From: Thermomicrobium sp. 4228-Ro
Lineage (GTDB): Bacteria; Chloroflexota; Chloroflexia; Thermomicrobiales; Thermomicrobiaceae
NCBI RefSeq assembly: GCF_026241205.1
Contig: NZ_JAPFQM010000001.1
Coordinates: 496,001 to 560,000 of the forward strand
DNA length: 64,000 nt
Reading direction: 5' to 3'
A program made the translations under genes and the position numbers. Numbering within the stretch: the stretch's first letter is position 1; each line of letters starts with the position of its first letter. Shown one piece after another: positions 1 to 64,000 of this stretch. The notes under the pieces are model-generated. The model did not search any database. It worked only from the letters and a program-made list of their open reading frames with translations, and was not told the origin of the DNA.

Positions 1-1532
1 GCATCATCGCCGACCTGCGTCTCCAGCTCACCGATGCCGAGTGGGTGAACACCGTCTACTCGCTGGTCTTCGCTGCGCTTCTCGTCACAGTCGGACGACT
101 GGGCGACCTGTACGGACGCAAGCGGATCTATCTCCTGGGTCTCGCCCTCTTCGTCGCTGCCAGTTTGCTTGCGGCGAGTGCTCCCACCGGCTCTCTGCTC
201 ATCGCAGCGCGTGCTCTCCAGGGCGTCGGCGCCGCGATGATCCTCCCCTCGACCCTCTCCAGCGTCAACGCGATGTTCCGTGGTCGGGAACGCGCCATCG
301 CCTTCGGTATCTGGGGCTCGGTAATCGGTGGTATGGCGGCACTCGGTCCACTCCTCGGGGGCTGGTTAACCACTGATTTCTCTTGGCGATGGGCCTTCTA
401 CATCAATCTCCCGATCGGCCTCGTGGCCGGAACCGTCGCCTTGTTGACCGTACCAGAGACGCGTGACACCCGAGCAGCGCGCGGCCTGGACCCGATCGGC
501 ATCGGGACCAGCGCGCTGGGCTTTGCAGCGCTGGTGTTCGGCCTCATCGAAGGTGAACGCTACGGCTGGTGGCGTCCGACCGAGACGTTTCGCATCGGTT
601 CCTGGGAATGGCCTTTGCAGGCGGTATCACCCGTACCCGTGGCGCTGGCGCTCGCTGCACTCCTGCTTCCGGTCTTCGTGCTCCTCGAGCTGCGGCGCGT
701 CCGGAACGGCCAACCGGTCCTGCTCGATCTCCGCCTCTTTCGCTATCGGAGCTTCCGCTGGGGGAACCTCGCAGCGCTCATCGTCAGCCTCGGCGAGTTC
801 GGCATCGTCTTCGTGCTGCCGTTGTATCTCCAGGCCGTACTCGGCTACACGGCGTTTCAGACCGGACAGATCCTGCTCGCAGTCGCACTCGGCGCCTTCC
901 TGGGTGGTCCCACAGCAGCCAACTTGGCGCAGCGGTTCGGCGCACGCCAGGTGGTCCGGGCTGGCATGCTGCTGGAGGCCGCTGGCCTGCTCCTGCTGGT
1001 CCCCTTCCTTGCCCCGGATACCCATGGATGGCGGCTCGCACCAGCCCTCTTCGTCTACGGACTCGGCGTCGGTCTCGCTACCGCGCAGTTGACCTCGGTG
1101 ATTCTCGCCGAAGTCCCGACCGCACAATCCGGTCAGGCATCGGGGACTCAGAGCACCACCCGCCAGGTCGGCGCGGCACTGGGCATCGCTATCCTCGGTA
1201 CCATCCTCGCCGCCACGCTCGCCAGCGGTACCGAAATGCGTCTCATCGAGCGTCTCGGTCTTCCCGCCGAGCAAGCGGCCACCTTGGCTCGTGCCACCAA
1301 GCAGTCTGCCGGACAGATCCTCGTCCAGTTCCGCACACAGCCGGGCAGCGAGGCGATCGTCCGCGCGATCGAGGACGCGTTCACCGAGGCCGCCCGCCGG
1401 ACCGCCATCGTTGCGGCGGCCTTCATCGCTGTCGGTTTCGTCGCGAGCTGGTTGATTCCGGACATCCGACCGGGTGAGGAGCCAGCGACCGGCACCGCAC
1501 CGAAGGAGGCGGCCGCGGAGGCACGACACTAG
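1..1532 (+). CDS. MFS transporter, DHA2 (14-TM) drug-exporter type, 5'-truncated by the window
   Basis: Proton-driven multidrug or metabolite exporter of the major facilitator superfamily. The reading frame is open from base 3, so the first transmembrane helix and start codon lie outside the window; the GTG at 45 is internal. The conserved cytoplasmic loop motif GRLGDLYGRKR follows the second helix, and an antiporter-type GPLLGG motif is near base 350. The remaining length (about 510 residues) and helix pattern fit the 14-helix DHA2 group. The stop codon overlaps the uppP stop on the other strand by a few bases (convergent). The substrate cannot be predicted. Family assignment is confident. 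Confidence 0.9.
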   Translation, partial: IIADLRLQLTDAEWVNTVYSLVFAALLVTVGRLGDLYGRKRIYLLGLALFVAASLLAASAPTGSLLIAARALQGVGAAMILPSTLSSVNAMFRGRERAIAFGIWGSVIGGMAALGPLLGGWLTTDFSWRWAFYINLPIGLVAGTVALLTVPETRDTRAARGLDPIGIGTSALGFAALVFGLIEGERYGWWRPTETFRIGSWEWPLQAVSPVPVALALAALLLPVFVLLELRRVRNGQPVLLDLRLFRYRSFRWGNLAALIVSLGEFGIVFVLPLYLQAVLGYTAFQTGQILLAVALGAFLGGPTAANLAQRFGARQVVRAGMLLEAAGLLLLVPFLAPDTHGWRLAPALFVYGLGVGLATAQLTSVILAEVPTAQSGQASGTQSTTRQVGAALGIAILGTILAATLASGTEMRLIERLGLPAEQAATLARATKQSAGQILVQFRTQPGSEAIVRAIEDAFTEAARRTAIVAAAFIAVGFVASWLIPDIRPGEEPATGTAPKEAAAEARH

Positions 1533-2365
1533 CGCACAGCGATCAGCCACACCAGGATGCATGCACCGAGCAGGAATCGGTACAGGACGAACACCCCAGT
1601 ACTATGTCGTTGCAGGAAGCGGAGCAAGAAAGCGATGGCGAGAAAGCCGGTCACGGCTGACCCGACCATGCCGACGAGAAAGAGCGTCCGCTCGCTCGCT
1701 GGAAGGCCAGTGCGCAGCAAGTGCATCGTCTCGAGCATCCCCGCACCGCCGATCGCCGGGATGCCCAGCAGAAAGGAAAACCGGGCTGCAGAGGCACGCT
1801 GGAAATCGAGGAACAGACTCGCCGTGATCGTACTCCCGGACCGCGACACGCCAGGTAAGAGGGCCAGCGCTTGCGCCAGACCGACGAGAAAACCGTCCCG
1901 GAGCCGGAGGTCGGCGAGGGATCGCGACTGTCTCCCAGCTCGCTCGCCCAACCAGAGCGCGGTACCGAGGCCGATGAGGAGCACGGCAGTGAGGGCGATC
2001 GCGGACGCCCCACCGCCCCCGGAATGGAAGTACTGGTCGATCACGTCATTGAGGAGAACCCCCGCCACGCCGGCCGGTACCGAGCCGATCAGGATCGCCC
2101 AGCCGAGCCGTGCCTCCTGACTGCCGAACGGCTGACGCTGGGCGAGGCCGACCAACCATGCCCGGGCGATCCTCACGAGATCGCGCCCAAAATACGCGAG
2201 GACTGCAGTGAGCGTCCCGAGGTGCAGCGCCACATTGAACGCCAGCCCCGGTTCCGGCCAGCCCAAAAGCCACGGCACGAGGATGAGATGCGCGGAACTA
2301 CTGATGGGCAAGAATTCGGTCAGTCCTTGAACGATGCCCAGAACGAGCGCTTGCCAGACATTCAC
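1529..2365 (-). CDS. uppP: Undecaprenyl-diphosphatase (UppP/BacA)
   Basis: Integral membrane phosphatase that dephosphorylates undecaprenyl diphosphate to recycle the lipid carrier for peptidoglycan and surface polysaccharides. It has 278 residues, the usual family length. Both signatures are visible: QGLTEFLPISSSAH near the N-terminus and LPGVSRSGSTI in the second half. The GTG start at 2365 overlaps the stop of the upstream flippase-like gene (GTGA overlap), and GGAGG lies about 10 bases upstream, so the two genes are translationally coupled. A longer open frame upstream in this phase is a shadow of the neighbouring gene and was not used. Confidence 0.96.
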   Translation of the reverse strand: MNVWQALVLGIVQGLTEFLPISSSAHLILVPWLLGWPEPGLAFNVALHLGTLTAVLAYFGRDLVRIARAWLVGLAQRQPFGSQEARLGWAILIGSVPAGVAGVLLNDVIDQYFHSGGGGASAIALTAVLLIGLGTALWLGERAGRQSRSLADLRLRDGFLVGLAQALALLPGVSRSGSTITASLFLDFQRASAARFSFLLGIPAIGGAGMLETMHLLRTGLPASERTLFLVGMVGSAVTGFLAIAFLLRFLQRHSTGVFVLYRFLLGACILVWLIAVR

Positions 2366-3357
2366 GAAGGGACGACCTCCTCCGTACGGGCACGACGCAG
2401 AACGGCCCAGTCGAGCTGCAACTTCGACCAGAAAGCGAGCCCGACCAGCGTGATCGGCAGGTAGAGCGCCGCGTGCAGGACGATCGCGTAGGAGAACGCG
2501 AGCGGTCGAGGAACCCCAGCAACTCCAGCCAGAACGAGCAGCACACCAGCCTCGAAGGGCCCGATATAGCCGGGAGAAGACGGAATCAACGTCGCCAGAT
2601 TCGCTACCGCTGTCGTCAACAGGATGAGCACGAGCGAGAGATCCAGTGCGAACGCGCGGGCGACCAGTGCGTACATCGCAGCTTCGGCAAGCCACGCTGC
2701 GACCGAAAGACCGATGGCCTGCACGAGCGCCGAGCTGTTCCGAAAGACAGCGACGCCGCTGAACCCGGACCGCACCATGCGCTCCACTCGGGCACGCAGA
2801 GCTGCTGGCATGTAGCGCAGGAGCCAAAGCACGAGTGACAGAAGACGGCTCGAACGAGCGGCGACGATCAACAGTCCGAATGCCGGAAGAAAGAGCACTG
2901 TAGCGACGAGCGCAACGCGCTGCAACGCGCTGTCCAGTGCGACGGCAGTCGCCGCGACGACGATGAACCCGAGCATCGTCAGTCCGTCGAGCAAGCGCTC
3001 GAGCACGATCGTGGCGAGGGTCGCGGTCTTGCTCACACCGAATTGCCGACCGACAGCGTAGGCTCGGACGATTTCTCCAGTGCGGAAAGGTAAGACGTTG
3101 TTCGCCATGTAGCCGACACTCACAGCAGGCAAGAGCTGCCGCCAGCTGAGGGATCGCACGGGAGAAAGCAGTATCGACCAACGTATCGCCCGCAGAACGA
3201 CACCGACAAAGTACACGGCGACGGCTGGCAGGAGCCAACCGTAGGAGGCGCTCCGCAACGCCGCGACCAGCGCGGCATAATCCTGGCCGCGCAGTGCGAG
3301 AACGAGAAAGACGATACTGAGCACGATCCCGAGACCGATGCGTCGCACGCACCCCAT
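2362..3357 (-). CDS. Lysylphosphatidylglycerol synthase TM-region / YbhN-like membrane protein
   Basis: Polytopic membrane protein of 331 residues with about eight hydrophobic segments. It is of the UPF0104 (LPG synthase N-terminal, flippase-like) family. The typical segments are visible: VNNVLPFRTGEIVRAY-type residues (here NNVLPFRTGEIVRAYAVG) and a late IPSSPGYIGPFEAG motif. It lacks the C-terminal aminoacyl transferase domain of MprF, so it is the membrane half only. It is the first gene of a two-gene operon with uppP, which suggests a role in lipid or lipid-linked precursor movement; that role is inference. A -10 box (TATACT on the minus strand) lies about 35 bases upstream of the ATG. 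Confidence 0.85.
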   Translation of the reverse strand: MGCVRRIGLGIVLSIVFLVLALRGQDYAALVAALRSASYGWLLPAVAVYFVGVVLRAIRWSILLSPVRSLSWRQLLPAVSVGYMANNVLPFRTGEIVRAYAVGRQFGVSKTATLATIVLERLLDGLTMLGFIVVAATAVALDSALQRVALVATVLFLPAFGLLIVAARSSRLLSLVLWLLRYMPAALRARVERMVRSGFSGVAVFRNSSALVQAIGLSVAAWLAEAAMYALVARAFALDLSLVLILLTTAVANLATLIPSSPGYIGPFEAGVLLVLAGVAGVPRPLAFSYAIVLHAALYLPITLVGLAFWSKLQLDWAVLRRARTEEVVPS

Positions 3358-3391
3358 CGCTTTCCGAGTCGAGCACGCACACCGGCGTTGG

Positions 3392-3397
3392 AGTATA
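3392..3397 (-). promoter_or_regulatory. -10 hexamer TATACT for flippase-uppP operon
   Basis: TATACT on the minus strand about 35 bases before the ATG at 3357. No good -35 is seen at 16-18 bases; a partial TTGTCA lies 15 bases upstream. Confidence 0.4.
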
Positions 3398-3575
3398 GCG
3401 GAGTCCGAGACCTGACAATGACTCGGATGCGGGCGCCCCGGCCGGGTACGGCAATCTGGGGAAGAGACTGGAAGCAGCCCGATCCCACTCTCCTCGGATC
3501 GGGGTCTCCCCTGTTGTGCTCTCGGCCGCCCCAGGCCTCTGTCGCTCCTGGGTGCCGCCGCATCCCCCTCGCCCC

Positions 3576-3604
3576 TTGACGAGGAGCTCGATTCAGCCTA
3601 GGCT
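3576..3604 (+). promoter_or_regulatory. Sigma70-type promoter TTGACG-17-TAGGCT
   Basis: A -35 TTGACG at 3576-3581, a 17-base spacer and a -10 TAGGCT at 3599-3604, pointing toward the ABC permease remnants. It leaves an untranslated stretch of almost 200 bases, consistent with loss of the original first gene. Confidence 0.5.
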
Positions 3605-3798
3605 AGACCCTACCTCGATGCGGCACCTTCGAGGCGCAGGACAGGAGGAAGGTTCGTTCGGGCAGGGAATCCCTTCGGGCGTGCAACGTACCGTTCTCGA
3701 GAGATTGACTGCATCGCCAGTGCACGGTGTCTCGACAGGGCTTCGTCACGCTTTCCGGTCGTCCGGTTGGCCCGTCGGTACGAGGGTGCATTCACCGC

Positions 3799-4524
3799 AT
3801 GCGACCGGACTTCACTCTTGCGAATTACCTGCGTCTGCTCACGTCTCCTGTCTACCGAGGAGTCCTCATCCGTTCTCTCGAGATCGCCTCGGTGAGCACG
3901 GTCATCGGCCTGCTCCTCGCGTACCCAGTCGGGTACACGATCGGCTTCGTGGTGCCGCGTCAGCGACAGGCTCTGCTCCTCCTCCTCGTGATCTTGCCGT
4001 TCTGGACCAGTTACATCGTCCGCACCTATGGTTGGATCGGTTTTCTGCAGAAGGACGGATTCCTCGACAGCGTCCTCTCGCTTCTGCTTCCCGGACGCGT
4101 TGAACTCGGCTTGCTCTACACGCGAGTCGCCGTGATCATCGGCTTCGTGCATGTCTATCTTCCGCTGCTCATTCTGCCCATCTATGCCTCCACCCAAACG
4201 CTCGATCCTCGGTTGCTCGAAGCGTCGGCCGATCTCGGCGCACCACCGTGGCGTACTTTCCTCCGCGTCACGCTGCCGCTCACGCTTCCCGGCATCGTCG
4301 CCGGTACGACGCTGTTTTTCATTGCCGTCTTCGGTTCCTTCGTGACACCACAACTACTCGGCGGTGCCAGCGACCTGATGATCGGTAATTTGATCGCCGA
4401 CCAATTCGGTGAGGCCTTCAACTGGCCGTTCGGGGCAGCGATGGCGATCGTCATTACCCTCGTGGTCTCGATCGGACTCTTCGTCTTCTTCCGATTCGCC
4501 CGAGTGGAGCAACTCTATGGCTGA
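3799..4524 (+). CDS. ABC transporter permease, PotB-like (N-terminally short)
   Basis: Inner-membrane permease of the spermidine/putrescine (PotB) type. The ATPase-docking EAA loop is present (EASADLGAPPWRTFLRVTLP), and the core membrane segments match the family. The normal N-terminal transmembrane helix is missing. The similarity begins at FTLANYLRLLTSPVY, which in full proteins follows the first helix and a periplasmic loop. A GTG at 3727 would add 24 residues but no helix. No ATPase or binding-protein gene is nearby and the partner permease is also damaged, so the transporter is probably non-functional. The stop overlaps the next gene. Confidence 0.75.
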   Translation: MRPDFTLANYLRLLTSPVYRGVLIRSLEIASVSTVIGLLLAYPVGYTIGFVVPRQRQALLLLLVILPFWTSYIVRTYGWIGFLQKDGFLDSVLSLLLPGRVELGLLYTRVAVIIGFVHVYLPLLILPIYASTQTLDPRLLEASADLGAPPWRTFLRVTLPLTLPGIVAGTTLFFIAVFGSFVTPQLLGGASDLMIGNLIADQFGEAFNWPFGAAMAIVITLVVSIGLFVFFRFARVEQLYG

Positions 4525-5332
4525 CGCACTGACTCGAGTCGAGCCACGCCCGGCGCCACAGCATGGTCGAGTGCACTGGGCCAACGTCGTTCTCCTCTCC
4601 CTGACGAGTCTCGTCTACGCATATCTTTTCGCACCGATCGTCGTCGTCATCATTCCCTCCTTCAACGCGAGCGGACTGACCTCGTTCCCCCCGACGGGAT
4701 TCACGCTCGCCTGGTATCGGGAACTGTTGCGAGACGGCGACATCGTCCGCTCCCTGCGCATATCGGTGTCGATCGCGCTCGTTGCTGCCCTCATGACGGT
4801 GGTGCTCGCCACAGCTGCTGCCCTCGGGTTCCGTCGTCTACCAGCGCACTGGCGGCGAGTGCTGCAGGCAACGTTCTATCTTCCGGTCGTCGTGCCAGGA
4901 ATCGTGACTGGTATCGCGCTCGTCTTCTGGTTCAAGCGTGTCGGGATTCCGCTCGGCTATCCGAGCATCCTCATCGCACACGTCGTTCACGCCTTTCCCT
5001 ATGCGCTGGCTGTCATCCTCAGCTCGTTCGCCAGTCTCGACCCGCGCCTCGAGGAAGTATCGCAGGACCTCGGTGCCACGCCATGGCGGACGTTTTGGCG
5101 CGTCACGTTTCAGCTGGTCCGACCCGGCCTTCTCGGTGGCGCGTTACTCGCCTTCACACTGTCCTTCGACAAGTTCGTTCTCACGTTCTTCGTCGCGGGT
5201 GGCGGTGTGATTACGCTCCCACTGGAGATCCACAGCCTGGTTCGCTTCCTCATTTCGCCAGTCGTCAACGCGATCGCCGCGGATCTACATCCCGAAGTCC
5301 CAAGAACGCGGGCGGCGTGGCGGCGGTCATAA
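4517..5332 (+). CDS. ABC transporter permease, PotC-like, C-terminus replaced (deletion junction)
   Basis: Second polyamine-type permease. The ATG at 4517 overlaps the previous stop by 8 bases. The EAA loop is intact ([19 protein letters not shown]). PotC-like sequence is normal up to SPVVNAIA, where the family continues with a last transmembrane helix. Here, from about 5276-5283, the DNA switches to the 3' end of narG read in another frame, which adds about 18 unrelated residues (from DLHPEV on). The last helix is lost. This is a gene fused by deletion, or a misassembly. Without ATPase and binding protein it is unlikely to transport anything. Confidence 0.78.
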
Positions 5333-5480
5333 CAGTCCCACCCGCACACGCTTGAACCCGGTCGAGCTGGCAGGCGGCTACGCACAGTTCACCTACGCCA
5401 TGAACTACTGGGGCCCGATCGGTGTGACGACGCGCGACACCTTCGTGGTGGTGCGCAAGTTGGAGAAGCTCGAATGGTAG
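5283..5480 (+). pseudogene. narG: narG/nxrA remnant: last ~66 codons of nitrate reductase / nitrite oxidoreductase alpha subunit
   Basis: The frame starting at 5283 reads [10 protein letters not shown], then [20 protein letters not shown], then [16 protein letters not shown] and [12 protein letters not shown] before TAG at 5478-5480. This matches the extreme C-terminus of the molybdopterin catalytic subunit NarG (E. coli NarG has GGIHNSVTR, GGYAHLAYGFNYYG and EFVVVRKMK in the same order). About 95 percent of the gene, with the FeS and Mo-bisMGD sites, is missing. The 5' edge abuts the truncated potC-like gene in a different frame. The stop overlaps the ATG of the FKBP gene, showing that the two were once one operon. 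Confidence 0.85.
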
Positions 5481-6271
5481 TCGAGGCGGGCAAAATCGTC
5501 GCGATCTACTACGTCCTCAAAGTGCACGGGGTGGTGCGCTACATGCGCTCGCCGATGCTCGGTGACCCACCGCTCGAATACCTGCATGGGGCGGGACACC
5601 TCGTTCCAGTCCTGGAACGAGCACTCGAGGGTCGCCGCGTCGGCGAGCGCTTCACCGTCGTGGTACCACCGGAACTCGGCTATGGTGAGCGGAAGCGTTC
5701 GCTCCAACAGCGCGTGCCGCTGGACGCGTTGCACCCGCTCGGGCCGCTCGAAGCTGGCATGGTGCTGCAAGCCGAGACGGAGGACGGTCGGCGCGAGGCA
5801 CTCGTCATCGCCGAGATCGACGAGGAGAACGGCTTCGTCATTCTCGACGCGAACCATCCGCTGGCCGGCCAGACGCTCGAGTTCGACGTCCATGTCGTCG
5901 ATACTCGCGATCCGACCCCCGAGGAAGTCGAACGGTTCCGCGCGCTGCCACCGATTCGCCGTCGTCCTGCACCGCCCGACCGTGAAGCTGAGCTGGCACA
6001 GCTCGTTCGCGAAATGACCGCTCCCCAGCCCGTCCAGCCTGTCGTGCCATCGCCTCGGCCGAAGGAGAGCAGCAACAAGCGCACGCTGCTCCCCGTCTTC
6101 CGAGCCGCGGAAGCGGCCAGTCCACCCGTCCTGAGCACGCCGCATCGGTCAGCCCGGAAGAGCGACAAGAAAGGCATCCGACTCCCCGTCTTCCAGCCCG
6201 GTCAGGCACCGACTGAGGTCCTCCGGAACGGAAGTCGGGCACCGGGTGCCCCCGCTGAACGCGACGACTGA
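5474..6271 (+). CDS. SlyD-like FKBP-type peptidyl-prolyl isomerase with C-terminal tail
   Basis: Peptidyl-prolyl cis-trans isomerase or chaperone. Residues 1-150 are SlyD-like: [19 protein letters not shown] at 35-53, [11 protein letters not shown] at 62-72, and the IF-domain return [16 protein letters not shown] at 124-139. Residues 150-265 are a charged, proline-rich tail with no metal-binding histidines. It carries two short repeats, RTLLPVF (203-209) and GIRLPVF (234-240). The ATG lies inside the narG stop region and the gene sits between narG and narH. That is the slot of the isomerase-like nxrX in Nitrobacter nxr operons. It probably helped fold the alpha/beta subunits (inference); its substrate is now apparently gone. 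Confidence 0.85.
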
Positions 6272-6290
6272 GACCGGAAAGGAGGCAACG

Positions 6291-7775
<1,485 letters not shown>

Positions 7776-7778
7776 ACC

Positions 7779-8507
7779 GTGGCGCCGATCAGCGGTCGTC
7801 TCCTGCGTCACGAGCTCCTCTCGTTGCTCGCTGACTTCCTGGACTATCCGCACCCGGGGCTCGCGTCCACGGTGGCACGGCTGGTGGAGCTGGCACGCGA
7901 GCTAGCTCCTCCGGCTCTGCCCTACCTGCGCACGTTCCGCGGTTACGTGGAACGGACTCCTGTCGGCCTACTCGAAGAAGTCTATACGGCCCTCTTCGAT
8001 CTCAACCCTGTCTTCTACCCGTATGTTGGATATCAGCTCTTCGGTGAGACATACCGCCGAAGCCACTTCCTTATCGCCCTCAAGGAGCGTTACGCGACGG
8101 TCGGATTGCCGACCGATATGACGGTAGTTCCCGATCGCCTCTCGCTCATGCTCCGGTTCGCGGCACGGGCTGATCCGCTCGAAAGCTCGACAGTCGTTCA
8201 GGAAGCGCTTCTTCCCGCCTTGCGTCGCATGCTGGGCGAGCGCGTACCCGAGTTCGAGTCGATCCTGGAGGAAGAAGCGGGACTGGCAGACGAGAGCCAT
8301 CAACTCGAGGGACACAGTTTGGGCGAAGTCTTGACGGGCGGCTTCCTTCTCGCGCTCACCGAGGGACAATCGAGCGTCAAGACGAACCCCAGCCGCACCG
8401 CGTATCGCTGTGCGCTCGTCGCCACACGCTTGCTCCTCGAAGCGCTCTGGCAACGGAGACATGAGCTGGACTGGGACGGTGGAGCAGAAGGGAACGGGCA
8501 CCGATGA
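7779..8507 (+). CDS. narJ: Nitrate reductase molybdenum cofactor assembly chaperone NarJ
   Basis: System-specific chaperone that binds the NarG N-terminus and permits Mo cofactor insertion; cytoplasmic. It has 242 residues, mainly helical, and belongs to the NarJ/TorD fold family. The motif DFLDYPHPGL near the N-terminus and the NPVFYPYVGYQLFGE region are typical of NarJ in nxr/nar operons. GTG start at 7779, four bases after the narH stop; its own stop overlaps narI (ATGA). The frame is intact although its client narG is missing. Confidence 0.85.
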   Translation: MAPISGRLLRHELLSLLADFLDYPHPGLASTVARLVELARELAPPALPYLRTFRGYVERTPVGLLEEVYTALFDLNPVFYPYVGYQLFGETYRRSHFLIALKERYATVGLPTDMTVVPDRLSLMLRFAARADPLESSTVVQEALLPALRRMLGERVPEFESILEEEAGLADESHQLEGHSLGEVLTGGFLLALTEGQSSVKTNPSRTAYRCALVATRLLLEALWQRRHELDWDGGAEGNGHR

Positions 8508-9193
8508 GGACGCTGGACATTCTCCTGTTCGTGGTCTTCCCCTATCTGGCCGTCGCCCTGGCTGTACTCGTCGGTCTCTACCGGTACTTTTTCGACCGCT
8601 TTTCCTTCTCGAGTTTCTCGTCGCAATTCCTGGAGAATCGGGCGCTCTTCTTCGGTTCAGCACCGTGGCATTACGCGCTCCTCATCATTCTCGCCGCGCA
8701 CTTGGCCGGCATGTTCACCGGCATCTGGTCACGCTTCGTCGCCCCGCCGAGCCGACTCTATCCGCTCGAGGCGCTCGGGGCAGCGCTCGGTCTCTCGACG
8801 GTGGTGACACTGGCTGTGCTTACGTTGCGGCGGCTCGTGAACCCGCGTATCCGCAAGGTCACCACCTTGCCTGACTGGCTCCTCGTCATCGTGCTCATGG
8901 CCCAGCTGTCAGTCGGTGTCTATATCGCGCTCTTCTATCGCTGGGGATCGCTCTGGTACATGTACACCGCCGTGCCGTGGATGATCTCGCTCCTCAAGTT
9001 GCAGCCGCAGATCCAGTTCGTGACCTCACTACCGTGGATCATCAAGCTCCACTATCTCGGTGGCTTCTTGCTCGTGGCCATTTTCCCGTTCACGCGACTC
9101 GTGCACGTCGTCGTGTTTCCGATCACCTACTTGTGGCGGCCGTATCAGGTGGTGGTCTGGAACATCCGTCGTCGCATCGCACCCGCACGGTAG
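8504..9193 (+). CDS. narI: Respiratory nitrate reductase gamma subunit NarI (cytochrome b)
   Basis: Membrane diheme cytochrome b that passes electrons between quinone and the NarH clusters. It has 229 residues with five hydrophobic segments. Candidate heme-ligand histidines are in HYALLIILAAH (segment 2) and in KLHYLGGF and TRLVHVVVFP (segment 5). The length and order of segments fit NarI. It overlaps narJ by 4 bases. The gene is intact although alpha and beta subunits are broken. Confidence 0.9.
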   Translation: MRTLDILLFVVFPYLAVALAVLVGLYRYFFDRFSFSSFSSQFLENRALFFGSAPWHYALLIILAAHLAGMFTGIWSRFVAPPSRLYPLEALGAALGLSTVVTLAVLTLRRLVNPRIRKVTTLPDWLLVIVLMAQLSVGVYIALFYRWGSLWYMYTAVPWMISLLKLQPQIQFVTSLPWIIKLHYLGGFLLVAIFPFTRLVHVVVFPITYLWRPYQVVVWNIRRRIAPAR

Positions 9194-9201
9194 GTGCCGT
9201 C

Positions 9202-9828
9202 ATGCCAGCTCTGAGCGAACTCCTCCAAGCGAGTGCCCGGTTGCACGAGGGGCGACCGTGTCCCCGCCAAGTCCCCGGCGTACGGATGAGTCTCCTGGCG
9301 GGAACGTTGCTCGGCCTGGAAGTCCCACAACGAGACAAACGGTTCCTCGTCATCGTCGAAACCTACGGTTGCGCTGCTGACGGTATCGCAGTCGGAGCCA
9401 ACTGTTGGGTCGGTCGCCGCACCATGCGGATCGTCGATCTCGGTAAGGTGGCTGCGACCTACGTGGACACACACAGCGGTACGGCGGTTCGACTGCACCC
9501 GCATCCGGTCGCCCGAGAGCGAGCAGCAGCCTGCGCACCGGAAGCACCCAGCCGGTGGCATGCACAGCTCCTCGGCTATCAGCGGATGCCGGACGAAGAA
9601 CTCCTCGCCTGGACGTGGGTCGAACTCGCAATTCCACTGCCGGTGTTGCTCGCCCGCGCTGGTGGGCGGGTACACTGCTGGCGCTGCGGCGAAGAAGTCC
9701 TCGATCAGCGCGAAGTGTGGATCGAAGGGAAACCGGTCTGCCGGAGTTGCGCAGGTGAGGCGTACTATTGGATCAGAGAACCGGGTGCGAGAGCGGATCG
9801 ACCAGCGGCTCTCACGCAACGAGCATGA
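9202..9828 (+). CDS. FmdE-like protein with C-terminal zinc ribbon
   Basis: 208 residues. The N-terminal part resembles FmdE, an accessory protein of formylmethanofuran dehydrogenase operons that also occurs near bacterial molybdoenzymes. Recognisable parts are RPCPRQVPGVRMSLLAGTLL, an ETYGCAADGI segment and GANCWVGRRTMRI. The usual HGH before CPG is changed to LHEGRPCP. The C-terminus is a four-cysteine zinc ribbon (CWRCGEE and CRSC, about 20 residues apart). The start at ATG 9202 is eight bases after narI. Its position suggests a role in Mo cofactor or metal handling for the nar operon (inference). Confidence 0.7.
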   Translation: MPALSELLQASARLHEGRPCPRQVPGVRMSLLAGTLLGLEVPQRDKRFLVIVETYGCAADGIAVGANCWVGRRTMRIVDLGKVAATYVDTHSGTAVRLHPHPVARERAAACAPEAPSRWHAQLLGYQRMPDEELLAWTWVELAIPLPVLLARAGGRVHCWRCGEEVLDQREVWIEGKPVCRSCAGEAYYWIREPGARADRPAALTQRA

Positions 9829-10897
9829 CAGGCGCCGGACGCGCCGAGAACGACGGCGCTCCGCACGGGCGACGCTCGTCGAGGCGGTCGCTCACCTCCA
9901 TCCGGCGTACTTCGCCCTCGCCATGGCTACGGGTATCGTCTCGATCGCGGTCGATCTCACTGGTCAGCGGTCGATCGCCCTCGCGCTCTTCGGAGTGAAT
10001 CTTCTCGCGTACCTTATCCTCTGGTTTCTTCTCGCCTGGCGTATCCTCCGCTTCCCGACACTTCTCGCCAGAGACCTCGCTGATCACAATCGCGGTCCGG
10101 GCTTTTTCACCACAGTCGCCGCAACAGCCGTCCTCGGACGCCAATTCCTCACCCTCACCGATCGCCCGGGCATCGCCCTCCCTCTCTGGATCCTCGCGCT
10201 GCTCCTCTGGATCCTCACGACCTACGGCTTCTTCACCGCGATCACGATTCGCGAGGACAAACCCTCGCTCGATCACGGCCTCCACGGCGGCTGGCTGCTC
10301 ACCACAGTCGCGACGCAGTCGCTTACGGTTCTGGGTGTCCCACTCGCGAGTCTGCTCTCCAAGAGAGCCAACGTCCTGCTCTTTGTTTCGATAACGTTTC
10401 ATCTGGCAGGTCTCACGCTCTACTTCATCGTCATCACCCTGATCATGTACCGTTTTACGTTCTATCCTGTGCAGCCCGACGCCTTGATCCCCCCGTACTG
10501 GATCAATATGGGTGCAGTTGCCATCACGACGCTCGCTGGAGCGACCCTCGTCAGTCAAGAGGCAGCATCCCCGCTCGTCGCGACACTCAGTCCCGTGCTC
10601 CGTGGCAGCACCTGGCTCGCCTGGTCGACCGGAACATGGTGGATTCCCCTGTTGCTTCTCCTCGGAGTGTGGCGGCATGGCTATAAACGCTTCGCCTTCC
10701 GGTACGACCCGCAGTACTGGGGCATGGTCTTCCCGCTCGGCATGTACGCAGCGTGTACCGATGCCTTCGCCCGGACGATGCACATCCCGTTTCTCGTGCC
10801 GGTGTCGCACGCCTTCGCGTACATCGCGCTGGTAGCCTGGTTCGCTGTGTTCGCTGGGCTGCTCCGGTGCTTGTTCGATCTCTTGCGCCCGCGGTGA
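9785..10897 (+). CDS. TDT-family transporter (TehA/Mae1/SLAC1-like)
   Basis: Membrane channel or transporter with about ten hydrophobic segments, of the tellurite-resistance/dicarboxylate transporter family. The first helix motif HPAYFALAMATGIVSIA is typical. The proposed GTG start at 9785 overlaps the FmdE-like gene by 44 bases and gives an arginine-rich N-terminal tail; an internal start such as ATG 9923 would cut the first helix. Possible substrates are small anions or C4-dicarboxylates. In this operon nitrate or nitrite is conceivable but unproven. Confidence 0.8.
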   Translation: MRERIDQRLSRNEHDRRRTRRERRRSARATLVEAVAHLHPAYFALAMATGIVSIAVDLTGQRSIALALFGVNLLAYLILWFLLAWRILRFPTLLARDLADHNRGPGFFTTVAATAVLGRQFLTLTDRPGIALPLWILALLLWILTTYGFFTAITIREDKPSLDHGLHGGWLLTTVATQSLTVLGVPLASLLSKRANVLLFVSITFHLAGLTLYFIVITLIMYRFTFYPVQPDALIPPYWINMGAVAITTLAGATLVSQEAASPLVATLSPVLRGSTWLAWSTGTWWIPLLLLLGVWRHGYKRFAFRYDPQYWGMVFPLGMYAACTDAFARTMHIPFLVPVSHAFAYIALVAWFAVFAGLLRCLFDLLRPR

Positions 10898-10929
10898 TTA
10901 CCCCCGGAGCAGGGAACAGCGTCGACCGC

Positions 10930-11667
10930 TCACTCACCGATGTCGAAAAATTTGAACGATTCCGCGAGGAGCATCTGCTCGGCACCCGGCCAGCCCAGCC
11001 GTCGGGCTTCCGCGGCGGTATCCTGCGCCCACAACCGCAACATCGGCTCGGGGTCCCAGTCGCCGAGCTGGCTCCGATGCGCCCGCAGCGCCGCGATCTT
11101 GCGGTCGAACCACGCCGTAATGTCCACGAAGACGTCTGGATGCTGCGATCCAGTGAGATACACGTGCGGGACGATATGCGGTTCCAAACCCTCCTCCAGC
11201 AGTTCCGGGAACGTCAAGCGATCGCGAGCACTCGGAAAGACCGCAGCCAGCGTCGCCTCCCCCACCGCGATGTGATCGGGATGCTGGATATATTGCTGGC
11301 CGAAATAGCGGCTCGTCGGATCCTGACAGACCACCGCATCGGGTTTGAAGCGACGGATGACTCGCACGAGATCCCGGCGCAAATGGAGATCGGGCATCAC
11401 CTCAGCATCCCGATAGCGGAGAAACTCGACGTGCCTGACACCGAGGATCCGCGCTGCCTCGAGCTGTTCGGCCTCTCGGATCGCCACGAGTCGCTCCGGC
11501 GTCATGGTCGGATCGTTGCTCCCTTTGTCGCCGCTCGTCACGAGCACGTACACGATCTCGCTCCCCTCGCTCGCCCAGCGAGCGACCGTTCCCGCGCAGA
11601 TGAACTCCGCATCGTCCGGGTGGGCCATGACGACCAGCACCCGCTGCGGGCGATCCGGTACCCGCAC
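10930..11667 (-). CDS. PIG-L family N-acetylglucosaminyl deacetylase (BshB-like)
   Basis: Zinc-dependent deacetylase of the LmbE/PIG-L fold, 245 residues. The metal-binding AHPDDAE motif is at residues 15-21, and the second histidine motif HPDH lies in the middle. Members deacetylate GlcNAc-malate (bacillithiol), GlcNAc-inositol (mycothiol) or sugar antibiotics; the exact substrate here is unknown. GTG start at 11667 with AAAGGAG nine bases upstream. Last of three co-directional genes after ctpA and DUF309. Confidence 0.85.
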   Translation of the reverse strand: MRVPDRPQRVLVVMAHPDDAEFICAGTVARWASEGSEIVYVLVTSGDKGSNDPTMTPERLVAIREAEQLEAARILGVRHVEFLRYRDAEVMPDLHLRRDLVRVIRRFKPDAVVCQDPTSRYFGQQYIQHPDHIAVGEATLAAVFPSARDRLTFPELLEEGLEPHIVPHVYLTGSQHPDVFVDITAWFDRKIAALRAHRSQLGDWDPEPMLRLWAQDTAAEARRLGWPGAEQMLLAESFKFFDIGE

Positions 11668-11700
11668 GCTTCACGCTCCTTTCGTGACTTTCAGCGTCGC

Positions 11701-12099
11701 TCACTCGCACTCCTGTACCGACCGAACCCAGCACCACCGCGGGGGCTCCGGTCGGGGCCCGGTTGCCCCCGCCTCGATCCAGTGGAGATACGACCTCGCT
11801 CCCTGACAGAGCTGCACGAGATCGATGCCGACGCATGGGCTCGGGTACCGCTCGACGCGCGCCAGCCCTCGCGCCAGCACGTGCCGGCCGCCCACGAGGT
11901 TACCGCGCTGGACATGGTAGAGGCCGACGACAATCTGGATCAGACCACGGTAGAGCTCGCGGAGCGGTCCTTCCGTCCCCCGCCAAAGCGCTTCCAGCAC
12001 CTCGTGACAGGTGAAATACTCACCTGCCTCGTAGAGCGTCGCTGCCTCGACGAGCAACGATGGCGGTTCCACCTGGCACGCTCGTGCGACCGTATCCAT
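11701..12099 (-). CDS. DUF309 domain protein
   Basis: Small helical protein of 132 residues with the DUF309 signature: LYEAGEYFTCHEVLEALWRG followed by LYRGLIQIVVGLYH and RGNLVGG. Function is unknown; the conserved H-E-x-x-E pattern could bind a metal. The ATG at 12099 shares its A with the ctpA stop (TGATG), so translation is coupled. An in-frame upstream ATG (12123) was rejected because it lies inside ctpA. Confidence 0.85.
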   Translation of the reverse strand: MDTVARACQVEPPSLLVEAATLYEAGEYFTCHEVLEALWRGTEGPLRELYRGLIQIVVGLYHVQRGNLVGGRHVLARGLARVERYPSPCVGIDLVQLCQGARSYLHWIEAGATGPRPEPPRWCWVRSVQECE

Positions 12100-13394
12100 C
12101 ACGGACACGCGACGCATTCCCACTCAGTGGTCACGAAGCCGGAATCGTCCGGCGTCAGCGTGCGCCAAGCACGCTCGAGCTGCGGGTCGGACTCGAGTTC
12201 GCTCGACGTCACGACCTGCCCACTGTACGGTACGAGCGGTGCCGTCTCCGCACCGAGCGAGACGACGATGTCCGGCTCGATACCGTTGCGCCAAATGACG
12301 CGTCCATTCGGCGTGACCCAGACTTGTGTTCCGATCAGCAAGGCCGAGCCGTCCTGTAACCGAAACTCCGTGAGGACCGTCCCCGTCCCGAAGGTCCGCT
12401 CGCCGACGAGCACCGCACGCCGGTAGTCCTGGAGCGCTCCAGCAACGATTTCCGCTGCCGATGCCGTGCCATGGTCGACGACCACAACCAGCGGCAGCGT
12501 TACCGGTTGGCTATCTGGCTCGGTACGATACTCGGTCACGTTGCCAGCACGATCGCGAGACGTGAACACGAGCGTTCCAGGAGGGAGAAACAGGCCAGCA
12601 GCGTCGACAGCCTCGTTGACGAGCCCGCCCGGGTTCCCGCGCAGGTCCAGGACCACCCCGCGGACTTCGCGAGCAACGAGACGATCCAGTGCTCGCCGGA
12701 GATCGGTGCTCGCACCGCTCGCGAAGGAACTCAAGCGAACGTATCCGATGTTCGATGGCAGGATAGCCCAGCGGACGACGCTCACACGCACCTTCGCACG
12801 TACGAGGGTGACTTCGATCGGCTGGCCCGTTCCTGGACGAGCGAGCCGGAGCGTCACCGTGGTTCCTTCCGGACCCCGCACGTGCTGAACGACTCCGTCG
12901 AGTCCCAGTTCGTCGACCGGAATACCGTCGACAGCCACGAGCATATCGCCGACCCGTATCCCGGCCCGCTGCGCGGGTGATTCCTCGAAGACATCGCGGA
13001 CGATAATCTTCCCCTCACGGTCCTCGATTTCGACACCGATACCGGTGTACTCCCCGGACAGCTGCTCGGAATGTTGGGACAGCTCTTCAGCAGTCAGGTA
13101 GCGGGTGTGTCCGCTATCGCCAACAGCGTCAGCCAGGCCGCGGAGAGCGCCAGCGAGCAACTGCTTGTCATCCAGCGCAGTCGGTTCGACGTAGTGCTCG
13201 TGCAACAAGGTCCAGGCTTCGCCGAACACCGCCACTGCGGTCGGCATTTCCGCCGCTGTCGTCGACGAAGCGAGCGGTTCTCGCCACGTTTGGCCGAGCA
13301 GGAGTCCAGTGAGGAACAGCGCCAGAGCGACCAAGATCCACGGTCCTTGTGGAGCCGGTGGGCAGTTGCCCACCTGTTTCCGACCAATGTTCAC
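12099..13394 (-). CDS. S41 C-terminal processing protease (CtpA-like) lacking the usual catalytic lysine
   Basis: Periplasmic or extracytoplasmic protease: N-terminal membrane anchor (about 18-34), PDZ domain (about 112-195), S41 core (about 200-400). The nucleophile region is GTASAAEIVAGAL with Ser312. In Prc/CtpA the general-base lysine lies 25 residues later in FGKG; here that position is Thr337 in ERTFGTGTV. Either the mechanism differs or the protein is inactive. GTG start at 13394 with GGAGG upstream. First gene of a three-gene operon. Confidence 0.88.
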   Translation of the reverse strand: MNIGRKQVGNCPPAPQGPWILVALALFLTGLLLGQTWREPLASSTTAAEMPTAVAVFGEAWTLLHEHYVEPTALDDKQLLAGALRGLADAVGDSGHTRYLTAEELSQHSEQLSGEYTGIGVEIEDREGKIIVRDVFEESPAQRAGIRVGDMLVAVDGIPVDELGLDGVVQHVRGPEGTTVTLRLARPGTGQPIEVTLVRAKVRVSVVRWAILPSNIGYVRLSSFASGASTDLRRALDRLVAREVRGVVLDLRGNPGGLVNEAVDAAGLFLPPGTLVFTSRDRAGNVTEYRTEPDSQPVTLPLVVVVDHGTASAAEIVAGALQDYRRAVLVGERTFGTGTVLTEFRLQDGSALLIGTQVWVTPNGRVIWRNGIEPDIVVSLGAETAPLVPYSGQVVTSSELESDPQLERAWRTLTPDDSGFVTTEWECVACP

Positions 13395-13475
13395 CGCACG
13401 CCTCCACCGCGCCTCGACCGCGTATCGACCGGTTAAGCATAGCCCGCGCCGGTGGTCCGAACCCTATTCCTCGCT

Positions 13476-13847
13476 TCACTCGGACGAGCGCCCCGGCTGT
13501 TCCGCCCGGAGCAGGTCGAGCGTTTCCACCGCATGACGGAGATGCGGAATGACGATGCTCCCACCGACGATGAGCGCGACCTGCATCGCATCGTACAATT
13601 CGGCATCCGACCAGCCCAACTCGACGCAGCGATCGAGATGGTAGTCCACGCAGTCGTTGCAACGCAAAACCAGCGAGGCAACCAGGCCCAGTAGCTCCTT
13701 CGTGCGAGCATCCAGTGCCCCGTCTCGATACGTCGCACTGTCCAAGGCGAAGAAGCGGTTGATGTCACGGTGACCGATCGCACTGATCCGCTGGTTCATG
13801 CGAGCACGGTAGGCACGGAATCGCTCGAGGCGATGTTCGTCCGTCAT
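13476..13847 (-). CDS. Carboxymuconolactone decarboxylase / AhpD-like protein
   Basis: 123-residue all-helical protein of the CMD family. The redox motif RCNDCVDYH (CxxC then H) is characteristic of AhpD-like peroxidase reductases rather than the decarboxylase itself. ATG at 13847 with AAAGGAG 12 bases upstream. It stands alone between ctpA and pntB on the same strand. The redox partner is unknown. Confidence 0.85.
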   Translation of the reverse strand: MTDEHRLERFRAYRARMNQRISAIGHRDINRFFALDSATYRDGALDARTKELLGLVASLVLRCNDCVDYHLDRCVELGWSDAELYDAMQVALIVGGSIVIPHLRHAVETLDLLRAEQPGRSSE

Positions 13848-13957
13848 GGTGTTCCCAACTCCTTTCACGTCGAGGCGCACCGGTCGCGACTCCGTTCCAG
13901 TCGAACGTCAGAACGAAGCACTACCAGCGTAGCGGTCACCCCGTCGAAAACGATACA

Positions 13958-13983
13958 GCGGCCCGGGCAGGAACCCGGGCCGC
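13958..13983 (-). terminator. Rho-independent terminator of the pnt operon
   Basis: A perfect 10-bp GC stem (13958-13967 with 13974-13983) and a 6-base loop, directly after the pntB stop on the minus strand and followed there by TGTATCGTTTTCG. It could also serve the opposite strand, but no gene ends there. Confidence 0.75.
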
Positions 13984-14002
13984 GCCTTTGGAGCGAGCAG
14001 CG

Positions 14003-15406
14003 TCACACCGCTTTCACCGCCTCGACGAGTCGCTTGAGCGTCTCCTTGGCATCACCGAAGAGCATGCGCGTCTGCGGCATGTGGAACAGCTCGTTTTCGA
14101 CACCAGCGAAACCGGGACGCATGCTCCGCTTGAGCACGATCACGTTCTTGGCCTGGTCAGCGTTCAGGATCGGCATCCCGTACAGCGGACTCGAGGGATC
14201 GGTGCGGGCAGCCGGGTTGACGACGTCGTTCGCCCCCACGATCAGCGCCACGTCCGCGCGCTGGAACTCCTCGTTGATCTGCTCCATTTCGTACAGCTTG
14301 TCGTACGGGATATTCGCCTCAGCCAGCAGCACATTCATATGACCCGGCATGCGGCCAGCGACCGGGTGGATCGCGAACTTGACTTCGACGCCGCGCTTCT
14401 CGAGCTCGTTCGCCAGTTCCGCCAGCTCATGCTGCGCTTGCGCGACGGCGAGACCGTACCCCGGTACGATGATGACCAAGTTCGCATAAGCGAGCAGCAC
14501 CGCGGTGTCCTCGACGGTGGTCTCGCGGATCGGCTTGGCCTCGCCGACTGCCGCGCCAGCGGCCCGCAGCCGATACGCCCCGAACAACACATTGGCGAGC
14601 GACCGGTTCATCGCCCGGCTCATCAAGATGGTCAGAAGCGAACCGGATGCACCGACCAACGCGCCAGCGACCACCAGAATCTGGTTTTCCAGCACGAATC
14701 CAGCTGCAGCCGCCGCGAGACCGGTCATCGAGTTCAACACCGAGATCACGACCGGCATGTCAGCGCCACCGACCGGCAAGACCAAGAGAATCCCGAAAAG
14801 GAGAGCCAGCCCGAACAAGATCCAGACCGACGCCGATGCGCCGCCGAGTCCCAGAAGCCAGACCCACATCGCGACGATGCCAGCGGCAACCGCGACATTG
14901 AGCGGGATCTGGAGCGGGAACCGGACAGGCCGTCCCGTCATCAGTTCCTGAAGCTTCAGGAACGCAATCACGCTACCGGTAAAGGCGATCGAACCGACCG
15001 TCGTCCCGAAGGCGACCGAGGCTCGCTCGCCTCCGCTCACCGCCCCACTCGCGACGAAACGCTGGAACTCGGCGACCGCAACGAGCGCAGCCGTCGCGCC
15101 CCCCATGCCGTTGAACAGCGCGACCATCTGGGGCATCGCCGTCATCGGCACGACACGGGCAAGGTAGATCGACCCCGCCGCACCGATCGCGGTACCGATC
15201 ACGATCACGGCCACGTTCGCGAAGCGCCACTGCATATGCGGATCCAGCAGTGTGACCGCGACAGCCACCAGCAAGCCGAGCGCGATGAGCTGGTTACCCG
15301 AGCGCGCCGTCCGTGGCGTACTCAGGCGCTTGAGACCGAGAATGATGACGATGGCGCAGGCCAGATAGACGAGATCGATGACAGCATCGCGCACGTTCTC
15401 GATCAT
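14003..15406 (-). CDS. pntB: NAD(P) transhydrogenase subunit beta
   Basis: Proton-translocating transhydrogenase: membrane domain II plus NADP(H)-binding domain III. It has 467 residues, with eight or nine membrane helices over the first ~280. The C-terminal Rossmann-like NADP domain has the GYGLAVAQAQHELAELA loop and a VIVLKRSMRPGFAGVENELF segment. It transfers hydride from NADH to NADP+ using the proton gradient. It overlaps pntA2 by four bases (ATGA). Third gene of the operon. Confidence 0.96.
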   Translation of the reverse strand: MIENVRDAVIDLVYLACAIVIILGLKRLSTPRTARSGNQLIALGLLVAVAVTLLDPHMQWRFANVAVIVIGTAIGAAGSIYLARVVPMTAMPQMVALFNGMGGATAALVAVAEFQRFVASGAVSGGERASVAFGTTVGSIAFTGSVIAFLKLQELMTGRPVRFPLQIPLNVAVAAGIVAMWVWLLGLGGASASVWILFGLALLFGILLVLPVGGADMPVVISVLNSMTGLAAAAAGFVLENQILVVAGALVGASGSLLTILMSRAMNRSLANVLFGAYRLRAAGAAVGEAKPIRETTVEDTAVLLAYANLVIIVPGYGLAVAQAQHELAELANELEKRGVEVKFAIHPVAGRMPGHMNVLLAEANIPYDKLYEMEQINEEFQRADVALIVGANDVVNPAARTDPSSPLYGMPILNADQAKNVIVLKRSMRPGFAGVENELFHMPQTRMLFGDAKETLKRLVEAVKAV

Positions 15407-15756
15407 CGCTGCCCCACCACTTCCTTTTCACGCACGGCTGCAGGAGCCGCGCCGGGAACCTTCTCCGCCCCTCGCTCTTTCGTCTTGAACATCTCGAGCA
15501 TGCGATCGGTCACGACGATGCCACCGAACAAGTTTCCAGCACCGAAGAGACAGCCGAGCAGGCCCAGCAGCAAGGTGAGCGGATCGTCAGCCGTTCCGGC
15601 CACGAGAATGCCGCCGAGAAGGACGATTCCGTGAATCGCATTGGTTCCCGACATGAGCGGCGTGTGCAGCAGGGTGGGGACACGCGAGATTACCTCGAAG
15701 CCGAGGAAAATCGTCAGCATGAGTACGTACAGACCGAGAAGCAATTCCTGATTCAC
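15403..15756 (-). CDS. pntAB: NAD(P) transhydrogenase subunit alpha part 2 (membrane)
   Basis: 117 residues with three hydrophobic helices. It corresponds to the C-terminal membrane part of the E. coli alpha subunit and is separate here, as in many three-gene pnt operons. The helix LLHTPLMSGTNAIHG contains the family-typical TPLMSGTNAI motif. ATGA overlaps at both ends. Confidence 0.94.
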   Translation of the reverse strand: MNQELLLGLYVLMLTIFLGFEVISRVPTLLHTPLMSGTNAIHGIVLLGGILVAGTADDPLTLLLGLLGCLFGAGNLFGGIVVTDRMLEMFKTKERGAEKVPGAAPAAVREKEVVGQR

Positions 15757-16916
15757 CGCACTTCCTCCTTGAGGCGCTCCAACGTCGGTTCATGCAGGAT
15801 CTGCTTGTCCTTGGTAAGGACGACACCACGCGTGATCTCGTCCTCGAAGTTCCAGACAAACTCCCCTTTGGGAGCGAGGTGCTCGAGCAGCGCGGCGACA
15901 TTGCGCGCGTACATCTGGCTCGCCGTGTAGGCCATCTCGCTCGGCAAGTTGAGCGGCCCCATGATGGTGACACCGTGCCGAACCACCGTCTCGCCTGGCA
16001 CGGTCAGCTCACAGTTTCCGCCCATCTCAGCGGCGAGGTCGACGATCACCGCGCGCGGTCGCATCTGCCGCACGGTCTCCTCACGGATCAAGAGGGGTGC
16101 CCGGCGGCCTGGAACCAGTGCTGTCGTGATGACCACATCGGCTTCGACGCAATGGTTGTGGATGAGTTCCTGCTCACGCCGGAGATGCTCTTCGGCGAGC
16201 TCTTTCGCGTACCCTCCGACTTCCTCCGTCGTCACACCGAGTTCGAGGAATTTGGCGCCGAGGCTCTCGACCTGCTCCTTGACCACTGGCCGCGTGTCGA
16301 ACGCCTCGACGATCGCACCCAGTCGACGCGCCGTCGCGATCGCCTGCAGGCCGGCGACCCCGGCACCGAGCACCAGAACTTTCGCCGGGCGAATCGTCCC
16401 GGCTGCGGTCATCATCAGCGGGAAGAACTTGGGCAATTCGTTGGCTGCCAGCAAGACCGCCTTGTAGCCAGCCACCGTACTCATCGAGGAGAGCGCATCC
16501 ATCGGCTGGGCACGCGTGATCCGCGGGATCGTATCCATGCTGACTGCGATCACCCCACGTGCAGCCAGCGCCGCGACCAACTCCGGCGCGATGAGGGGCT
16601 GGAGGAAACCGATCAGCACCTGTCCCTCGTGGAGCAACTCGAGTTCCTCAGGTAGCGGGCGTTGCACCTTGATGATCACGTCGGAACGACCGTACAGTTC
16701 CGCCACGTCGTCGAGGAGTGCTGCACCAGCTGCCTCGTACTCCTCGTCCGGGAACCCAGCCGCCAGCCCGGCCTCCCGCTCGACGACGACGCGGAAACCG
16801 AGACGACCGTACCGGCGTACCGTCTCTGGCGTCGCCGCCACCCGCCGCTCACGTGGCGCCCGTTCCCGCGGTACACCGAGCGTCCGCACCGGTGCTTCGC
16901 TACCTTGGTGCTGCAC
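15753..16916 (-). CDS. pntAA: NAD(P) transhydrogenase subunit alpha part 1 (NAD-binding)
   Basis: Soluble NAD(H)-binding domain I, related to alanine dehydrogenase. It has 387 residues. The VLGAGVAGLQAIATARRLGA Rossmann motif, the VPRERAPRERRVA N-terminus and a QMYARNVAALLEHL tail are all typical. First gene of the operon; promoter at 17000-17029. The start at 16916 gives a short leader before the conserved domain (from about residue 12), and a slightly later start is possible. Confidence 0.94.
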   Translation of the reverse strand: MQHQGSEAPVRTLGVPRERAPRERRVAATPETVRRYGRLGFRVVVEREAGLAAGFPDEEYEAAGAALLDDVAELYGRSDVIIKVQRPLPEELELLHEGQVLIGFLQPLIAPELVAALAARGVIAVSMDTIPRITRAQPMDALSSMSTVAGYKAVLLAANELPKFFPLMMTAAGTIRPAKVLVLGAGVAGLQAIATARRLGAIVEAFDTRPVVKEQVESLGAKFLELGVTTEEVGGYAKELAEEHLRREQELIHNHCVEADVVITTALVPGRRAPLLIREETVRQMRPRAVIVDLAAEMGGNCELTVPGETVVRHGVTIMGPLNLPSEMAYTASQMYARNVAALLEHLAPKGEFVWNFEDEITRGVVLTKDKQILHEPTLERLKEEVR

Positions 16917-16999
16917 CGTCGCCGCCCCTTTCGTTTGGTTGTACGACTCCCTGCCGAACTGCTCTTCTGTTCCGCTGACTGACGGTATCTCCGCGGTAA

Positions 17000-17029
17000 C
17001 TCTAGTCGCCGGCTACTCCCTCGGTCAAG
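17000..17029 (-). promoter_or_regulatory. Sigma70-type promoter of the pnt operon
   Basis: TTGACC (17029-17024), 18-base spacer, TAGAGT (17005-17000) on the minus strand, about 85 bases before pntA1. Confidence 0.5.
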
Positions 17030-17162
17030 CACCTTTCGGTCGAAACCGAAGAACCCTGAAGCTGGTCGCCGGATTCTGGCCCAGTCCGAACCAGCTGCTG
17101 TCAACGACCGCACGCCGGACGATCGAAGATCGAACAGCGCAACCCGAGTTTCGTCGCATGCC

Positions 17163-17191
17163 TTGCGGGCACTCTCCCGCCCAGCTAGCAT
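17163..17191 (+). promoter_or_regulatory. Possible promoter of CopD-like gene
   Basis: TTGCGG (17163-17168), 17-base spacer, TAGCAT (17186-17191), 80 bases before the ATG. Confidence 0.35.
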
Positions 17192-17270
17192 AACGCACGA
17201 GTCGCATGCCGACATACCGTCTCGTCGGCTTGACTGTTCGCATGAATCGAGCGAGAGGAAGGCGAACGGA

Positions 17271-17771
17271 ATGAGCGAGTGGCTCTGGGCGACGATCCGC
17301 TGGTTGCATCTCGTCGCGCTCAGTTTCTGGCTCGGTGGTCAGCTGTTCCTGGTCCTCGTCGTCCAGCCGGTTTTGCGCCTGACCGTTCCCGATCGCGCCC
17401 AGCGTCTTGCGTTGACGGCAACGCTCGGTCGCCGGTACTCGCCACTCGCGTGGGTCAGTTTGGGCATCATGATCGTGACGGGTCTCTTGCTCGGTACCCA
17501 CCGCGGCGTGCAATGGACTGCGCTACTCAGCTGGAATCCAGGCTACGGGCGGACGCTCGCGATCAAAATGCTCTTGGTCGGGATCGTGCTCGTCTTGACG
17601 GTTCTGCATGGCCGTCTGATCGGCCCACGCCTGGCCGTGGCAGCTCGTGCACCGCACAACCCGCACGATCGCGGCTATCGACAGCTCGCTCGGTGGTCGC
17701 GGGTTGTCTCCAGCCTCAATCTCATGCTGACCCTCGTGATCGTCCTGCTCGCCGCTCGTCTGGTTCCCTAA
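17271..17771 (+). CDS. CopD-like four-helix membrane protein
   Basis: 166 residues, four transmembrane helices. The start helix WLHLVALSFWLGGQLFL resembles the copper-resistance D / DUF2269-type family, where the histidine and the small polar residues are conserved. Its role may be in copper or heme-related transport; the family is poorly characterised. ATG 17271 follows GAGAGGAAGG. Convergent with the LysM gene, the stops overlapping. Confidence 0.7.
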   Translation: MSEWLWATIRWLHLVALSFWLGGQLFLVLVVQPVLRLTVPDRAQRLALTATLGRRYSPLAWVSLGIMIVTGLLLGTHRGVQWTALLSWNPGYGRTLAIKMLLVGIVLVLTVLHGRLIGPRLAVAARAPHNPHDRGYRQLARWSRVVSSLNLMLTLVIVLLAARLVP

Positions 17772-17783
17772 CCCCAGGGAGCC
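17762..17783. terminator. Possible bidirectional hairpin between convergent genes
   Basis: An 8-bp stem (17762-17769 with 17776-17783, one G-T pair) and a 6-base loop, covering both stop codons. No T-tract on either side. Confidence 0.3.
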
Positions 17784-19024
17784 GGCTGAATGCGCAGCAT
17801 CATGCCATCGAAATAGCCCCAGGAGCGCAGAAAATCGCTCCAGGCGAACGACCGGTATTGCCCGTCACCCGGATCGGCAACGTAGACGCGTTCAGCGTCA
17901 TACCCATAGACAACCACGGCATGTTCCTGAGGTACGAGCACGAACCGCTCGCCATTCGCCTCTCCCACGAACCGTGGTTGGACCGAGGCCATGTTCGTCA
18001 TCCAGACGACCACCGGGCGGCCAGCCTGGAGCTCCCGCTTGAGGACATCCGCATCGCCATGTGCGTACACGGCCTCGGCCCGGAAACCGTACCGTTCCAG
18101 CAGCGGTACGAGCGGCTCGGCATAGACGCCATAATCGTCGGTACTGCCGAACGCACCGTTCATGTCGCCGCGGAAGCCACGATGCGGATTCGGGTCGTAC
18201 GGCATATTCTCGATGAACACCCACTCCGAAACCGGCCGTCCCCAGTATGCCGTCACCACACTCAGCGCTGCCGCCTCGCAGCTCAACGGGAGAGACTGCC
18301 GAGAGGCCGGTACTCCCTCCAAGCGGATCGCCGCGACAGGGGCGCTTGGCGGAATCACCAGAACTTGCCCGACGAGAAGCCGATCGGGATCCGTGAGGTT
18401 GTTCGCTTCGGCGAGCGCGCTGACTGCGACACCGAAACGGTTGGCGATCGCTGTCAGCGTATCACCCGGTTGGACGACGTAGCGCTGGGGTCCGAGTGCT
18501 TCCCACGACGCGAGTGCTCCGCGCGGGACGACGAGCGCTTGGCCCACGTAGATTCGGTGTGGATCGGTCAGCCGGTTGGCTGCCACGAGCGCCTCGACTG
18601 TGACACCGTAGTGTCGAGCGATGGCAGTCAGCGTCTCCCCCGGCTGGACATGATGCACGACCGCGTCCTGCGCACGCTCCGGAATGACGAGCCGCATACC
18701 GGCGAAAATCACGTCAGGGTCCGCGAGTCCATTCGCCCGCACCAGTGCCTCGACTGGAACACCGTAGCGTGCCGCGATACCGCTCATCGTTTCTCCTGCA
18801 TGCACCACGTGCATCGTCTCGGCCGCGGCGCGTTGGGCAGTCATGACGGTTGCCGCTGCAGCCAGAACACCGATCGCGAGCGTACGCCGAACACGTCGCT
18901 CATGACCTGGCAAGCCACGGCCGAACCGACGCGGTGGCCCCGGGTCGGGCACTACGACGAGCTCCAGTTGCTGCCGCCGTCGTAGTCGCTCACGCGCGGC
19001 ATACCGTTCCACCAGGCTCCCCAT
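17768..19024 (-). CDS. Membrane-anchored protein with three LysM repeats and a C39-like peptidase domain
   Basis: 418 residues. A basic N-terminal segment (1-46) is followed by one hydrophobic helix (about 48-66), so the rest is extracellular. Three LysM peptidoglycan-binding repeats lie at about 71-115, 122-167 and 181-225. The C-terminus (about 240-418) is a papain-like C39 peptidase-family domain: LPLSCEAAAL with putative nucleophile Cys249, EHAVVVYGYD with the histidine and VADPGDG with the aspartate. It is likely a cell-wall-attached cysteine peptidase; the substrate is unknown. Confidence 0.85.
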   Translation of the reverse strand: MGSLVERYAARERLRRRQQLELVVVPDPGPPRRFGRGLPGHERRVRRTLAIGVLAAAATVMTAQRAAAETMHVVHAGETMSGIAARYGVPVEALVRANGLADPDVIFAGMRLVIPERAQDAVVHHVQPGETLTAIARHYGVTVEALVAANRLTDPHRIYVGQALVVPRGALASWEALGPQRYVVQPGDTLTAIANRFGVAVSALAEANNLTDPDRLLVGQVLVIPPSAPVAAIRLEGVPASRQSLPLSCEAAALSVVTAYWGRPVSEWVFIENMPYDPNPHRGFRGDMNGAFGSTDDYGVYAEPLVPLLERYGFRAEAVYAHGDADVLKRELQAGRPVVVWMTNMASVQPRFVGEANGERFVLVPQEHAVVVYGYDAERVYVADPGDGQYRSFAWSDFLRSWGYFDGMMLRIQPAPWG

Positions 19025-19173
19025 GCCTCAGCCCCTCCAGCGAGCACGCCCCTCGTGTGTACGTACACTATACCCGATCCTGGACGGGGAGCCAAGGGGG
19101 TGTACGGACACGCTCCCGGTGCAGCGTCGCAGTGCGGTTCTCTTCCTGCGCGCCACGCTCGACGCGAGGCGCC

Positions 19174-19866
19174 CTATTTGGAGGCAGCGGAGAGCAATCG
19201 TACTGCGCTCGGTGAACCGACGACGACGAGATCTGCGAGATCCAGGAACAACCCATGGTCGACGACACCGGGCAGTCGCTTCACCGCCTCGGCGAGCTGC
19301 TGCGGTTCAGCGATCGGCCCGAACCACGCGTCGAGAATCACGTTCCCGTTGTCCGACCGAAATGGTCGGCCGTCTTCGCGACGACGCAATACGACGTGCC
19401 CACCCATCTCCTCCAACCAGCGCGCGCACCAGCTCCAGCCGAACGGGACAACTTCGACTGGGACCGGATGCCGGGTACCGAGCTGCGGGACGAGTTTCGT
19501 CTCGTCGACGACGATCACGACACGGGCCGCGAGCCGTGCCACCAGTTTCTCGCGCACCAACGCGCCACCGCGCCCTTTGAGGAGGGCCAGCGACCGCTCT
19601 TCGACCTCATCGGCCCCGTCGATCGCGAGGTCGATCCGTTCGACCTCCTCTGGCTCACGGAGCTCGAGCCCGACGCGCCGAGCCAGCCGTGCCGTACGCC
19701 GCGAAGTCGCCACGGTAACGATACGGAGCCCCGACCGTACTCGCTCCGCGAGCGCTCGAACGGCCAGTTCCGCGGTCGATCCGGATCCCAGCCCGACGGT
19801 CATCCCGGGCTCGACGAGCGATGCGGCATACCGTGCTGCCTGCTCTTTGCTCCGCTGCGCCCGCAT
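19174..19866 (-). CDS. rpiA: Ribose-5-phosphate isomerase A
   Basis: Interconverts ribose-5-P and ribulose-5-P. 230 residues, family length. Motifs: VGLGSGSTAELAVRAL, AIDGADEVE with the catalytic aspartates, and KGRGGALVREK (usually KGGGGAL; one Gly is Arg). It starts one base after the stop of the transketolase C-terminal gene, so it is the third gene of a pentose phosphate operon. Confidence 0.95.
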   Translation of the reverse strand: MRAQRSKEQAARYAASLVEPGMTVGLGSGSTAELAVRALAERVRSGLRIVTVATSRRTARLARRVGLELREPEEVERIDLAIDGADEVEERSLALLKGRGGALVREKLVARLAARVVIVVDETKLVPQLGTRHPVPVEVVPFGWSWCARWLEEMGGHVVLRRREDGRPFRSDNGNVILDAWFGPIAEPQQLAEAVKRLPGVVDHGLFLDLADLVVVGSPSAVRLLSAASK

Positions 19867-19867
19867 G

Positions 19868-20830
19868 TCATTGCCGCTCCAGGAGAGCGAGCGCAGCCGC
19901 GACGATCCGCTGGCTGGTCAACCCATACTTTTCCAGGAGATCCTCCGGTGCACCCGACTCCGCATAGGTATCGTCGAGATCCACGAACGCCATGGGACAC
20001 GGCTGCCGCTCGGCTACAGTCATCGCGACCACGCTTCCCAGACCGCCGAAATGCAGGTGCTCCTCGGCCACGACGATGCCGCGTGTTTCACGGGCAGCAG
20101 CGACGACGGCCTCCACGTCGAGCGGTCGCACCGTCGCCATGTCGATCACCCGCGCGCTGATTCCCCGCGCTGCCAGTTCCTCCGCTGCGTCGAGCGTCGC
20201 GGCGACCATCAAGCCGTTCGCCATGAGCGTGACATCGCTCCCGTCGCGTAGCCGGAAAGCTCGACCGATCACGAACTCGACATCGGGTTCGTAGATCACT
20301 GGTACCGGAGGCCTGCCGAGTCGCAGATAGGTCGGTCCCTCCCATTCCAACATCGCCCGTGTCGCTGCTCGCGTCGCGTGCTCGTCGGCTGGAACGAGTA
20401 CCGCTACTCCCGGCAAGGCGAGCGCGAGAGCGACATCCTCGATACCCATCTGAGACGGCCCGTCTTCGCCGATGCTAATGCCAGCGTGGCTACCGACCAG
20501 CTTCACATTGAGATGGGGGAAAGCGACGCTCATCCGGATTTGGTCGAACGCGTTGCAGAGCAGAAAGCACGCGAAACTCGCTGCGACGACCCGCTTGCCG
20601 CTCGCTGCCAGCCCCGAGGCCACCCCGACGAGATTCGACTCAGCGATTCCGACATTGAAGAACCGTTCGGGAAACGCGTGTGCGAAGTACTCGGTCCGCG
20701 TCGAATTGCTCACGTCACCGTCGACGACAACGAGGTCGGGGTAGACATGCCCAAGATCGCGCAGCGCTTCCCCGAACGCATCGCGTGTCGCTTTCCCCAT
20801 GCGTAAACCTGCTCGCGTGCCCAGATTCAT
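19868..20830 (-). CDS. Transketolase, C-terminal subunit (pyrimidine-binding half)
   Basis: 320 residues covering the pyrimidine and C-terminal domains of a split transketolase. It has DGDVSNSTRTEYF, FFNVGIAESNLVG with the TDP-activating glutamate, and GISIGEDGPSQMGIEDVAL. It pairs with the product of the upstream gene; their ATGA overlap supports equimolar synthesis. It transfers two-carbon units in the non-oxidative pentose phosphate pathway. Confidence 0.93.
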   Translation of the reverse strand: MNLGTRAGLRMGKATRDAFGEALRDLGHVYPDLVVVDGDVSNSTRTEYFAHAFPERFFNVGIAESNLVGVASGLAASGKRVVAASFACFLLCNAFDQIRMSVAFPHLNVKLVGSHAGISIGEDGPSQMGIEDVALALALPGVAVLVPADEHATRAATRAMLEWEGPTYLRLGRPPVPVIYEPDVEFVIGRAFRLRDGSDVTLMANGLMVAATLDAAEELAARGISARVIDMATVRPLDVEAVVAAARETRGIVVAEEHLHFGGLGSVVAMTVAERQPCPMAFVDLDDTYAESGAPEDLLEKYGLTSQRIVAAALALLERQ

Positions 20831-21669
20831 GCCAGCTCCTCCAGTGCTGCTTGGAGACGATCACGGGGTACGGCTCGGCCGTGCCAGGTGAAATCGCGTT
20901 CGAGAAACGACACCCCCTTGCCCTTCACCGTATGGGCGATGATGCAGGCGGGCCCATCACGGTAGGCTTTCGCGAAACGGAGCACCTCATGCACAGCGGC
21001 GAGGTCATGGCCGTTCACCTCGCTCACGTGCCAACCGAACGCTCGCCATTTCTCGACATAGGCCCGCGGATCGGTTACGGCCGAGACCGGACTGGTTTGC
21101 TGATAGCCGTTGTGATCGACGATGGCGACGAGGTTGTGCACACGCCACTGCGCAGCAGCCATCGCCGCTTCCCACACTTGCCCTTCCTCGATCTCACCGT
21201 CACCCAGCAGGACGAAGACATGGTAGTCTCGACCGTCCAACCGGGCTGCGAGCGCATGACCGAGACCGATCGAGAGCCCCTGCCCCAGGCTTCCTGTCGA
21301 GGCCTCCACCCCCGGCAGCCGCCGCATGTTCGGGTGTCCCTCCAGCGGGCTGCCGATCCGACGCAAGGTCCGCAAGAGATCTTTCGGGAAGTATCCTGCC
21401 TCGGCGAGTACGGCATAGAGAATCGGTGCAGCATGCCCCTTCGAGAGAATGAAGCGGTCGCGGTCCGGCCATGAGGGTTGCGCCGGATCGTAGCGGAGAA
21501 TACCCCCGAAGTACAGCGCGACCATGATCTCGACGGCAGACATGGAGCTGGTCGGGTGCCCGGATCCAGCCTCGCTCGTCATCATCAACACTTCTCGGCG
21601 GAGTTCTTGCGCGAGCGCTTCGAGGCGTTCCAATTCAGCTGGTGCGAGTCCTCGTTCCCGTCCCGTCAC
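20827..21669 (-). CDS. Transketolase, N-terminal subunit (TPP pyrophosphate-binding half)
   Basis: 280 residues. Motifs: SEAGSGHPTSSMSAVE, DRFILSKGHAAPILYAVL and the thiamine-diphosphate/Mg motif GDGEIEEGQVWEAAMAAAQW followed by DHNGYQQ. The GTG start at 21669 has AGGAGGG five bases upstream. The open frame continues upstream to 21903, but that part does not look like protein. First gene of the tktN-tktC-rpiA operon. Confidence 0.93.
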   Translation of the reverse strand: MTGRERGLAPAELERLEALAQELRREVLMMTSEAGSGHPTSSMSAVEIMVALYFGGILRYDPAQPSWPDRDRFILSKGHAAPILYAVLAEAGYFPKDLLRTLRRIGSPLEGHPNMRRLPGVEASTGSLGQGLSIGLGHALAARLDGRDYHVFVLLGDGEIEEGQVWEAAMAAAQWRVHNLVAIVDHNGYQQTSPVSAVTDPRAYVEKWRAFGWHVSEVNGHDLAAVHEVLRFAKAYRDGPACIIAHTVKGKGVSFLERDFTWHGRAVPRDRLQAALEELA

Positions 21670-22054
21670 AGGTCCCTCCTGCTCGCTCGGCTCCACACAC
21701 GGACGATTGTAGCCGCACGCGCATCGCAGAGGATCGCCCATCGCTCCGGAATCGCGCTCACTGTTCGAGCACCTGCTGCGCTCTCGCAGCACCTGAAACC
21801 GAGTAGCCATGCATGGGACGAATCGACCCTGGCTGTTCGTCATTTCACAACGATACAGTTGTGCGATGCTACTGAGACGGTCACGGACGCAGAGGAGCCG
21901 CATGAGTTCATCATCGCGAGATCCAAGAGGGCGAAGAGATTCCGAGATCCGAGCGTGACGTACCGGGCTTGCTCTCTGCGAACTGTTCTGCTAGATTGGG
22001 AACGACCATCGGAGGGCGCGTTCGAACGCGGAATCGAAAGGAGTACGCGAACGA
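21670..22054. other. Divergent intergenic region, transketolase / SH3 protein
   Basis: No gene seen. It has a minus-strand -10-like TACAAT (21711-21706) without a clear -35, and a plus-strand promoter at 21969-21997. The codon-like pattern is weaker than in neighbouring genes. Confidence 0.45.
21969..21997 (+). promoter_or_regulatory. Promoter of the SH3 protein gene
   Basis: TTGCTC (21969-21974), 17-base spacer, TAGATT (21992-21997), about 57 bases before the ATG. Confidence 0.45.
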
Positions 22055-23470
22055 ATGCGAGTTTTCGTCCGAGGCTGTGCGATCCTCGCTCTCCTGCTCG
22101 CGCTCCTCTCACCGACAGCGGTGCAGGCGGAGACGGCGGTTCCCGTCGGAGGAGCGGCTGTGGTCGCGGGGACCAACGGTGACGGCCTCAACCTCAGGTC
22201 GGGGCCAGGATACGATCACTCCGTCCTGACCGTGATCCCAGAAGGCTCCTCCGTGCAAGTCGTCGGCGGCCCCGAGCAGGATCGCGACGGCAACCACTGG
22301 TGGAACGTTCAGTGGGCTGGTCTGACCGGCTGGGCCTTGGCCGACTACCTGCGACCAGCCGGTGGGGAGACCGGTTCCTCGGCGAGTTTGCAGATGCGTG
22401 CGACCTTCCGGATCTACGCCCACCGGCTCGGTCTGGTGGGCCAACGCACTGCGAACGGTCACGTGATCCAGCCCAACGATTCCTTCGTCACCCTGCCCTG
22501 CTCGTGTGCACTCTCGAGTAACGGCGGTACCGAGTTTCAGGTCCTCGTCGAGTACCGCGGCCGCAGTCTGGTTCTCCCGGTCTGGGACGTCGGCCCGTGG
22601 AACGTGGACGACGACTACTGGAATCCACCTGAGGTCCGAAAGTGGAAAGGGCTCCCCCAGGGCGTACCAGCTGCCCAAGCTGCCTACTTCGACGGGTACA
22701 ACGACGGCAAGGACGGCTGGGGCCGGAAGGTCCGCAGTCCGGCCGGTATGGACATTGCCGACGGTGCGTTCGCCGCGTTGGGGATGACGCAATCGGACTG
22801 GGTCACGGTGACCTTCCTGTGGCTCGTGAAGGACCCGCCCGCTACCCTCCCCACTGCACCGGGGGGATACGAGGGCATTCCGACTGTGCGACCCGGCGAG
22901 CGGCCTCCGCTGGATCCGACCCAGCCGCGCGATCCGGCACGCTACGCCTACTTTCCCGAAACCGGGCATAACATGCCGCTCTTTCTGCTGTCGGCCTGGC
23001 AGCGTGGTGGTTGGGAACGCTACGGTCTTCCGGTCAGCGAGTTCTTCCGCGAGATTCAGGTCGACGGCTCGGTTCGTTTCGTGCAGTATTTCGAGCGCGC
23101 CGTTCTCGTCTATGACCCCAACACCGGTGACGTCGATCGCGTTCGGATCGGCTATTACGCTGCTGCCCCAGCATCGGCCTGGCGACCGATCGACCCGTTT
23201 CCTGATTCGGACGAACGTTGGTTCTTCGAAGAAACCGGGCACTCCTTGAGCCACGGCTTCAAAGCCTACTGGCAAGCCAATGGCGGGCGCGACACCTTCG
23301 GTCTGCCCATCACGGAGGAATTTCGTGTCGATTTGCCGGACGGACGCTGGTACGTCGCCCAGCTGTTCGAGTATGCTCGGCTGGAGTGGTGGCCCGGTCG
23401 CATCGGTCAACCGGACGAAATCACCCGTGGTCGTATCGTCGCCGACCTGATCGCTGCGAGCGGCTGGTGA
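22055..23470 (+). CDS. Secreted protein: SH3b domain, RlpA/barrel-like domain, two LGFP-like repeats
   Basis: 471 residues. Signal peptide (about 1-26, ending AVQAE). Bacterial SH3 domain (about 35-105; GDGLNLRSGPGYDH, GWALADYLRP). A middle domain (about 115-265) with TANGHVI, LPVWDVGPWN and AGMDIADGAF, a pattern resembling six-stranded barrel domains in Chloroflexota cell-wall proteins. Two C-terminal repeats follow: YFPETGHNMP...GLPVSEFF and FFEETGHSLS...GLPITEEF. It is likely an extracellular wall-binding protein. No catalytic residues are certain. Monocistronic. Confidence 0.8.
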   Translation: MRVFVRGCAILALLLALLSPTAVQAETAVPVGGAAVVAGTNGDGLNLRSGPGYDHSVLTVIPEGSSVQVVGGPEQDRDGNHWWNVQWAGLTGWALADYLRPAGGETGSSASLQMRATFRIYAHRLGLVGQRTANGHVIQPNDSFVTLPCSCALSSNGGTEFQVLVEYRGRSLVLPVWDVGPWNVDDDYWNPPEVRKWKGLPQGVPAAQAAYFDGYNDGKDGWGRKVRSPAGMDIADGAFAALGMTQSDWVTVTFLWLVKDPPATLPTAPGGYEGIPTVRPGERPPLDPTQPRDPARYAYFPETGHNMPLFLLSAWQRGGWERYGLPVSEFFREIQVDGSVRFVQYFERAVLVYDPNTGDVDRVRIGYYAAAPASAWRPIDPFPDSDERWFFEETGHSLSHGFKAYWQANGGRDTFGLPITEEFRVDLPDGRWYVAQLFEYARLEWWPGRIGQPDEITRGRIVADLIAASGW

Positions 23471-23661
23471 GACGCGAATCGTACTCCCGCCACTGTCGGG
23501 ATTGCCGGACGCGACCGATTCTTGTAGACTGAGGGCGTAGTCCTTCGCCTCGGGCTCACGATACCGTCTTCACTGTTCCGGACTCGGCTGCAACTCCTCG
23601 GGATGCCCAGGCGGACGACGCCGCGCGGAGAGCGTCGCCCCAGCGGGGGTGTACTGGCTTC

Positions 23662-24678
23662 GTGGAGCTTTCGATGCGACGTGTCGTGATCGTCACCATT
23701 GTCGCGCTCGGTTGCGGGATCGCGTTCTGGAGCTTCGCTGATCCGAGTCTGATCACTGCGACGCTCGATGGTCTTTCGGTCGAGATCGTCCTCGCCCTCC
23801 TCGCACTCTTGGGTGTCAACGAACTCGTCAAAGGTCTGCGCTGGGCCTGGTATCTGCGGGCAGCTCAGCTCCCGATCCGTGTCGTGGATGGTCTCACGAG
23901 CTACCTGGCATCGCAGGCGGCCTGTTCCCTCCCTGGCGGAGCCTTGCTCTCCGCTCGCCTCGCCGAGGAACACGGTGGCGGGAGGATTCGCCTGCGCCAC
24001 ACCACACCCCCGCTGCTGGTGCAGGGGTTCGGTGATCTCTTTGCCGTCTCGCTTCTCGCGCTCGGGGGCATTGTCCTCACCGGACAAGCCTCGTACCAGC
24101 TCGCCGCTCCTGCCGCCGGAGGAGCGATCGTGCTCCTGTTCGTCACTGGTGCACGGAGCGATCGTTTCGGTACAGCCCTGACCGGTCTGCTCGAGCGTTC
24201 TCGTTACACTCGTCGCCTCGTTCCCGCCGAGCGAGATGCCCGGATGACGCTCGCGACCCTCTGTACCCCGCGGGCGCTCGCTCCTGGAGTGCTCGCCAGC
24301 CTCGTCTCCTCGCTCGTTATCGCGGCCATCCTCGTCGTGCTGGCTGAAGCACTGACACTGCGTGGTCTGCACCTGCACGAAGCAATCTATGTCCATGGCA
24401 TGACGATGCTCGCGCACTTTTTGGTGCCGATCCCGAACGGGTTCGGTACCAACGAACTGAGCGTTATCGGCCTTCTGAACATCGTCGGCATTGGATTCGG
24501 GCGAGCCACCGCCATCGCGGTCACGTACCGTGCCTTCGGTCTGGCCTTCCGTACGGTCATCGGTCTCGCAGTCCTCCTCATCCGGTACCACCGTATCCTT
24601 TTCGCGCTGCGGCGCCCGATGCTCCCACAGACTCCGCCAGCACTCCAGCTCGAACTCGCAGCCGAGCGGCGGGAATGA
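23662..24678 (+). CDS. Second LPG-synthase TM-region / flippase-like membrane protein
   Basis: 338 residues, about eight hydrophobic segments, of the same UPF0104 family as the protein at 2362-3357 but only distantly similar. Typical segments are NELVKGLRWAWYLRA, QAACSLPGGALLSARLAEE and VPIPNGFGTNELSVIG. GTG 23662 or ATG 23674 may be the start. It stands alone. It may act in membrane lipid or glycolipid export (inference). Confidence 0.8.
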   Translation: MELSMRRVVIVTIVALGCGIAFWSFADPSLITATLDGLSVEIVLALLALLGVNELVKGLRWAWYLRAAQLPIRVVDGLTSYLASQAACSLPGGALLSARLAEEHGGGRIRLRHTTPPLLVQGFGDLFAVSLLALGGIVLTGQASYQLAAPAAGGAIVLLFVTGARSDRFGTALTGLLERSRYTRRLVPAERDARMTLATLCTPRALAPGVLASLVSSLVIAAILVVLAEALTLRGLHLHEAIYVHGMTMLAHFLVPIPNGFGTNELSVIGLLNIVGIGFGRATAIAVTYRAFGLAFRTVIGLAVLLIRYHRILFALRRPMLPQTPPALQLELAAERRE

Positions 24679-24738
24679 GGCCGGTTCGATTCGTAGCGCT
24701 CGTGCACGTCGTGCTACGCTCGTTCCACGACGTGCGAG

Positions 24739-26712
24739 GTGCGGTCGACCATGCGTCCCTTGATCGTCGTGTTGCACGAGCGGTCGGAACGGGTACTCGC
24801 GGGCGCCGCGCGGTTCTGGGACCTTCCCAACGCAGGAGATGCAGCCGAACTCGTCGGGATTCTCTATCCGATCCTGACCGATGCCTGGCAACTCGCGCTC
24901 GGTATCGAGCGTATCGGACCCCTCGCCCACCCCATCCTGACGACGCTGGCACATCACCGAACGCCCCTCGATCCGGATACGCTCGCTGGGGTACTCGGCG
25001 CGGATGAGTCGTCTGTTCTCGCCACAGCCCGCCAACTGTACATCGCTGGCATTCTGGCGTCGGAATCCTCGGAGCATGGCATACGACTGTTCCTCGCGAA
25101 CGAACTGATTCGCCTGGTGCTTCGCCTCGAGCATGAGCGAAGCGAGCCACTGCCGTCCGATACACCGCTCTCGACGCTGCTCGAGCGCCTGACCGACCAT
25201 GAGCTTCTGGAGCTGGCCGAACGGTACGGCATGCCGGTCGTCCCGACAGTGACCACGCGGCAGGAAGCCCTCACCTTCTTGCTGACCCGCATGAGTCGCC
25301 CGGACGTTCTGAGCGGAGTGCGAGGACAACTCTCCCCGTCTGCTCAGGTTCTCCTCCACACGCTCCTCCAGGAACGACACCCCGTTCCTCTTCAAGAACT
25401 CGTGGAACGGTCACGCGGATCATTCGCCGAACTCCGGTCGACCGTGAGCGAACTCGCTCGGTGGGGATGGATCTGGCGCACTGCATTCCGGGACAAGCTC
25501 GCTATCCTCCTGCCGAGCATGCTCACGACACCACAAGACACACGAGATCTTCGACCTGCACCCGTCTCCGACGCGGTCGAGCCGCTTCCGGCAACAGCAC
25601 CGCCAGCGACGCTGGCTGATCTCCTGCTCCTGCTCGCCCGCTCGCTCGCGTACCGGTCGGGGCCGATGCAGGCGGAAACGAGCGTGACACCGTCGCCCAG
25701 CCGGGCCACTTCGTGGTACTGGATCGATCCGCTTGACCGAGAAGCGTATATCGCGTATCTCGAGCGCGCCGCGCGCTCCCTCAGCTTGCTGCGTGCCGAC
25801 GGAACCGTCGATCTGCCACGCTTGCGTAGTTGGCTGCAGCTGGGTTTCGCCGAGCAAGCTCGCCGCCTGCTCCGAATCTGGCGATCGGTGCCAGATCCCC
25901 GGGAGCGCGCGAGGAGACATCGTGTACTCGAACGACTCCAAGCGCTCGAGAAGAATACCTGGTACGAGTGGTCGAGCCTGGACAGCGAGCACCCTCTCGT
26001 CACTGATCGTTCTCTCGATCGTCTGGCGCAGGAATTGGCCTGGCTCGGACTGATCTCTCTCGGCTGGACACGTGCGCGAAGCCTTGTCATCCGGACGACA
26101 CCCTGGATCACCTGGATCCTCGGCCAGGGCGACGAGACACCACCACTACGGTTCCCGCTGCACCTGCGGCTTACCGGCTATCCCGAGGTGACTTTGGAAC
26201 GTCCGTCTCCGTTTGCGGTCTGGTTGGCAGCACGGCTCGGTGAGCCGTTGCCGCTCGGATCGGGTATCGCCTGGCACCTGACTCCCGAGCGTATCGCGCA
26301 CTATGTGCTGCAATCCGCGCAATTGGATGGTACCCCGCCTGAACCGGAGAAACTGGCCCGCGCTATTCTCCGACACTTCGAGCAGGCGACCGATCGCTCC
26401 CTCCCACCCGGCTGGCCCGAGAGCTTCGTCGCGCTCTTCACCCAGAGTCACCCTGCAGTCGTACATCACGCGGTCGTCATCGCGTTCAGCAGCCAAACGG
26501 ACCGCGATCGAGCTCGGGATGTGCTGGAGCGTGCACACTGGACAGTATTTCCGATCGGATCCCGCGAACTCGTCGTCACACGATGCGAACCCGAACGGCG
26601 ATCGCAACTCGTCACGACCCTGCGCCGCGCTGGCTTCGTCGTCGATTGGTCCGGCTCGACACGGGCACGGGCCAAAAGGAAACGAACGAGCACGCAGCAG
26701 CGACCGCTCTAG
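24739..26712 (+). CDS. Helicase-associated-domain-type protein, no ATPase motifs
   Basis: 657-residue soluble protein rich in Leu and Arg. I see no Walker motifs. The N-terminal half is built of helical, winged-helix-like blocks. The C-terminal part (about 560-640: AVVIAFSSQTDRDRARDVLE, FPIGSRELVV, LVTTLRRAGFVVDW) resembles the XPB/Ssl2-type helicase-associated domain found in Actinobacteria and Chloroflexota proteins. A role in DNA binding is inference. Start at GTG 24739 or ATG 24751. It ends overlapping the convergent neighbour. Confidence 0.6.
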   Translation: MRSTMRPLIVVLHERSERVLAGAARFWDLPNAGDAAELVGILYPILTDAWQLALGIERIGPLAHPILTTLAHHRTPLDPDTLAGVLGADESSVLATARQLYIAGILASESSEHGIRLFLANELIRLVLRLEHERSEPLPSDTPLSTLLERLTDHELLELAERYGMPVVPTVTTRQEALTFLLTRMSRPDVLSGVRGQLSPSAQVLLHTLLQERHPVPLQELVERSRGSFAELRSTVSELARWGWIWRTAFRDKLAILLPSMLTTPQDTRDLRPAPVSDAVEPLPATAPPATLADLLLLLARSLAYRSGPMQAETSVTPSPSRATSWYWIDPLDREAYIAYLERAARSLSLLRADGTVDLPRLRSWLQLGFAEQARRLLRIWRSVPDPRERARRHRVLERLQALEKNTWYEWSSLDSEHPLVTDRSLDRLAQELAWLGLISLGWTRARSLVIRTTPWITWILGQGDETPPLRFPLHLRLTGYPEVTLERPSPFAVWLAARLGEPLPLGSGIAWHLTPERIAHYVLQSAQLDGTPPEPEKLARAILRHFEQATDRSLPPGWPESFVALFTQSHPAVVHHAVVIAFSSQTDRDRARDVLERAHWTVFPIGSRELVVTRCEPERRSQLVTTLRRAGFVVDWSGSTRARAKRKRTSTQQRPL

Positions 26713-27146
26713 TGTTTCTCTCCCTTTTCTTCCGTTGTCTGCGCAGCACGCTCGGCGCGAATGAACACCAGCGCCTGTGCCAGGGCCGCTGCCGGGTCGC
26801 CCGCGACGACGTTGGCGAGTGTTCGTCCCTGTTCGTCGAAGGCGACGCACGCGTACTCGCCCGAGCTGTAGTCGAGTACGAATGCCGCGCACTCCCGTGA
26901 CAGATCCGTCAGCAAGCGCTCCAACCGTGGCACGACGACTTCTGCATTCCCGACAACGACCGGCTCCGTCACCACTCGAGCTGCCTGCGGCAACGCACCG
27001 CGTGCGACGACCCAGTCACCCGGTTCGGCACGACGATCGCTCGTGAGCCAGCGAGCGAAGCGCTGGCAGAGCGTGACATAGGCTTCACTCGGTCCCGACA
27101 CCGCATCGCTCCCTTCACGTACCCGACTGTCCGACATCGTGCCCAT
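26709..27146 (-). CDS. Hypothetical protein
   Basis: 145 residues (137 to 142 if a later ATG is used), soluble, mixed helix/strand, no motif recognised. A central stretch VVVPRLERLLTDLSRECAAF followed by FVLDYSSGEYACVAFDEQGR looks like a small alpha/beta fold. It is divergent from the complex III operon and its start lies only 7 bases from the -35 of that promoter, so the two promoters may interact. Codon pattern supports a real gene. Confidence 0.55.
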   Translation of the reverse strand: MGTMSDSRVREGSDAVSGPSEAYVTLCQRFARWLTSDRRAEPGDWVVARGALPQAARVVTEPVVVGNAEVVVPRLERLLTDLSRECAAFVLDYSSGEYACVAFDEQGRTLANVVAGDPAAALAQALVFIRAERAAQTTEEKGEKH

Positions 27147-27152
27147 TTCCCC

Positions 27153-27181
27153 TTGACACAGGATGCCGTGCCGAGCATCCT
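27153..27181 (+). promoter_or_regulatory. Promoter of the alternative complex III operon
   Basis: Perfect -35 TTGACA (27153-27158), 17-base spacer, weak -10 CATCCT (27176-27181). The start point should be near 27188. A weak -10 with a strong -35 suits regulated expression. Confidence 0.5.
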
Positions 27182-27189
27182 ACGTGTGG

Positions 27190-27207
27190 TTGTGAAGGCG
27201 CTCACAG
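27190..27207 (+). promoter_or_regulatory. Rex-type operator TTGTGA-N6-TCACAG
   Basis: TTGTGAAGGCGCTCACAG matches the Rex consensus TTGTGA-N6-TCACAA at 11 of 12 positions. It begins 9 bases after the -10, so a bound repressor would block initiation. Rex is a redox (NADH/NAD+) sensing repressor of respiratory genes and is encoded at 44292-45029. Confidence 0.6.
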
Positions 27208-27317
27208 AAGGAGCGCCGCGCGCCACCCGCCCGTGACGGGAGAGCCAGGGGCGTCACGGTGCGACGGACGGGAAGGGATGGGCCGAGCTCCCCGCTCGGT
27301 GTCGTGGAGGAATGGAG

Positions 27318-27608
27318 ATGACACCGGCAAATGTCACCCCCGCGCAGTGGGAACAGATCCACCAGGCACTGATCTGGTTCTGGGCATTCCTCGCCTGTGT
27401 CGTCGCCTTCGCGGCGAATATGCTCGTCGCGTACGCCATTATCCCGTCGCTCGTCTCGACGCGTGATCTTCCCGCGAAGGTCAGCGCGATTCGCCCGATC
27501 CTCTTCGTGCTCGCTGCCGTCTTCCTGCTCGCTGCCCTCTATGCCTTCGTTAATATCGTGAACGGCATCCAGGTGCTCTACGAGATCTGGCCGCGTCGCT
27601 GGATCTAA
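27318..27608 (+). CDS. Small two-helix membrane protein at the head of the complex III operon
   Basis: 96 residues (98 from ATG 27312). The ATG at 27318 is favoured because GGAGG lies 8 bases upstream of it. Two hydrophobic helices (about 12-38 and 56-80) join through a short loop with TRDLPAKVSAIRP. No match to a named subunit is recognised. Its position as first gene before actA suggests a small subunit or assembly factor. Confidence 0.75.
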   Translation: MTPANVTPAQWEQIHQALIWFWAFLACVVAFAANMLVAYAIIPSLVSTRDLPAKVSAIRPILFVLAAVFLLAALYAFVNIVNGIQVLYEIWPRRWI

Positions 27609-27666
27609 GCCCGGGAATACCGAGCGCTCGGCGTGCGGGAGCAGGGAAAGGGAACGGAGTTCGGGG

Positions 27667-28200
27667 ATGCGTTACGCGCGGCTCCTAGTGTTCGTACTCG
27701 TCGTGCTCGTCATCATGGCGATTCCGCTCGCGCTCGTGTTGGCACGGAGTTACTTCCTGTCGCCGACCGCGCAACCGGTCAAGGCCCAGCCGATTCAGTT
27801 CCCGCACCAGGTGCATGTGCAGGCGATCGGGCTCGACTGCACCTACTGCCACCGCAACGCGACGACCTCGGCGCAGGCGACGCTTCCACCCATCGAGCTC
27901 TGCATGCAGTGTCACAAGATCATCCCCGCGCAGGGGCGCCCGGAACTCGAGAAGCTCGTCTCCGCCTTCGAGCAGAACCAGCCGATCCTCTGGAACAAAG
28001 TCCACCAGCTTCCCGATCACAGCCACTTTGTGCACTCCGTGCATCTGAGCTTCGGTTTCCAGTGCTCGACCTGCCATGGTAATGTCGGTGCGATGGGGAA
28101 GCCTGGCGTGCAGCAGGTTCGCGACTTGCGCATGGGTGACTGCATCACCTGTCATCAGCAGAACGGAGCCCGCGTCGACTGTTCTGTTTGCCACTACTAG
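27667..28200 (+). CDS. actA: Alternative complex III subunit ActA, pentaheme cytochrome c
   Basis: 177 residues with an N-terminal membrane anchor (about 5-27) and five CxxCH heme motifs at residues 58, 79, 133, 159 and 172 (CTYCH, CMQCH, CSTCH, CITCH, CSVCH). It belongs to the cytochrome c7/c3 fold group. It faces outside and carries electrons from the ActB iron-sulfur clusters to the monoheme subunit. The heme number is the same as in ActA of characterised complexes. Confidence 0.92.
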   Translation: MRYARLLVFVLVVLVIMAIPLALVLARSYFLSPTAQPVKAQPIQFPHQVHVQAIGLDCTYCHRNATTSAQATLPPIELCMQCHKIIPAQGRPELEKLVSAFEQNQPILWNKVHQLPDHSHFVHSVHLSFGFQCSTCHGNVGAMGKPGVQQVRDLRMGDCITCHQQNGARVDCSVCHY

Positions 28201-28251
28201 TCCGAGGTGACCCGCGAAGAGATTGTGGGGAGGCGGACGTTGGAGAAGGGC

Positions 28252-30495
28252 ATGCGACGACGTGAGTTCCTCAAGGTCGCGGCGACGTCGGCAACCGGTG
28301 CCGTGCTCTTCGCTGGGTGCGGCCGGATCGGTGACGGCGTTCCCGAGACCGAGTTCAAGATCGCGCAGCCGGTCCATACGCCGAACGATTGGGTTTACGG
28401 TCGGGATGCCTGGTTCGCGACAGCAGCCCCTCCCGACCAGGGAGGTTACGGCCTGATCGTCCGCGTGTTCGAGGGCCGAGCGAAGAAAGTGGACGGAAAC
28501 CCCGATTTTCCAGGCATCGCCGGGAAGAGCGACGCGCGCGCCCAGGCACTGGTCCAAGAGCTGTACCATCCCGACCGGATCGCGGGACCACAGCGCGCGG
28601 CTTCCCGCGGCAGTGGGCAATTCCAGCAGATTTCGTGGGACAGCGCGCTCCAGGAAGTCGCACAGGTCCTCCGCGAGAACGGTGGGGATCGTGCCGTCCT
28701 CATAACCGGCCGTCCGTCCAGCTCTCAGGCAGCCATCATCAATGCGTTCCGGCAGGCGACCGGTATCCGTCATGCCATTCTCGAACCGGACGAGTTCGTC
28801 GTTCTGCGCACAGCGATGCAGCGCCTGTTCGGCACGAGCATGCTGCCGTATCCGGATCTCGGGAATGCGCCCTTCCTCCTGAACTTCAGTGCCGACTTCT
28901 TACACGGCTGGATCGCACCGGTCGCTTTGGCCCGGGCCTACGGCGAATTTCGTCAGGGTCGGCCGGGCAAGCGCGGCCTCTACTATCATGTTGGCCCCCG
29001 CCTTTCGGCGACGGCAGCCAACGCCGACCGCTGGTTCCCCATCACACCGGGGACCGAAGGGTTGGTCGCGCTCGCGATCGCCAACGTCTTGCTGACCGAG
29101 GGGAGTATCCCGGCTGACACGTTCCGTCCCTACCTCACGGCTCTCGGCATCGACGAGACACGCTTGACCAGCGAGTTCACTCCCGAGCGAGCAGCCGAGA
29201 CGAGCGGCCTGAACGCTGAGCAGATCCGCGAAATCGCCCACGCGCTGGTCGAGCACCAACCGGCCGTCGTGATCGCGGGTACCAGTGCGGCAGCTGCCAC
29301 GAACGGCTTCTTCAACCTGGTCGCCTGCTTCGGCTTGAACCTGCTCTTGAGTAACCTCAATCAACCGGGCGGGCTGCTGCTCAACCCGGATCCGCCGCTC
29401 GCCGAGTTGCGCGTTCCCCAGGACGCGGTCCTCAGTGAGCGCCAGTGGGCTGAGCTGTTCGAGCAGGTTCGTGCAGGCTCGATCTCGACGGTTCTCGTCT
29501 ACCGTGCGAATCCGGTCTACAGCTTGCCACCCGCGGTCGGCGCAACCGATGCACTGCGCGCGGCGCAGCATGTCGTGAGCTTCTCACCGTTCTTCGACGA
29601 AACCACCCAGCTTGCAGATTTCGTCCTTCCCGACCTGGCCTGGCTGGAGCAGTGGGGCCTCCAGGTTCCCGACCCAGGTCCGGGATATGCGACCGTTGCG
29701 ATCCAGCAGCCGGTCGTCCAACCGTTCGTCGACGGGCGTGCCTTCGGCGACGTGCTCATCCAGCTCGCGCAGCAGCTGGGGCATGCACTCCCGTGGGGCT
29801 CGCAGGAGGAGGCAACCAAAGCTCTGGCGGTGCAGCTGCGCCGACTCAGCGGTGGCAGCGTGCCTGGAGCCAACGACAAGGAGTTTCTCGTTCATCTTCA
29901 GGCCCAGGGAGGGTGGTGGAGCGAACAGCTCCGTGGCTCAGCGACGACACCAGCAACCAGGATCACCAGTCCGCGCGGACCGGAATTCATTGGTGACACC
30001 AGCCAATACCCATCCGTTCTCCTGCCGTACCCATCGCACACCCTCGGATACGGTGAACTCGCTCACCTCCCGTGGCTGCAAGGGCTGCCCGAACCGATCA
30101 GCACCAATGTCTGGCAGACGTGGCTCGAAGTCGCACCGCGAACGGCTGACGAGCTCGGGCTGACGACCGAAGATGTCGTGCGCCTCACGACGCCGCAGGG
30201 AACCGTCGAGTTGCCCGTCTACGTCAATCCGGCTGCGCAACCAGGTGTGATCGCGATTCCCTTCGGACAGGGCCACACTGCTTACGGTCGGTACGCCGAA
30301 GGGCGCGGGGTCAATCCCTTGACGGTCGTCGCGCCGCAGACCGATCCCGATACGGGCACGTTGGCATGGAGTGCGACGCGCTGTCGGATCGAAAAGACCG
30401 GTCGCCGGATGCGTCTCGCCCGCTTCGAGGGGAACGTCCCGGCGTTCCAGCTGGAGGAGTTCCCGATCGTGCGCGTCATGGCGCCATCGGCGTGA
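28252..30495 (+). CDS. actB1: Alternative complex III subunit ActB, molybdopterin-oxidoreductase-like part
   Basis: About 747 residues. The N-terminus RRREFLKVAATSATGAVLFAGC combines a twin-arginine signal with a lipobox (GC), so it is an exported, possibly lipid-anchored protein. The body is a molybdopterin oxidoreductase fold, but the N-terminal FeS cysteines and a Mo ligand are absent, as in known ActB, which binds no cofactor in this half. ATG 28252 (GGAGAAGGG upstream) is preferred over GTG 28207. In other organisms this part is fused to the ferredoxin-like part; here the two are separate genes. Confidence 0.9.
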   Translation: MRRREFLKVAATSATGAVLFAGCGRIGDGVPETEFKIAQPVHTPNDWVYGRDAWFATAAPPDQGGYGLIVRVFEGRAKKVDGNPDFPGIAGKSDARAQALVQELYHPDRIAGPQRAASRGSGQFQQISWDSALQEVAQVLRENGGDRAVLITGRPSSSQAAIINAFRQATGIRHAILEPDEFVVLRTAMQRLFGTSMLPYPDLGNAPFLLNFSADFLHGWIAPVALARAYGEFRQGRPGKRGLYYHVGPRLSATAANADRWFPITPGTEGLVALAIANVLLTEGSIPADTFRPYLTALGIDETRLTSEFTPERAAETSGLNAEQIREIAHALVEHQPAVVIAGTSAAAATNGFFNLVACFGLNLLLSNLNQPGGLLLNPDPPLAELRVPQDAVLSERQWAELFEQVRAGSISTVLVYRANPVYSLPPAVGATDALRAAQHVVSFSPFFDETTQLADFVLPDLAWLEQWGLQVPDPGPGYATVAIQQPVVQPFVDGRAFGDVLIQLAQQLGHALPWGSQEEATKALAVQLRRLSGGSVPGANDKEFLVHLQAQGGWWSEQLRGSATTPATRITSPRGPEFIGDTSQYPSVLLPYPSHTLGYGELAHLPWLQGLPEPISTNVWQTWLEVAPRTADELGLTTEDVVRLTTPQGTVELPVYVNPAAQPGVIAIPFGQGHTAYGRYAEGRGVNPLTVVAPQTDPDTGTLAWSATRCRIEKTGRRMRLARFEGNVPAFQLEEFPIVRVMAPSA

Positions 30496-30523
30496 GCGGG
30501 AAGAGGGGAAAAGGACGGACATC

Positions 30524-31252
30524 ATGCCACGCTGGGGAATGGTGATCGATCTGGATCGCTGCATCGGTTGCGAGGCGTGCGTCGTCGCCTGCCAGGCGGA
30601 AAACAACGTGCCGATCAATACGGAGGATGTTTACCACCAGCGCCGCGCTATCGCCTGGATCCGCGTCGAGCGGTACTGGGAGGGCGAATATCCCAACATC
30701 AAGGCACGCTACATTCCCGTACCGTGTATGCAATGCACGAACGCGCCCTGCGAGCCGGTCTGCCCGGTTTACGCCACCTACCACACGACCGAGGGCATCA
30801 ACATGCAGGTCTATAACCGCTGCATCGGCACCCGCTACTGCGCGGTGAACTGCCACTGGCACGTCCGGTTCTTCAACTTCTGGGAACCGAAGTGGCCTGA
30901 CTCGTTGAAGAACCAGCTCAATCCTGATGTGACGGTGCGCAGTCGCGGAGTGATGGAGAAGTGCAATTTCTGCGTCCACCGTATCGTCAAAGCCGAGCAG
31001 AAAGCCAAGGTCGAGAAACGGGCACTCCGCACGGATGAAGTGACGACCGCCTGCGCGCAAGCCTGCCCGACGAACGCGATCGTCTTCGGCGATCTGGACG
31101 ACCCGAACAGCGCTGTCAGCAAGTTGCTCGCGCAAGCCGAGCAGGAGGGGCGCGTCTATCGCCTGCTCGAGGATCTGGGCACCGACCCGAAGGTCTATTA
31201 CTTGAAGAAGATCGACGTCGCGGCCGCAGCAGAGCCGGCCGCGACGCACTGA
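30524..31252 (+). CDS. actB2: Alternative complex III ActB, iron-sulfur part (4Fe-4S ferredoxin-type)
   Basis: 242 residues. Cysteine groups are at 13-16-19-23 (CIGCEACVVAC), 68-71-76-80 (CMQCTNAPCEPVC), 100-106-110, and 147-150-177-181 (CNFC, CAQAC). These fit three 4Fe-4S clusters and one 3Fe-4S cluster, as in ActB of solved complexes. The chain has no signal peptide, so export must be piggy-back with the TAT-bearing partner encoded immediately upstream. ATG 30524 follows AAAGGACGG. Confidence 0.9.
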   Translation: MPRWGMVIDLDRCIGCEACVVACQAENNVPINTEDVYHQRRAIAWIRVERYWEGEYPNIKARYIPVPCMQCTNAPCEPVCPVYATYHTTEGINMQVYNRCIGTRYCAVNCHWHVRFFNFWEPKWPDSLKNQLNPDVTVRSRGVMEKCNFCVHRIVKAEQKAKVEKRALRTDEVTTACAQACPTNAIVFGDLDDPNSAVSKLLAQAEQEGRVYRLLEDLGTDPKVYYLKKIDVAAAAEPAATH

Positions 31253-31283
31253 TCGGTGGTCGAGAGAAACGGGGTGAGGGCAC

Positions 31284-32678
31284 ATGGCGACGCACGGTCA
31301 CGCACACGGGCACGAACTCCAACGAACCTGGGAGCTCGCTCCGTCCGACGTCCTCAACGCTGCCCTTGGCTGGATCCGCTCGATCGGCGCTGGACGGCGT
31401 ACGCTCTTCCTCGTCAGTGCGGCACTTTTCGTCCTGGGTATTCTGGCTCTGCTCGCATTCCCGCTGCGTCAGGGTTTCGCTGATCGCCAGGCCTGGACGT
31501 ATGTCGCGGTCGCCTTTTTGTATCTCATGTCGACTGCAGCCGCAGCACCTGCACTCTCCACCGCACTCCGGGTCGCCCGGAGCCACTGGCGACGACCGGT
31601 CAACCGCGCGTCGGAGATCTGGGGCGTGACACTCATCATTCCGCTCATTCTCTACCTCTTGCTCCTCCCGACCTTTCCCGGAACCGAGGACCGTCTGTCC
31701 ATCTGGTTCGGCTGGCCGCTCTCCCCATGGCTGTGGGGAGCCATCCTGATGCTGGCGCTGACGGGCGCTGGCTATCTCTTCGCCTGGTTCAGCAGTCTGC
31801 CGGACCTGGCGATCGTCCGCGACCACGGCTCACCGGCGCAGCGCGGGCTGGCAGCCTGGCTCAGCCGTGGCTGGATCGGGTCGCACCGCCAGTGGCGCAT
31901 GTACGAGAAGGTCGTCAACAACATCGGCGTCCTCTACGTCCTCATCTACGTGCCGGTCATGACGGTCCTCGCCTCGGACTTCATCATCGCGCTGATACCC
32001 GGTTACTTCACCGCCGTGTTCCCGGCGTACTTCACCATCACCTCGTTCCAGGCTGGGATCGCCCTCACGATCGTTACCATGGCGGTACTCCGACGCTGGG
32101 GCGGCCAAGCAGACTACCTCGGTCGCGAGCAGTTCTGGGCACTCGGGAAACTCCTCCTGGCATTCTCGTTGCTCTGGTTCTACTTCTGGTGGTCGGAGTT
32201 CATCATCTTCTGGTACGGTCGAACGCCCCGTGAGATCAACGTCCTCAAGCTCATCATGGCCGAGACCTACCGCTGGCCCTTCATCCTGTCCTTCGCGATG
32301 AATTTCGCGCTTCCGCTCCTGACCCTCATGTGGAACCCCATTCGGCGCAGCATTACCGGCCCCACTGTCGTGGCCTGCATCGTCCTCGTCGGCAATCTGA
32401 TCGATCGTATCCGGCTCACCTCCGCTGCCTTCTCGCAACCGGATAGTGCCCTCTTGGGACACGCACACGAGCTGCATGAGGTTCCAGCTGCGTACATCCC
32501 CGGCATCTCGGACATCGTCATTGTGGTCGGCATGGTCGCTGGCGCCCTCATGCTGGTGCTCTGGGCGACACGCTATCTGCCGTTCCCCTCGGTCGCGGAG
32601 GTCGTCGGCGGTCTCTGGTTGCGGGCGCACAAGCCGTTCAAGCACGCCCGCCTGATCGTCATCGGTAAACCGGAGTGA
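31284..32678 (+). CDS. actC: Alternative complex III subunit ActC (NrfD/PsrC-like quinol-oxidising membrane subunit)
   Basis: 464 residues, about ten transmembrane helices, NrfD family. It carries the quinol site next to the iron-sulfur subunit. The N-terminus is His-rich (ATHGHAHGHE) and could bind metal. A GWIGSHRQWRMYEKVVNN cytoplasmic loop matches the second NrfD gene in register, so the two are paralogues. It sits between the iron-sulfur gene and the second NrfD. Confidence 0.88.
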   Translation: MATHGHAHGHELQRTWELAPSDVLNAALGWIRSIGAGRRTLFLVSAALFVLGILALLAFPLRQGFADRQAWTYVAVAFLYLMSTAAAAPALSTALRVARSHWRRPVNRASEIWGVTLIIPLILYLLLLPTFPGTEDRLSIWFGWPLSPWLWGAILMLALTGAGYLFAWFSSLPDLAIVRDHGSPAQRGLAAWLSRGWIGSHRQWRMYEKVVNNIGVLYVLIYVPVMTVLASDFIIALIPGYFTAVFPAYFTITSFQAGIALTIVTMAVLRRWGGQADYLGREQFWALGKLLLAFSLLWFYFWWSEFIIFWYGRTPREINVLKLIMAETYRWPFILSFAMNFALPLLTLMWNPIRRSITGPTVVACIVLVGNLIDRIRLTSAAFSQPDSALLGHAHELHEVPAAYIPGISDIVIVVGMVAGALMLVLWATRYLPFPSVAEVVGGLWLRAHKPFKHARLIVIGKPE

Positions 32679-32726
32679 GACGGATCGACACGGAACTGTC
32701 GAGAAGAGCGAGGCTGGGGGACAGCG

Positions 32727-34100
32727 ATGCAAGAGCGACACCGGCTCGGTGAAGAAGAAATCACGCGCGAACTCTTCCGGCCGCTGGTCACCACCACACC
32801 GATGATGTGGGTCGGCTTCATCGGTCTGGGGGCGGTACTGGCGATCTTCGTGTTCGCGGTCAGCTGGATGTTCTACTGGGGTCTGGGTGTCACCGGACTC
32901 AGTCGCCCCAATATGTGGGGCTTCATGATCGTCAACTTCGTCTTCTGGATCGGTATCAGTCACGCGGGCGTGATGATCTCGGCCATCCTGCGCCTCACCC
33001 AGGCTGAATGGCGACGCCCGGTCACGCGCGCGGCCGAGGTAATGACCATCTTCAGCCTCATGACCGCGATGCTCCACCCGGTCATCCACACCGGTCGCCC
33101 CTGGCGCACGCTCTACTGGGTCTTCCCGTACGACTTCTGGCGAAACCTGTGGCCGGACGTCCGCGGTCCGCTCGTCTGGGACCCGAGCGCGATCCTCACC
33201 TACCTCACCGGGAGTACGCTCTTTCTCTACACGACCATGATTCCGGATATGGCGCTCGCGCGCGACCGCACCACCGGCTGGCGGCGGGTCCTCTACACGA
33301 TCCTCGCACTCGGCTGGCGCGGGAACGAGCGCCAGTGGAAGATGCAGACGATCGCTGGGTTCCTTCTCTCCGGTCTCATCTTGCCGGTCTTCGTCTCCGT
33401 CCACTCCATCGTCTCCTGGGACTTCGCGGTCTCGCTCGTGCCGACCTGGCATGCAACCGTCTTCGCGCCCTACTTCGTCATCGGAGCGATTCACTCCGGT
33501 GTCTCCGCCGTCGTGACGCTGATGGCACTGATGCGCTGGTTGTTCCGTTTCGACCACTACATCCGACTGGAACATTTCGATGCCATCGGCCGTCTGCTCA
33601 TCGCGGTCGGTACTGGCTGGCTGTGGTTCTTCCTGCTCGACATCTTCTTCGCGATCTATCCGCAGGAAGCCCGTGAGCTCGAGATCATGCAGTTCCGCCT
33701 CTTCCAGTGGCCTTTCAACGTGCTGACGGCGTTGATCTTCATCTTCGGGTACTTCATTCCGGTTCCCATCTGGATCTTTCAGCGCTTCCGCCGCAACGTG
33801 AAGATCATGTTCTGGACGTCGATCCTGGTGAACGTCGGCATGTGGGCCGAGCGGTACTGGCTCATCAAGCCTGGTCTCATGCGGAAGTACGAATTTACCT
33901 TCGACTGGAACTGGTACCGACCGTCGATCGTCGAGCTCAGCATCGTCCTCGGTTCCTTCGCGCTCGTTGGATTCCTGTTGCTCGTCTTCTCCAAGATCTT
34001 CCCGCCCATCTCGGTCTGGGAAGAGAAGGAGGGTCAGCACTTCGCACAGCAGCTGCAGGTCGGTAAGCGTGTCGTCAACGCGATCGTGCGCGAGTTCTAG
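32727..34100 (+). CDS. actF: Alternative complex III second NrfD-like membrane subunit (ActF/ActC paralogue)
   Basis: 457 residues, about ten transmembrane helices. NrfD family features: ISHAGVMISAILRLTQAEWR and GWRGNERQWKMQTIAG. In other ACIII operons the second NrfD protein (ActF) follows actE; here it comes directly after actC and before actD. Which of the two NrfD proteins holds the quinol site cannot be told from sequence alone. No protein product is lacking from the core set. Confidence 0.85.
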   Translation: MQERHRLGEEEITRELFRPLVTTTPMMWVGFIGLGAVLAIFVFAVSWMFYWGLGVTGLSRPNMWGFMIVNFVFWIGISHAGVMISAILRLTQAEWRRPVTRAAEVMTIFSLMTAMLHPVIHTGRPWRTLYWVFPYDFWRNLWPDVRGPLVWDPSAILTYLTGSTLFLYTTMIPDMALARDRTTGWRRVLYTILALGWRGNERQWKMQTIAGFLLSGLILPVFVSVHSIVSWDFAVSLVPTWHATVFAPYFVIGAIHSGVSAVVTLMALMRWLFRFDHYIRLEHFDAIGRLLIAVGTGWLWFFLLDIFFAIYPQEARELEIMQFRLFQWPFNVLTALIFIFGYFIPVPIWIFQRFRRNVKIMFWTSILVNVGMWAERYWLIKPGLMRKYEFTFDWNWYRPSIVELSIVLGSFALVGFLLLVFSKIFPPISVWEEKEGQHFAQQLQVGKRVVNAIVREF

Positions 34101-34133
34101 GCGGACGGGCAGGCAAGGGAAAGCGAGGCAACT

Positions 34134-34673
34134 ATGGCGATCCGTGAAGTACTCGGTCTCTACCGCGATCTCGACTCTGCTGTCGCCGCGGCCGACGCGC
34201 TGCGCGAGGCGGGCTTCAGTCGGAGCGAGTTCGAAGTGCTCTCCAATGCCCCCTACCCGGAGGGAACGTTCGGAGAGGAATCGGGTATCCACCGGCTGTT
34301 CGTCTTCCCGCTCATCGGTGCTGCCTGTGGCTTTGCAGCAGGTCTGCTGATCACGGGCGGGACACAGCTTTCCTTCCCGCTCCTCACGGGCGGAAAACCT
34401 CTCCTTTCCATTCCACCGATGATCATCATCATGTACGAGGGCACGATGCTCGGTGCCCTGATCTTCACGGTGCTTGGAGTTCTTTTCGAATCGCGACTCC
34501 CCTGGATCGGTCGTGCACTGTATGATCCTCGCATTACTGCGGGATACATCGGCATCCTGGTGCGAACCGCCCCGGAGCGCGAGGCCAAGGCCATCGAAGC
34601 GCTTCGCAAGGCGAACCCGGAGGATATCCTGACCGAGAACGGGACTGTCGGGAAGCAGCCGGCACGGAGCTAG
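34134..34673 (+). CDS. actD: Alternative complex III subunit ActD (DUF3341)
   Basis: 179 residues with an N-terminal ferredoxin-like domain (VLGLYRDLDSAVAAADALRE) and two central transmembrane helices followed by a second small soluble part. This is the DUF3341 pattern of ActD, which stabilises the membrane module. 33 bases separate it from the NrfD gene. Confidence 0.88.
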   Translation: MAIREVLGLYRDLDSAVAAADALREAGFSRSEFEVLSNAPYPEGTFGEESGIHRLFVFPLIGAACGFAAGLLITGGTQLSFPLLTGGKPLLSIPPMIIIMYEGTMLGALIFTVLGVLFESRLPWIGRALYDPRITAGYIGILVRTAPEREAKAIEALRKANPEDILTENGTVGKQPARS

Positions 34674-34700
34674 CGCGGCCGAGAGAGAGGGACTGGTACG

Positions 34701-35297
34701 ATGGCTCGATACCGTGTGTACGTGCACAAGGCACGACGCCTCGTGCTCGGCCTGCTGGTCGGAACGGCTCTCGCCGTGGTCGCGAGCGCGTGTGCCTCGA
34801 CGAACACCTATCCGATCGACTTCTTCAGCGAGATGCACTATCAGAAGTCGTTCCGCGCTCAGGAGCCACCACGACTCGATATCCCGGCTGGGGTGGTTCC
34901 CACCTCAGGCGGCGAGCCACAGTACACACTCGAGGAAGCCCGTAACCTGCAAAACCCGTTCGCGAACGATCCGCAAGCAGCAGCTCGTGGTCAACAGCTC
35001 TATCAAGTGAACTGCGTTGCTTGTCATGGGCCGAACGGTCAAGGCAACGGCCCGCTCTCTGCCTACTGGAAAGCTGCCCAGGGCGCTGTTCCACCAGCGA
35101 ATCTCAAGGATCCTGCCATCGTCTCCCGCACAGACGGTGAACTGTACTGGATCCTGACTAACGGCTACACCTCACCGCAGAATCAAGTGCAATATCCTGG
35201 TGGACTCACGAACATGCCGGCATTCGGGAAGGTACTCACACCCGAGCAACGCTGGGAGCTCGTTTCGTACATCCGGCAACTGCAGCAACAACCATAG
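34701..35297 (+). CDS. actE: Alternative complex III subunit ActE, monoheme cytochrome c lipoprotein
   Basis: 198 residues. Lipoprotein signal with lipobox cysteine at 31 (VVASAC). One heme motif CVACH (residues 105-109) in VNCVACHGPNGQGNG; a distal methionine is likely in NMPAFGKVL. It is thought to pass electrons from ActA to the terminal oxidase or a soluble carrier. Last gene of the operon, followed by a terminator. Confidence 0.9.
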   Translation: MARYRVYVHKARRLVLGLLVGTALAVVASACASTNTYPIDFFSEMHYQKSFRAQEPPRLDIPAGVVPTSGGEPQYTLEEARNLQNPFANDPQAAARGQQLYQVNCVACHGPNGQGNGPLSAYWKAAQGAVPPANLKDPAIVSRTDGELYWILTNGYTSPQNQVQYPGGLTNMPAFGKVLTPEQRWELVSYIRQLQQQP

Positions 35298-35329
35298 GTT
35301 CGAACACGAACCGGTTGCACCTCCGCAGA

Positions 35330-35363
35330 CTGCCCGGTCGTAATGGACCGGGCAGCCTGTTCT
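35330..35363 (+). terminator. Terminator of the complex III operon
   Basis: A perfect 10-bp stem (35330-35339 with 35346-35355), a 6-base loop, then CCTGTTCT. 32 bases after the actE stop. Confidence 0.65.
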
Positions 35364-35498
35364 GCTCGGTCTCGTCCGGTCGAGAAGCCGGGCACGATTC
35401 CGCTGTGTCGAACCGAACCTGGCATCCTCGCACCGGAGCGCCGTGCACGGGCCCACGGATGGTGCGGCCTGTTCTTCCCCTATCACCGGATACGACTC

Positions 35499-35527
35499 TT
35501 GCACGCGCGCGCGAGCGGTGCGACAAT
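35499..35527 (+). promoter_or_regulatory. Promoter of the CrtI-like oxidoreductase gene
   Basis: TTGCAC (35499-35504), 17-base spacer, GACAAT (35522-35527), about 39 bases before the GTG start. Confidence 0.4.
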
Positions 35528-35565
35528 CCCCCGCGCTGCGTGCAGGAACGAGTGGGGGGCGCACA

Positions 35566-37131
35566 GTGAGCGAGACGATGTACGATGCGATCGTCATCGG
35601 TGCTGGACACAACGGACTGATCGCCGCGGGGTACCTCGCGCGCGCTGGCAGGCGCGTCCTCGTGCTCGAACGTCGTCCCATCATCGGTGGCGCGACCGTG
35701 ACCGAGGAACACTTTCCCGGTTACCGACTCTCGACCTGTTCTTATGTCTGCAGTTTGCTTCTCCCCGAGGTCGTGCAGGATCTCCACCTCACCGAGTACG
35801 GCTACCACGTCCGGCCGTTCGATCCGCAATACTTCGTCCCCTTCCCGGACGGCCAGCATCTGCTGGTCTTTCTTGACGAGCGGCGCACCTACGAGGAACT
35901 CGCGAAGTTCTCTCGCCGAGATGCCGACCGGTGGTCGGACTACTGGGCCATGTGGAACCGCATCATCGCTCGCTTCCGCCCCTTCGTCCTCCGGCCTGCA
36001 CCGACTCTCGCTGAGCTGGAGACAGCCTTTTCGGGACCAGTGGGCCGCGATGACCTGCGAACGCTGCTCGTTCGGAGTATCGCAGACGTACTCGATACTT
36101 TCTTCGAAAGCGAGTACATCAAGGCACCGCTCTGTACCGGCGGTGTCATCGGTGTCAACCTCGGACCGCGAACGCCCGGTAGTGCCTATGTGAAGCTCCA
36201 CCACCTCCTCGGTAATCTGAACGGTCACCAGGGTGCCTGGGGTTTCGTGCGCGGCGGCATGGGAGCGATCGCGGAAGCACTCGCTGGCTACTGCCGCGAT
36301 CACGGTGTGACGATTCTCACTCATGCTGAGGTCGTCGAGATCGAAGTCGAGAACGGTGTCGCTCGTGCTGTCCGACTCGCCGACGGACGGCGCTTCACTG
36401 CCCGTGCCATCCTCTCCAACGCCGATCCCCAGCGGACATTCCTGCAGCTGGTGCCGTCCAGCGTGCTCCCTCCATCGTTCCGGGATGCCATCGCTCGCTT
36501 GAAGGTCAAGGGGTCCGTCGTCAAGGTCCTCCTGGCGCTCAACCAGCTCCCGGATTTCCGCTGCTTACCTGGAACGCAGGTCGGTCCGCAGCACACCGGC
36601 GGTATCGTGATCAACCCATCGATCGACTACCTCGAGCGCGCCTGGGAAGATTGCAAGCACGGACGCCCATCAGCTCGGCCGTTCATGGACTGCTACATCC
36701 AGTCAGCGACCGAGGACGGGCTCGCACCTCCTGGGAAACACGTCATGTCGCTCTACGTCCAGTACGCTCCCTACGACCTCGCCGACGGCACCTGGGAAGA
36801 ACGGAAGGACGAGATCGGGCGGAACATCATCGATACCTTCGCCGAGTACGCCCCGAACATCTGGGACGCGATCGAGCACATGCTCGTTCTCGGTCCACGC
36901 GATATCGAAGAGACGATCGGCATAACCGGCGGCAACATCTTCCACGGTGAGATCACGCCCGATCAGATGTTCTTCGGGCGTCCGACCCCTGACTTCAACG
37001 GCTACGAATCGCCGATCGAACGCTTGTACCTCTGTGGGTCAGGCGCCTGGCCGGGCGGCGCCGTCTTCGGCGCGCCGGGTCGTAACTGCGCGCTCCAGGT
37101 ACTCGCCGATCTCGAAAAGGACGGGAGGTGA
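35566..37131 (+). CDS. FAD-dependent phytoene-desaturase-like oxidoreductase (CrtI/PYROXD2 type)
   Basis: 521 residues. The FAD dinucleotide-binding motif is IVIGAGHNGLIAAGYLARAG followed by the GG motif (PIIGGATVTEE). A C-terminal FAD motif LYLCGSGAWPGGAVFGAPGR is present. The closest recognised group is the broad PYROXD2/COG1233 type, not classical carotenoid desaturases, so the substrate is open. GTG 35566 follows GGGGGG; ATG 35578 is an alternative. No carotenoid genes are adjacent. Confidence 0.85.
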   Translation: MSETMYDAIVIGAGHNGLIAAGYLARAGRRVLVLERRPIIGGATVTEEHFPGYRLSTCSYVCSLLLPEVVQDLHLTEYGYHVRPFDPQYFVPFPDGQHLLVFLDERRTYEELAKFSRRDADRWSDYWAMWNRIIARFRPFVLRPAPTLAELETAFSGPVGRDDLRTLLVRSIADVLDTFFESEYIKAPLCTGGVIGVNLGPRTPGSAYVKLHHLLGNLNGHQGAWGFVRGGMGAIAEALAGYCRDHGVTILTHAEVVEIEVENGVARAVRLADGRRFTARAILSNADPQRTFLQLVPSSVLPPSFRDAIARLKVKGSVVKVLLALNQLPDFRCLPGTQVGPQHTGGIVINPSIDYLERAWEDCKHGRPSARPFMDCYIQSATEDGLAPPGKHVMSLYVQYAPYDLADGTWEERKDEIGRNIIDTFAEYAPNIWDAIEHMLVLGPRDIEETIGITGGNIFHGEITPDQMFFGRPTPDFNGYESPIERLYLCGSGAWPGGAVFGAPGRNCALQVLADLEKDGR

Positions 37132-37137
37132 CGAGAC

Positions 37138-38103
37138 TCAGCAGTCGGCCACTGCCGGCACGACCTCCCGCGCGATCGACTCCAGGGCGTCGCTGTCGTC
37201 CAAGTCGAACGTCTGCAGCATGACCCGCTGCACGCCGATCGCCGCGCGTGCCCGGAGTTGCTCGACTATCTCGTCGACCGTGCCAACGAGCCAGGAGCGC
37301 TTTCTGGCCTCGACGATGACCTGATCGGCGGGCATTTCCTGCCAGAGCGGGAACCAGTGCTTGAGGCGCTCAGCGCGTTCACGCAATTCGCTCGCATCAC
37401 GGCCGATCAGATGCGCGACCATCCACGACCGCAGGATCGTGTGCGGATCGCGGCCCAGGACTCGGCAATGTTCGTCGAGCACTTCCATCTTCCGGCGGTG
37501 CTCGTCGAGATCGACATTGGTGACGTTCCACTCGGCTGCATACCGTGCGACCATCCGCAGGGTTCGCTGTTCGCCGCGCCCGCCGATCACGATCGGCACG
37601 CCGCTCTCGCGGAGCGGGCGCGGCCGAAGCACCGCATCGCGCAATCGGTAGAACCGCCCGTCGAAGGACACGCGTTCCCCGCTCCAGAGCAGGCGAATCA
37701 CTTCGAGCGCTTCCTCCATACGGTCCATTCGCTCGCGCAGTGAGAGCAAGGGAAAGCCGAACGCCGCATGCTCACGCTCGTACCAACCCGCACCCACGCC
37801 CAGCACATAGCGCCCACCCGAGAGGTGGTCGAGCGCGACAGCGTGCTGGGCCAGTTCGACCGGATGCCGGAAGCTGACCGGCGAAACGAGTTGACCGAAC
37901 GTGATACGTTGAGTCTGAAGCGCCACCGCCGTCAGCGACGGCCAGAGCGCGAGTGTTTCTCGCTGGATCACTCCGAGCACTGAGAACAGATGGTCGGACC
38001 GCCAGAGCGAATCGAACCCGACTTCCTCGGCCAACGCCGTGACGCGCTGCCAACGCTCCCACGTCACAGCCTCTTGCCCTTCGACCATGATGCCGATGCG
38101 CAT
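37138..38103 (-). CDS. LLM-class (luciferase-like) F420/flavin-dependent oxidoreductase, copy 1
   Basis: 321 residues, TIM barrel of the luciferase-like monooxygenase family. MRIGIMVEGQEAVTWERW, DSLWRSDHLFSVLG and LSGGRYVLGVGAGWYEREH are conserved in all three tandem copies. The last motif shapes the cofactor pocket in F420-dependent members, so F420 or FMN is likely; which one is unknown. 54 bases downstream of copy 2. Confidence 0.85.
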   Translation of the reverse strand: MRIGIMVEGQEAVTWERWQRVTALAEEVGFDSLWRSDHLFSVLGVIQRETLALWPSLTAVALQTQRITFGQLVSPVSFRHPVELAQHAVALDHLSGGRYVLGVGAGWYEREHAAFGFPLLSLRERMDRMEEALEVIRLLWSGERVSFDGRFYRLRDAVLRPRPLRESGVPIVIGGRGEQRTLRMVARYAAEWNVTNVDLDEHRRKMEVLDEHCRVLGRDPHTILRSWMVAHLIGRDASELRERAERLKHWFPLWQEMPADQVIVEARKRSWLVGTVDEIVEQLRARAAIGVQRVMLQTFDLDDSDALESIAREVVPAVADC

Positions 38104-38157
38104 GTGTCCCCCTTCGGACTGGACCGAGCGGTGATCTGGCCTGGATACCAGTTTGGC

Positions 38158-39123
38158 TCACTCCGTGACGAGAGGCACGACCTCGCGCGCGAGCAAATCC
38201 AGCCCATCCAGGTCGTCGAGATCGAACATATGGAGCTGGATGCGTTCGACGCCGAGGGCACCCCAATTCCGGATCTGGGCAGCGATCTCCCGAGGTGTCC
38301 CCACGAGCATCCAGCGTCGCCGCGACTCCCCGAGGATTCGATCGGGATCGACTGCGCCCGGATCGAGGCCGCGCCAGGCAGCCATCTTGCGTGCCTTCTC
38401 GCGGAGTTCGACCTGATTCCGCCCGATGAGGTACGTCAACATCAGCGTCCGCTCGATCATTCGCGGGTCGCGACCGATCGCTCGGCAATAGTCCTCCAGC
38501 AAGCGATTCTTGCGAACGAAGCCGTCTGGGTCGGTGAAACCGGGATTCCACTCATCGGCGAACTCAGCCACGATCCGGAGCGTCTTCTGCTCACCCCCGC
38601 CGCCGATCAGGATCGGTACTCCCTCGGGGCGCAGCGGTGGCGGCCGCAACACCGCACCATCCAACCGGAAGAAGCGGCCCGAGTACGTGACCGGCTCTCC
38701 GGTCCACAACTGCCGGATAATTTCCAAGGCCTCACGAAGGCGAGCCAGCCGCTGGCCCGGGGGCGCTAAGACGAAACCGAAGGCCTCGTGCTCCCGCTGC
38801 TGCCAGCCTGCTCCGACTCCGAGGATATACCGTCCCCCGGAGAGGTGATCGAGCGCCACGGCATTCTGTGCGAGCTCGACTGGATGCCGGTACGTCGTCG
38901 GCGAGACGAGCTGCCCCAAGCGGACCCGCGACGTCTTCAGCGCTGCTGCCGTCAGTGCCGGCCACATCGCGAGTGACTCCTTGACGAGCCCCGGAATGAC
39001 GGTCCACACGTGATCCGAGGTCCAAATCGACTCGAATCCGACTCGTTCCGCAAAGTCCACGACACGTAACCAGCCGTCCCAGGTGACGTCCTCCTGGATG
39101 GCCACCATCACCCCGAGCTGCAT
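38158..39123 (-). CDS. LLM-class F420/flavin-dependent oxidoreductase, copy 2
   Basis: 321 residues, closely similar to the flanking copies through its whole length, including WTSDHVWTVIPG, LSGGRYILGVGAGWQQREH and the C-terminal DLDDLDGLDLLAREVVP. The most divergent of the three near the substrate side (VWTVIPGLVKES instead of LFSVLG/LFSVVG), suggesting a different substrate. 112 bases after copy 3, a gap rich in A and T for this genome, where a separate promoter could lie. Confidence 0.85.
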   Translation of the reverse strand: MQLGVMVAIQEDVTWDGWLRVVDFAERVGFESIWTSDHVWTVIPGLVKESLAMWPALTAAALKTSRVRLGQLVSPTTYRHPVELAQNAVALDHLSGGRYILGVGAGWQQREHEAFGFVLAPPGQRLARLREALEIIRQLWTGEPVTYSGRFFRLDGAVLRPPPLRPEGVPILIGGGGEQKTLRIVAEFADEWNPGFTDPDGFVRKNRLLEDYCRAIGRDPRMIERTLMLTYLIGRNQVELREKARKMAAWRGLDPGAVDPDRILGESRRRWMLVGTPREIAAQIRNWGALGVERIQLHMFDLDDLDGLDLLAREVVPLVTE

Positions 39124-39235
39124 CGCTTCACGCCCTACCCTTCCCGCACCACGACGATCGCATGATATTCAGTATCGAATTACCAGGCGACACGAAGCAC
39201 CACCAGCATATTAGTCGTCGCCTCGCTTCCTCACG

Positions 39236-40210
39236 TCACACGTACGGGAGAACGTCTTCGGCCAGTAACTCGATCTGCTCCGTATCGTCGAGGTCAAGCG
39301 TCTGCAGCATCACGAGGTCAACTCCGAGCGATCCCCAGTATCGGAGCTGGTCGACGATCTCCGCCGGTCGCCCCACGAACCACCAGCGTCGGCGTAGTTC
39401 GGCGAGGAATTCGTCCGGCTCGTATCGCCTCGTGAAGTACAGCGGCTGCTCACCCGTCAAGTAGTCCTGCAGCCGCATGGCGCGCCGCCGGAGCTCGTCA
39501 TGCGTCCGGCCGATCACATACCCGGCCATCAACGTCCGGCGAATCGTGCTCGGGTCGCGACCGAGTGCCTCACAATACTCTCGCAGGCGCTCGTCCTTCC
39601 GTCGGAATCCGTCCGGATCCGTAAAACCCGGATTCCATTCGGTCGCGAATTCGGCCACGAGGCGCAGGGTTTTCCGCTCTCCTCCACCCCCGATCATGAT
39701 CGGCACGCCGTCCGGTCGACTCGGTCGAGGACGAAGCACAGCGTCCCCGAGCTGGAAGTGCTTGCCCGAAAAATGGACGCGTTCCCCACTCCATAGGAGA
39801 CGCACGATGCACAGCGCTTCTTCGAGCCGTTCCAACCGTTCCGCTACCGGAGGCAGCCGAAAACCGAAAGCACGATGCTCGCGCTCGAACCAACCAGCGC
39901 CGATACCCAGAACATACCGCCCGCCGGAGAGATGGTCGAGTGCCACCGCATTCTGAGCCAGCTCCACCGGGTGTCGGAAGGTCACGGGCGAGACCAGTTG
40001 CCCGAAACGGATCCGCCGCGTCCGCAGCGCAACCGCGGTCAGTGATGGCCAGAGCGCCAGCGATCCGCGATCGGCCGCACCGACGACCGAGAAGAGATGA
40101 TCTGACCGCCAGAGCGAATCGAAACCGAGCGACTCAGCCAGATCGACGATCCGCAACCACCGATCCCAGGTAACGTCCTCCTGCCCTTCGACCATGATGC
40201 CGAGCCGCAT
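39236..40210 (-). CDS. LLM-class F420/flavin-dependent oxidoreductase, copy 3
   Basis: 324 residues, same family: GIMVEGQEDVTWDRWLRIV, SLWRSDHLFSVVGAADRG, LSGGRYVLGIGAGWFEREH. It starts nine bases after the ybaB stop, so the LLM genes are probably the tail of a recN-ybaB transcript. No function is known for this arrangement. Confidence 0.85.
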   Translation of the reverse strand: MRLGIMVEGQEDVTWDRWLRIVDLAESLGFDSLWRSDHLFSVVGAADRGSLALWPSLTAVALRTRRIRFGQLVSPVTFRHPVELAQNAVALDHLSGGRYVLGIGAGWFEREHRAFGFRLPPVAERLERLEEALCIVRLLWSGERVHFSGKHFQLGDAVLRPRPSRPDGVPIMIGGGGERKTLRLVAEFATEWNPGFTDPDGFRRKDERLREYCEALGRDPSTIRRTLMAGYVIGRTHDELRRRAMRLQDYLTGEQPLYFTRRYEPDEFLAELRRRWWFVGRPAEIVDQLRYWGSLGVDLVMLQTLDLDDTEQIELLAEDVLPYV

Positions 40211-40219
40211 CGTCCCCCC

Positions 40220-40528
40220 TTACATTCCACCTGGGAAAGGAAGCCCGAGGCCACCCGCGAGTGCTCCCACTTTCGCGTTCACCTGCTCTTCGACGCGGCG
40301 GAGCGCATCATTGATCGCTGCAGCGATCAGATCTTCCAGCATTTCGACATCGCCAGCCTCGACGACACTCGGGTCGAGATGCACACGCTGGACCTGACGA
40401 AGTCCGTTCACCTCCACGCGGACTGCTCCACCACCCGCTGACCCTTGCACGACGAGTTCAGCCAGTTCGGCCTGGAGTTTCGCGAGTTGTTCCTGTACCT
40501 GTTTCAACAACCGCATATTGGGCTGCAC
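40220..40528 (-). CDS. ebfC: YbaB/EbfC family nucleoid-associated protein
   Basis: 102 residues. N-terminal coiled segment (KQVQEQLAKLQAELAEL) and the core VVQGSAGGGAVRVEVNGLRQ and VHLDPSVVEAGDVEMLEDLI, diagnostic of the family. Binds DNA as a dimer. In most bacteria ybaB accompanies dnaX and recR; here it follows recN with a four-base gap. Confidence 0.93.
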   Translation of the reverse strand: MQPNMRLLKQVQEQLAKLQAELAELVVQGSAGGGAVRVEVNGLRQVQRVHLDPSVVEAGDVEMLEDLIAAAINDALRRVEEQVNAKVGALAGGLGLPFPGGM

Positions 40529-40531
40529 GCA

Positions 40532-42316
40532 TCACCTCCGAACGCTACGCTCTGATCGTACCGATGACCGCACCGGTGCACCCACACCTGTAAGCACCGC
40601 CTTCCGTTGCTCGACCCGCTCGATCATCGCGCGGGCATTCGCCAGCGACTCGGGAGTCACTGGGGTACCGTCGAGCATCGCTGCCAACTCCTCCAGCCGC
40701 TCCTCACCGTGCAGCAGGTGAACGCGCGTTTCGGTCGTCCCATCCACGACGTGTTTGGTGATCTTGAAGTGCCGATCCGCGAACGCGGCGATTTGCGGTA
40801 GATGACTGATCACGATCACCTGGTGCTGGCGCGCCAATTGCCACAAACGCTCCCCGACCACTTGCGCACTCCGGCTTCCGATCCCGACATCGATCTCGTC
40901 GAACACGAGTGTCGGTGTGTCATCGACCTCCGACAGAATCGACTTCAAAGCCAGCATCAGGCGTGCCAGTTCCCCACCCGAAGCGATCCGCGCCAAGGAT
41001 CGCGGCTCCTGTCCCGGATTCGGTGCCATCACGAACTCGATGCGATCCCAGCCGGCTTCGGTACACCGATCGGCTGCAGCGAGTGGATCCGAGATCGCGG
41101 GCCCATCTCCAAACGAGACGATGAACACGCCCTGTCCCAGGCGCAGAGCACGCATCGCCTCGCTCATCGCCTCCTCGAGAGCTCGTGCCGCTTCGCGACG
41201 ACGCTCGCTGAGTTCCTTCGCCAACCGAACCACGGTCGCAGCAAGCTCGGCGATTTGCGCTTCCAGTTGAGAAATCCGTTCTCCGCTCGATTCGAGCGAC
41301 GCGAGTTCACAGCGCGCTCGCTCGGCATAGTCGAGAATCACCTCGATCGTGTCGCCGTACTTGCGCTTGAGGCGGCGGATCGTATCGATCCGATCCTCGA
41401 CCGCTGTCAAGCGTTCCGGATCAGCGTTGATCCCTACTACGTACGCACCGATCGTACGCGCAACATCCTGGAGCACGTAGAGCGCGTCGCGCAACTGCTC
41501 AGCGAGTGTCTGTTGCCCAGGATCCAGGCGGCCGAGTTCATCGAGGCGAACACTCGCGCGCCGGAGGCCATCGAGTAGTCCGAGCTCCTCCCCCTCGAGA
41601 AGCGCCAACACCTCCGTAGCCAGCTGCGCCAACCGCTCGGCATTCTGCAGCCGCGCCCGTTCAGCGAGAAGCTCGTCTTCTTCACCCGGGCGCAAGCGAG
41701 CGGACTCGATCTCCTGGATCTGGTACCGTAGAAGGTCCGCTCGATGCTCGCGCTCTCGCTCCTCCGCCCGCAGTTGTTCGAGCTGGCGTCGCACGGAGCG
41801 ATATTCCTGCACCGTACGCGCGAGTTCCTCGCGGAGACCGAGCAGTCCTGCATACCGATCGAGGAGTTCCAGTTGCCGCTCCGTCTTCAGGAGCGAGAGA
41901 TGATCGCTCTGGCCGTGAATATCGACGAGCGCGCTGCCGATCGTGCTCAGCACACTCGCTGGTACAGCCTGACCGTTGATGCGGGCTAGACTCCGGCCAC
42001 TCGCCTGAAGTTCACGCGTCACGATCAACTGGCCGTCCTCGGGCTCGACGCCGTACTCGGCGAGCTGGGAGAGCAGTGCTCCACCTGCCGGCGAATCGGA
42101 CAGGTCGAAAATGGCCTCCGCCCAGGCACGTGCCGCACCGGACCGTACCAGGTCACTCGATGCGCGAGCACCCAGTACGAGTCCCAGTGCATCGATCAGA
42201 ATCGATTTCCCTGCGCCGGTCTCCCCGGTGAGTGCCGTCAGTCCGGGTCCGAACTCGAGTTGGACGTCCCGGATGATCGCCAGGTTGCGCACACTCAGCT
42301 GCACCAGCATGGGCAT
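40532..42316 (-). CDS. recN: DNA repair protein RecN
   Basis: SMC-like ATPase for double-strand break repair. Walker A GETGAGKS near residue 37, a long central coiled coil, ABC signature and Walker B near the C-terminus (RIASGGELARLMLALK; TLVFDEIDVGIGSRSA). About 594 residues. Of several in-frame starts I favour ATG 42316 (MPMLVQLSVRN); the frame is open to 42349 (GTG). Confidence 0.95.
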   Translation of the reverse strand: MPMLVQLSVRNLAIIRDVQLEFGPGLTALTGETGAGKSILIDALGLVLGARASSDLVRSGAARAWAEAIFDLSDSPAGGALLSQLAEYGVEPEDGQLIVTRELQASGRSLARINGQAVPASVLSTIGSALVDIHGQSDHLSLLKTERQLELLDRYAGLLGLREELARTVQEYRSVRRQLEQLRAEEREREHRADLLRYQIQEIESARLRPGEEDELLAERARLQNAERLAQLATEVLALLEGEELGLLDGLRRASVRLDELGRLDPGQQTLAEQLRDALYVLQDVARTIGAYVVGINADPERLTAVEDRIDTIRRLKRKYGDTIEVILDYAERARCELASLESSGERISQLEAQIAELAATVVRLAKELSERRREAARALEEAMSEAMRALRLGQGVFIVSFGDGPAISDPLAAADRCTEAGWDRIEFVMAPNPGQEPRSLARIASGGELARLMLALKSILSEVDDTPTLVFDEIDVGIGSRSAQVVGERLWQLARQHQVIVISHLPQIAAFADRHFKITKHVVDGTTETRVHLLHGEERLEELAAMLDGTPVTPESLANARAMIERVEQRKAVLTGVGAPVRSSVRSERSVRR

Positions 42317-42444
42317 AACGATTCGTTCAACCCCTCCGGGCCGAATCACGTCGGCTGTTCGCTTAATTGTACGGCACGCGGCCTCACTGACCGTCGGTTA
42401 CACTCTCAGCGAATCGAACGCGTACGTGGACGGGGAGGGACAAC

Positions 42445-44208
42445 GTGGTGAACGATCGGATGACCCAGGATGTCTGGCGAGTCGCCCTCGCCCAGGTCGA
42501 CCCGACAGTTGGCGATTTCGCGGGCAACCTCCGACTCGTCCGTGACTACGCTCGGCAGGCTGCGGAGCTGGGAGCACAGATCATCGCTTTTCCTGAATTG
42601 GTCATTACGGGATATCCACCGGAAGATCTTCTCCTGAAGGTCAGCTTCATCGAAGCAGCACGGAGAGCGCTGTTCCAGCTCGTCGACACGGTGCCGGATC
42701 GCGTGCTGATCGTCGGCGTACCGTGGGCCCAAGGCGGCATGCTTTTCAACAGTGCAGCTGTGCTCGCCCGTGGCGATCTCGTCGCCGTCGTACCGAAGCA
42801 CCACCTGCCGACCTACGGCGTCTTCGACGAAGACCGCTATTTTGCGCGCGGCACCGAGACGTTTCGCTTCCTCTGGGGGAATCTCCGCTTCGGTGTGACG
42901 ATCTGTGAGGATATCTGGTATCCGATCGGACCAGCCAGCAGTCTGGCAACGCACGGTATCGATCTCCTCGTGAACATCAATGGCTCTCCGTATCACCGTG
43001 GGAAGTGGCACCAGCGCCAGACCATGCTCCAGACACGGGCCTCCGACTATGGCTGTTACCTGGCGTACGTCAACATGGTCGGGGGGCAGGACGAACTCGT
43101 CTTCGACGGGAATAGCCTCGTCCTCGATCCGAACGGCAATGTTCTCTTTCGCGGAGCATCGTTCGAGGAAGATCTGATTGTCGTCGATATCCCGGTTACT
43201 CGTGTCCTTTCCAGCTGGCTGCATGACCCGCGCCGGCGCTGGCTGGCTCGCCTCGAGTCCCACGCTCACCTCCCAGTGAGCGACCACCCGATTCCCTTAC
43301 CGGTTCCCGAGCATCCACTTCCGCCACTGCCGGACCATCTGCGGCGCCCGCGTGTGCCCTTGGACGGAGTAGCCGAAGTCTATCGAGCGCTCGTCACCGG
43401 CGTTCGCGACTATGTCCGCAAGACCGGCTTCCGCACAGCGGTGATCGGCTTATCAGGGGGGATCGACTCTTCTCTGACTGCCTGTATCGCGGCTGACGCA
43501 CTGGGCCCGGAGAACGTCACTGGCCTCTCGATGCCGAGCCGCTATTCCTCGCGCCACAGCATCGATGACGCCGAAGCACTCGCCCGCAATTTGGGTATCC
43601 ATTTCCATATCGTTCCAATCGAGACGGTGCACCACGCCTTCCGCGAGATCCTGGCTCCGCTCGGCAACCAGCCGGAGGAACCTGACGTCGCGGACGAGAA
43701 CCTGCAGGCGCGCATCCGTGGCACGATCCTCATGACATACTCCAATCGCTTCGGCCCGATCGTCCTGACCACGGGCAATAAATCGGAGATGGCATGTGGG
43801 TACTCGACATTGTACGGTGATATGGCAGGCGGTTTCGGCGTTCTCAAAGACGTACCGAAGTTGCTGGTCTACGAACTGGCACGGTACCGCAACTCGATTT
43901 CGCCCGTCATACCAGAGCGAGTCTTCACGAAGCCACCCTCCGCTGAACTACGGCCGAACCAGAAGGACGTCGACACCCTACCGCCGTTCGAAATTTTGGA
44001 TCCGTTGCTGGAACTGTATGTCGAACACGACATGAGTCGCGAGGAACTGATCCGTCAGGGCTTCGACCCTGCGATCGTCGATCGCGTCATCGCGATGGTC
44101 GACCGAGCCGAGTACAAACGTCGGCAGGCACCGCCCGGCGTGAAACTCTCGCCCCGTGCATTCGGCCGCGATCGGCGGCTGCCCATCGCCAACTGGTTCC
44201 GGGGCTGA
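42445..44208 (+). CDS. nadE: Glutamine-dependent NAD+ synthetase
   Basis: 587 residues. N-terminal nitrilase-type glutaminase domain: FPELVITGYPPEDLL with the catalytic Glu, KHHLPTYGVFDE with Lys and GVTICEDIW with the Cys. C-terminal synthetase domain with ATP pyrophosphatase loop GLSGGIDSSLTA. Makes NAD from deamido-NAD, ATP and glutamine. GTG at 42445 (or 42448) follows GGGGAGGG; the conserved domain begins at about residue 10. Adjacent to the NAD(H)-sensing regulator Rex, on the same strand. Confidence 0.96.
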   Translation: MVNDRMTQDVWRVALAQVDPTVGDFAGNLRLVRDYARQAAELGAQIIAFPELVITGYPPEDLLLKVSFIEAARRALFQLVDTVPDRVLIVGVPWAQGGMLFNSAAVLARGDLVAVVPKHHLPTYGVFDEDRYFARGTETFRFLWGNLRFGVTICEDIWYPIGPASSLATHGIDLLVNINGSPYHRGKWHQRQTMLQTRASDYGCYLAYVNMVGGQDELVFDGNSLVLDPNGNVLFRGASFEEDLIVVDIPVTRVLSSWLHDPRRRWLARLESHAHLPVSDHPIPLPVPEHPLPPLPDHLRRPRVPLDGVAEVYRALVTGVRDYVRKTGFRTAVIGLSGGIDSSLTACIAADALGPENVTGLSMPSRYSSRHSIDDAEALARNLGIHFHIVPIETVHHAFREILAPLGNQPEEPDVADENLQARIRGTILMTYSNRFGPIVLTTGNKSEMACGYSTLYGDMAGGFGVLKDVPKLLVYELARYRNSISPVIPERVFTKPPSAELRPNQKDVDTLPPFEILDPLLELYVEHDMSREELIRQGFDPAIVDRVIAMVDRAEYKRRQAPPGVKLSPRAFGRDRRLPIANWFRG

Positions 44209-44291
44209 GCCCGGATTTGCACGAAACGACGCGATACTGTACAGTTGCCGCGCACGACGCATTGCAACGCTCGCGTGTATCCGGAACGAAC

Positions 44292-45029
44292 ATGAACGGG
44301 GGCACAGCAGCGGTGCGCAACGGCGCGGTACCTGACGTCGTCATCCGACGACTTCCACTGTATTTGCGAACCTTGCGCCAGCTCCGGCGAGATGGTTGGC
44401 AAGCGATCTCTTCGGAGGAGCTGGCGAAGTTCCTCGGTACGACGGCTGCCCAGGTTCGTCGCGATTTCTCGTACTTCGGTCGATTCGGAAAACAAGGCTA
44501 CGGCTACGATGTCGAGACGCTCATCCGTGAACTCGAAGCCATCCTGAACCTCGACCGAACCTGGAACATTGCCCTGGTGGGCTACGGCAACCTCGGGCAG
44601 GCCATCGCTCACCACCGCGGGTTCGAACCGAACGGGTTCCGGATCGCTGCGATATTCGCGAAGAGCCCTGAGCACGTTGGGCAAGTCGTGAACGGCATCG
44701 TCGTCCGGCCTGAGACGGAGATCGAGCGTGTCGTGCGCGAACTCGCGATTCGGATCGGTATCCTCGCTGTACCAGCCGAGGCAGCGCAGGAAGTCGCGGA
44801 CAAGCTGATCGCGGGGGGAGTGCGTGCTCTCCTCAACTATGCGCCCGTCACCCTCCACGTGCCACCCGGCATTGTCGTCCGCGATATCGACCCGATCGGT
44901 GCACTGCAGAGCATGACGTACTATCTCGCATCGCGGGAACCGGGCTTCGACACGGACGGGACACCAGCACCCGAAAGTCTCGACCTCACGACAGTAGTTG
45001 CCGAAGTGAAACGTCAGGCATCGCGCTGA
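44292..45029 (+). CDS. rex: Redox-sensing transcriptional repressor Rex
   Basis: 245 residues. Winged-helix DNA-binding domain (PDVVIRRLPLYLRTLRQLRR; SSEELAKFLGTTAAQVRRDFSYFG) followed by a Rossmann NADH-binding domain (ALVGYGNLGQAIAHH, motif GxGxxG) and a C-terminal helix with PVTLHVPPGIVVRDIDP. NADH binding releases Rex from operators of the TTGTGA-N6-TCACAA type. Start ATG 44292; an in-frame TTG at 44217 would add 25 unconserved residues. A matching operator precedes the complex III operon. Confidence 0.94.
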   Translation: MNGGTAAVRNGAVPDVVIRRLPLYLRTLRQLRRDGWQAISSEELAKFLGTTAAQVRRDFSYFGRFGKQGYGYDVETLIRELEAILNLDRTWNIALVGYGNLGQAIAHHRGFEPNGFRIAAIFAKSPEHVGQVVNGIVVRPETEIERVVRELAIRIGILAVPAEAAQEVADKLIAGGVRALLNYAPVTLHVPPGIVVRDIDPIGALQSMTYYLASREPGFDTDGTPAPESLDLTTVVAEVKRQASR

Positions 45030-45444
45030 GGAACGCGATCAGTAACAAGAGATCGGCGAGGAGAACGATCGCCGAAACAGCGAGTGGGAAGGTGAAACCC
45101 AGGCTCTGAACATACTCTTCCAGTCCGCCGATCTGGCTCACGAGTACGAGATAGACCAGCCAACCGATCGCGATCAACACCGCGCCGAGGACGAGTACCG
45201 GAGAAGCTGACAAGTCACGCCACGCAAGCAACGCGAGATTCAGTAGCAGCAGGACGATTCCAGGAAATACCAAGCTACCGACCACCATCCAGAGAAGGCG
45301 CAGCCCTTCCGAGGACGCCCAACCAGCGGCTGGCCGATGAAGCCGTGGCGACACTCGTTCGAGGAAATCCTCTGTCAGTTCGATCGTGACGAGAAGGAGG
45401 GCACTGATGAGAACCAGTAACCATACTCTGAGATCGAGAGACAC
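44986..45444 (-). CDS. Small membrane protein, four helices
   Basis: 152 residues with four hydrophobic helices (about 5-23, 50-71, 82-104, 120-142). No motif recognised. GTG start at 45444. The 3' end overlaps the rex 3' end by 44 bases (convergent), which is unusual but the helices are regular enough to support a real gene. Confidence 0.6.
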   Translation of the reverse strand: MSLDLRVWLLVLISALLLVTIELTEDFLERVSPRLHRPAAGWASSEGLRLLWMVVGSLVFPGIVLLLLNLALLAWRDLSASPVLVLGAVLIAIGWLVYLVLVSQIGGLEEYVQSLGFTFPLAVSAIVLLADLLLLIAFLSAMPDVSLRQLLS

Positions 45445-45678
45445 CTCTCGTCCCTATCCTCGATCCAACGTATCACCCCGCTCCGGCGCCGGATCTCCTC
45501 GCTGCCCAGTACCCTACCACGCGCTTGACACACCGGCAATCGTGTCCGTACGACTGGAAACAGCTCTCGGCAGAGTCCTCGATGGGAGCCACGATCACCG
45601 GCTCACCGGAAGGGCACCGATACAGAACTGCGCTCCTCACTGGCCATGCTCAACGACCAGCTTCGCCGGGTCCAAATC

Positions 45679-46641
45679 TCATCCCGAACCTGCCTCGACG
45701 TCGCCCCGGGTTGTTTCCCCCTGCGCGTCGACCGGACGTCCCGCCGCGCGGGCGCGTGCGAGTGTCCGCTCCGCCATCCGCAGACTCGCGGCATCCAGCA
45801 TCGTCGTGCCGATCGCCGTGGCTCCCTGCCCACCCCGCTCCGCTTCTCGATAGCGCTGCACCACACGCCACGCCCACGCGACCTCTTCATCGGTCGGCGT
45901 GAACACCTCGTTCACGACTGCGATCTGCGCTGGATGGATACACCACTTCCCATCGTAGCCCAGCGCGCGCGCCCGCAGCGCAGCGCGCCGCAGCCCTTCC
46001 GGATCGCGGAAATCCGCATAGGGGCCATCGATTGCCAGCAGTCCAAAAGCACGCGCTGCGACGAGCAAGCGGTGCATGGGGTAATCCAGGCGGGAACCCT
46101 CGTACAGCTCGTCCCACTGGTCGAAAGCACCGATCGCGGTCATCGGCATCCCGACCGACGCGGCGTAATCGCCAGGCCCGAAGACGAGCGCACGCAAGCG
46201 GTCCGTCGTCCGGGCGATCGCCTCCACCTCGATCAACCCCTTCGCTGTCTCTACCTGTACCTCGAGCGCGATACGCCCCACTCGTCCGCACGCCGCTTCG
46301 AGCGTGTCGAGGACCCTTGCAACCGCTTCGACATCAGCCGGGCTGTTCACCTTCGGGACGATGAGGATGTCGACCGACCCATTCGTTCCAGCAACCAGCT
46401 CCACCAGATCGCGATACCAATACGGTGAATCGACCGGGTTGATGCGCACCGCCCGCGGCCGTCCTCGCCAGTCGAGCTCCAGTAACGCGCGACAGACTGC
46501 TCGACGCGCATCGTCCTTGGCTGTGTCCGCGACCGAGTCCTCCAGGTCCAGAAAGACCAGATCAGCTTCCGACCGGAGCCCCTTCTCGAAGAGCTCAGGA
46601 CGCGATCCCGGTACTGAGAGGACGCTGCGTTCCGCGCTCAC
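45679..46641 (-). CDS. HpcH/HpaI aldolase / CitE-type CoA-ester lyase
   Basis: 320 residues, TIM barrel, related to malyl-CoA lyase and citrate lyase beta subunit. RSVLSVPGSRPELFEKGL (substrate-phosphate loop), VFLDLEDSV with the Mg-binding residues, LEVQVETAKGLIEVEAIA, and GKWCIHPAQIAVVNEVF. Substrate uncertain: malyl-CoA, methylmalyl-CoA or citramalyl-CoA. GTG start with AAGGAG nine bases upstream. No adjacent pathway genes. Confidence 0.88.
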   Translation of the reverse strand: MSAERSVLSVPGSRPELFEKGLRSEADLVFLDLEDSVADTAKDDARRAVCRALLELDWRGRPRAVRINPVDSPYWYRDLVELVAGTNGSVDILIVPKVNSPADVEAVARVLDTLEAACGRVGRIALEVQVETAKGLIEVEAIARTTDRLRALVFGPGDYAASVGMPMTAIGAFDQWDELYEGSRLDYPMHRLLVAARAFGLLAIDGPYADFRDPEGLRRAALRARALGYDGKWCIHPAQIAVVNEVFTPTDEEVAWAWRVVQRYREAERGGQGATAIGTTMLDAASLRMAERTLARARAAGRPVDAQGETTRGDVEAGSG

Positions 46642-46800
46642 GATTCCCTACTCCTTCATGCTGCACGATTCCTCACGCGCCACCCGTATCGAGCATCCTA
46701 CTTTCGACGCAGTCCTCGCGTCGGTCTGTACCATGACCACGCAGAGACCGTTCGTCTCGCACTCCAGCCTGAAGTCCGACTACCATCCTCGGAGGGAACG

Positions 46801-47196
46801 ATGGGAACCGACTGGGCGGCTCTGGCAGCAATGTTCCGGGAACGAGTCCGAGAAGCTACCGGTCACGATCTCGACTTCTCGCTCGAGTCGCTCGCTGTCC
46901 TCGATGACCTCCTGGACGAGTGGCTTTATCTCGCTCAAGTGTATGGCAGCGAGCGTCCGCATGACTTGAGCGAGCTGGAGCAACCGCTGATCGCGTACGT
47001 CGGCGAGACGTTGCGCCAGAACTTCGGAGGCCAGTGGGTCGAGCGACCGACCGGTTCGGTTTTACGTATTTCCCACGCGATCGATCTGGATCTTCGCCCA
47101 CTCGTACAGGCGACACTCGTACACCAGCATCCACCCAGTTTCGCTCGCCTCGCCAGCGCACTGGAACGTGAACTGGAAGAGCGTGCTTGGAAGTGA
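46801..47196 (+). CDS. Hypothetical protein
   Basis: 131 residues, soluble. Not recognised. Features seen: an acidic, tryptophan-containing N-terminus, a helix with DDLLDEWLYLAQVYG, and a middle VGETLRQNFGGQWVE, which is reminiscent of DUF3806-like proteins, though I cannot confirm this. Strong SD (CGGAGGG). It overlaps the DUF429 gene by 10 bases, so they form a pair. Confidence 0.65.
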   Translation: MGTDWAALAAMFRERVREATGHDLDFSLESLAVLDDLLDEWLYLAQVYGSERPHDLSELEQPLIAYVGETLRQNFGGQWVERPTGSVLRISHAIDLDLRPLVQATLVHQHPPSFARLASALERELEERAWK

Positions 47197-48023
47197 TCGT
47201 CTTCGAGTCTCTGATTGGCATCGACTTCTCCGCAGCGAAAGATGCGAGCAAACGTATCTGGATCGCTCGCGCAACACCGCGCGGAGAGCGACTCCACATC
47301 GACGCAGTCCATTCGGCGGCCGAACGCTTCGGTCGGACTCGCCCGCACGCGATCGACGGGCTCGTCTCGTTCCTGGCTACGAGCGCTGGAAGCCTCGTCG
47401 CGTGCGATGCCTGCTTCGGCCTGCCTCTTCCACTCGTCGAGCAGCCGTGGAAAGAATGGATCCACACCTATCCCTCCCGGTTCCCGACGGCGGAAACGCT
47501 CCGGGCAGCTGGTCGCACGGCCGACGGGCATGAACGCCGTCGCCTTACCGACCGAGTGGCAGGTGCACCGTTCGCTCCGACTAACCTCCGATTGTATCGA
47601 CAGACCGATTTGTGGCTCCGTTGCATCCTCGGTGAACTCGTCCGGCGAGAGGTGGCCACGATCGCACCGTTCCAGGAACCTGAGCCACCCAAGCCACATC
47701 TGATCGAAGTCTGTCCTGCAGTATCGTTACGGACCTGGGGCTTGCCGTACCGCGGCTACAAGGGGAGGGAGCTCGTGCAGCGAGCGATGCGCTCTCGGAT
47801 CGCTCGGGCCCTCCTCGAGTTCGGCATCGACTGCTCACCCGATGTGCTCGCACGCCTCGTCGAGCAGCCGGGTGGTGATGCGCTCGACGCGGTCCTCGCA
47901 GTCGTCACCGCTTGGCTCGTCTCGCGAGACGGATCACTTCAGGTTGTCTTGCCACCCGAAGCCTACCGTGAAGGCTGGATCTTCACCGGTCATCGACCGC
48001 CTCCTGCTGCAAGCTCGCGATAG
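47187..48023 (+). CDS. DUF429 family protein (RNase H-fold, predicted nuclease)
   Basis: 278 residues. N-terminal IGIDFSAAKDASKRIWIA and, further on, VACDACFGLP and LIEVCPAVSLRTWG give the DUF429 pattern; acidic residues could bind a metal in an RNase H-like fold. A GTG at 47193 is an alternative to TTG 47187. It overlaps the convergent glycosyltransferase by 34 bases. Biological role not known. Confidence 0.75.
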   Translation: MEVIVFESLIGIDFSAAKDASKRIWIARATPRGERLHIDAVHSAAERFGRTRPHAIDGLVSFLATSAGSLVACDACFGLPLPLVEQPWKEWIHTYPSRFPTAETLRAAGRTADGHERRRLTDRVAGAPFAPTNLRLYRQTDLWLRCILGELVRREVATIAPFQEPEPPKPHLIEVCPAVSLRTWGLPYRGYKGRELVQRAMRSRIARALLEFGIDCSPDVLARLVEQPGGDALDAVLAVVTAWLVSRDGSLQVVLPPEAYREGWIFTGHRPPPAASSR

Positions 48024-49195
48024 ACAGCAAGCAGTTTCTCGCCGACCCGTGGCCAAGCGTATTCCCTCTCCACGAGTTCCCGCGCTGCACGCGCGAGCGA
48101 CCACCGCTGCTCTCGGTCAGCCAGCAGCTGGATCACTGCTTCAGCGAACGAGACCGGATCGTCAGCGAGAAGAAGGTGTATCCCGTGCTCCACGGCCAAG
48201 CCTTCGGCACCGATCCGCGTGGAGACCACCGGTCGTCCCGCGGCGAAAGCTTCCAGGATCTTGAGGCGAGTTCCGCTTCCCGAACGCAAGGGGACGACGA
48301 CGACGGTCGCGCGAGCGAGCCAGGGTTGCACGTCCGGTACCGTGCCAACCACATCGACGCCAGGCACATCAGCCAAACTGCACACCGATGCAGGCGGATC
48401 CATCCCCACCAGACTGCACCGTGCAGCGGGTCGAGCCGCACGGATTCGTGGCCAGATCTCGCGCACGAACCAGTGCACTGCGTCCACGTTCGGAAAATAC
48501 CGGTAGGTTCCGACGAACACCACGTGATCGGGCTCAGCCGAATCGACGTCCGGGAATGGAAAGCGATCGACATCGACTCCGTTGGGAACGACCACTACTG
48601 GCCGCTGCGACGTGCGAGCGATTTCCTCAGCATCCACCTGCGAGGTGGCCAAGCAGAAAGTAGCATGCCGCCAAGCAGTTTCCTCGTCTCGCCGCAAGCG
48701 ACGCGCCTCCCAGCGCAACCAGGTACGTCGCCACGGGGACACGTGCGCCGCTGTCCGCAGCAGGACTCGATACTCGACGTTGTGCGCATCGAGCACGAGG
48801 GGGAGCTGCTCGGCAATCGGCAAGAGCCCGAGCACGCTGTACTCCACCTGGACGACATCGTACACTGCCAAGTCTTCAGGCTGCACCGCGCGCTGCAGCG
48901 CCCTCGTGAAGGTCCAGTACTGTGCGGACTGACGGGTGAAGAGCGAACGCACCTGCAGCCACCGCTTCGACCATGACGGTGGTTCGCCCGGAACCCAACC
49001 AGCTCTCACGACCTTGACCGTCACAGGAGCCAACGCCTCGCAGGCGCGGCCGATCGCAGTCCCCCGTGGTGCGGCTGCGACCAGCGTTACCTCATGTTCC
49101 CTCGCCAGCGCCCGGACAAGATAGGCGATACGCAGTGCACCCCCAGTGTACGGCGGAATAGGCAAGAGCGGGGAAATGACGAGAATGCGCATCAC
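47990..49195 (-). CDS. Glycosyltransferase, family 4-like
   Basis: 401 residues, two Rossmann-like domains (GT-B fold). N-terminus ILVISPLLPIPPYTGGALR with the glycine loop, VVPNGVDVDRFPF, VFVGTYRYFPNVDAVHWF, and a nucleotide-sugar motif GSGTRLKILEAFAAGRPVVS. Donor and acceptor unknown; probably cell-surface polysaccharide or glycolipid. GTG 49195 or ATG 49192 start with AAAGG. Confidence 0.88.
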   Translation of the reverse strand: MMRILVISPLLPIPPYTGGALRIAYLVRALAREHEVTLVAAAPRGTAIGRACEALAPVTVKVVRAGWVPGEPPSWSKRWLQVRSLFTRQSAQYWTFTRALQRAVQPEDLAVYDVVQVEYSVLGLLPIAEQLPLVLDAHNVEYRVLLRTAAHVSPWRRTWLRWEARRLRRDEETAWRHATFCLATSQVDAEEIARTSQRPVVVVPNGVDVDRFPFPDVDSAEPDHVVFVGTYRYFPNVDAVHWFVREIWPRIRAARPAARCSLVGMDPPASVCSLADVPGVDVVGTVPDVQPWLARATVVVVPLRSGSGTRLKILEAFAAGRPVVSTRIGAEGLAVEHGIHLLLADDPVSFAEAVIQLLADREQRWSLARAARELVEREYAWPRVGEKLLAVYRELAAGGGR

Positions 49196-49330
49196 AGTCC
49201 TTTCGGAACTCCCATCGGATAAAACAGAAGATGCTGACCCTGAGTAGGCAGGAACTGCTCACTGGTCGAACGGTGCCATCGGCCAGTACCCTTCCAGGAA
49301 TGAGCACCGCGGCCCCTCGAGGAGGTCACG

Positions 49331-50314
49331 ATGTCAACACCCATTCCGTCAGGCAGCGGGCTACTCCGGCAGGCGCTCGCCCAACTGTACCCGCGTGGAG
49401 AAGTCTCGCTGAGCGTCGCCACGCCAGTACCAGCGCTCCAACAGCGAGCTTGGACGATTACCGTCCAGCGAAAGATCTCCGGCACCGTTCGTGAGCACCA
49501 CTTTCTCGCTTTGCTGCTCTCCTCCTCGAACGGCGTCGACCCAGCGTCAGCGTATGACCGGGCAGCACAGTGCGGCTTGCCCACCCCAACCATTCTCGCG
49601 CGTGCGGACGATGCGGAGCATGTTCTGCTCCTCTGTGCACCGCCTCCCGGCGTGACGATCGAGTACATTCTGCGCCACGCGACTGCCCCCTGGAAGGTGA
49701 GCGCCGCAGCAGTCAGTGTGGCCCGTTTTCTCGTGGAACTGCACCAATGTTCTCCCGATGCGCTGGGTTTGGCTTCCTCGATGCCGGACGCGACGGAACA
49801 CCGGCTCGGACAGCTCCGTGTCGATGCAGCGGACTACCCCGCACCGATACGGTCGATACTCGACCGGATGCTCGATTGGATCGACCGGCAGCTCGTGCGT
49901 GATGCACCGCTCGCACCGACCCTCAACCCAGTTCGTCTCGCTGCACTTTTCACGACAGGCGGCGACATCGACTGTGTGCTCGGTTGGGAGCATCTTGCCC
50001 TGCGCTCCCCGGCTGACGACATCGCCGACCTGGTGTCGGGAATGCAGCACTTCGATCAGGCTGTCCGCGAACAGTTCGTTTCGGTGGTGACAGCAGCGTA
50101 TGTGCAGCGGTCCACTGCGCCGCTGCAGGATACTCCAGCGCGAGTGCTTCTCGCCCATCTCGAGCGGATGGTGATCGTCACCTCGGCGCGCGCCTCGCGC
50201 GCCGCGGAAACCACGTCGATGCCGAACGAAGGAATGACCGTTGCGCTGCAGCGAGCATTCCGTGCAGCGCAAAACGGCCTTACCGCCTTGGCTCGTCACG
50301 ACTTCACACCGTGA
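49331..50314 (+). CDS. APH-fold kinase-like protein with degenerate active site
   Basis: 327 residues. The order of segments follows aminoglycoside/choline phosphotransferases: an N-lobe, then [18 protein letters not shown], then the place where HGDFHPGN and IDWE should stand. Here these read [10 protein letters not shown] and [19 protein letters not shown], so the catalytic Asp/Asn and Mg-binding Asp are lost. It could be a pseudokinase. Strong SD (GAGGAGG). The assignment rests on spacing and the VLGWEH/DDIADL similarity and is moderate. Confidence 0.55.
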
Positions 50315-51332
50315 CGGGCTCCTCGATGGCATCGCGGACGGAACGTATGCGCCGTACGACGTCGGCGAGCGTCGTCGGGTCGATCGACTGCCGACCGTCC
50401 ACCAGTGCTGCCTCCGGCTCGATATGGACTTCGACGATCAGTCCATGGGCTCCCGCCGCGATCGCTGCGAGCGACATGGCTGGCACCAGTTCGCGCAAAC
50501 CGGTGCCGTGGCTCGGATCGACGATCACCGGCAGGTGACTGAGCTGGCGCACGAGCGGCACAGCGTTGAGGTCCAGCATGAAACGAGTCGCCGGATCGAA
50601 ACCGCGCACGCCCCGCTCGCACAACACCACCTGGTCGTTGCCACCAGCCAGTAAGTACTCGGCAGCCAGGAGCCATTCCTCGACGGTCGCAGCGAAGCCG
50701 CGCTTGAGCAGCACCGGCTTTCCCGTCGCCGCTACTTTGCGCAGCAAGGCGAAATTCATCATGTTCCGACTGCCGATCTGCAACACGTCGGCATACTGTG
50801 CCACGAGCTCGACGTGCTCGGTATCGAGCACCTCGGTCACGATCGGTAAGCCGGTACGTTCGCGCGCCTCGGCCAGGAGTTCCAGGCCGCGTTCACCGAG
50901 CCCCTGAAAACTGTACGGGGAGGTGCGCGGCTTGAACGCACCTCCCCGGAGAAGCGTCGCCCCGGCTTCGCGTACCGCCTCGGCCGTGCGGATGAGCTGC
51001 TCCCGCGACTCGACCGTGCAGGGGCCTGCGATGACGACCGGGTCTCGTCCCCCGATGCGGACTGAACCCACCTGCACGACCGTTCCCTCCGGCCGCACAG
51101 CGCGCGCAGCGAGCCGATACGCTTTCCCGCTCGCCACAACCGCCTCGACGATCGGCAAGCGAGCGAGATCGTCGGCGAACGCCTCCGGGAGCCCGCGGCC
51201 GTTGATCCCGATCACCGGCACCCCACCATCCGTCAGCACCGTGACCTCGAGCCCGTAGTCCCGGAGCACCGTGACCAGCCTCTGCCGCTCATGGGGATCC
51301 GCATCGGAGCGAAGCCGGAGAATCATCGCCAT
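50304..51332 (-). CDS. aroF: 3-deoxy-D-arabino-heptulosonate-7-phosphate synthase (DAHP synthase, type I beta with N-terminal regulatory domain)
   Basis: First enzyme of the shikimate pathway (PEP + erythrose-4-P). N-terminal ferredoxin-like ACT-type domain (about 1-70; [14 protein letters not shown]) that in Thermotoga-type enzymes gives Tyr/Phe feedback, then the barrel: [40 protein letters not shown] and [11 protein letters not shown]. 342 residues. ATG start behind GGGAGG. Expression is probably also controlled by attenuation in the leader (51366-51564). Confidence 0.95.
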
Positions 51333-51365
51333 TGCCTCCCTTCCCGTGTTCCCATTGACCTTCCC

Positions 51366-51403
51366 ACAAAACGAAGCGAGCAGAGGCTCGTACCCCTGCT
51401 CGC
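51366..51403 (-). terminator. Terminator-like hairpin in aroF leader
   Basis: Perfect 8-bp stem GCGAGCAG/CTGCTCGC (51403-51396 with 51383-51376), 12-base loop, followed on the minus strand by TTCGTTTTGTGGG. It lies about 35 bases before the aroF start and leaves the GGGAGG site free. Confidence 0.6.
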
Positions 51404-51432
51404 CGGCGTCACTGGCTTGTCGGGCTACGGGT

Positions 51433-51525
51433 TCAGCGCTTCAGCACCCAGCGCCCCGCCAGCAACGCCGGCGGGCTAAAGTAGTACGCAAACCAGACCT
51501 GGTGCTGAAGCAGACAACTACCCAT
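51433..51525 (-). CDS. Aromatic-rich leader peptide of aroF
   Basis: A 30-codon ORF (ATG 51525-51523, TGA 51435-51433). Aromatic codons sit at positions 11 (Trp), 12 (Phe), 14 and 15 (Tyr), 16 (Phe) and 26 (Trp); the core is VWFAYYF. The start lies only 4-5 bases after the expected transcript start, so it would be translated leaderless. Six aromatics in 30 residues and the location directly before a DAHP synthase fit a ribosome-stalling attenuator. Confidence 0.65.
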
Positions 51526-51535
51526 AGCAATTGCC

Positions 51536-51564
51536 ACTATAAGCAGCTTCACTGTGCTTGTCAA
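51536..51564 (-). promoter_or_regulatory. Strong sigma70-type promoter of aroF leader
   Basis: TTGACA (51564-51559), 17-base spacer, TATAGT (51541-51536) on the minus strand; nearly consensus. Confidence 0.75.
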
Positions 51565-51691
51565 GAGTCAAGAAGCGCGTGACTTTGTCCTCTCGATCCG
51601 ACTGAAGACGAGGCGCCGAGACGCACCTACGCGCCCGCTACCAGCAACCACATACCACCTACTGAACTTCCTACCAACCGTACAGTGCAAC

Positions 51692-52807
51692 TCAATCGAA
51701 GACGAGTACACCGCGGATCAAACGTCCCTCTTCGAGATCGATGAATGCCTGATTGATCTCATCCAGCCGGTAGCGCTTCGTCACGAGTTCGTCCAGCTTG
51801 AGCTTGCCCTCCCGGTACAAACCGAGGAGCTTGGGAATGTCCACACGCGGCACATTATGTCCGAAGATGGTGCCAACGATCTCCTTCGCGAGCAGCATGA
51901 AATCGTACGGCGTGATATTCATTCGCTCGATCCGCCGATCCGAGGCCCCGACGATAACTGTCCGACCAGCCTTGCGCGTGGCCCGCACGCCTTGACCGAT
52001 GATCTCGGCGGTGACAAGCGAGACTGTCAGAAGGACAGCGTCGGCTCCTACCCCATGGGTGATGTCCAGTACCCGCTGGACCGGATCCTCACGCGATGCA
52101 TTGATCATGTGCGTGGCACCGAACTCCTTGGCCTTCTCCAGCTTCCAGTCCACGAGATCGATGGCGATCACCTTCTCGGCACCCGCCATCGCTGCCCCTT
52201 GCACCGCGTTCATCCCCACGCCACCGGTGCCGAAGATGGCGACCGTCTCGCCGGGACGCACCCGTGCCCGGTTGACCGCCGCACCCCACCCGGTCGGGAC
52301 GGCGCAGCCGACCAGACAGGCTCGGTCGAGCGGCAGATCGGGGTCGATCTTGATCACCGAGTCGACCGGGCAGACCGTGTACTCGCTGAACGCCGACACC
52401 AGCGCGAACTGGGCGATGTCCTCACCGCGCTGGTTGTGCATGCGGAACGTTCCGTCGAGCTGCGTCCCCTGCCCGATGAGGATCCCGCGATCGCAAATCG
52501 CGCCCAACCCGCTCAAGCACCAGCGGCACTTGCCGCAGGCAGGAATGTAGCAGAGCACGACATGGTCGCCCGGCTTGACTTCGCTGACGCCGGGGCCGAC
52601 CTTCTCGATGATCCCAGCCCCCTCGTGGCCGACGACCATCGGATAGCGAACCGGCGCCTCACCCTTGGCGAAGTGCCAATCGGAGTGACAGAGGCCGGTC
52701 GCCACCAGCTTCACGAGGACTTCGCCCTCTTTCGGCTCGTCGAGCTCCAACTCCTCGATGGTGAACGATCGTGTCGGACCGTAGAGCACTGCCGCCCGCG
52801 TCTTCAT
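51692..52807 (-). CDS. Zinc-dependent alcohol dehydrogenase (class III-like)
   Basis: About 371 residues. Catalytic zinc region GLCHSDWHFAKG, VGHEGAGIIEKVG; structural zinc CGKCRWCLSG...C; NAD Rossmann GTGGVGMNAVQGAAMAGA. ATG 52807 (MKTRAAVLYGP) follows GGGAAGGTG; the frame is open further upstream but is not conserved there. Substrate unknown; NDMA- or NAD-dependent alcohol oxidation is possible. Confidence 0.92.
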   Translation of the reverse strand: MKTRAAVLYGPTRSFTIEELELDEPKEGEVLVKLVATGLCHSDWHFAKGEAPVRYPMVVGHEGAGIIEKVGPGVSEVKPGDHVVLCYIPACGKCRWCLSGLGAICDRGILIGQGTQLDGTFRMHNQRGEDIAQFALVSAFSEYTVCPVDSVIKIDPDLPLDRACLVGCAVPTGWGAAVNRARVRPGETVAIFGTGGVGMNAVQGAAMAGAEKVIAIDLVDWKLEKAKEFGATHMINASREDPVQRVLDITHGVGADAVLLTVSLVTAEIIGQGVRATRKAGRTVIVGASDRRIERMNITPYDFMLLAKEIVGTIFGHNVPRVDIPKLLGLYREGKLKLDELVTKRYRLDEINQAFIDLEEGRLIRGVLVFD

Positions 52808-52863
52808 CCCGACACCTTCCCGATACTCAACCTTTAGACATGAAAAGAACGTATCCGAATCGT

Positions 52864-52892
52864 ACGCTAGCATGCGGCATACGGATAGTCAA
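52864..52892 (-). promoter_or_regulatory. Promoter of alcohol dehydrogenase gene
   Basis: TTGACT (52892-52887), 17-base spacer, TAGCGT (52869-52864), about 57 bases before the ATG. Confidence 0.5.
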
Positions 52893-53034
52893 CGACAGCG
52901 TTCGACAATTCTGAACCCGAGAACCCGCCGTCTAAGCGGCTCGCTGCGCGTGGACAGTTGTTGGGTCCTCCCCCCTGGACACTCGCTCCGTGTAGACTGC
53001 GGTACACCGCGCTCTTCGGCGGTGTTCGGTTCTG

Positions 53035-53062
53035 TTCAGTCCCGGCACCGTTCGGTTATGCT
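53035..53062 (+). promoter_or_regulatory. Possible promoter of MetE-like gene
   Basis: TTCAGT (53035-53040), 16-base spacer, TATGCT (53057-53062). Weak. Confidence 0.25.
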
Positions 53063-53120
53063 TGGAGCGAATGCGAGCCGGGTGCCGAACGCGGCAGCAG
53101 CTGAAAGGATGGGGGAACCG

Positions 53121-54212
53121 GTGTACTACCGCAGTGATGTCGTCGGGAGCCTGCTCAGGCCAGCGTATCTCACCGAGGCGCGTCAGAAGTACGAGGCTGG
53201 CGAAATGAGTGCTGCCGAGTTCAAACGGATCGAAGACCGAGCGGTCGATGAGGCGATCAAGCTCCAAGAAGACGCCGGGCTAGAAGTCGTCACCGACGGT
53301 GAGCAACGTCGGTACGCGTTCTTTGGTCACCTCGTCGAAGCGATGGAGGGTTTCGACAAGTTCGGCGGGTGGGCCATTCCCTTCCGCGACGAGCAGGGGA
53401 ACGAGAACATCGTCCGTCGCCCGATCGTCGTCGAGAAGCTCCGCTGGAAGCGCAATATGTGCGCTGAGGAATTCACCTACCTCCGCGCTCGCACCAATCG
53501 GATCGGGAAGGTGACGCTTATCAGCACGATGCAAGCGGCCGTCTACTGGGACAAGAACAAGTCAACGGGCGCGTACCCGACGATCGAGAGTTACCTCGCC
53601 GATATCGTCGATATCACGCGGCGCGAGATCGAGGAGCTTATCCGGCTGGGCTGCACCTACATCCAGATCGATGCCCCGCAGTACGCTGCACTGCTCGATC
53701 CCAAGATCCGCGAGGGCTACCGCTTGCGTGGCATCGATCCGGACACGATCGTCGACCAGACGATCGAACTCGATAACGCGGTCCTCGACGGGTTCGACAA
53801 ACAGGGAATCGTCTTCGGCCTGCATATCTGCCGTGGTAACAACCAGAGCATGTTCTACGCATCGGGTGGCTACGATCCGATTGCCGAAAAGGTCTTCCGC
53901 AAGACGAAGTTCCATCGCTTCCTCCTCGAGTACGATGACGAGCGCTCAGGAACCTTCGAGCCGCTTCGCTTCGTCCCCGAAGACCGCGTGGTGGTGCTGG
54001 GACTGGTGACGACCAAGAAGATGCGGGTGGAAAGCGAGGACGAAATCATACAGCGGATCAAGGAAGCGACCAAGTACATCCCGCTCGAGCGACTCGCCCT
54101 CAGTCCGCAGTGCGGTTTCGCCTCCACTTGGGAAGGGAACCGCATCACACCGGTGGTTCAGCAGCAGAAGCTGGAACTCGTCGCACGGGTCGCCAAGGCC
54201 GTCTGGGGTTGA
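53121..54212 (+). CDS. Cobalamin-independent methionine synthase II-like protein (MetE C-terminal domain)
   Basis: 363 residues; single MetE-type barrel without the N-terminal half of full MetE. N-terminus YYRSDVVGSLLRPAYLTEAR; zinc ligands in FGLHICRGNN (His, Cys) and LSPQCGFAS (Cys). The protein may methylate or demethylate a different acceptor than homocysteine. GTG 53121 agrees with the family N-terminus; ATG 53109 is an alternative. No adjacent methionine genes. Confidence 0.88.
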   Translation: MYYRSDVVGSLLRPAYLTEARQKYEAGEMSAAEFKRIEDRAVDEAIKLQEDAGLEVVTDGEQRRYAFFGHLVEAMEGFDKFGGWAIPFRDEQGNENIVRRPIVVEKLRWKRNMCAEEFTYLRARTNRIGKVTLISTMQAAVYWDKNKSTGAYPTIESYLADIVDITRREIEELIRLGCTYIQIDAPQYAALLDPKIREGYRLRGIDPDTIVDQTIELDNAVLDGFDKQGIVFGLHICRGNNQSMFYASGGYDPIAEKVFRKTKFHRFLLEYDDERSGTFEPLRFVPEDRVVVLGLVTTKKMRVESEDEIIQRIKEATKYIPLERLALSPQCGFASTWEGNRITPVVQQQKLELVARVAKAVWG

Positions 54213-54233
54213 TCGCTGGCTACACGATGATGC

Positions 54234-54261
54234 GACCCACGGAGCGCGTGCTCCGTGGGTC
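54234..54261. terminator. Hairpin between convergent genes
   Basis: Perfect 12-bp stem (54234-54245 with 54250-54261), GCGT loop, located between the MetE-like and DUF4349 stops. No T-tract in either direction. Confidence 0.5.
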
Positions 54262-54266
54262 ATCGC

Positions 54267-55253
54267 TCATCGTCGCTGGAGAACGCCGTCCTGGTGTTCG
54301 CCATCGAAGAGTGCACTGCCGGTCCGCATCGGTGACACGATGCGCCGGAGCAGCCAGCCAGCTACCGTGAAAAGCAGCGCAGCCGGAGCAGCGACCCCCA
54401 ACCAACGTCCACCGAATCGAGCCAGCGCGACCAGTTCCTGTAGGCCCGCCTGCCATCCCTCACCGAAGGCTGCCACGACTCGTCGCCACACGGACGTCTC
54501 AGCGCCCTGGAACGCGATCGTGACGCGAGCCATCCGCCGCCGGTCAGCCAACCAGCGCTGCTGTCCTTCCAGACGCTCGATCTCCGAACGGATCCGTCTC
54601 AACTCTTCCTCGATGCGCAGCACGTCATGCACGTGCTCAGCACGTTCCAAGAGTGCGAGGTACCGCTCTTCGCTCCTGCGGGCTGCCGAGAGCCTCGCTT
54701 CGAGGTCGAGCACCTCACCGGTGACATCTCGTTCCCGGTAGGAAGAACCGATGACAGTACGCACAACCGGTAGCGACCGGATCCGTTCGATGACTGCCGT
54801 CACACGCTCGGCCGGGACCGCGAGAACGGCTTGCCCGAACGGGAGCGAACGCTCGAGGGCGAGTTCGAGCGTCAGCACGAACCCTCCGGCTTCCCGGGCG
54901 AGCCGTTCGATCTGTGCCGCCGTCTCGGTGATATCGGACACGATCAACCGGACCGTCGCCTCTGCGATCACGGCCCGGTCATGGCTCTCCGGGGCCAGCC
55001 CTTCGAGCGACGCGGGACGGCTCTCGGCTGGAGCGCTCAACCGCACCGCACCGACCTCGTACGGGTCATCCTCCAGTGCGAGCCGCGCCCGTCCTTCGCT
55101 GTCTACGTCGAACAACCGATCCGTTTTGTCCCGGCGAGGGAGCCTGTTCGTCCATCCCTGACCGTGGATGCGACGGGACAGAAAACCCAAAACCACAGCG
55201 AGACAGGTGGCGACGACCCACCCGAGCGTGTTGACGAGGCTCGATCGCGGCAT
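54267..55253 (-). CDS. DUF4349 membrane-anchored protein
   Basis: About 328 residues. N-terminal membrane helix (about 8-26), a long soluble part with ETAAQIERLAREAGGFVL, SSYRERDVTGEVLDLEARL, coiled-coil LRIEEELRRIRSEIERLEGQ, and a C-terminal helix. Pattern of DUF4349. Function unknown; likely envelope. ATG 55253 behind CGGAG. Confidence 0.8.
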   Translation of the reverse strand: MPRSSLVNTLGWVVATCLAVVLGFLSRRIHGQGWTNRLPRRDKTDRLFDVDSEGRARLALEDDPYEVGAVRLSAPAESRPASLEGLAPESHDRAVIAEATVRLIVSDITETAAQIERLAREAGGFVLTLELALERSLPFGQAVLAVPAERVTAVIERIRSLPVVRTVIGSSYRERDVTGEVLDLEARLSAARRSEERYLALLERAEHVHDVLRIEEELRRIRSEIERLEGQQRWLADRRRMARVTIAFQGAETSVWRRVVAAFGEGWQAGLQELVALARFGGRWLGVAAPAALLFTVAGWLLRRIVSPMRTGSALFDGEHQDGVLQRR

Positions 55254-55315
55254 CACACACTCCGTGCTGCGCAACGTGCGAACGGGATTCGACCGACCCT
55301 GACTATACCGAACGA

Positions 55316-55540
55316 TCAACGGCGAAACAAGAGGTTGAGGATGATCGTCAGGATGAGACTGAGAAGGAGCATGGTCATGAGGGGGATATAGAGGGTGAAG
55401 TTGCCACGCTGGTAGACGATGTCGCCAGGGAGCCGGCCGAGAAATGGCACGCGGCCAGCGAGCAGCAGCAGCACACCGATGCCGACGATGAGGAGCCCCA
55501 TCAGGACGAGCATACGGCCGAGCGTCTGCAAGGCATCCAT
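55316..55540 (-). CDS. DUF2905 two-helix membrane protein
   Basis: 74 residues. DALQTLGRMLVLMGLLIVGIG then LGRLPGDIVYQRGNFTLYIP and a second helix; the PGDI motif between two helices is the DUF2905 signature. ATG 55540 with GAGGGAG upstream. Function unknown. Confidence 0.88.
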   Translation of the reverse strand: MDALQTLGRMLVLMGLLIVGIGVLLLLAGRVPFLGRLPGDIVYQRGNFTLYIPLMTMLLLSLILTIILNLLFRR

Positions 55541-55556
55541 GGTTCTCCCTCGCTCG

Positions 55557-55688
55557 TCAGGAGCGACGCTGTCCGAACAGTTCCCCGAGATGTGCCGCAA
55601 GGTCGAAGATCAGCATGAACAGAAACGGTACGAGAAAGACCAACACGGCAAGCAGGACGAGCTTTGCAATTTCCGCAATGGTCTCCAT
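55557..55688 (-). CDS. 43-residue single-helix membrane protein
   Basis: Short ORF from ATG 55688 (GGGAGAGGG seven bases upstream) to TGA 55557. METIAEIAKLVLLAV begins a helix of about 25 hydrophobic residues ending ...MLIFDLAAHLGELFG. It lies 16 bases upstream of DUF2905 on the same strand and probably shares its transcript. Not a known family that I recognise. Confidence 0.55.
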   Translation of the reverse strand: METIAEIAKLVLLAVLVFLVPFLFMLIFDLAAHLGELFGQRRS

Positions 55689-55745
55689 CGCCCTCTCCCC
55701 GCGAGAAGAGTGCGGGGGAGCCCGCCATGGGCCCCCCGATCCGCC

Positions 55746-58358
55746 TCACGCGACCACTTCCGCCTCGGCCAGCATCGACCGGATGCTCAAGTGACCCTGT
55801 TCGTCGACGTCGACGATGACCGTATCACCGTCGCGTACCTCGCCACGCAGGATCTTGTTCGCCAGCTGATCGAGCAGCTCCCGCTGGATGACCCGCTTGA
55901 GCGGGCGTGCCCCGTACACCGGGTCGTAACCGCGCTCGGCCAGCCACTCCTTCGCACGCAACGTCACCTGCAGCGTGATGTTGCGCTGCTTGAGGCGCTG
56001 CCGGACTTGCCGCAGCTGGATGTCGACGATCTGCGACAGCTGCTCGCGCGTGAGCGGCCGGAACATGATGATCTCGTCGATCCGGTTCAAGAACTCCGGC
56101 CGGAAGTGCGCCCGCACCGCCTCCATCACGCGCTGGTATGCCTCTTCTTCGCGGTACGGGAGCAACGCCTGGATGTACTCCGACCCGAGGTTGCTCGTCA
56201 TGATGATCACCGTGTTCCGGAAGTCGACGGTACGGCCCTGACCATCGGTCAAGCGCCCATCGTCGAGTACCTGGAGCAGAACGTTGAAGACTTCCGGATG
56301 CGCCTTCTCGATCTCGTCGAACAGCACCACCGAGTACGGCCGGCGCCGCACCGCCTCGGTCAACTGGCCACCCTCCTCGTACCCGACGTACCCCGGCGGA
56401 GCGCCGATCAGGCGCGAAACGGTGTGCCGCTCCTGGTACTCCGACATGTCGATCCGCACCATCGCTCGCTCGTCGTCGAACAGGAACTCAGCCAGCGCGC
56501 GTGCCAGCTCGGTCTTCCCGACGCCCGTCGGCCCCAGGAAGATGAAGCTCCCGAGCGGCCGATTGGGATCCTGCAGCCCAGCCCGCGCACGGCGGATCGC
56601 GTTCGAGACTGCCCGCACCGCCTCGTCCTGGCCGACGACCCGCTCGTGCAGACGCTCCTCCATGTGGACGAGCTTCTCCATCTCGCTCTCCATGAGCTTC
56701 GCCACGGGAATGCCCGTCCACTTGCTGACGATCTCGGCGATATCGTCGGCGTCGACCTCTTCCTTGAGCAGGCGCCCTTGGCGCTGTATCTCAGCCAGCC
56801 GACGCTCCTCCTCGCGGAGCTGGCGCTCGAGTTCGACCAGCCGTCCGTACTGGAGCTCCGACGCGCGCGTGTAGTCAGCGACGCGCAATGCCTGCTCGAT
56901 TTCGATGCGCGTCTGCTCGATCTGTTCCTTGAGCGCATTGATCCGCTCGAGCGCCTGGCGTTCCTGCTCCCACTGCGAGCGTAGCACTTGTTCCTGCTCG
57001 CGCAGGTTCGCCAGCTCGCGTTCCAGCTCGGCCAGCCGCTGTCGCGAAGCCTCGTCGCGCTCCTTGCGCAAGGCTTCCCGCTCGATCTCGAGCTGCGTGA
57101 TCCGCCGCGTCAACTCGTCCAGTTCAGCCGGCATGCTGGTGATCTCCATCCGCAAGCGCGCCGCAGCCTCGTCGACGAGGTCGATCGCCTTGTCGGGCAA
57201 GAACCGGTTGGTGATGTACCGGTGCGACAAGACCGCCGCAGCGACGAGTGCCGAGTCGAGAATCCGCACCTTGTGGTGCAGCTCGTACCGCTCGCGCAGA
57301 CCGCGCAGGATGCTGATCGTATCCTCGACCGACGGCTCGTCGACGTAGACCGGCTGGAACCGACGCTCGAGAGCCGGATCCTTCTCGATGTGCTTCCGGT
57401 ACTCGTCGAGCGTGGTCGCACCGATGGCGTGCAACTCGCCCCGCGCGAGCATCGGCTTGAGCATGTTCGCAGCGTCCATCGCCCCTTCGGCGGCACCGGC
57501 ACCGACGACCGTGTGCACCTCGTCGATGAAGACGATGATTTCGCCTTCCGAGGCTCGAATCTCGTCGAGAACCGCCTTCAGACGCTCTTCGAACTCACCG
57601 CGGTACTTGGCACCGGCGAGCATCGCTGCCAAGTCGAGCTGGACGATACGCTTGTCGCGCAGCCCTTCCGGCACGTCGCCCCGGACGATCCGCTGGGCAA
57701 GCCCCTCGACGATCGCCGTCTTCCCGACACCCGGCTCGCCGATCAGGACCGGGTTGTTCTTGGTACGCCGCAGCAGCACTTGGATCACGCGGCGGATTTC
57801 TTCGTCCCGGCCGATCACCGGGTCGAGCTTGCCTTGACGAGCCAGTGCCGTGAGATCGCGCCCGTACCGCTCGAGCGCCTGGTAGGTCGACTCGGGGTTC
57901 GGCGACGTCACCCGTTGCGCACCGCGGATCTGGCTCAAGGCGCTCAGCACGCGCTCACGCTGTACACCGAGCCGCTGCAACGCCTGCACGGCCGGAGAAC
58001 GCGGTGCAGCTTCCAGGGCAGCCAGAAGCAGATGCTCCGTGCTGATGTACTCGTCACTGAAGCCCTGGGCCTCCACCTGGGCCCGCTCGAGCACACGCCG
58101 CAGCGTGGGTGCGACCGTCGGTTCGGCCGCATACTGCAGGCGTGGCAACGTGTCGAGCACACGTTCGAGTTCCTGTGCCACCCGCCGTGGATCGAGTTGG
58201 AGGCGCAGGAGCACCTGCGGCACCACACCGTCAGACTGGGTGACCAGAGCGTAAAGGAGATGTTCCACATCGAGCTGGCTATGGTTTCGTTCTGTCGCGA
58301 GCCCTTGCGCTGCGACCAGTGCTTCTTGAGCCTTTTCCGTAAACTGTGGTCGTCCCAT
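55746..58358 (-). CDS. clpB: ATP-dependent chaperone ClpB
   Basis: 870 residues, full-length disaggregase. N domain, first AAA ([13 protein letters not shown]), middle coiled coil (about 410-520), second AAA ([13 protein letters not shown]), C-terminal D2 small domain. Works with DnaK to resolubilise aggregates. The ATG 58358 follows GAGG. It is cotranscribed with the HspR-like repressor immediately upstream (53-base gap), so it is heat-shock controlled. Confidence 0.97.
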
Positions 58359-58410
58359 GACCCTACCTCACCAGTGCGTGATCTGTTCTCGCAGGAGGAG
58401 CGGTATCACT

Positions 58411-58773
58411 CTATGACTCGGTTTCACTCGACGCACCGAGCAGGTTCAGCATCGCGTCGATATCAGCAACAACCGAGTCGAAGATACGGTCGTACTGCTC
58501 GGAGATCGCCAGACAGCGCTCGCGCAGGCGACGCAGCTGCTGCGTCAACGAGAGCGCGAGCTGCACGCCTGCCAGGTTCACCCCACGCTCTTCGACGAGG
58601 TACTTGACCTGCCGCAAACGCTCCAGGTCTTCCGCCGAATAGAGACGCAGGTTCCCGCGCGTTCGCGAGGGCGTGACAAACCCCTCACGCTCGTACTTTC
58701 GGAGCGTCTGCGGGTGCAATTCGAGCAACCGCGCTGCCACACTGATCACATAGAGCGGCTCGGACCGGCGCAT
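58411..58773 (-). CDS. hspR: MerR-family heat-shock repressor HspR
   Basis: 120 residues. MerR-type HTH with LYVISVAARLLELHPQTLRKYEREG (conserved HPQTLR), then a coiled helix and a Leu-rich C-terminus. HspR represses its own operon and binds DnaK. ATG 58773 behind GGGAGG; the frame opens further upstream but overlaps the promoter. Upstream palindrome at 58822-58838. Confidence 0.92.
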   Translation of the reverse strand: MRRSEPLYVISVAARLLELHPQTLRKYEREGFVTPSRTRGNLRLYSAEDLERLRQVKYLVEERGVNLAGVQLALSLTQQLRRLRERCLAISEQYDRIFDSVVADIDAMLNLLGASSETES

Positions 58774-58810
58774 CGTCGCCTCCCGTACCTCTCCTCCTGC
58801 ACTCGACCGC

Positions 58811-58839
58811 AGTATAGCAGCTGATACGGATCGTATCAA
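58811..58839 (-). promoter_or_regulatory. Promoter of hspR-clpB
   Basis: TTGATA (58839-58834), 17-base spacer, TATACT (58816-58811). The -35 overlaps the end of the upstream carboxypeptidase gene. Confidence 0.7.
58822..58838 (-). promoter_or_regulatory. Palindromic operator TGATACG-ATC-CGTATCA
   Basis: Perfect 7-bp inverted repeat with 3-base centre lying across the -35 and spacer of the hspR promoter. It is unlike the actinobacterial HAIR element (7-bp half sites, 7-base centre), so it may be a lineage-specific HspR site. Confidence 0.5.
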
Positions 58840-60458
58840 GATCGAGGCAAACGGGGTACTGTGAGGACGGCGACCGGCACCTCGTTCCACTGTCGCGGTA
58901 GGCTCGCGAGTTCCTCTCGGATGACTGGCACGGCGCCGAAGCTGATCTGTGCGACAGTCAGTAATGTCCGGGCATCGCGCACTCGGCCGACTCGGCGATA
59001 GGCCCGCGCGGCTGCAACGACCCCAACTGGCGACATCGTCCAGAATTCCGGTGTCCGAGTGAGGTCAAATGCTGGGTTCGCGCGTAACGCTTCGACGAAG
59101 TGTGCCTCGGCCACGGCGGCATCTCCACGCCGGCCAGCCCGCACCGCGCGTTGCGCCACCGCGGTTGCCGGGTCGAACGCGATGATTCCCGATTGCCGAA
59201 TCGCCTCAGGTCGTCGAGGAGTGACCGATGCTCCACGCGCTCCTCCGAGACTCCTCGGTGTCGGTTGTGCTCCGACATTGTGCCGCCTTACAGATCGCCG
59301 TACCGCATTCCCATGCCGCGAGCGCCGAGCGGCTCGTTGACGACGAGTCACGACCACCGCCATCACCAGAGGGAGGCCAGTCAGGATGACGCCACTCGCC
59401 ACGACAGCCGTCATCGCAGACATCGGCCAGAACCATGCTCGCTCGACCTGCGGATCAGTCGCGGGAACCTGGAGGACGAGCGCACGTGGCTCTGTCGTCG
59501 CGGTTGCGACCGCCACCTGCATCGCGGTCACGCTGATCGCTCCGGTCGCCGGCCGGTCGAGCGGCCCGAACATCGCGAGCTTCTCGAATCCGTAGTCCAG
59601 GAGCTTCACCGCATCGTCGTACCAGGCCTCGTGCGTGCTACCGAGGACGACTACGATCACCGTGTGCCCATCCCGTTGCGCCGCCTCGATCAACGAGTAA
59701 CCAGCCGCATCCGTGATACCGGTCTTGCCGCCGATGAGCCCGGGATAGTTTCCGAGCAACCGGTTCGTCGTCCTGACACTGAACGCTCCATCCGAGTACG
59801 CCGGTGTCTCCAGAATTCGGCGGAGTTCCGGCCGCTGCAGGACTGCACGCGTGAGTCGTGCGAGGTCATGAGCGGTCGTGAGGTGCCCTGGTTCGTCCAA
59901 CCCATGCGGGTTGCGGAACGTCGTGTGCTCGAGTCCCAACCGCTGGGCCACGAGGTTCATCTGCCGGACGAAACGGGCGACTGCTACTTCGGGAGTATCG
60001 CCCGGCAAGGCGCTCAAATTGCGAGCGATCACCATCGCTGCATCGTTCCCGGAAGCGAGCAGGAGTCCGTAGAGCGCCGCCTCGAGCGTGAGCTCGTCTC
60101 CCGGGTGCAGGCCCATCGATGCCTCGCCGACGAGATCAGCGCTCGATACCCGCAGAACCGTGTCGAGCGGCGCGAGGTCGATCGCCGTCAGCGCTGTCGC
60201 GAGCTTCGTGAGGCTCGCTGGAGCACGCGGCTCGTCCGCGTTCTTGTCGAACAGGACGGTTCCCGTCGTGGCGTCCAGGACGATCGCTGCACTGGCGACG
60301 ATCGTTGGCTCGGCAAGCGGTGCGGCATGGATGCTCGTGCCTGATTGGATAACCCAGCTCACGAGTACGACGACCACAAGGCACGCACGTACCCCTGCTC
60401 GTACCACAGCCCCTCCTCGACATACCGGCGGCCACTCGTCGCTCTGACTGTCAGGCAC
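58836..60458 (-). CDS. D-alanyl-D-alanine carboxypeptidase with C-terminal membrane helix and tail
   Basis: 540 residues. Signal/anchor helix (about 20-45), then the penicillin-binding catalytic core: SLTK (SxxK), SGNDAA (SxN) and GGKTGITDAAG (KTG). After about residue 340 comes another transmembrane helix, then a basic stretch and a helical tail (about 430-540: VRAGRRGDAAVAEAHFVEAL, VAAARAYRRVGRVRDARTLL) that resembles a TPR-like repeat and should be cytoplasmic. A tail like this is unusual for the family. The start may lie later in the N-terminal part (GTG). Confidence 0.9.
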   Translation of the reverse strand: MPDSQSDEWPPVCRGGAVVRAGVRACLVVVVLVSWVIQSGTSIHAAPLAEPTIVASAAIVLDATTGTVLFDKNADEPRAPASLTKLATALTAIDLAPLDTVLRVSSADLVGEASMGLHPGDELTLEAALYGLLLASGNDAAMVIARNLSALPGDTPEVAVARFVRQMNLVAQRLGLEHTTFRNPHGLDEPGHLTTAHDLARLTRAVLQRPELRRILETPAYSDGAFSVRTTNRLLGNYPGLIGGKTGITDAAGYSLIEAAQRDGHTVIVVVLGSTHEAWYDDAVKLLDYGFEKLAMFGPLDRPATGAISVTAMQVAVATATTEPRALVLQVPATDPQVERAWFWPMSAMTAVVASGVILTGLPLVMAVVVTRRQRAARRSRHGNAVRRSVRRHNVGAQPTPRSLGGARGASVTPRRPEAIRQSGIIAFDPATAVAQRAVRAGRRGDAAVAEAHFVEALRANPAFDLTRTPEFWTMSPVGVVAAARAYRRVGRVRDARTLLTVAQISFGAVPVIREELASLPRQWNEVPVAVLTVPRLPRS

Positions 60459-60562
60459 ATCCTAGCAGTCCAGCGGGTGTACGGACAAGGCCTGTTCTGT
60501 CGACCGGGACGAATGGGCGACCCTGTGCTAGCATCGAACCGGACATGACCAGGAGGCGAGCG

Positions 60563-61771
60563 ATGAGCGCATTCCCGGGCAAAGGAAAAGTCGCTGTCGT
60601 CCGTACGACACCGCAGACGGTTCTGGCCGATATCGGCCGCGCCATGCTGATGGCCGGCTATCGCGAGGCACTGCCGCGCGACCGCGATACGATCCTCAAG
60701 ATCAACATCACCTGGGACACGTGGTACCCTGGCTGCTCGACGACGCCGTGGCAACTCGAAGGCGTGATCCGTCGGCTGAAAGCCGACGGCTATGGGCATC
60801 TGATCGCAGCGCACAACCGCACGGTCGTCGTCGACGCCTACAAGGGCGAGCGGAACAACAAGCACAAGTACGTCGTCGACAAGTACGGCGTGGAGAACGT
60901 CCATCTCTACGAGCCGCACGTCGAGTGGGTTCCTTATGAGCCGAAGGGGGAACTCCTCGTTCTCCACAAGATCTTTCCGGAGGGGATCCGCATACCGAAA
61001 CTCTTCATCGGTCGGAACATCATCCATCTGCCCACGGTCAAGACGCACGTCTTCACGACGATCACCGGCGCCATGAAGAACGCCTTCGGAGGGCTTCTCA
61101 ACGAGCGCCGTCACTGGACGCACGCAGTCATCCACGAGACACTGGTCGATCTCCTGACGATCCAGCAGGAGATCCATCCAGGCGTCTTCGCCGTCATGGA
61201 CGGCACGTTCGCCGGTGACGGACCAGGCCCGCGCGCCATGCGTCCGCACGAGAAAGACATCATCCTCGCGAGCGCCGATCAGGTGGCGATCGATGCGATC
61301 AGTGCCAAGCTCCAGGGCTTCGACCCGCTTTCCATCCCGTTCATCCGCATCGCGCACGAGCGTGGGCTCGGGGTGGGCGATCCGCGCGAGATCGAGATCG
61401 TCGGCGAAGATATCTCCAACGAGTCCTGGGGCTTCATCGCCGGCGACACCTTCGCGAGCCGTGGCCAGAAACTGATCTACCACGGCCCACTCAAGCCGTT
61501 CGAGAACCTGCTCCTGCGATCGCCGCTCGTCCCCTGGTCGTACGTCGCCTCGAACGTCTATCACAACGTCTACTGGTATCCGGTTCACGGACGACGCCGA
61601 GTGAAGGAGGCGCTCCGCACCAAGTGGGGACAGCTCTTCCTCAGCTACGACGACGGGAAGGTCGTCCTGCCTGGACCGGACCCAGTGGGCACAGCGATCG
61701 TCGCGGGCAGCCTCGCAGCACTCCTGGCCGGCACACTCACCGCAGCACGCTGGTGGCGCCGCCATCGCTAG
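60563..61771 (+). CDS. DUF362 family protein
   Basis: About 402 residues. Recognisable: DTILKINITWDTWYPGCSTTPW (Cys), NIIHLPTVKTHVFTTITGAMKN, and VMDGTFAGDGPGPRAM, all typical of DUF362, which is often linked to radical or iron-sulfur protein maturation. C-terminal transmembrane helix. ATG 60563 behind CAGGAGGCG is preferred over ATG 60545. The 3' end overlaps the acetyltransferase. Confidence 0.85.
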   Translation: MSAFPGKGKVAVVRTTPQTVLADIGRAMLMAGYREALPRDRDTILKINITWDTWYPGCSTTPWQLEGVIRRLKADGYGHLIAAHNRTVVVDAYKGERNNKHKYVVDKYGVENVHLYEPHVEWVPYEPKGELLVLHKIFPEGIRIPKLFIGRNIIHLPTVKTHVFTTITGAMKNAFGGLLNERRHWTHAVIHETLVDLLTIQQEIHPGVFAVMDGTFAGDGPGPRAMRPHEKDIILASADQVAIDAISAKLQGFDPLSIPFIRIAHERGLGVGDPREIEIVGEDISNESWGFIAGDTFASRGQKLIYHGPLKPFENLLLRSPLVPWSYVASNVYHNVYWYPVHGRRRVKEALRTKWGQLFLSYDDGKVVLPGPDPVGTAIVAGSLAALLAGTLTAARWWRRHR

Positions 61772-62283
61772 GCACTCGAACGACCGGCAAACCGAGCAGA
61801 CGGGCTGCCGCAGCGACCCGATCGTCCGGCCCATCCGGTACCACTGCGAGCGTTCCCTCGGGAAGCCGGACGATGTGGACGACGATCCGAAACCCCGCCT
61901 TGGCGATACCGCGAGCCGAGGCGACATTGGGGGGCGTCGTAGCCGATCCAGAAACGCTCTCCATCCCCCTCGAGTCGTAGGATGGCCTGGAGGAGACGCA
62001 GGTAGATACCCCGGCCTCGCCACTCCGGCACGGTGAAGAGGTCGCAAAGGTAGCGCTCGCCTGGAGGCACCCGGAACGACAGCCCGAGCGCACCGATTTC
62101 GGGTTCCCGCGTCGCGACCCAACCGAGAGCCACCGGCTCGCTCCCGAGGCGTGCGACGTACGGGCGATATCCCGCGCGCCGTCGTCGGGCCAGCTCCTCG
62201 GGCTCGTACCCACCGACACGCTCCAGCCATACGTCGCGTCCCGGCTCGACCCGCATGGCCGCGAGCGGTGGAAGAGGTAGCAA
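61737..62283 (-). pseudogene. GNAT acetyltransferase with a +1 frameshift in a homopolymer
   Basis: Starts ATG 62283 (or 62256). Frame 1 gives GYEPEELARRRRAG, GWVATREPEIGALGLSF and FTVPEWRGRGIYLRLLQAIL (acetyl-CoA motif) up to FWIGYDA. A run of six G (61929-61934; C on the coding strand) then shifts the frame. With five C the protein continues PNVASARGIAKAGFRIVV, the expected end of the acetyl-CoA domain, to the stop at 61737. It is either a pseudogene, a sequencing error or a switch. Confidence 0.75.
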
Positions 62284-62352
62284 GGGATCACCACACCACC
62301 GAGCACACGAAAGACCGAGAACGACCGTCGATACTCCCAGGTTGGGCCGTCA

Positions 62353-63108
62353 TCAGGAAGGCAGACCAGCGTGGGAAGTGGGTGCAACGGGCTCCTTCCG
62401 AGACGCGCAACGCTCCCGGTACAAGCCGCGATACGGTTCGGGGAGAAGCCGGGCGATCGCGAGCATGACGTCGTCGGCCAGTTCCTCCGGGGTTCGCTCG
62501 CGCCCCTCGGCGTCCCGCACGGTAACCTGAATCGGTGCCCCGATCCGCACGGTAACGCGTGGCCAGCCCCGCAACGGCTTACGTCCCTTGGCCCCGTTGA
62601 ACGGCAACACCTCCGTACCCCAGATCGCGACTGGGATGACCGGTACGTCGGGGTTTCGGCGGATCAGCAAGCCGACGCCAGGATGCGGCGCTTGCAGTGT
62701 CCCGGTTCGGCTGCGCGTTCCTTCCGGGAAGATGCCGACCAGCATCCCCTCACGGAGCAGCTTCTCGGCATGCCGCAAAGCCTGGCGATCCGGACGCCCG
62801 CGATCGACCGGGAAAGCACCCGACTGGCGCACGAACCAGCGTATCACCGGGATACTGAACAGTTCCTTCTTGGCCATGAACAGGACCGGCCGTGTGAACG
62901 CCGCGATGATCAGCACCGGATCGGCATTGTGCAGGTGATTCGCTGCGACGATCGCCGGACCGATCCGCGGGACATGCTCGAGCCCCTCGATCCGGAAGCG
63001 GATCAGCAGACGCAACAGCGGCACCACGAAGACGCGTGCCGTCAAGAAAATCAACGTTTTGAGCTTACGGCGACGGGACAGTCGCCACGCGAGAGGAATC
63101 GGCTCCAT
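62353..63108 (-). CDS. plsC: 1-acyl-sn-glycerol-3-phosphate acyltransferase
   Basis: 251 residues. Membrane-associated acyltransferase. Motifs NHLHNADPVL (HX4D catalytic), FPVDRGRPDR and FPEGTRSRTG. Makes phosphatidic acid from lysophosphatidic acid. The ATG 63108 (MEPIPLAW) overlaps the cmk 3' end by 44 bases; upstream in-frame starts are within cmk. Cluster rluB-cmk-plsC is common in many bacteria. Confidence 0.93.
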   Translation of the reverse strand: MEPIPLAWRLSRRRKLKTLIFLTARVFVVPLLRLLIRFRIEGLEHVPRIGPAIVAANHLHNADPVLIIAAFTRPVLFMAKKELFSIPVIRWFVRQSGAFPVDRGRPDRQALRHAEKLLREGMLVGIFPEGTRSRTGTLQAPHPGVGLLIRRNPDVPVIPVAIWGTEVLPFNGAKGRKPLRGWPRVTVRIGAPIQVTVRDAEGRERTPEELADDVMLAIARLLPEPYRGLYRERCASRKEPVAPTSHAGLPS

Positions 63109-63814
63109 GGTCCGCACACTCGCATCGCTCGCGCACGATCGCGAGCACCGACTCCACAACGTCTTCGATCGATCGTCCATCCGTTTCGACGATCACCGCG
63201 TCCTCGGCTGGACGCATCGGCGCGACGGCTCGGGTCGCATCGCGGAGGTCACGTTCAGCCAGCTCGGCGATGATGGCCTCGAGTGGTTGCACGATCCCCC
63301 GACGAGCGAGTTCACGCTGACGACGCCGGGCCCGTTCCTCGAGCGAGGCATGCAACCAGATCTTGACGGGAGCATCCGGCATCACCACCGTACCGATATC
63401 CCGTCCGGCCATCACCACGCGCCCGTCCCGAGCGATCTCGCGTTGGATCCGGAGCAGTGCCCGGCGGACCTCCGGATGCGCTGAGACAACCGATGCGAGA
63501 CGATCGATTTCCGGCGTCCGAATCGCCCAGGTGATGTCCCGGCCATCGAGCCGGACGTCGTACAGGCGTCCATCCGCGACGGACGGCGGGCCGACGCGAA
63601 GCGAAAGGGATCGAGCCAGTTCGACCAAGCGATCGGCGTCATCCGGCGACACACCACGCTCGGAAGCGACGAGTGCGAGCGTTCGGTAGACGACGCCGGT
63701 ATCGAAGTAGAGTGCCCCGAGCCGCCGTGCGACCTCAGCGCCGACGGTACTTTTGCCCGAGCCGGCCGGGCCGTCGATCGCGACCACGAAGCTGCACGGT
63801 TCTGCCACGGTCAA
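63065..63814 (-). CDS. cmk: Cytidylate kinase
   Basis: 249 residues. Phosphorylates CMP/dCMP. P-loop AIDGPAGSGKSTVGAEVARR, YFDTGVVYRTLAL, the CMP-binding insert LDGRDITWAIRTPEID, and MAGRDIGTVVMPDAPVKIWL. Start TTG 63814 or GTG 63808 (GGGAG seven bases before 63808). It overlaps the upstream pseudouridine synthase end. Confidence 0.94.
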   Translation of the reverse strand: MTVAEPCSFVVAIDGPAGSGKSTVGAEVARRLGALYFDTGVVYRTLALVASERGVSPDDADRLVELARSLSLRVGPPSVADGRLYDVRLDGRDITWAIRTPEIDRLASVVSAHPEVRRALLRIQREIARDGRVVMAGRDIGTVVMPDAPVKIWLHASLEERARRRQRELARRGIVQPLEAIIAELAERDLRDATRAVAPMRPAEDAVIVETDGRSIEDVVESVLAIVRERCECADHGADSSRVATVPSP

Positions 63815-64000
63815 GCTCCCGCTCCTTCGTCTTCACCCCAGCAGGAGTTTCCGACAATCCGACTGCCCGCCGCAAGGCCGCCAGCTCTTCCGGCGTCAAA
63901 TCGCGCCATTGTCCGGGAGGAAGGTTCCCGAGCCGGAGTGGACCGACCCGGACGCGATGCAAGCGCAGCACCGGGTAGCCGACCCGCTCGAAGACGCGTC
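63735..64000 (-). CDS. rluB: Pseudouridine synthase RluB/RsuA, C-terminal fragment (cut by the window)
   Basis: Only the 3' end is in the window: RVFERVGYPVLRLHRVRVG and LGNLPPGQWRDLTPEELAAL, typical of RluB-like enzymes that modify 23S rRNA. Stop at 63735. The last ~30 residues are basic and overlap the cmk start by about 80 bases. Confidence 0.88.
   Translation of the reverse strand, partial: RVFERVGYPVLRLHRVRVGPLRLGNLPPGQWRDLTPEELAALRRAVGLSETPAGVKTKERELDRGRTVQLRGRDRRPGRLGQKYRRR

Follow-up and report, generated by a model that had tools for sequence, protein, structure and literature searches.

The palindrome at the start of the alternative complex III (ACIII) operon of Thermomicrobium sp. 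4228-Ro (G000, the genome under study) is very probably an operator of Rex, a redox-responsive repressor, and it appears to be part of a respiratory regulon in which ACIII and cytochrome c oxidase join the targets known for Rex. ACIII stands in for the bc1 complex in many bacteria. Rex is the best explanation for the palindrome because the motif, its position, and the list of target genes all match. An earlier note on this DNA had proposed that Rex control extends to ACIII; at the level of sequence, this proposal holds, given the conserved sites, their placement on core promoters, and the absence of a CRP/FNR protein. Such control would place ACIII under the NADH sensor Rex along with ATP synthase and cytochrome oxidase, and candidate sites can be named for each. 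The literature searched, which stopped short of the main comparative work on Rex, yielded neither a described regulator of ACIII nor a relevant paper on Rex together with ACIII. Rex control in this bacterial family seems to be undescribed, and Rex sites at ACIII may have been predicted before, e.g. in a comparative Rex study or in RegPrecise Chloroflexi.

Within the window (the whole 64,000-nt stretch of DNA that was analysed), the putative operator follows P1, a predicted strong promoter (Table 1); transcription starts here and below are predicted from the positions of -10 elements. The sequence, the coordinates, and the single mismatch to TTGTGA-N6-TCACAA reported earlier for this site proved exact on re-check. 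The site had also been placed 9 bases after a -10 element whose -35 is perfect; the -35 element is indeed a perfect TTGACA, and the gap between the -10 element and the site is 8 bases rather than 9. In relatives, CATGCT, CATCCT, or a near variant is present at the position equivalent to the -10 element. The site is an inverted repeat close to the fuller Rex consensus, TTGTGAA-N4-TTCACAA, from which it differs at two positions (at one position in the version found in genus g3), and its core is an exact TGTGA-N6-TCACA, the sole exact instance in G000. Downstream, the first gene of the operon encodes a small membrane protein for which no family match was found and which is possibly an extra ACIII subunit. 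The iron-sulfur actB reading frame truly starts further in than listed, close to where the preceding gene ends. Three luciferase-like monooxygenase genes lie in a row on the minus strand at 37138-40210.

Table 1. Features of the ACIII promoter region and operon, the rex gene, and the other conserved Rex-type sites of G000 (positions in the window unless a contig, C1 or C6, is given)
Feature	Position	Strand	Remarks
-35 element of P1, TTGACA	27153-27158	+	conserved in g1-g4
-10 element of P1, CATCCT	27176-27181	+	spacer to -35 element, 17 bp
Putative Rex-type operator, TTGTGAAGGCGCTCACAG	27190-27207	.	about +1 to +19 of predicted P1 transcript
Left hairpin arm, GGCGCTC	27197-27203	+	inside operator; predicted 5' mRNA hairpin
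Right hairpin arm, GAGCGCC	27211-27217	+	arms co-vary between genera
Small membrane protein, first gene of operon	27318-27608	+	conserved before actA in relatives
actA, multihaem cytochrome c	27667-28200	+	
actB, molybdopterin-oxidoreductase-like	28207-30495	+	
Iron-sulfur part of actB	30371-31252	+	reading frame as listed
ActC/ActF-type membrane subunit	31284-32678	+	assigned by position and hydrophobicity; no family match
NrfD-like membrane subunit (ActC/ActF type)	32727-34100	+	
actD	34134-34673	+	PF11821
Cytochrome c (ActE type)	34701-35297	+	
Rex repressor gene	44217-45029	+	directly after NAD synthase gene; the one Rex gene of G000
cox site, TCGTGACAGCATTCACCA	C1:289665		before coxB; over -35 element and spacer
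atp site, TTGTGATAGGATGCGCAA	C1:1772596		before atpI-atpB; over -10 element
Small membrane protein site, TCGTGAAGGGATGCGCAA	C6:166522		over -35 element

The ACIII site owes its significance to its conservation and its placement at a promoter, not to motif counts. Allowing one mismatch to TTGTGA-N6-TCACAA, it is the only match in the window and in G000. The next-best matches in the window have three mismatches, which bears out the earlier remark that no comparable second site is present. Window matches with up to three mismatches total 8, compared with 11.6 expected. In the whole of G000, there is no excess over the reversed control pattern, either at up to one mismatch (1 forward match versus 3 for the control) or for the long consensus at up to three mismatches (21 versus 21). 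Counts inside one genome were therefore dropped as evidence, the reversed control being equally or more frequent. Taken singly, a lone site in one genome could be due to chance; it is conservation that makes the site convincing as a sequence signal. Across eight genomes, the long Rex consensus at up to two mismatches gives 41 matches versus 18 for the control, and with one genome per genus, the numbers are 21 versus 4 (p = 0.0005). Of these 21 matches, 13 have a gene starting no more than 250 bp downstream (p ~1e-11); such positions make up 5.8% of the window, which is the expected share. When the ACIII sites are removed, this still holds for 10 of 18 (p ~1e-8). The 250-bp criterion was chosen after looking at the data, gene positions were judged by inspecting gene calls, and the calls outside the window are mechanical.

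The start region of ACIII was compared across 21 genomes; named records with identical sequences place three of the genera (g1 is Thermomicrobium, g3 goes with Thermalbibacter, and g2 with Sphaerobacter). The sequence found in G000 directly follows the P1 -10 element in all six g1 genomes that have ACIII. At the same place, a perfect TTGTGAAGACGCTCACAA is present in four of four g3 genomes, TTGTGAAGACGTTCACGG in g4, and T[TC]GTGAAAGCGATCAC[AG]C in three g2 genomes. Among representatives of these four genera, 13 of the 18 operator positions are identical, versus 0 of 40 positions upstream and 4 of 80 downstream; thus, the DNA flanking the operator is near random between genera. The earlier note had named a lack of conservation upstream of actA in relatives as grounds for giving up the Rex reading, and the scan instead finds the motif in four genera. 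In a sister family, the genome G025 carries TTGATAATTCTTTCACAA upstream of its ACIII genes. The ACIII site is absent from g5 although Rex is present, and g6, which also has Rex, shows just a TTGTGG half-site at the right place. Elsewhere in the class, ACIII matches outside family f1 and G025 are too distant for promoter comparison.

Besides being conserved in relatives, the site is common to other redox and respiratory genes. G000 has four conserved sites, located at the ACIII, cox, and atp promoters and at the promoter of a small membrane protein, and for each of the last three, other genera have a site at the corresponding gene. Going by predicted starts, all four overlap core promoter elements, the ACIII site lying over the start itself; they therefore occupy positions suited to a repressor. 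The coxB-coxA site is present in g2 and g4, degenerate in g1, and represented by TTGTGGAATGTTTCACAA in G025; the atpI-atpB site is found in g1, g2, and g5, and an H+-pyrophosphatase site in g5. The site at the small membrane protein next to argG is present in g1, g3, and g4. In relatives, further sites precede a NuoG-like (complex-I-like) gene, aconitase, and isocitrate lyase with malate synthase, and a sigma factor gene is also among those with a Rex-type site; the genes behind the sites are mostly respiratory or central. Some sites in g2-g4 lie just upstream of a -35 element rather than over it. Because the atp site overlaps an extended -10 element in some of its bases, constraint on the promoter may account for part of its conservation. 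Perfect sites in G010 (L047) and G017 (L045) were not counted, having no clear downstream gene, and a GTGTGAACTACTTCACGC site of G000 (L217) resembles the hppA site of g5 but has no clear promoter around it. As for the protein next to argG, the G000 locus (L226, C6:164500-168500) encodes at ~1751-1954, on the minus strand, a one-helix membrane protein of ~67 residues, which is perhaps a respiratory accessory subunit. A Rex-type site also precedes a gene for a 600-residue AAA/STAND ATPase and is kept in three g3 genomes (L082, L083, L084).

The Rex gene that the earlier note had reported in the same window was recovered (Table 1); its true start is probably further in than that of the open reading frame. 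The protein of G000 scores 141-161 bits against solved Rex structures. Two drafts, G001 (90% complete) and G017 (87%), are the only genomes of the family in which Rex was not found; all those that are at least 91% complete have it, and the Rex recognition helix, Q(I/V)RRD, is invariant wherever readable in the family. When the protein is compared with Thermotoga Rex, whose DNA-contact residues are taken from PMC8836258, the equivalents of Arg12, Ser33, Glu34, Gln46, Arg48, Ser52, Gly58, Gly61, and Tyr64 are kept, and the key contact Lys49 is replaced family-wide by Arg. G000 thus encodes a Rex with most of the DNA-contact residues expected of a protein that recognizes such an operator. The NAD synthase gene directly precedes rex (together, 42445-45029), and thus the two are probably co-transcribed; the window search, at up to three mismatches, found no Rex-type site at nadE-rex.

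We infer from the Rex family that the protein binds these sites, represses by binding, and is released by NADH. At a low NADH/NAD+ ratio, a Rex dimer would cover the predicted P1 start and keep the ACIII operon from being transcribed; once electrons accumulate and the NADH level climbs, Rex would be released and ACIII made. Through sites over the -35 element, the -10 element, or the start, Rex would also control the cox and ATP synthase operons as well as the small membrane protein. Shared control of these promoters would allow the later respiratory chain to be adjusted together.

The ACIII site has a second, predicted property at the level of RNA. The spacer of the operator can pair with a downstream segment in 14 of 14 genomes examined, and the arms are GGCGCTC/GAGCGCC in g1, AAGACGC/GCGTCTT in g3, AAGACGTTC/GGACGTCTT in g4, and GCGATCA/TGATCGC in g2. 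Shuffling gives p values for the pairing of the arms that are mostly 0.00-0.03 each, and folding z-scores are -2.3 to -4.6 in g2-g4; in g1, three of six genomes fold better than their shuffles. Compensatory changes speak for a structured 5' RNA in several genera and do so weakly in half of g1. Since the length of the hairpin loop varies widely between genera, an RNA hairpin suits these data better than a second protein site. It is possible, although rather unlikely, that one 18-bp element doubles as the DNA operator for Rex and as the left arm of a hairpin at the 5' end of ACIII mRNA. In g2, g3, and g4, the operator is followed at a distance of 7-21 bases by a second promoter, P2 (TTGACA, a 17-bp spacer, and CATGCT, CATCCT, or CATGTT), and is thus flanked by P1 upstream and P2 downstream in these genera; in L028, L030, and L033, the tandem P2 is ~450-550 bp upstream of actA. 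No P2 is seen in g1. P1 would be the Rex-gated promoter of the tandem pair, and if the double role is real, g2-g4 would have a redox-gated promoter ahead of a second promoter, with the leader structure on the gated transcript only.

The same arms, different yet complementary in g1, g3, g4, and g2, could mean that the conserved element works at the RNA level, as a 5' stem-loop of the P1 transcript with a role in stability or processing, and that the palindrome is a by-product. This is very improbable. The best-conserved half-sites, TTGTGA and TCACAA, are at most partly in the stem; the fold fails to reach significance in three of the six g1 genomes, among them G000; and no Rfam match was found. 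Nor is the palindrome confined to transcribed positions, since at the cox, small-membrane-protein, and other promoters it also occurs upstream of the -10 element, where it is not transcribed. For this reason, the hairpin does not replace the reading of the palindrome as an operator.

Among DNA-binding proteins, CRP-type regulators govern respiratory genes in other bacteria, and the consensus of CRP/GlxR-type sites, TGTGA-N6-TCACA, is matched exactly by the core of the ACIII site. A regulator of the CRP/FNR family could thus be considered as the protein that binds here, but this is most unlikely. G000, which is 99.9% complete, has one cyclic-nucleotide-binding domain, located in a CBS-DUF294 protein that is not a transcription factor; its four weak Crp-HTH matches are GntR, MarR, DtxR, and MarR proteins, and no regulator that combines a cNMP domain with a Crp-HTH is present in this genome. 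G009, the genome richest in sites, lacks any cyclic-nucleotide-binding domain. In addition, the outer TT...AA and the A at position 7 suit Rex, and the ACIII site covers the start, at +1, rather than an activator position. There is little chance that a different repressor of this bacterial family binds the palindrome: Rex binding is itself deduced from sequence, which leaves such a protein some room, but the motif, targets, and operator positions agree with those of Rex regulons already described (PMC5355995), and Rex occurs throughout the family.

The Rex reading has its closest parallel in Streptomyces avermitilis, where atp, nuo, and hppA are proven targets that Rex represses by binding sites with 1-3 mismatches over the promoter core (PMC5355995). 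The two systems are alike in the operator consensus, TTGTGAA-N4-TTCACAA with 1-3 mismatches, in targets that include ATP synthase, complex I, and H+-pyrophosphatase, and in the placement of operators over the -35/-10 elements or the start; the atpI site of S. avermitilis, TTGTGATACGGTTCACGA, is much like the atpI site here (PMC5355995). They differ in that S. avermitilis has cytochrome bd together with a rex-hem operon that is autoregulated (PMC5355995), whereas the sites described here are at ACIII and cytochrome c oxidase. The operator of Staphylococcus aureus Rex, TTGTGAAW4TTCACAA, has the same inverted repeat architecture (PMC2883068). However, the targets in that bacterium are anaerobically induced genes, and its operator spacer is AT-rich, while the spacer here is GC-rich (PMC2883068).
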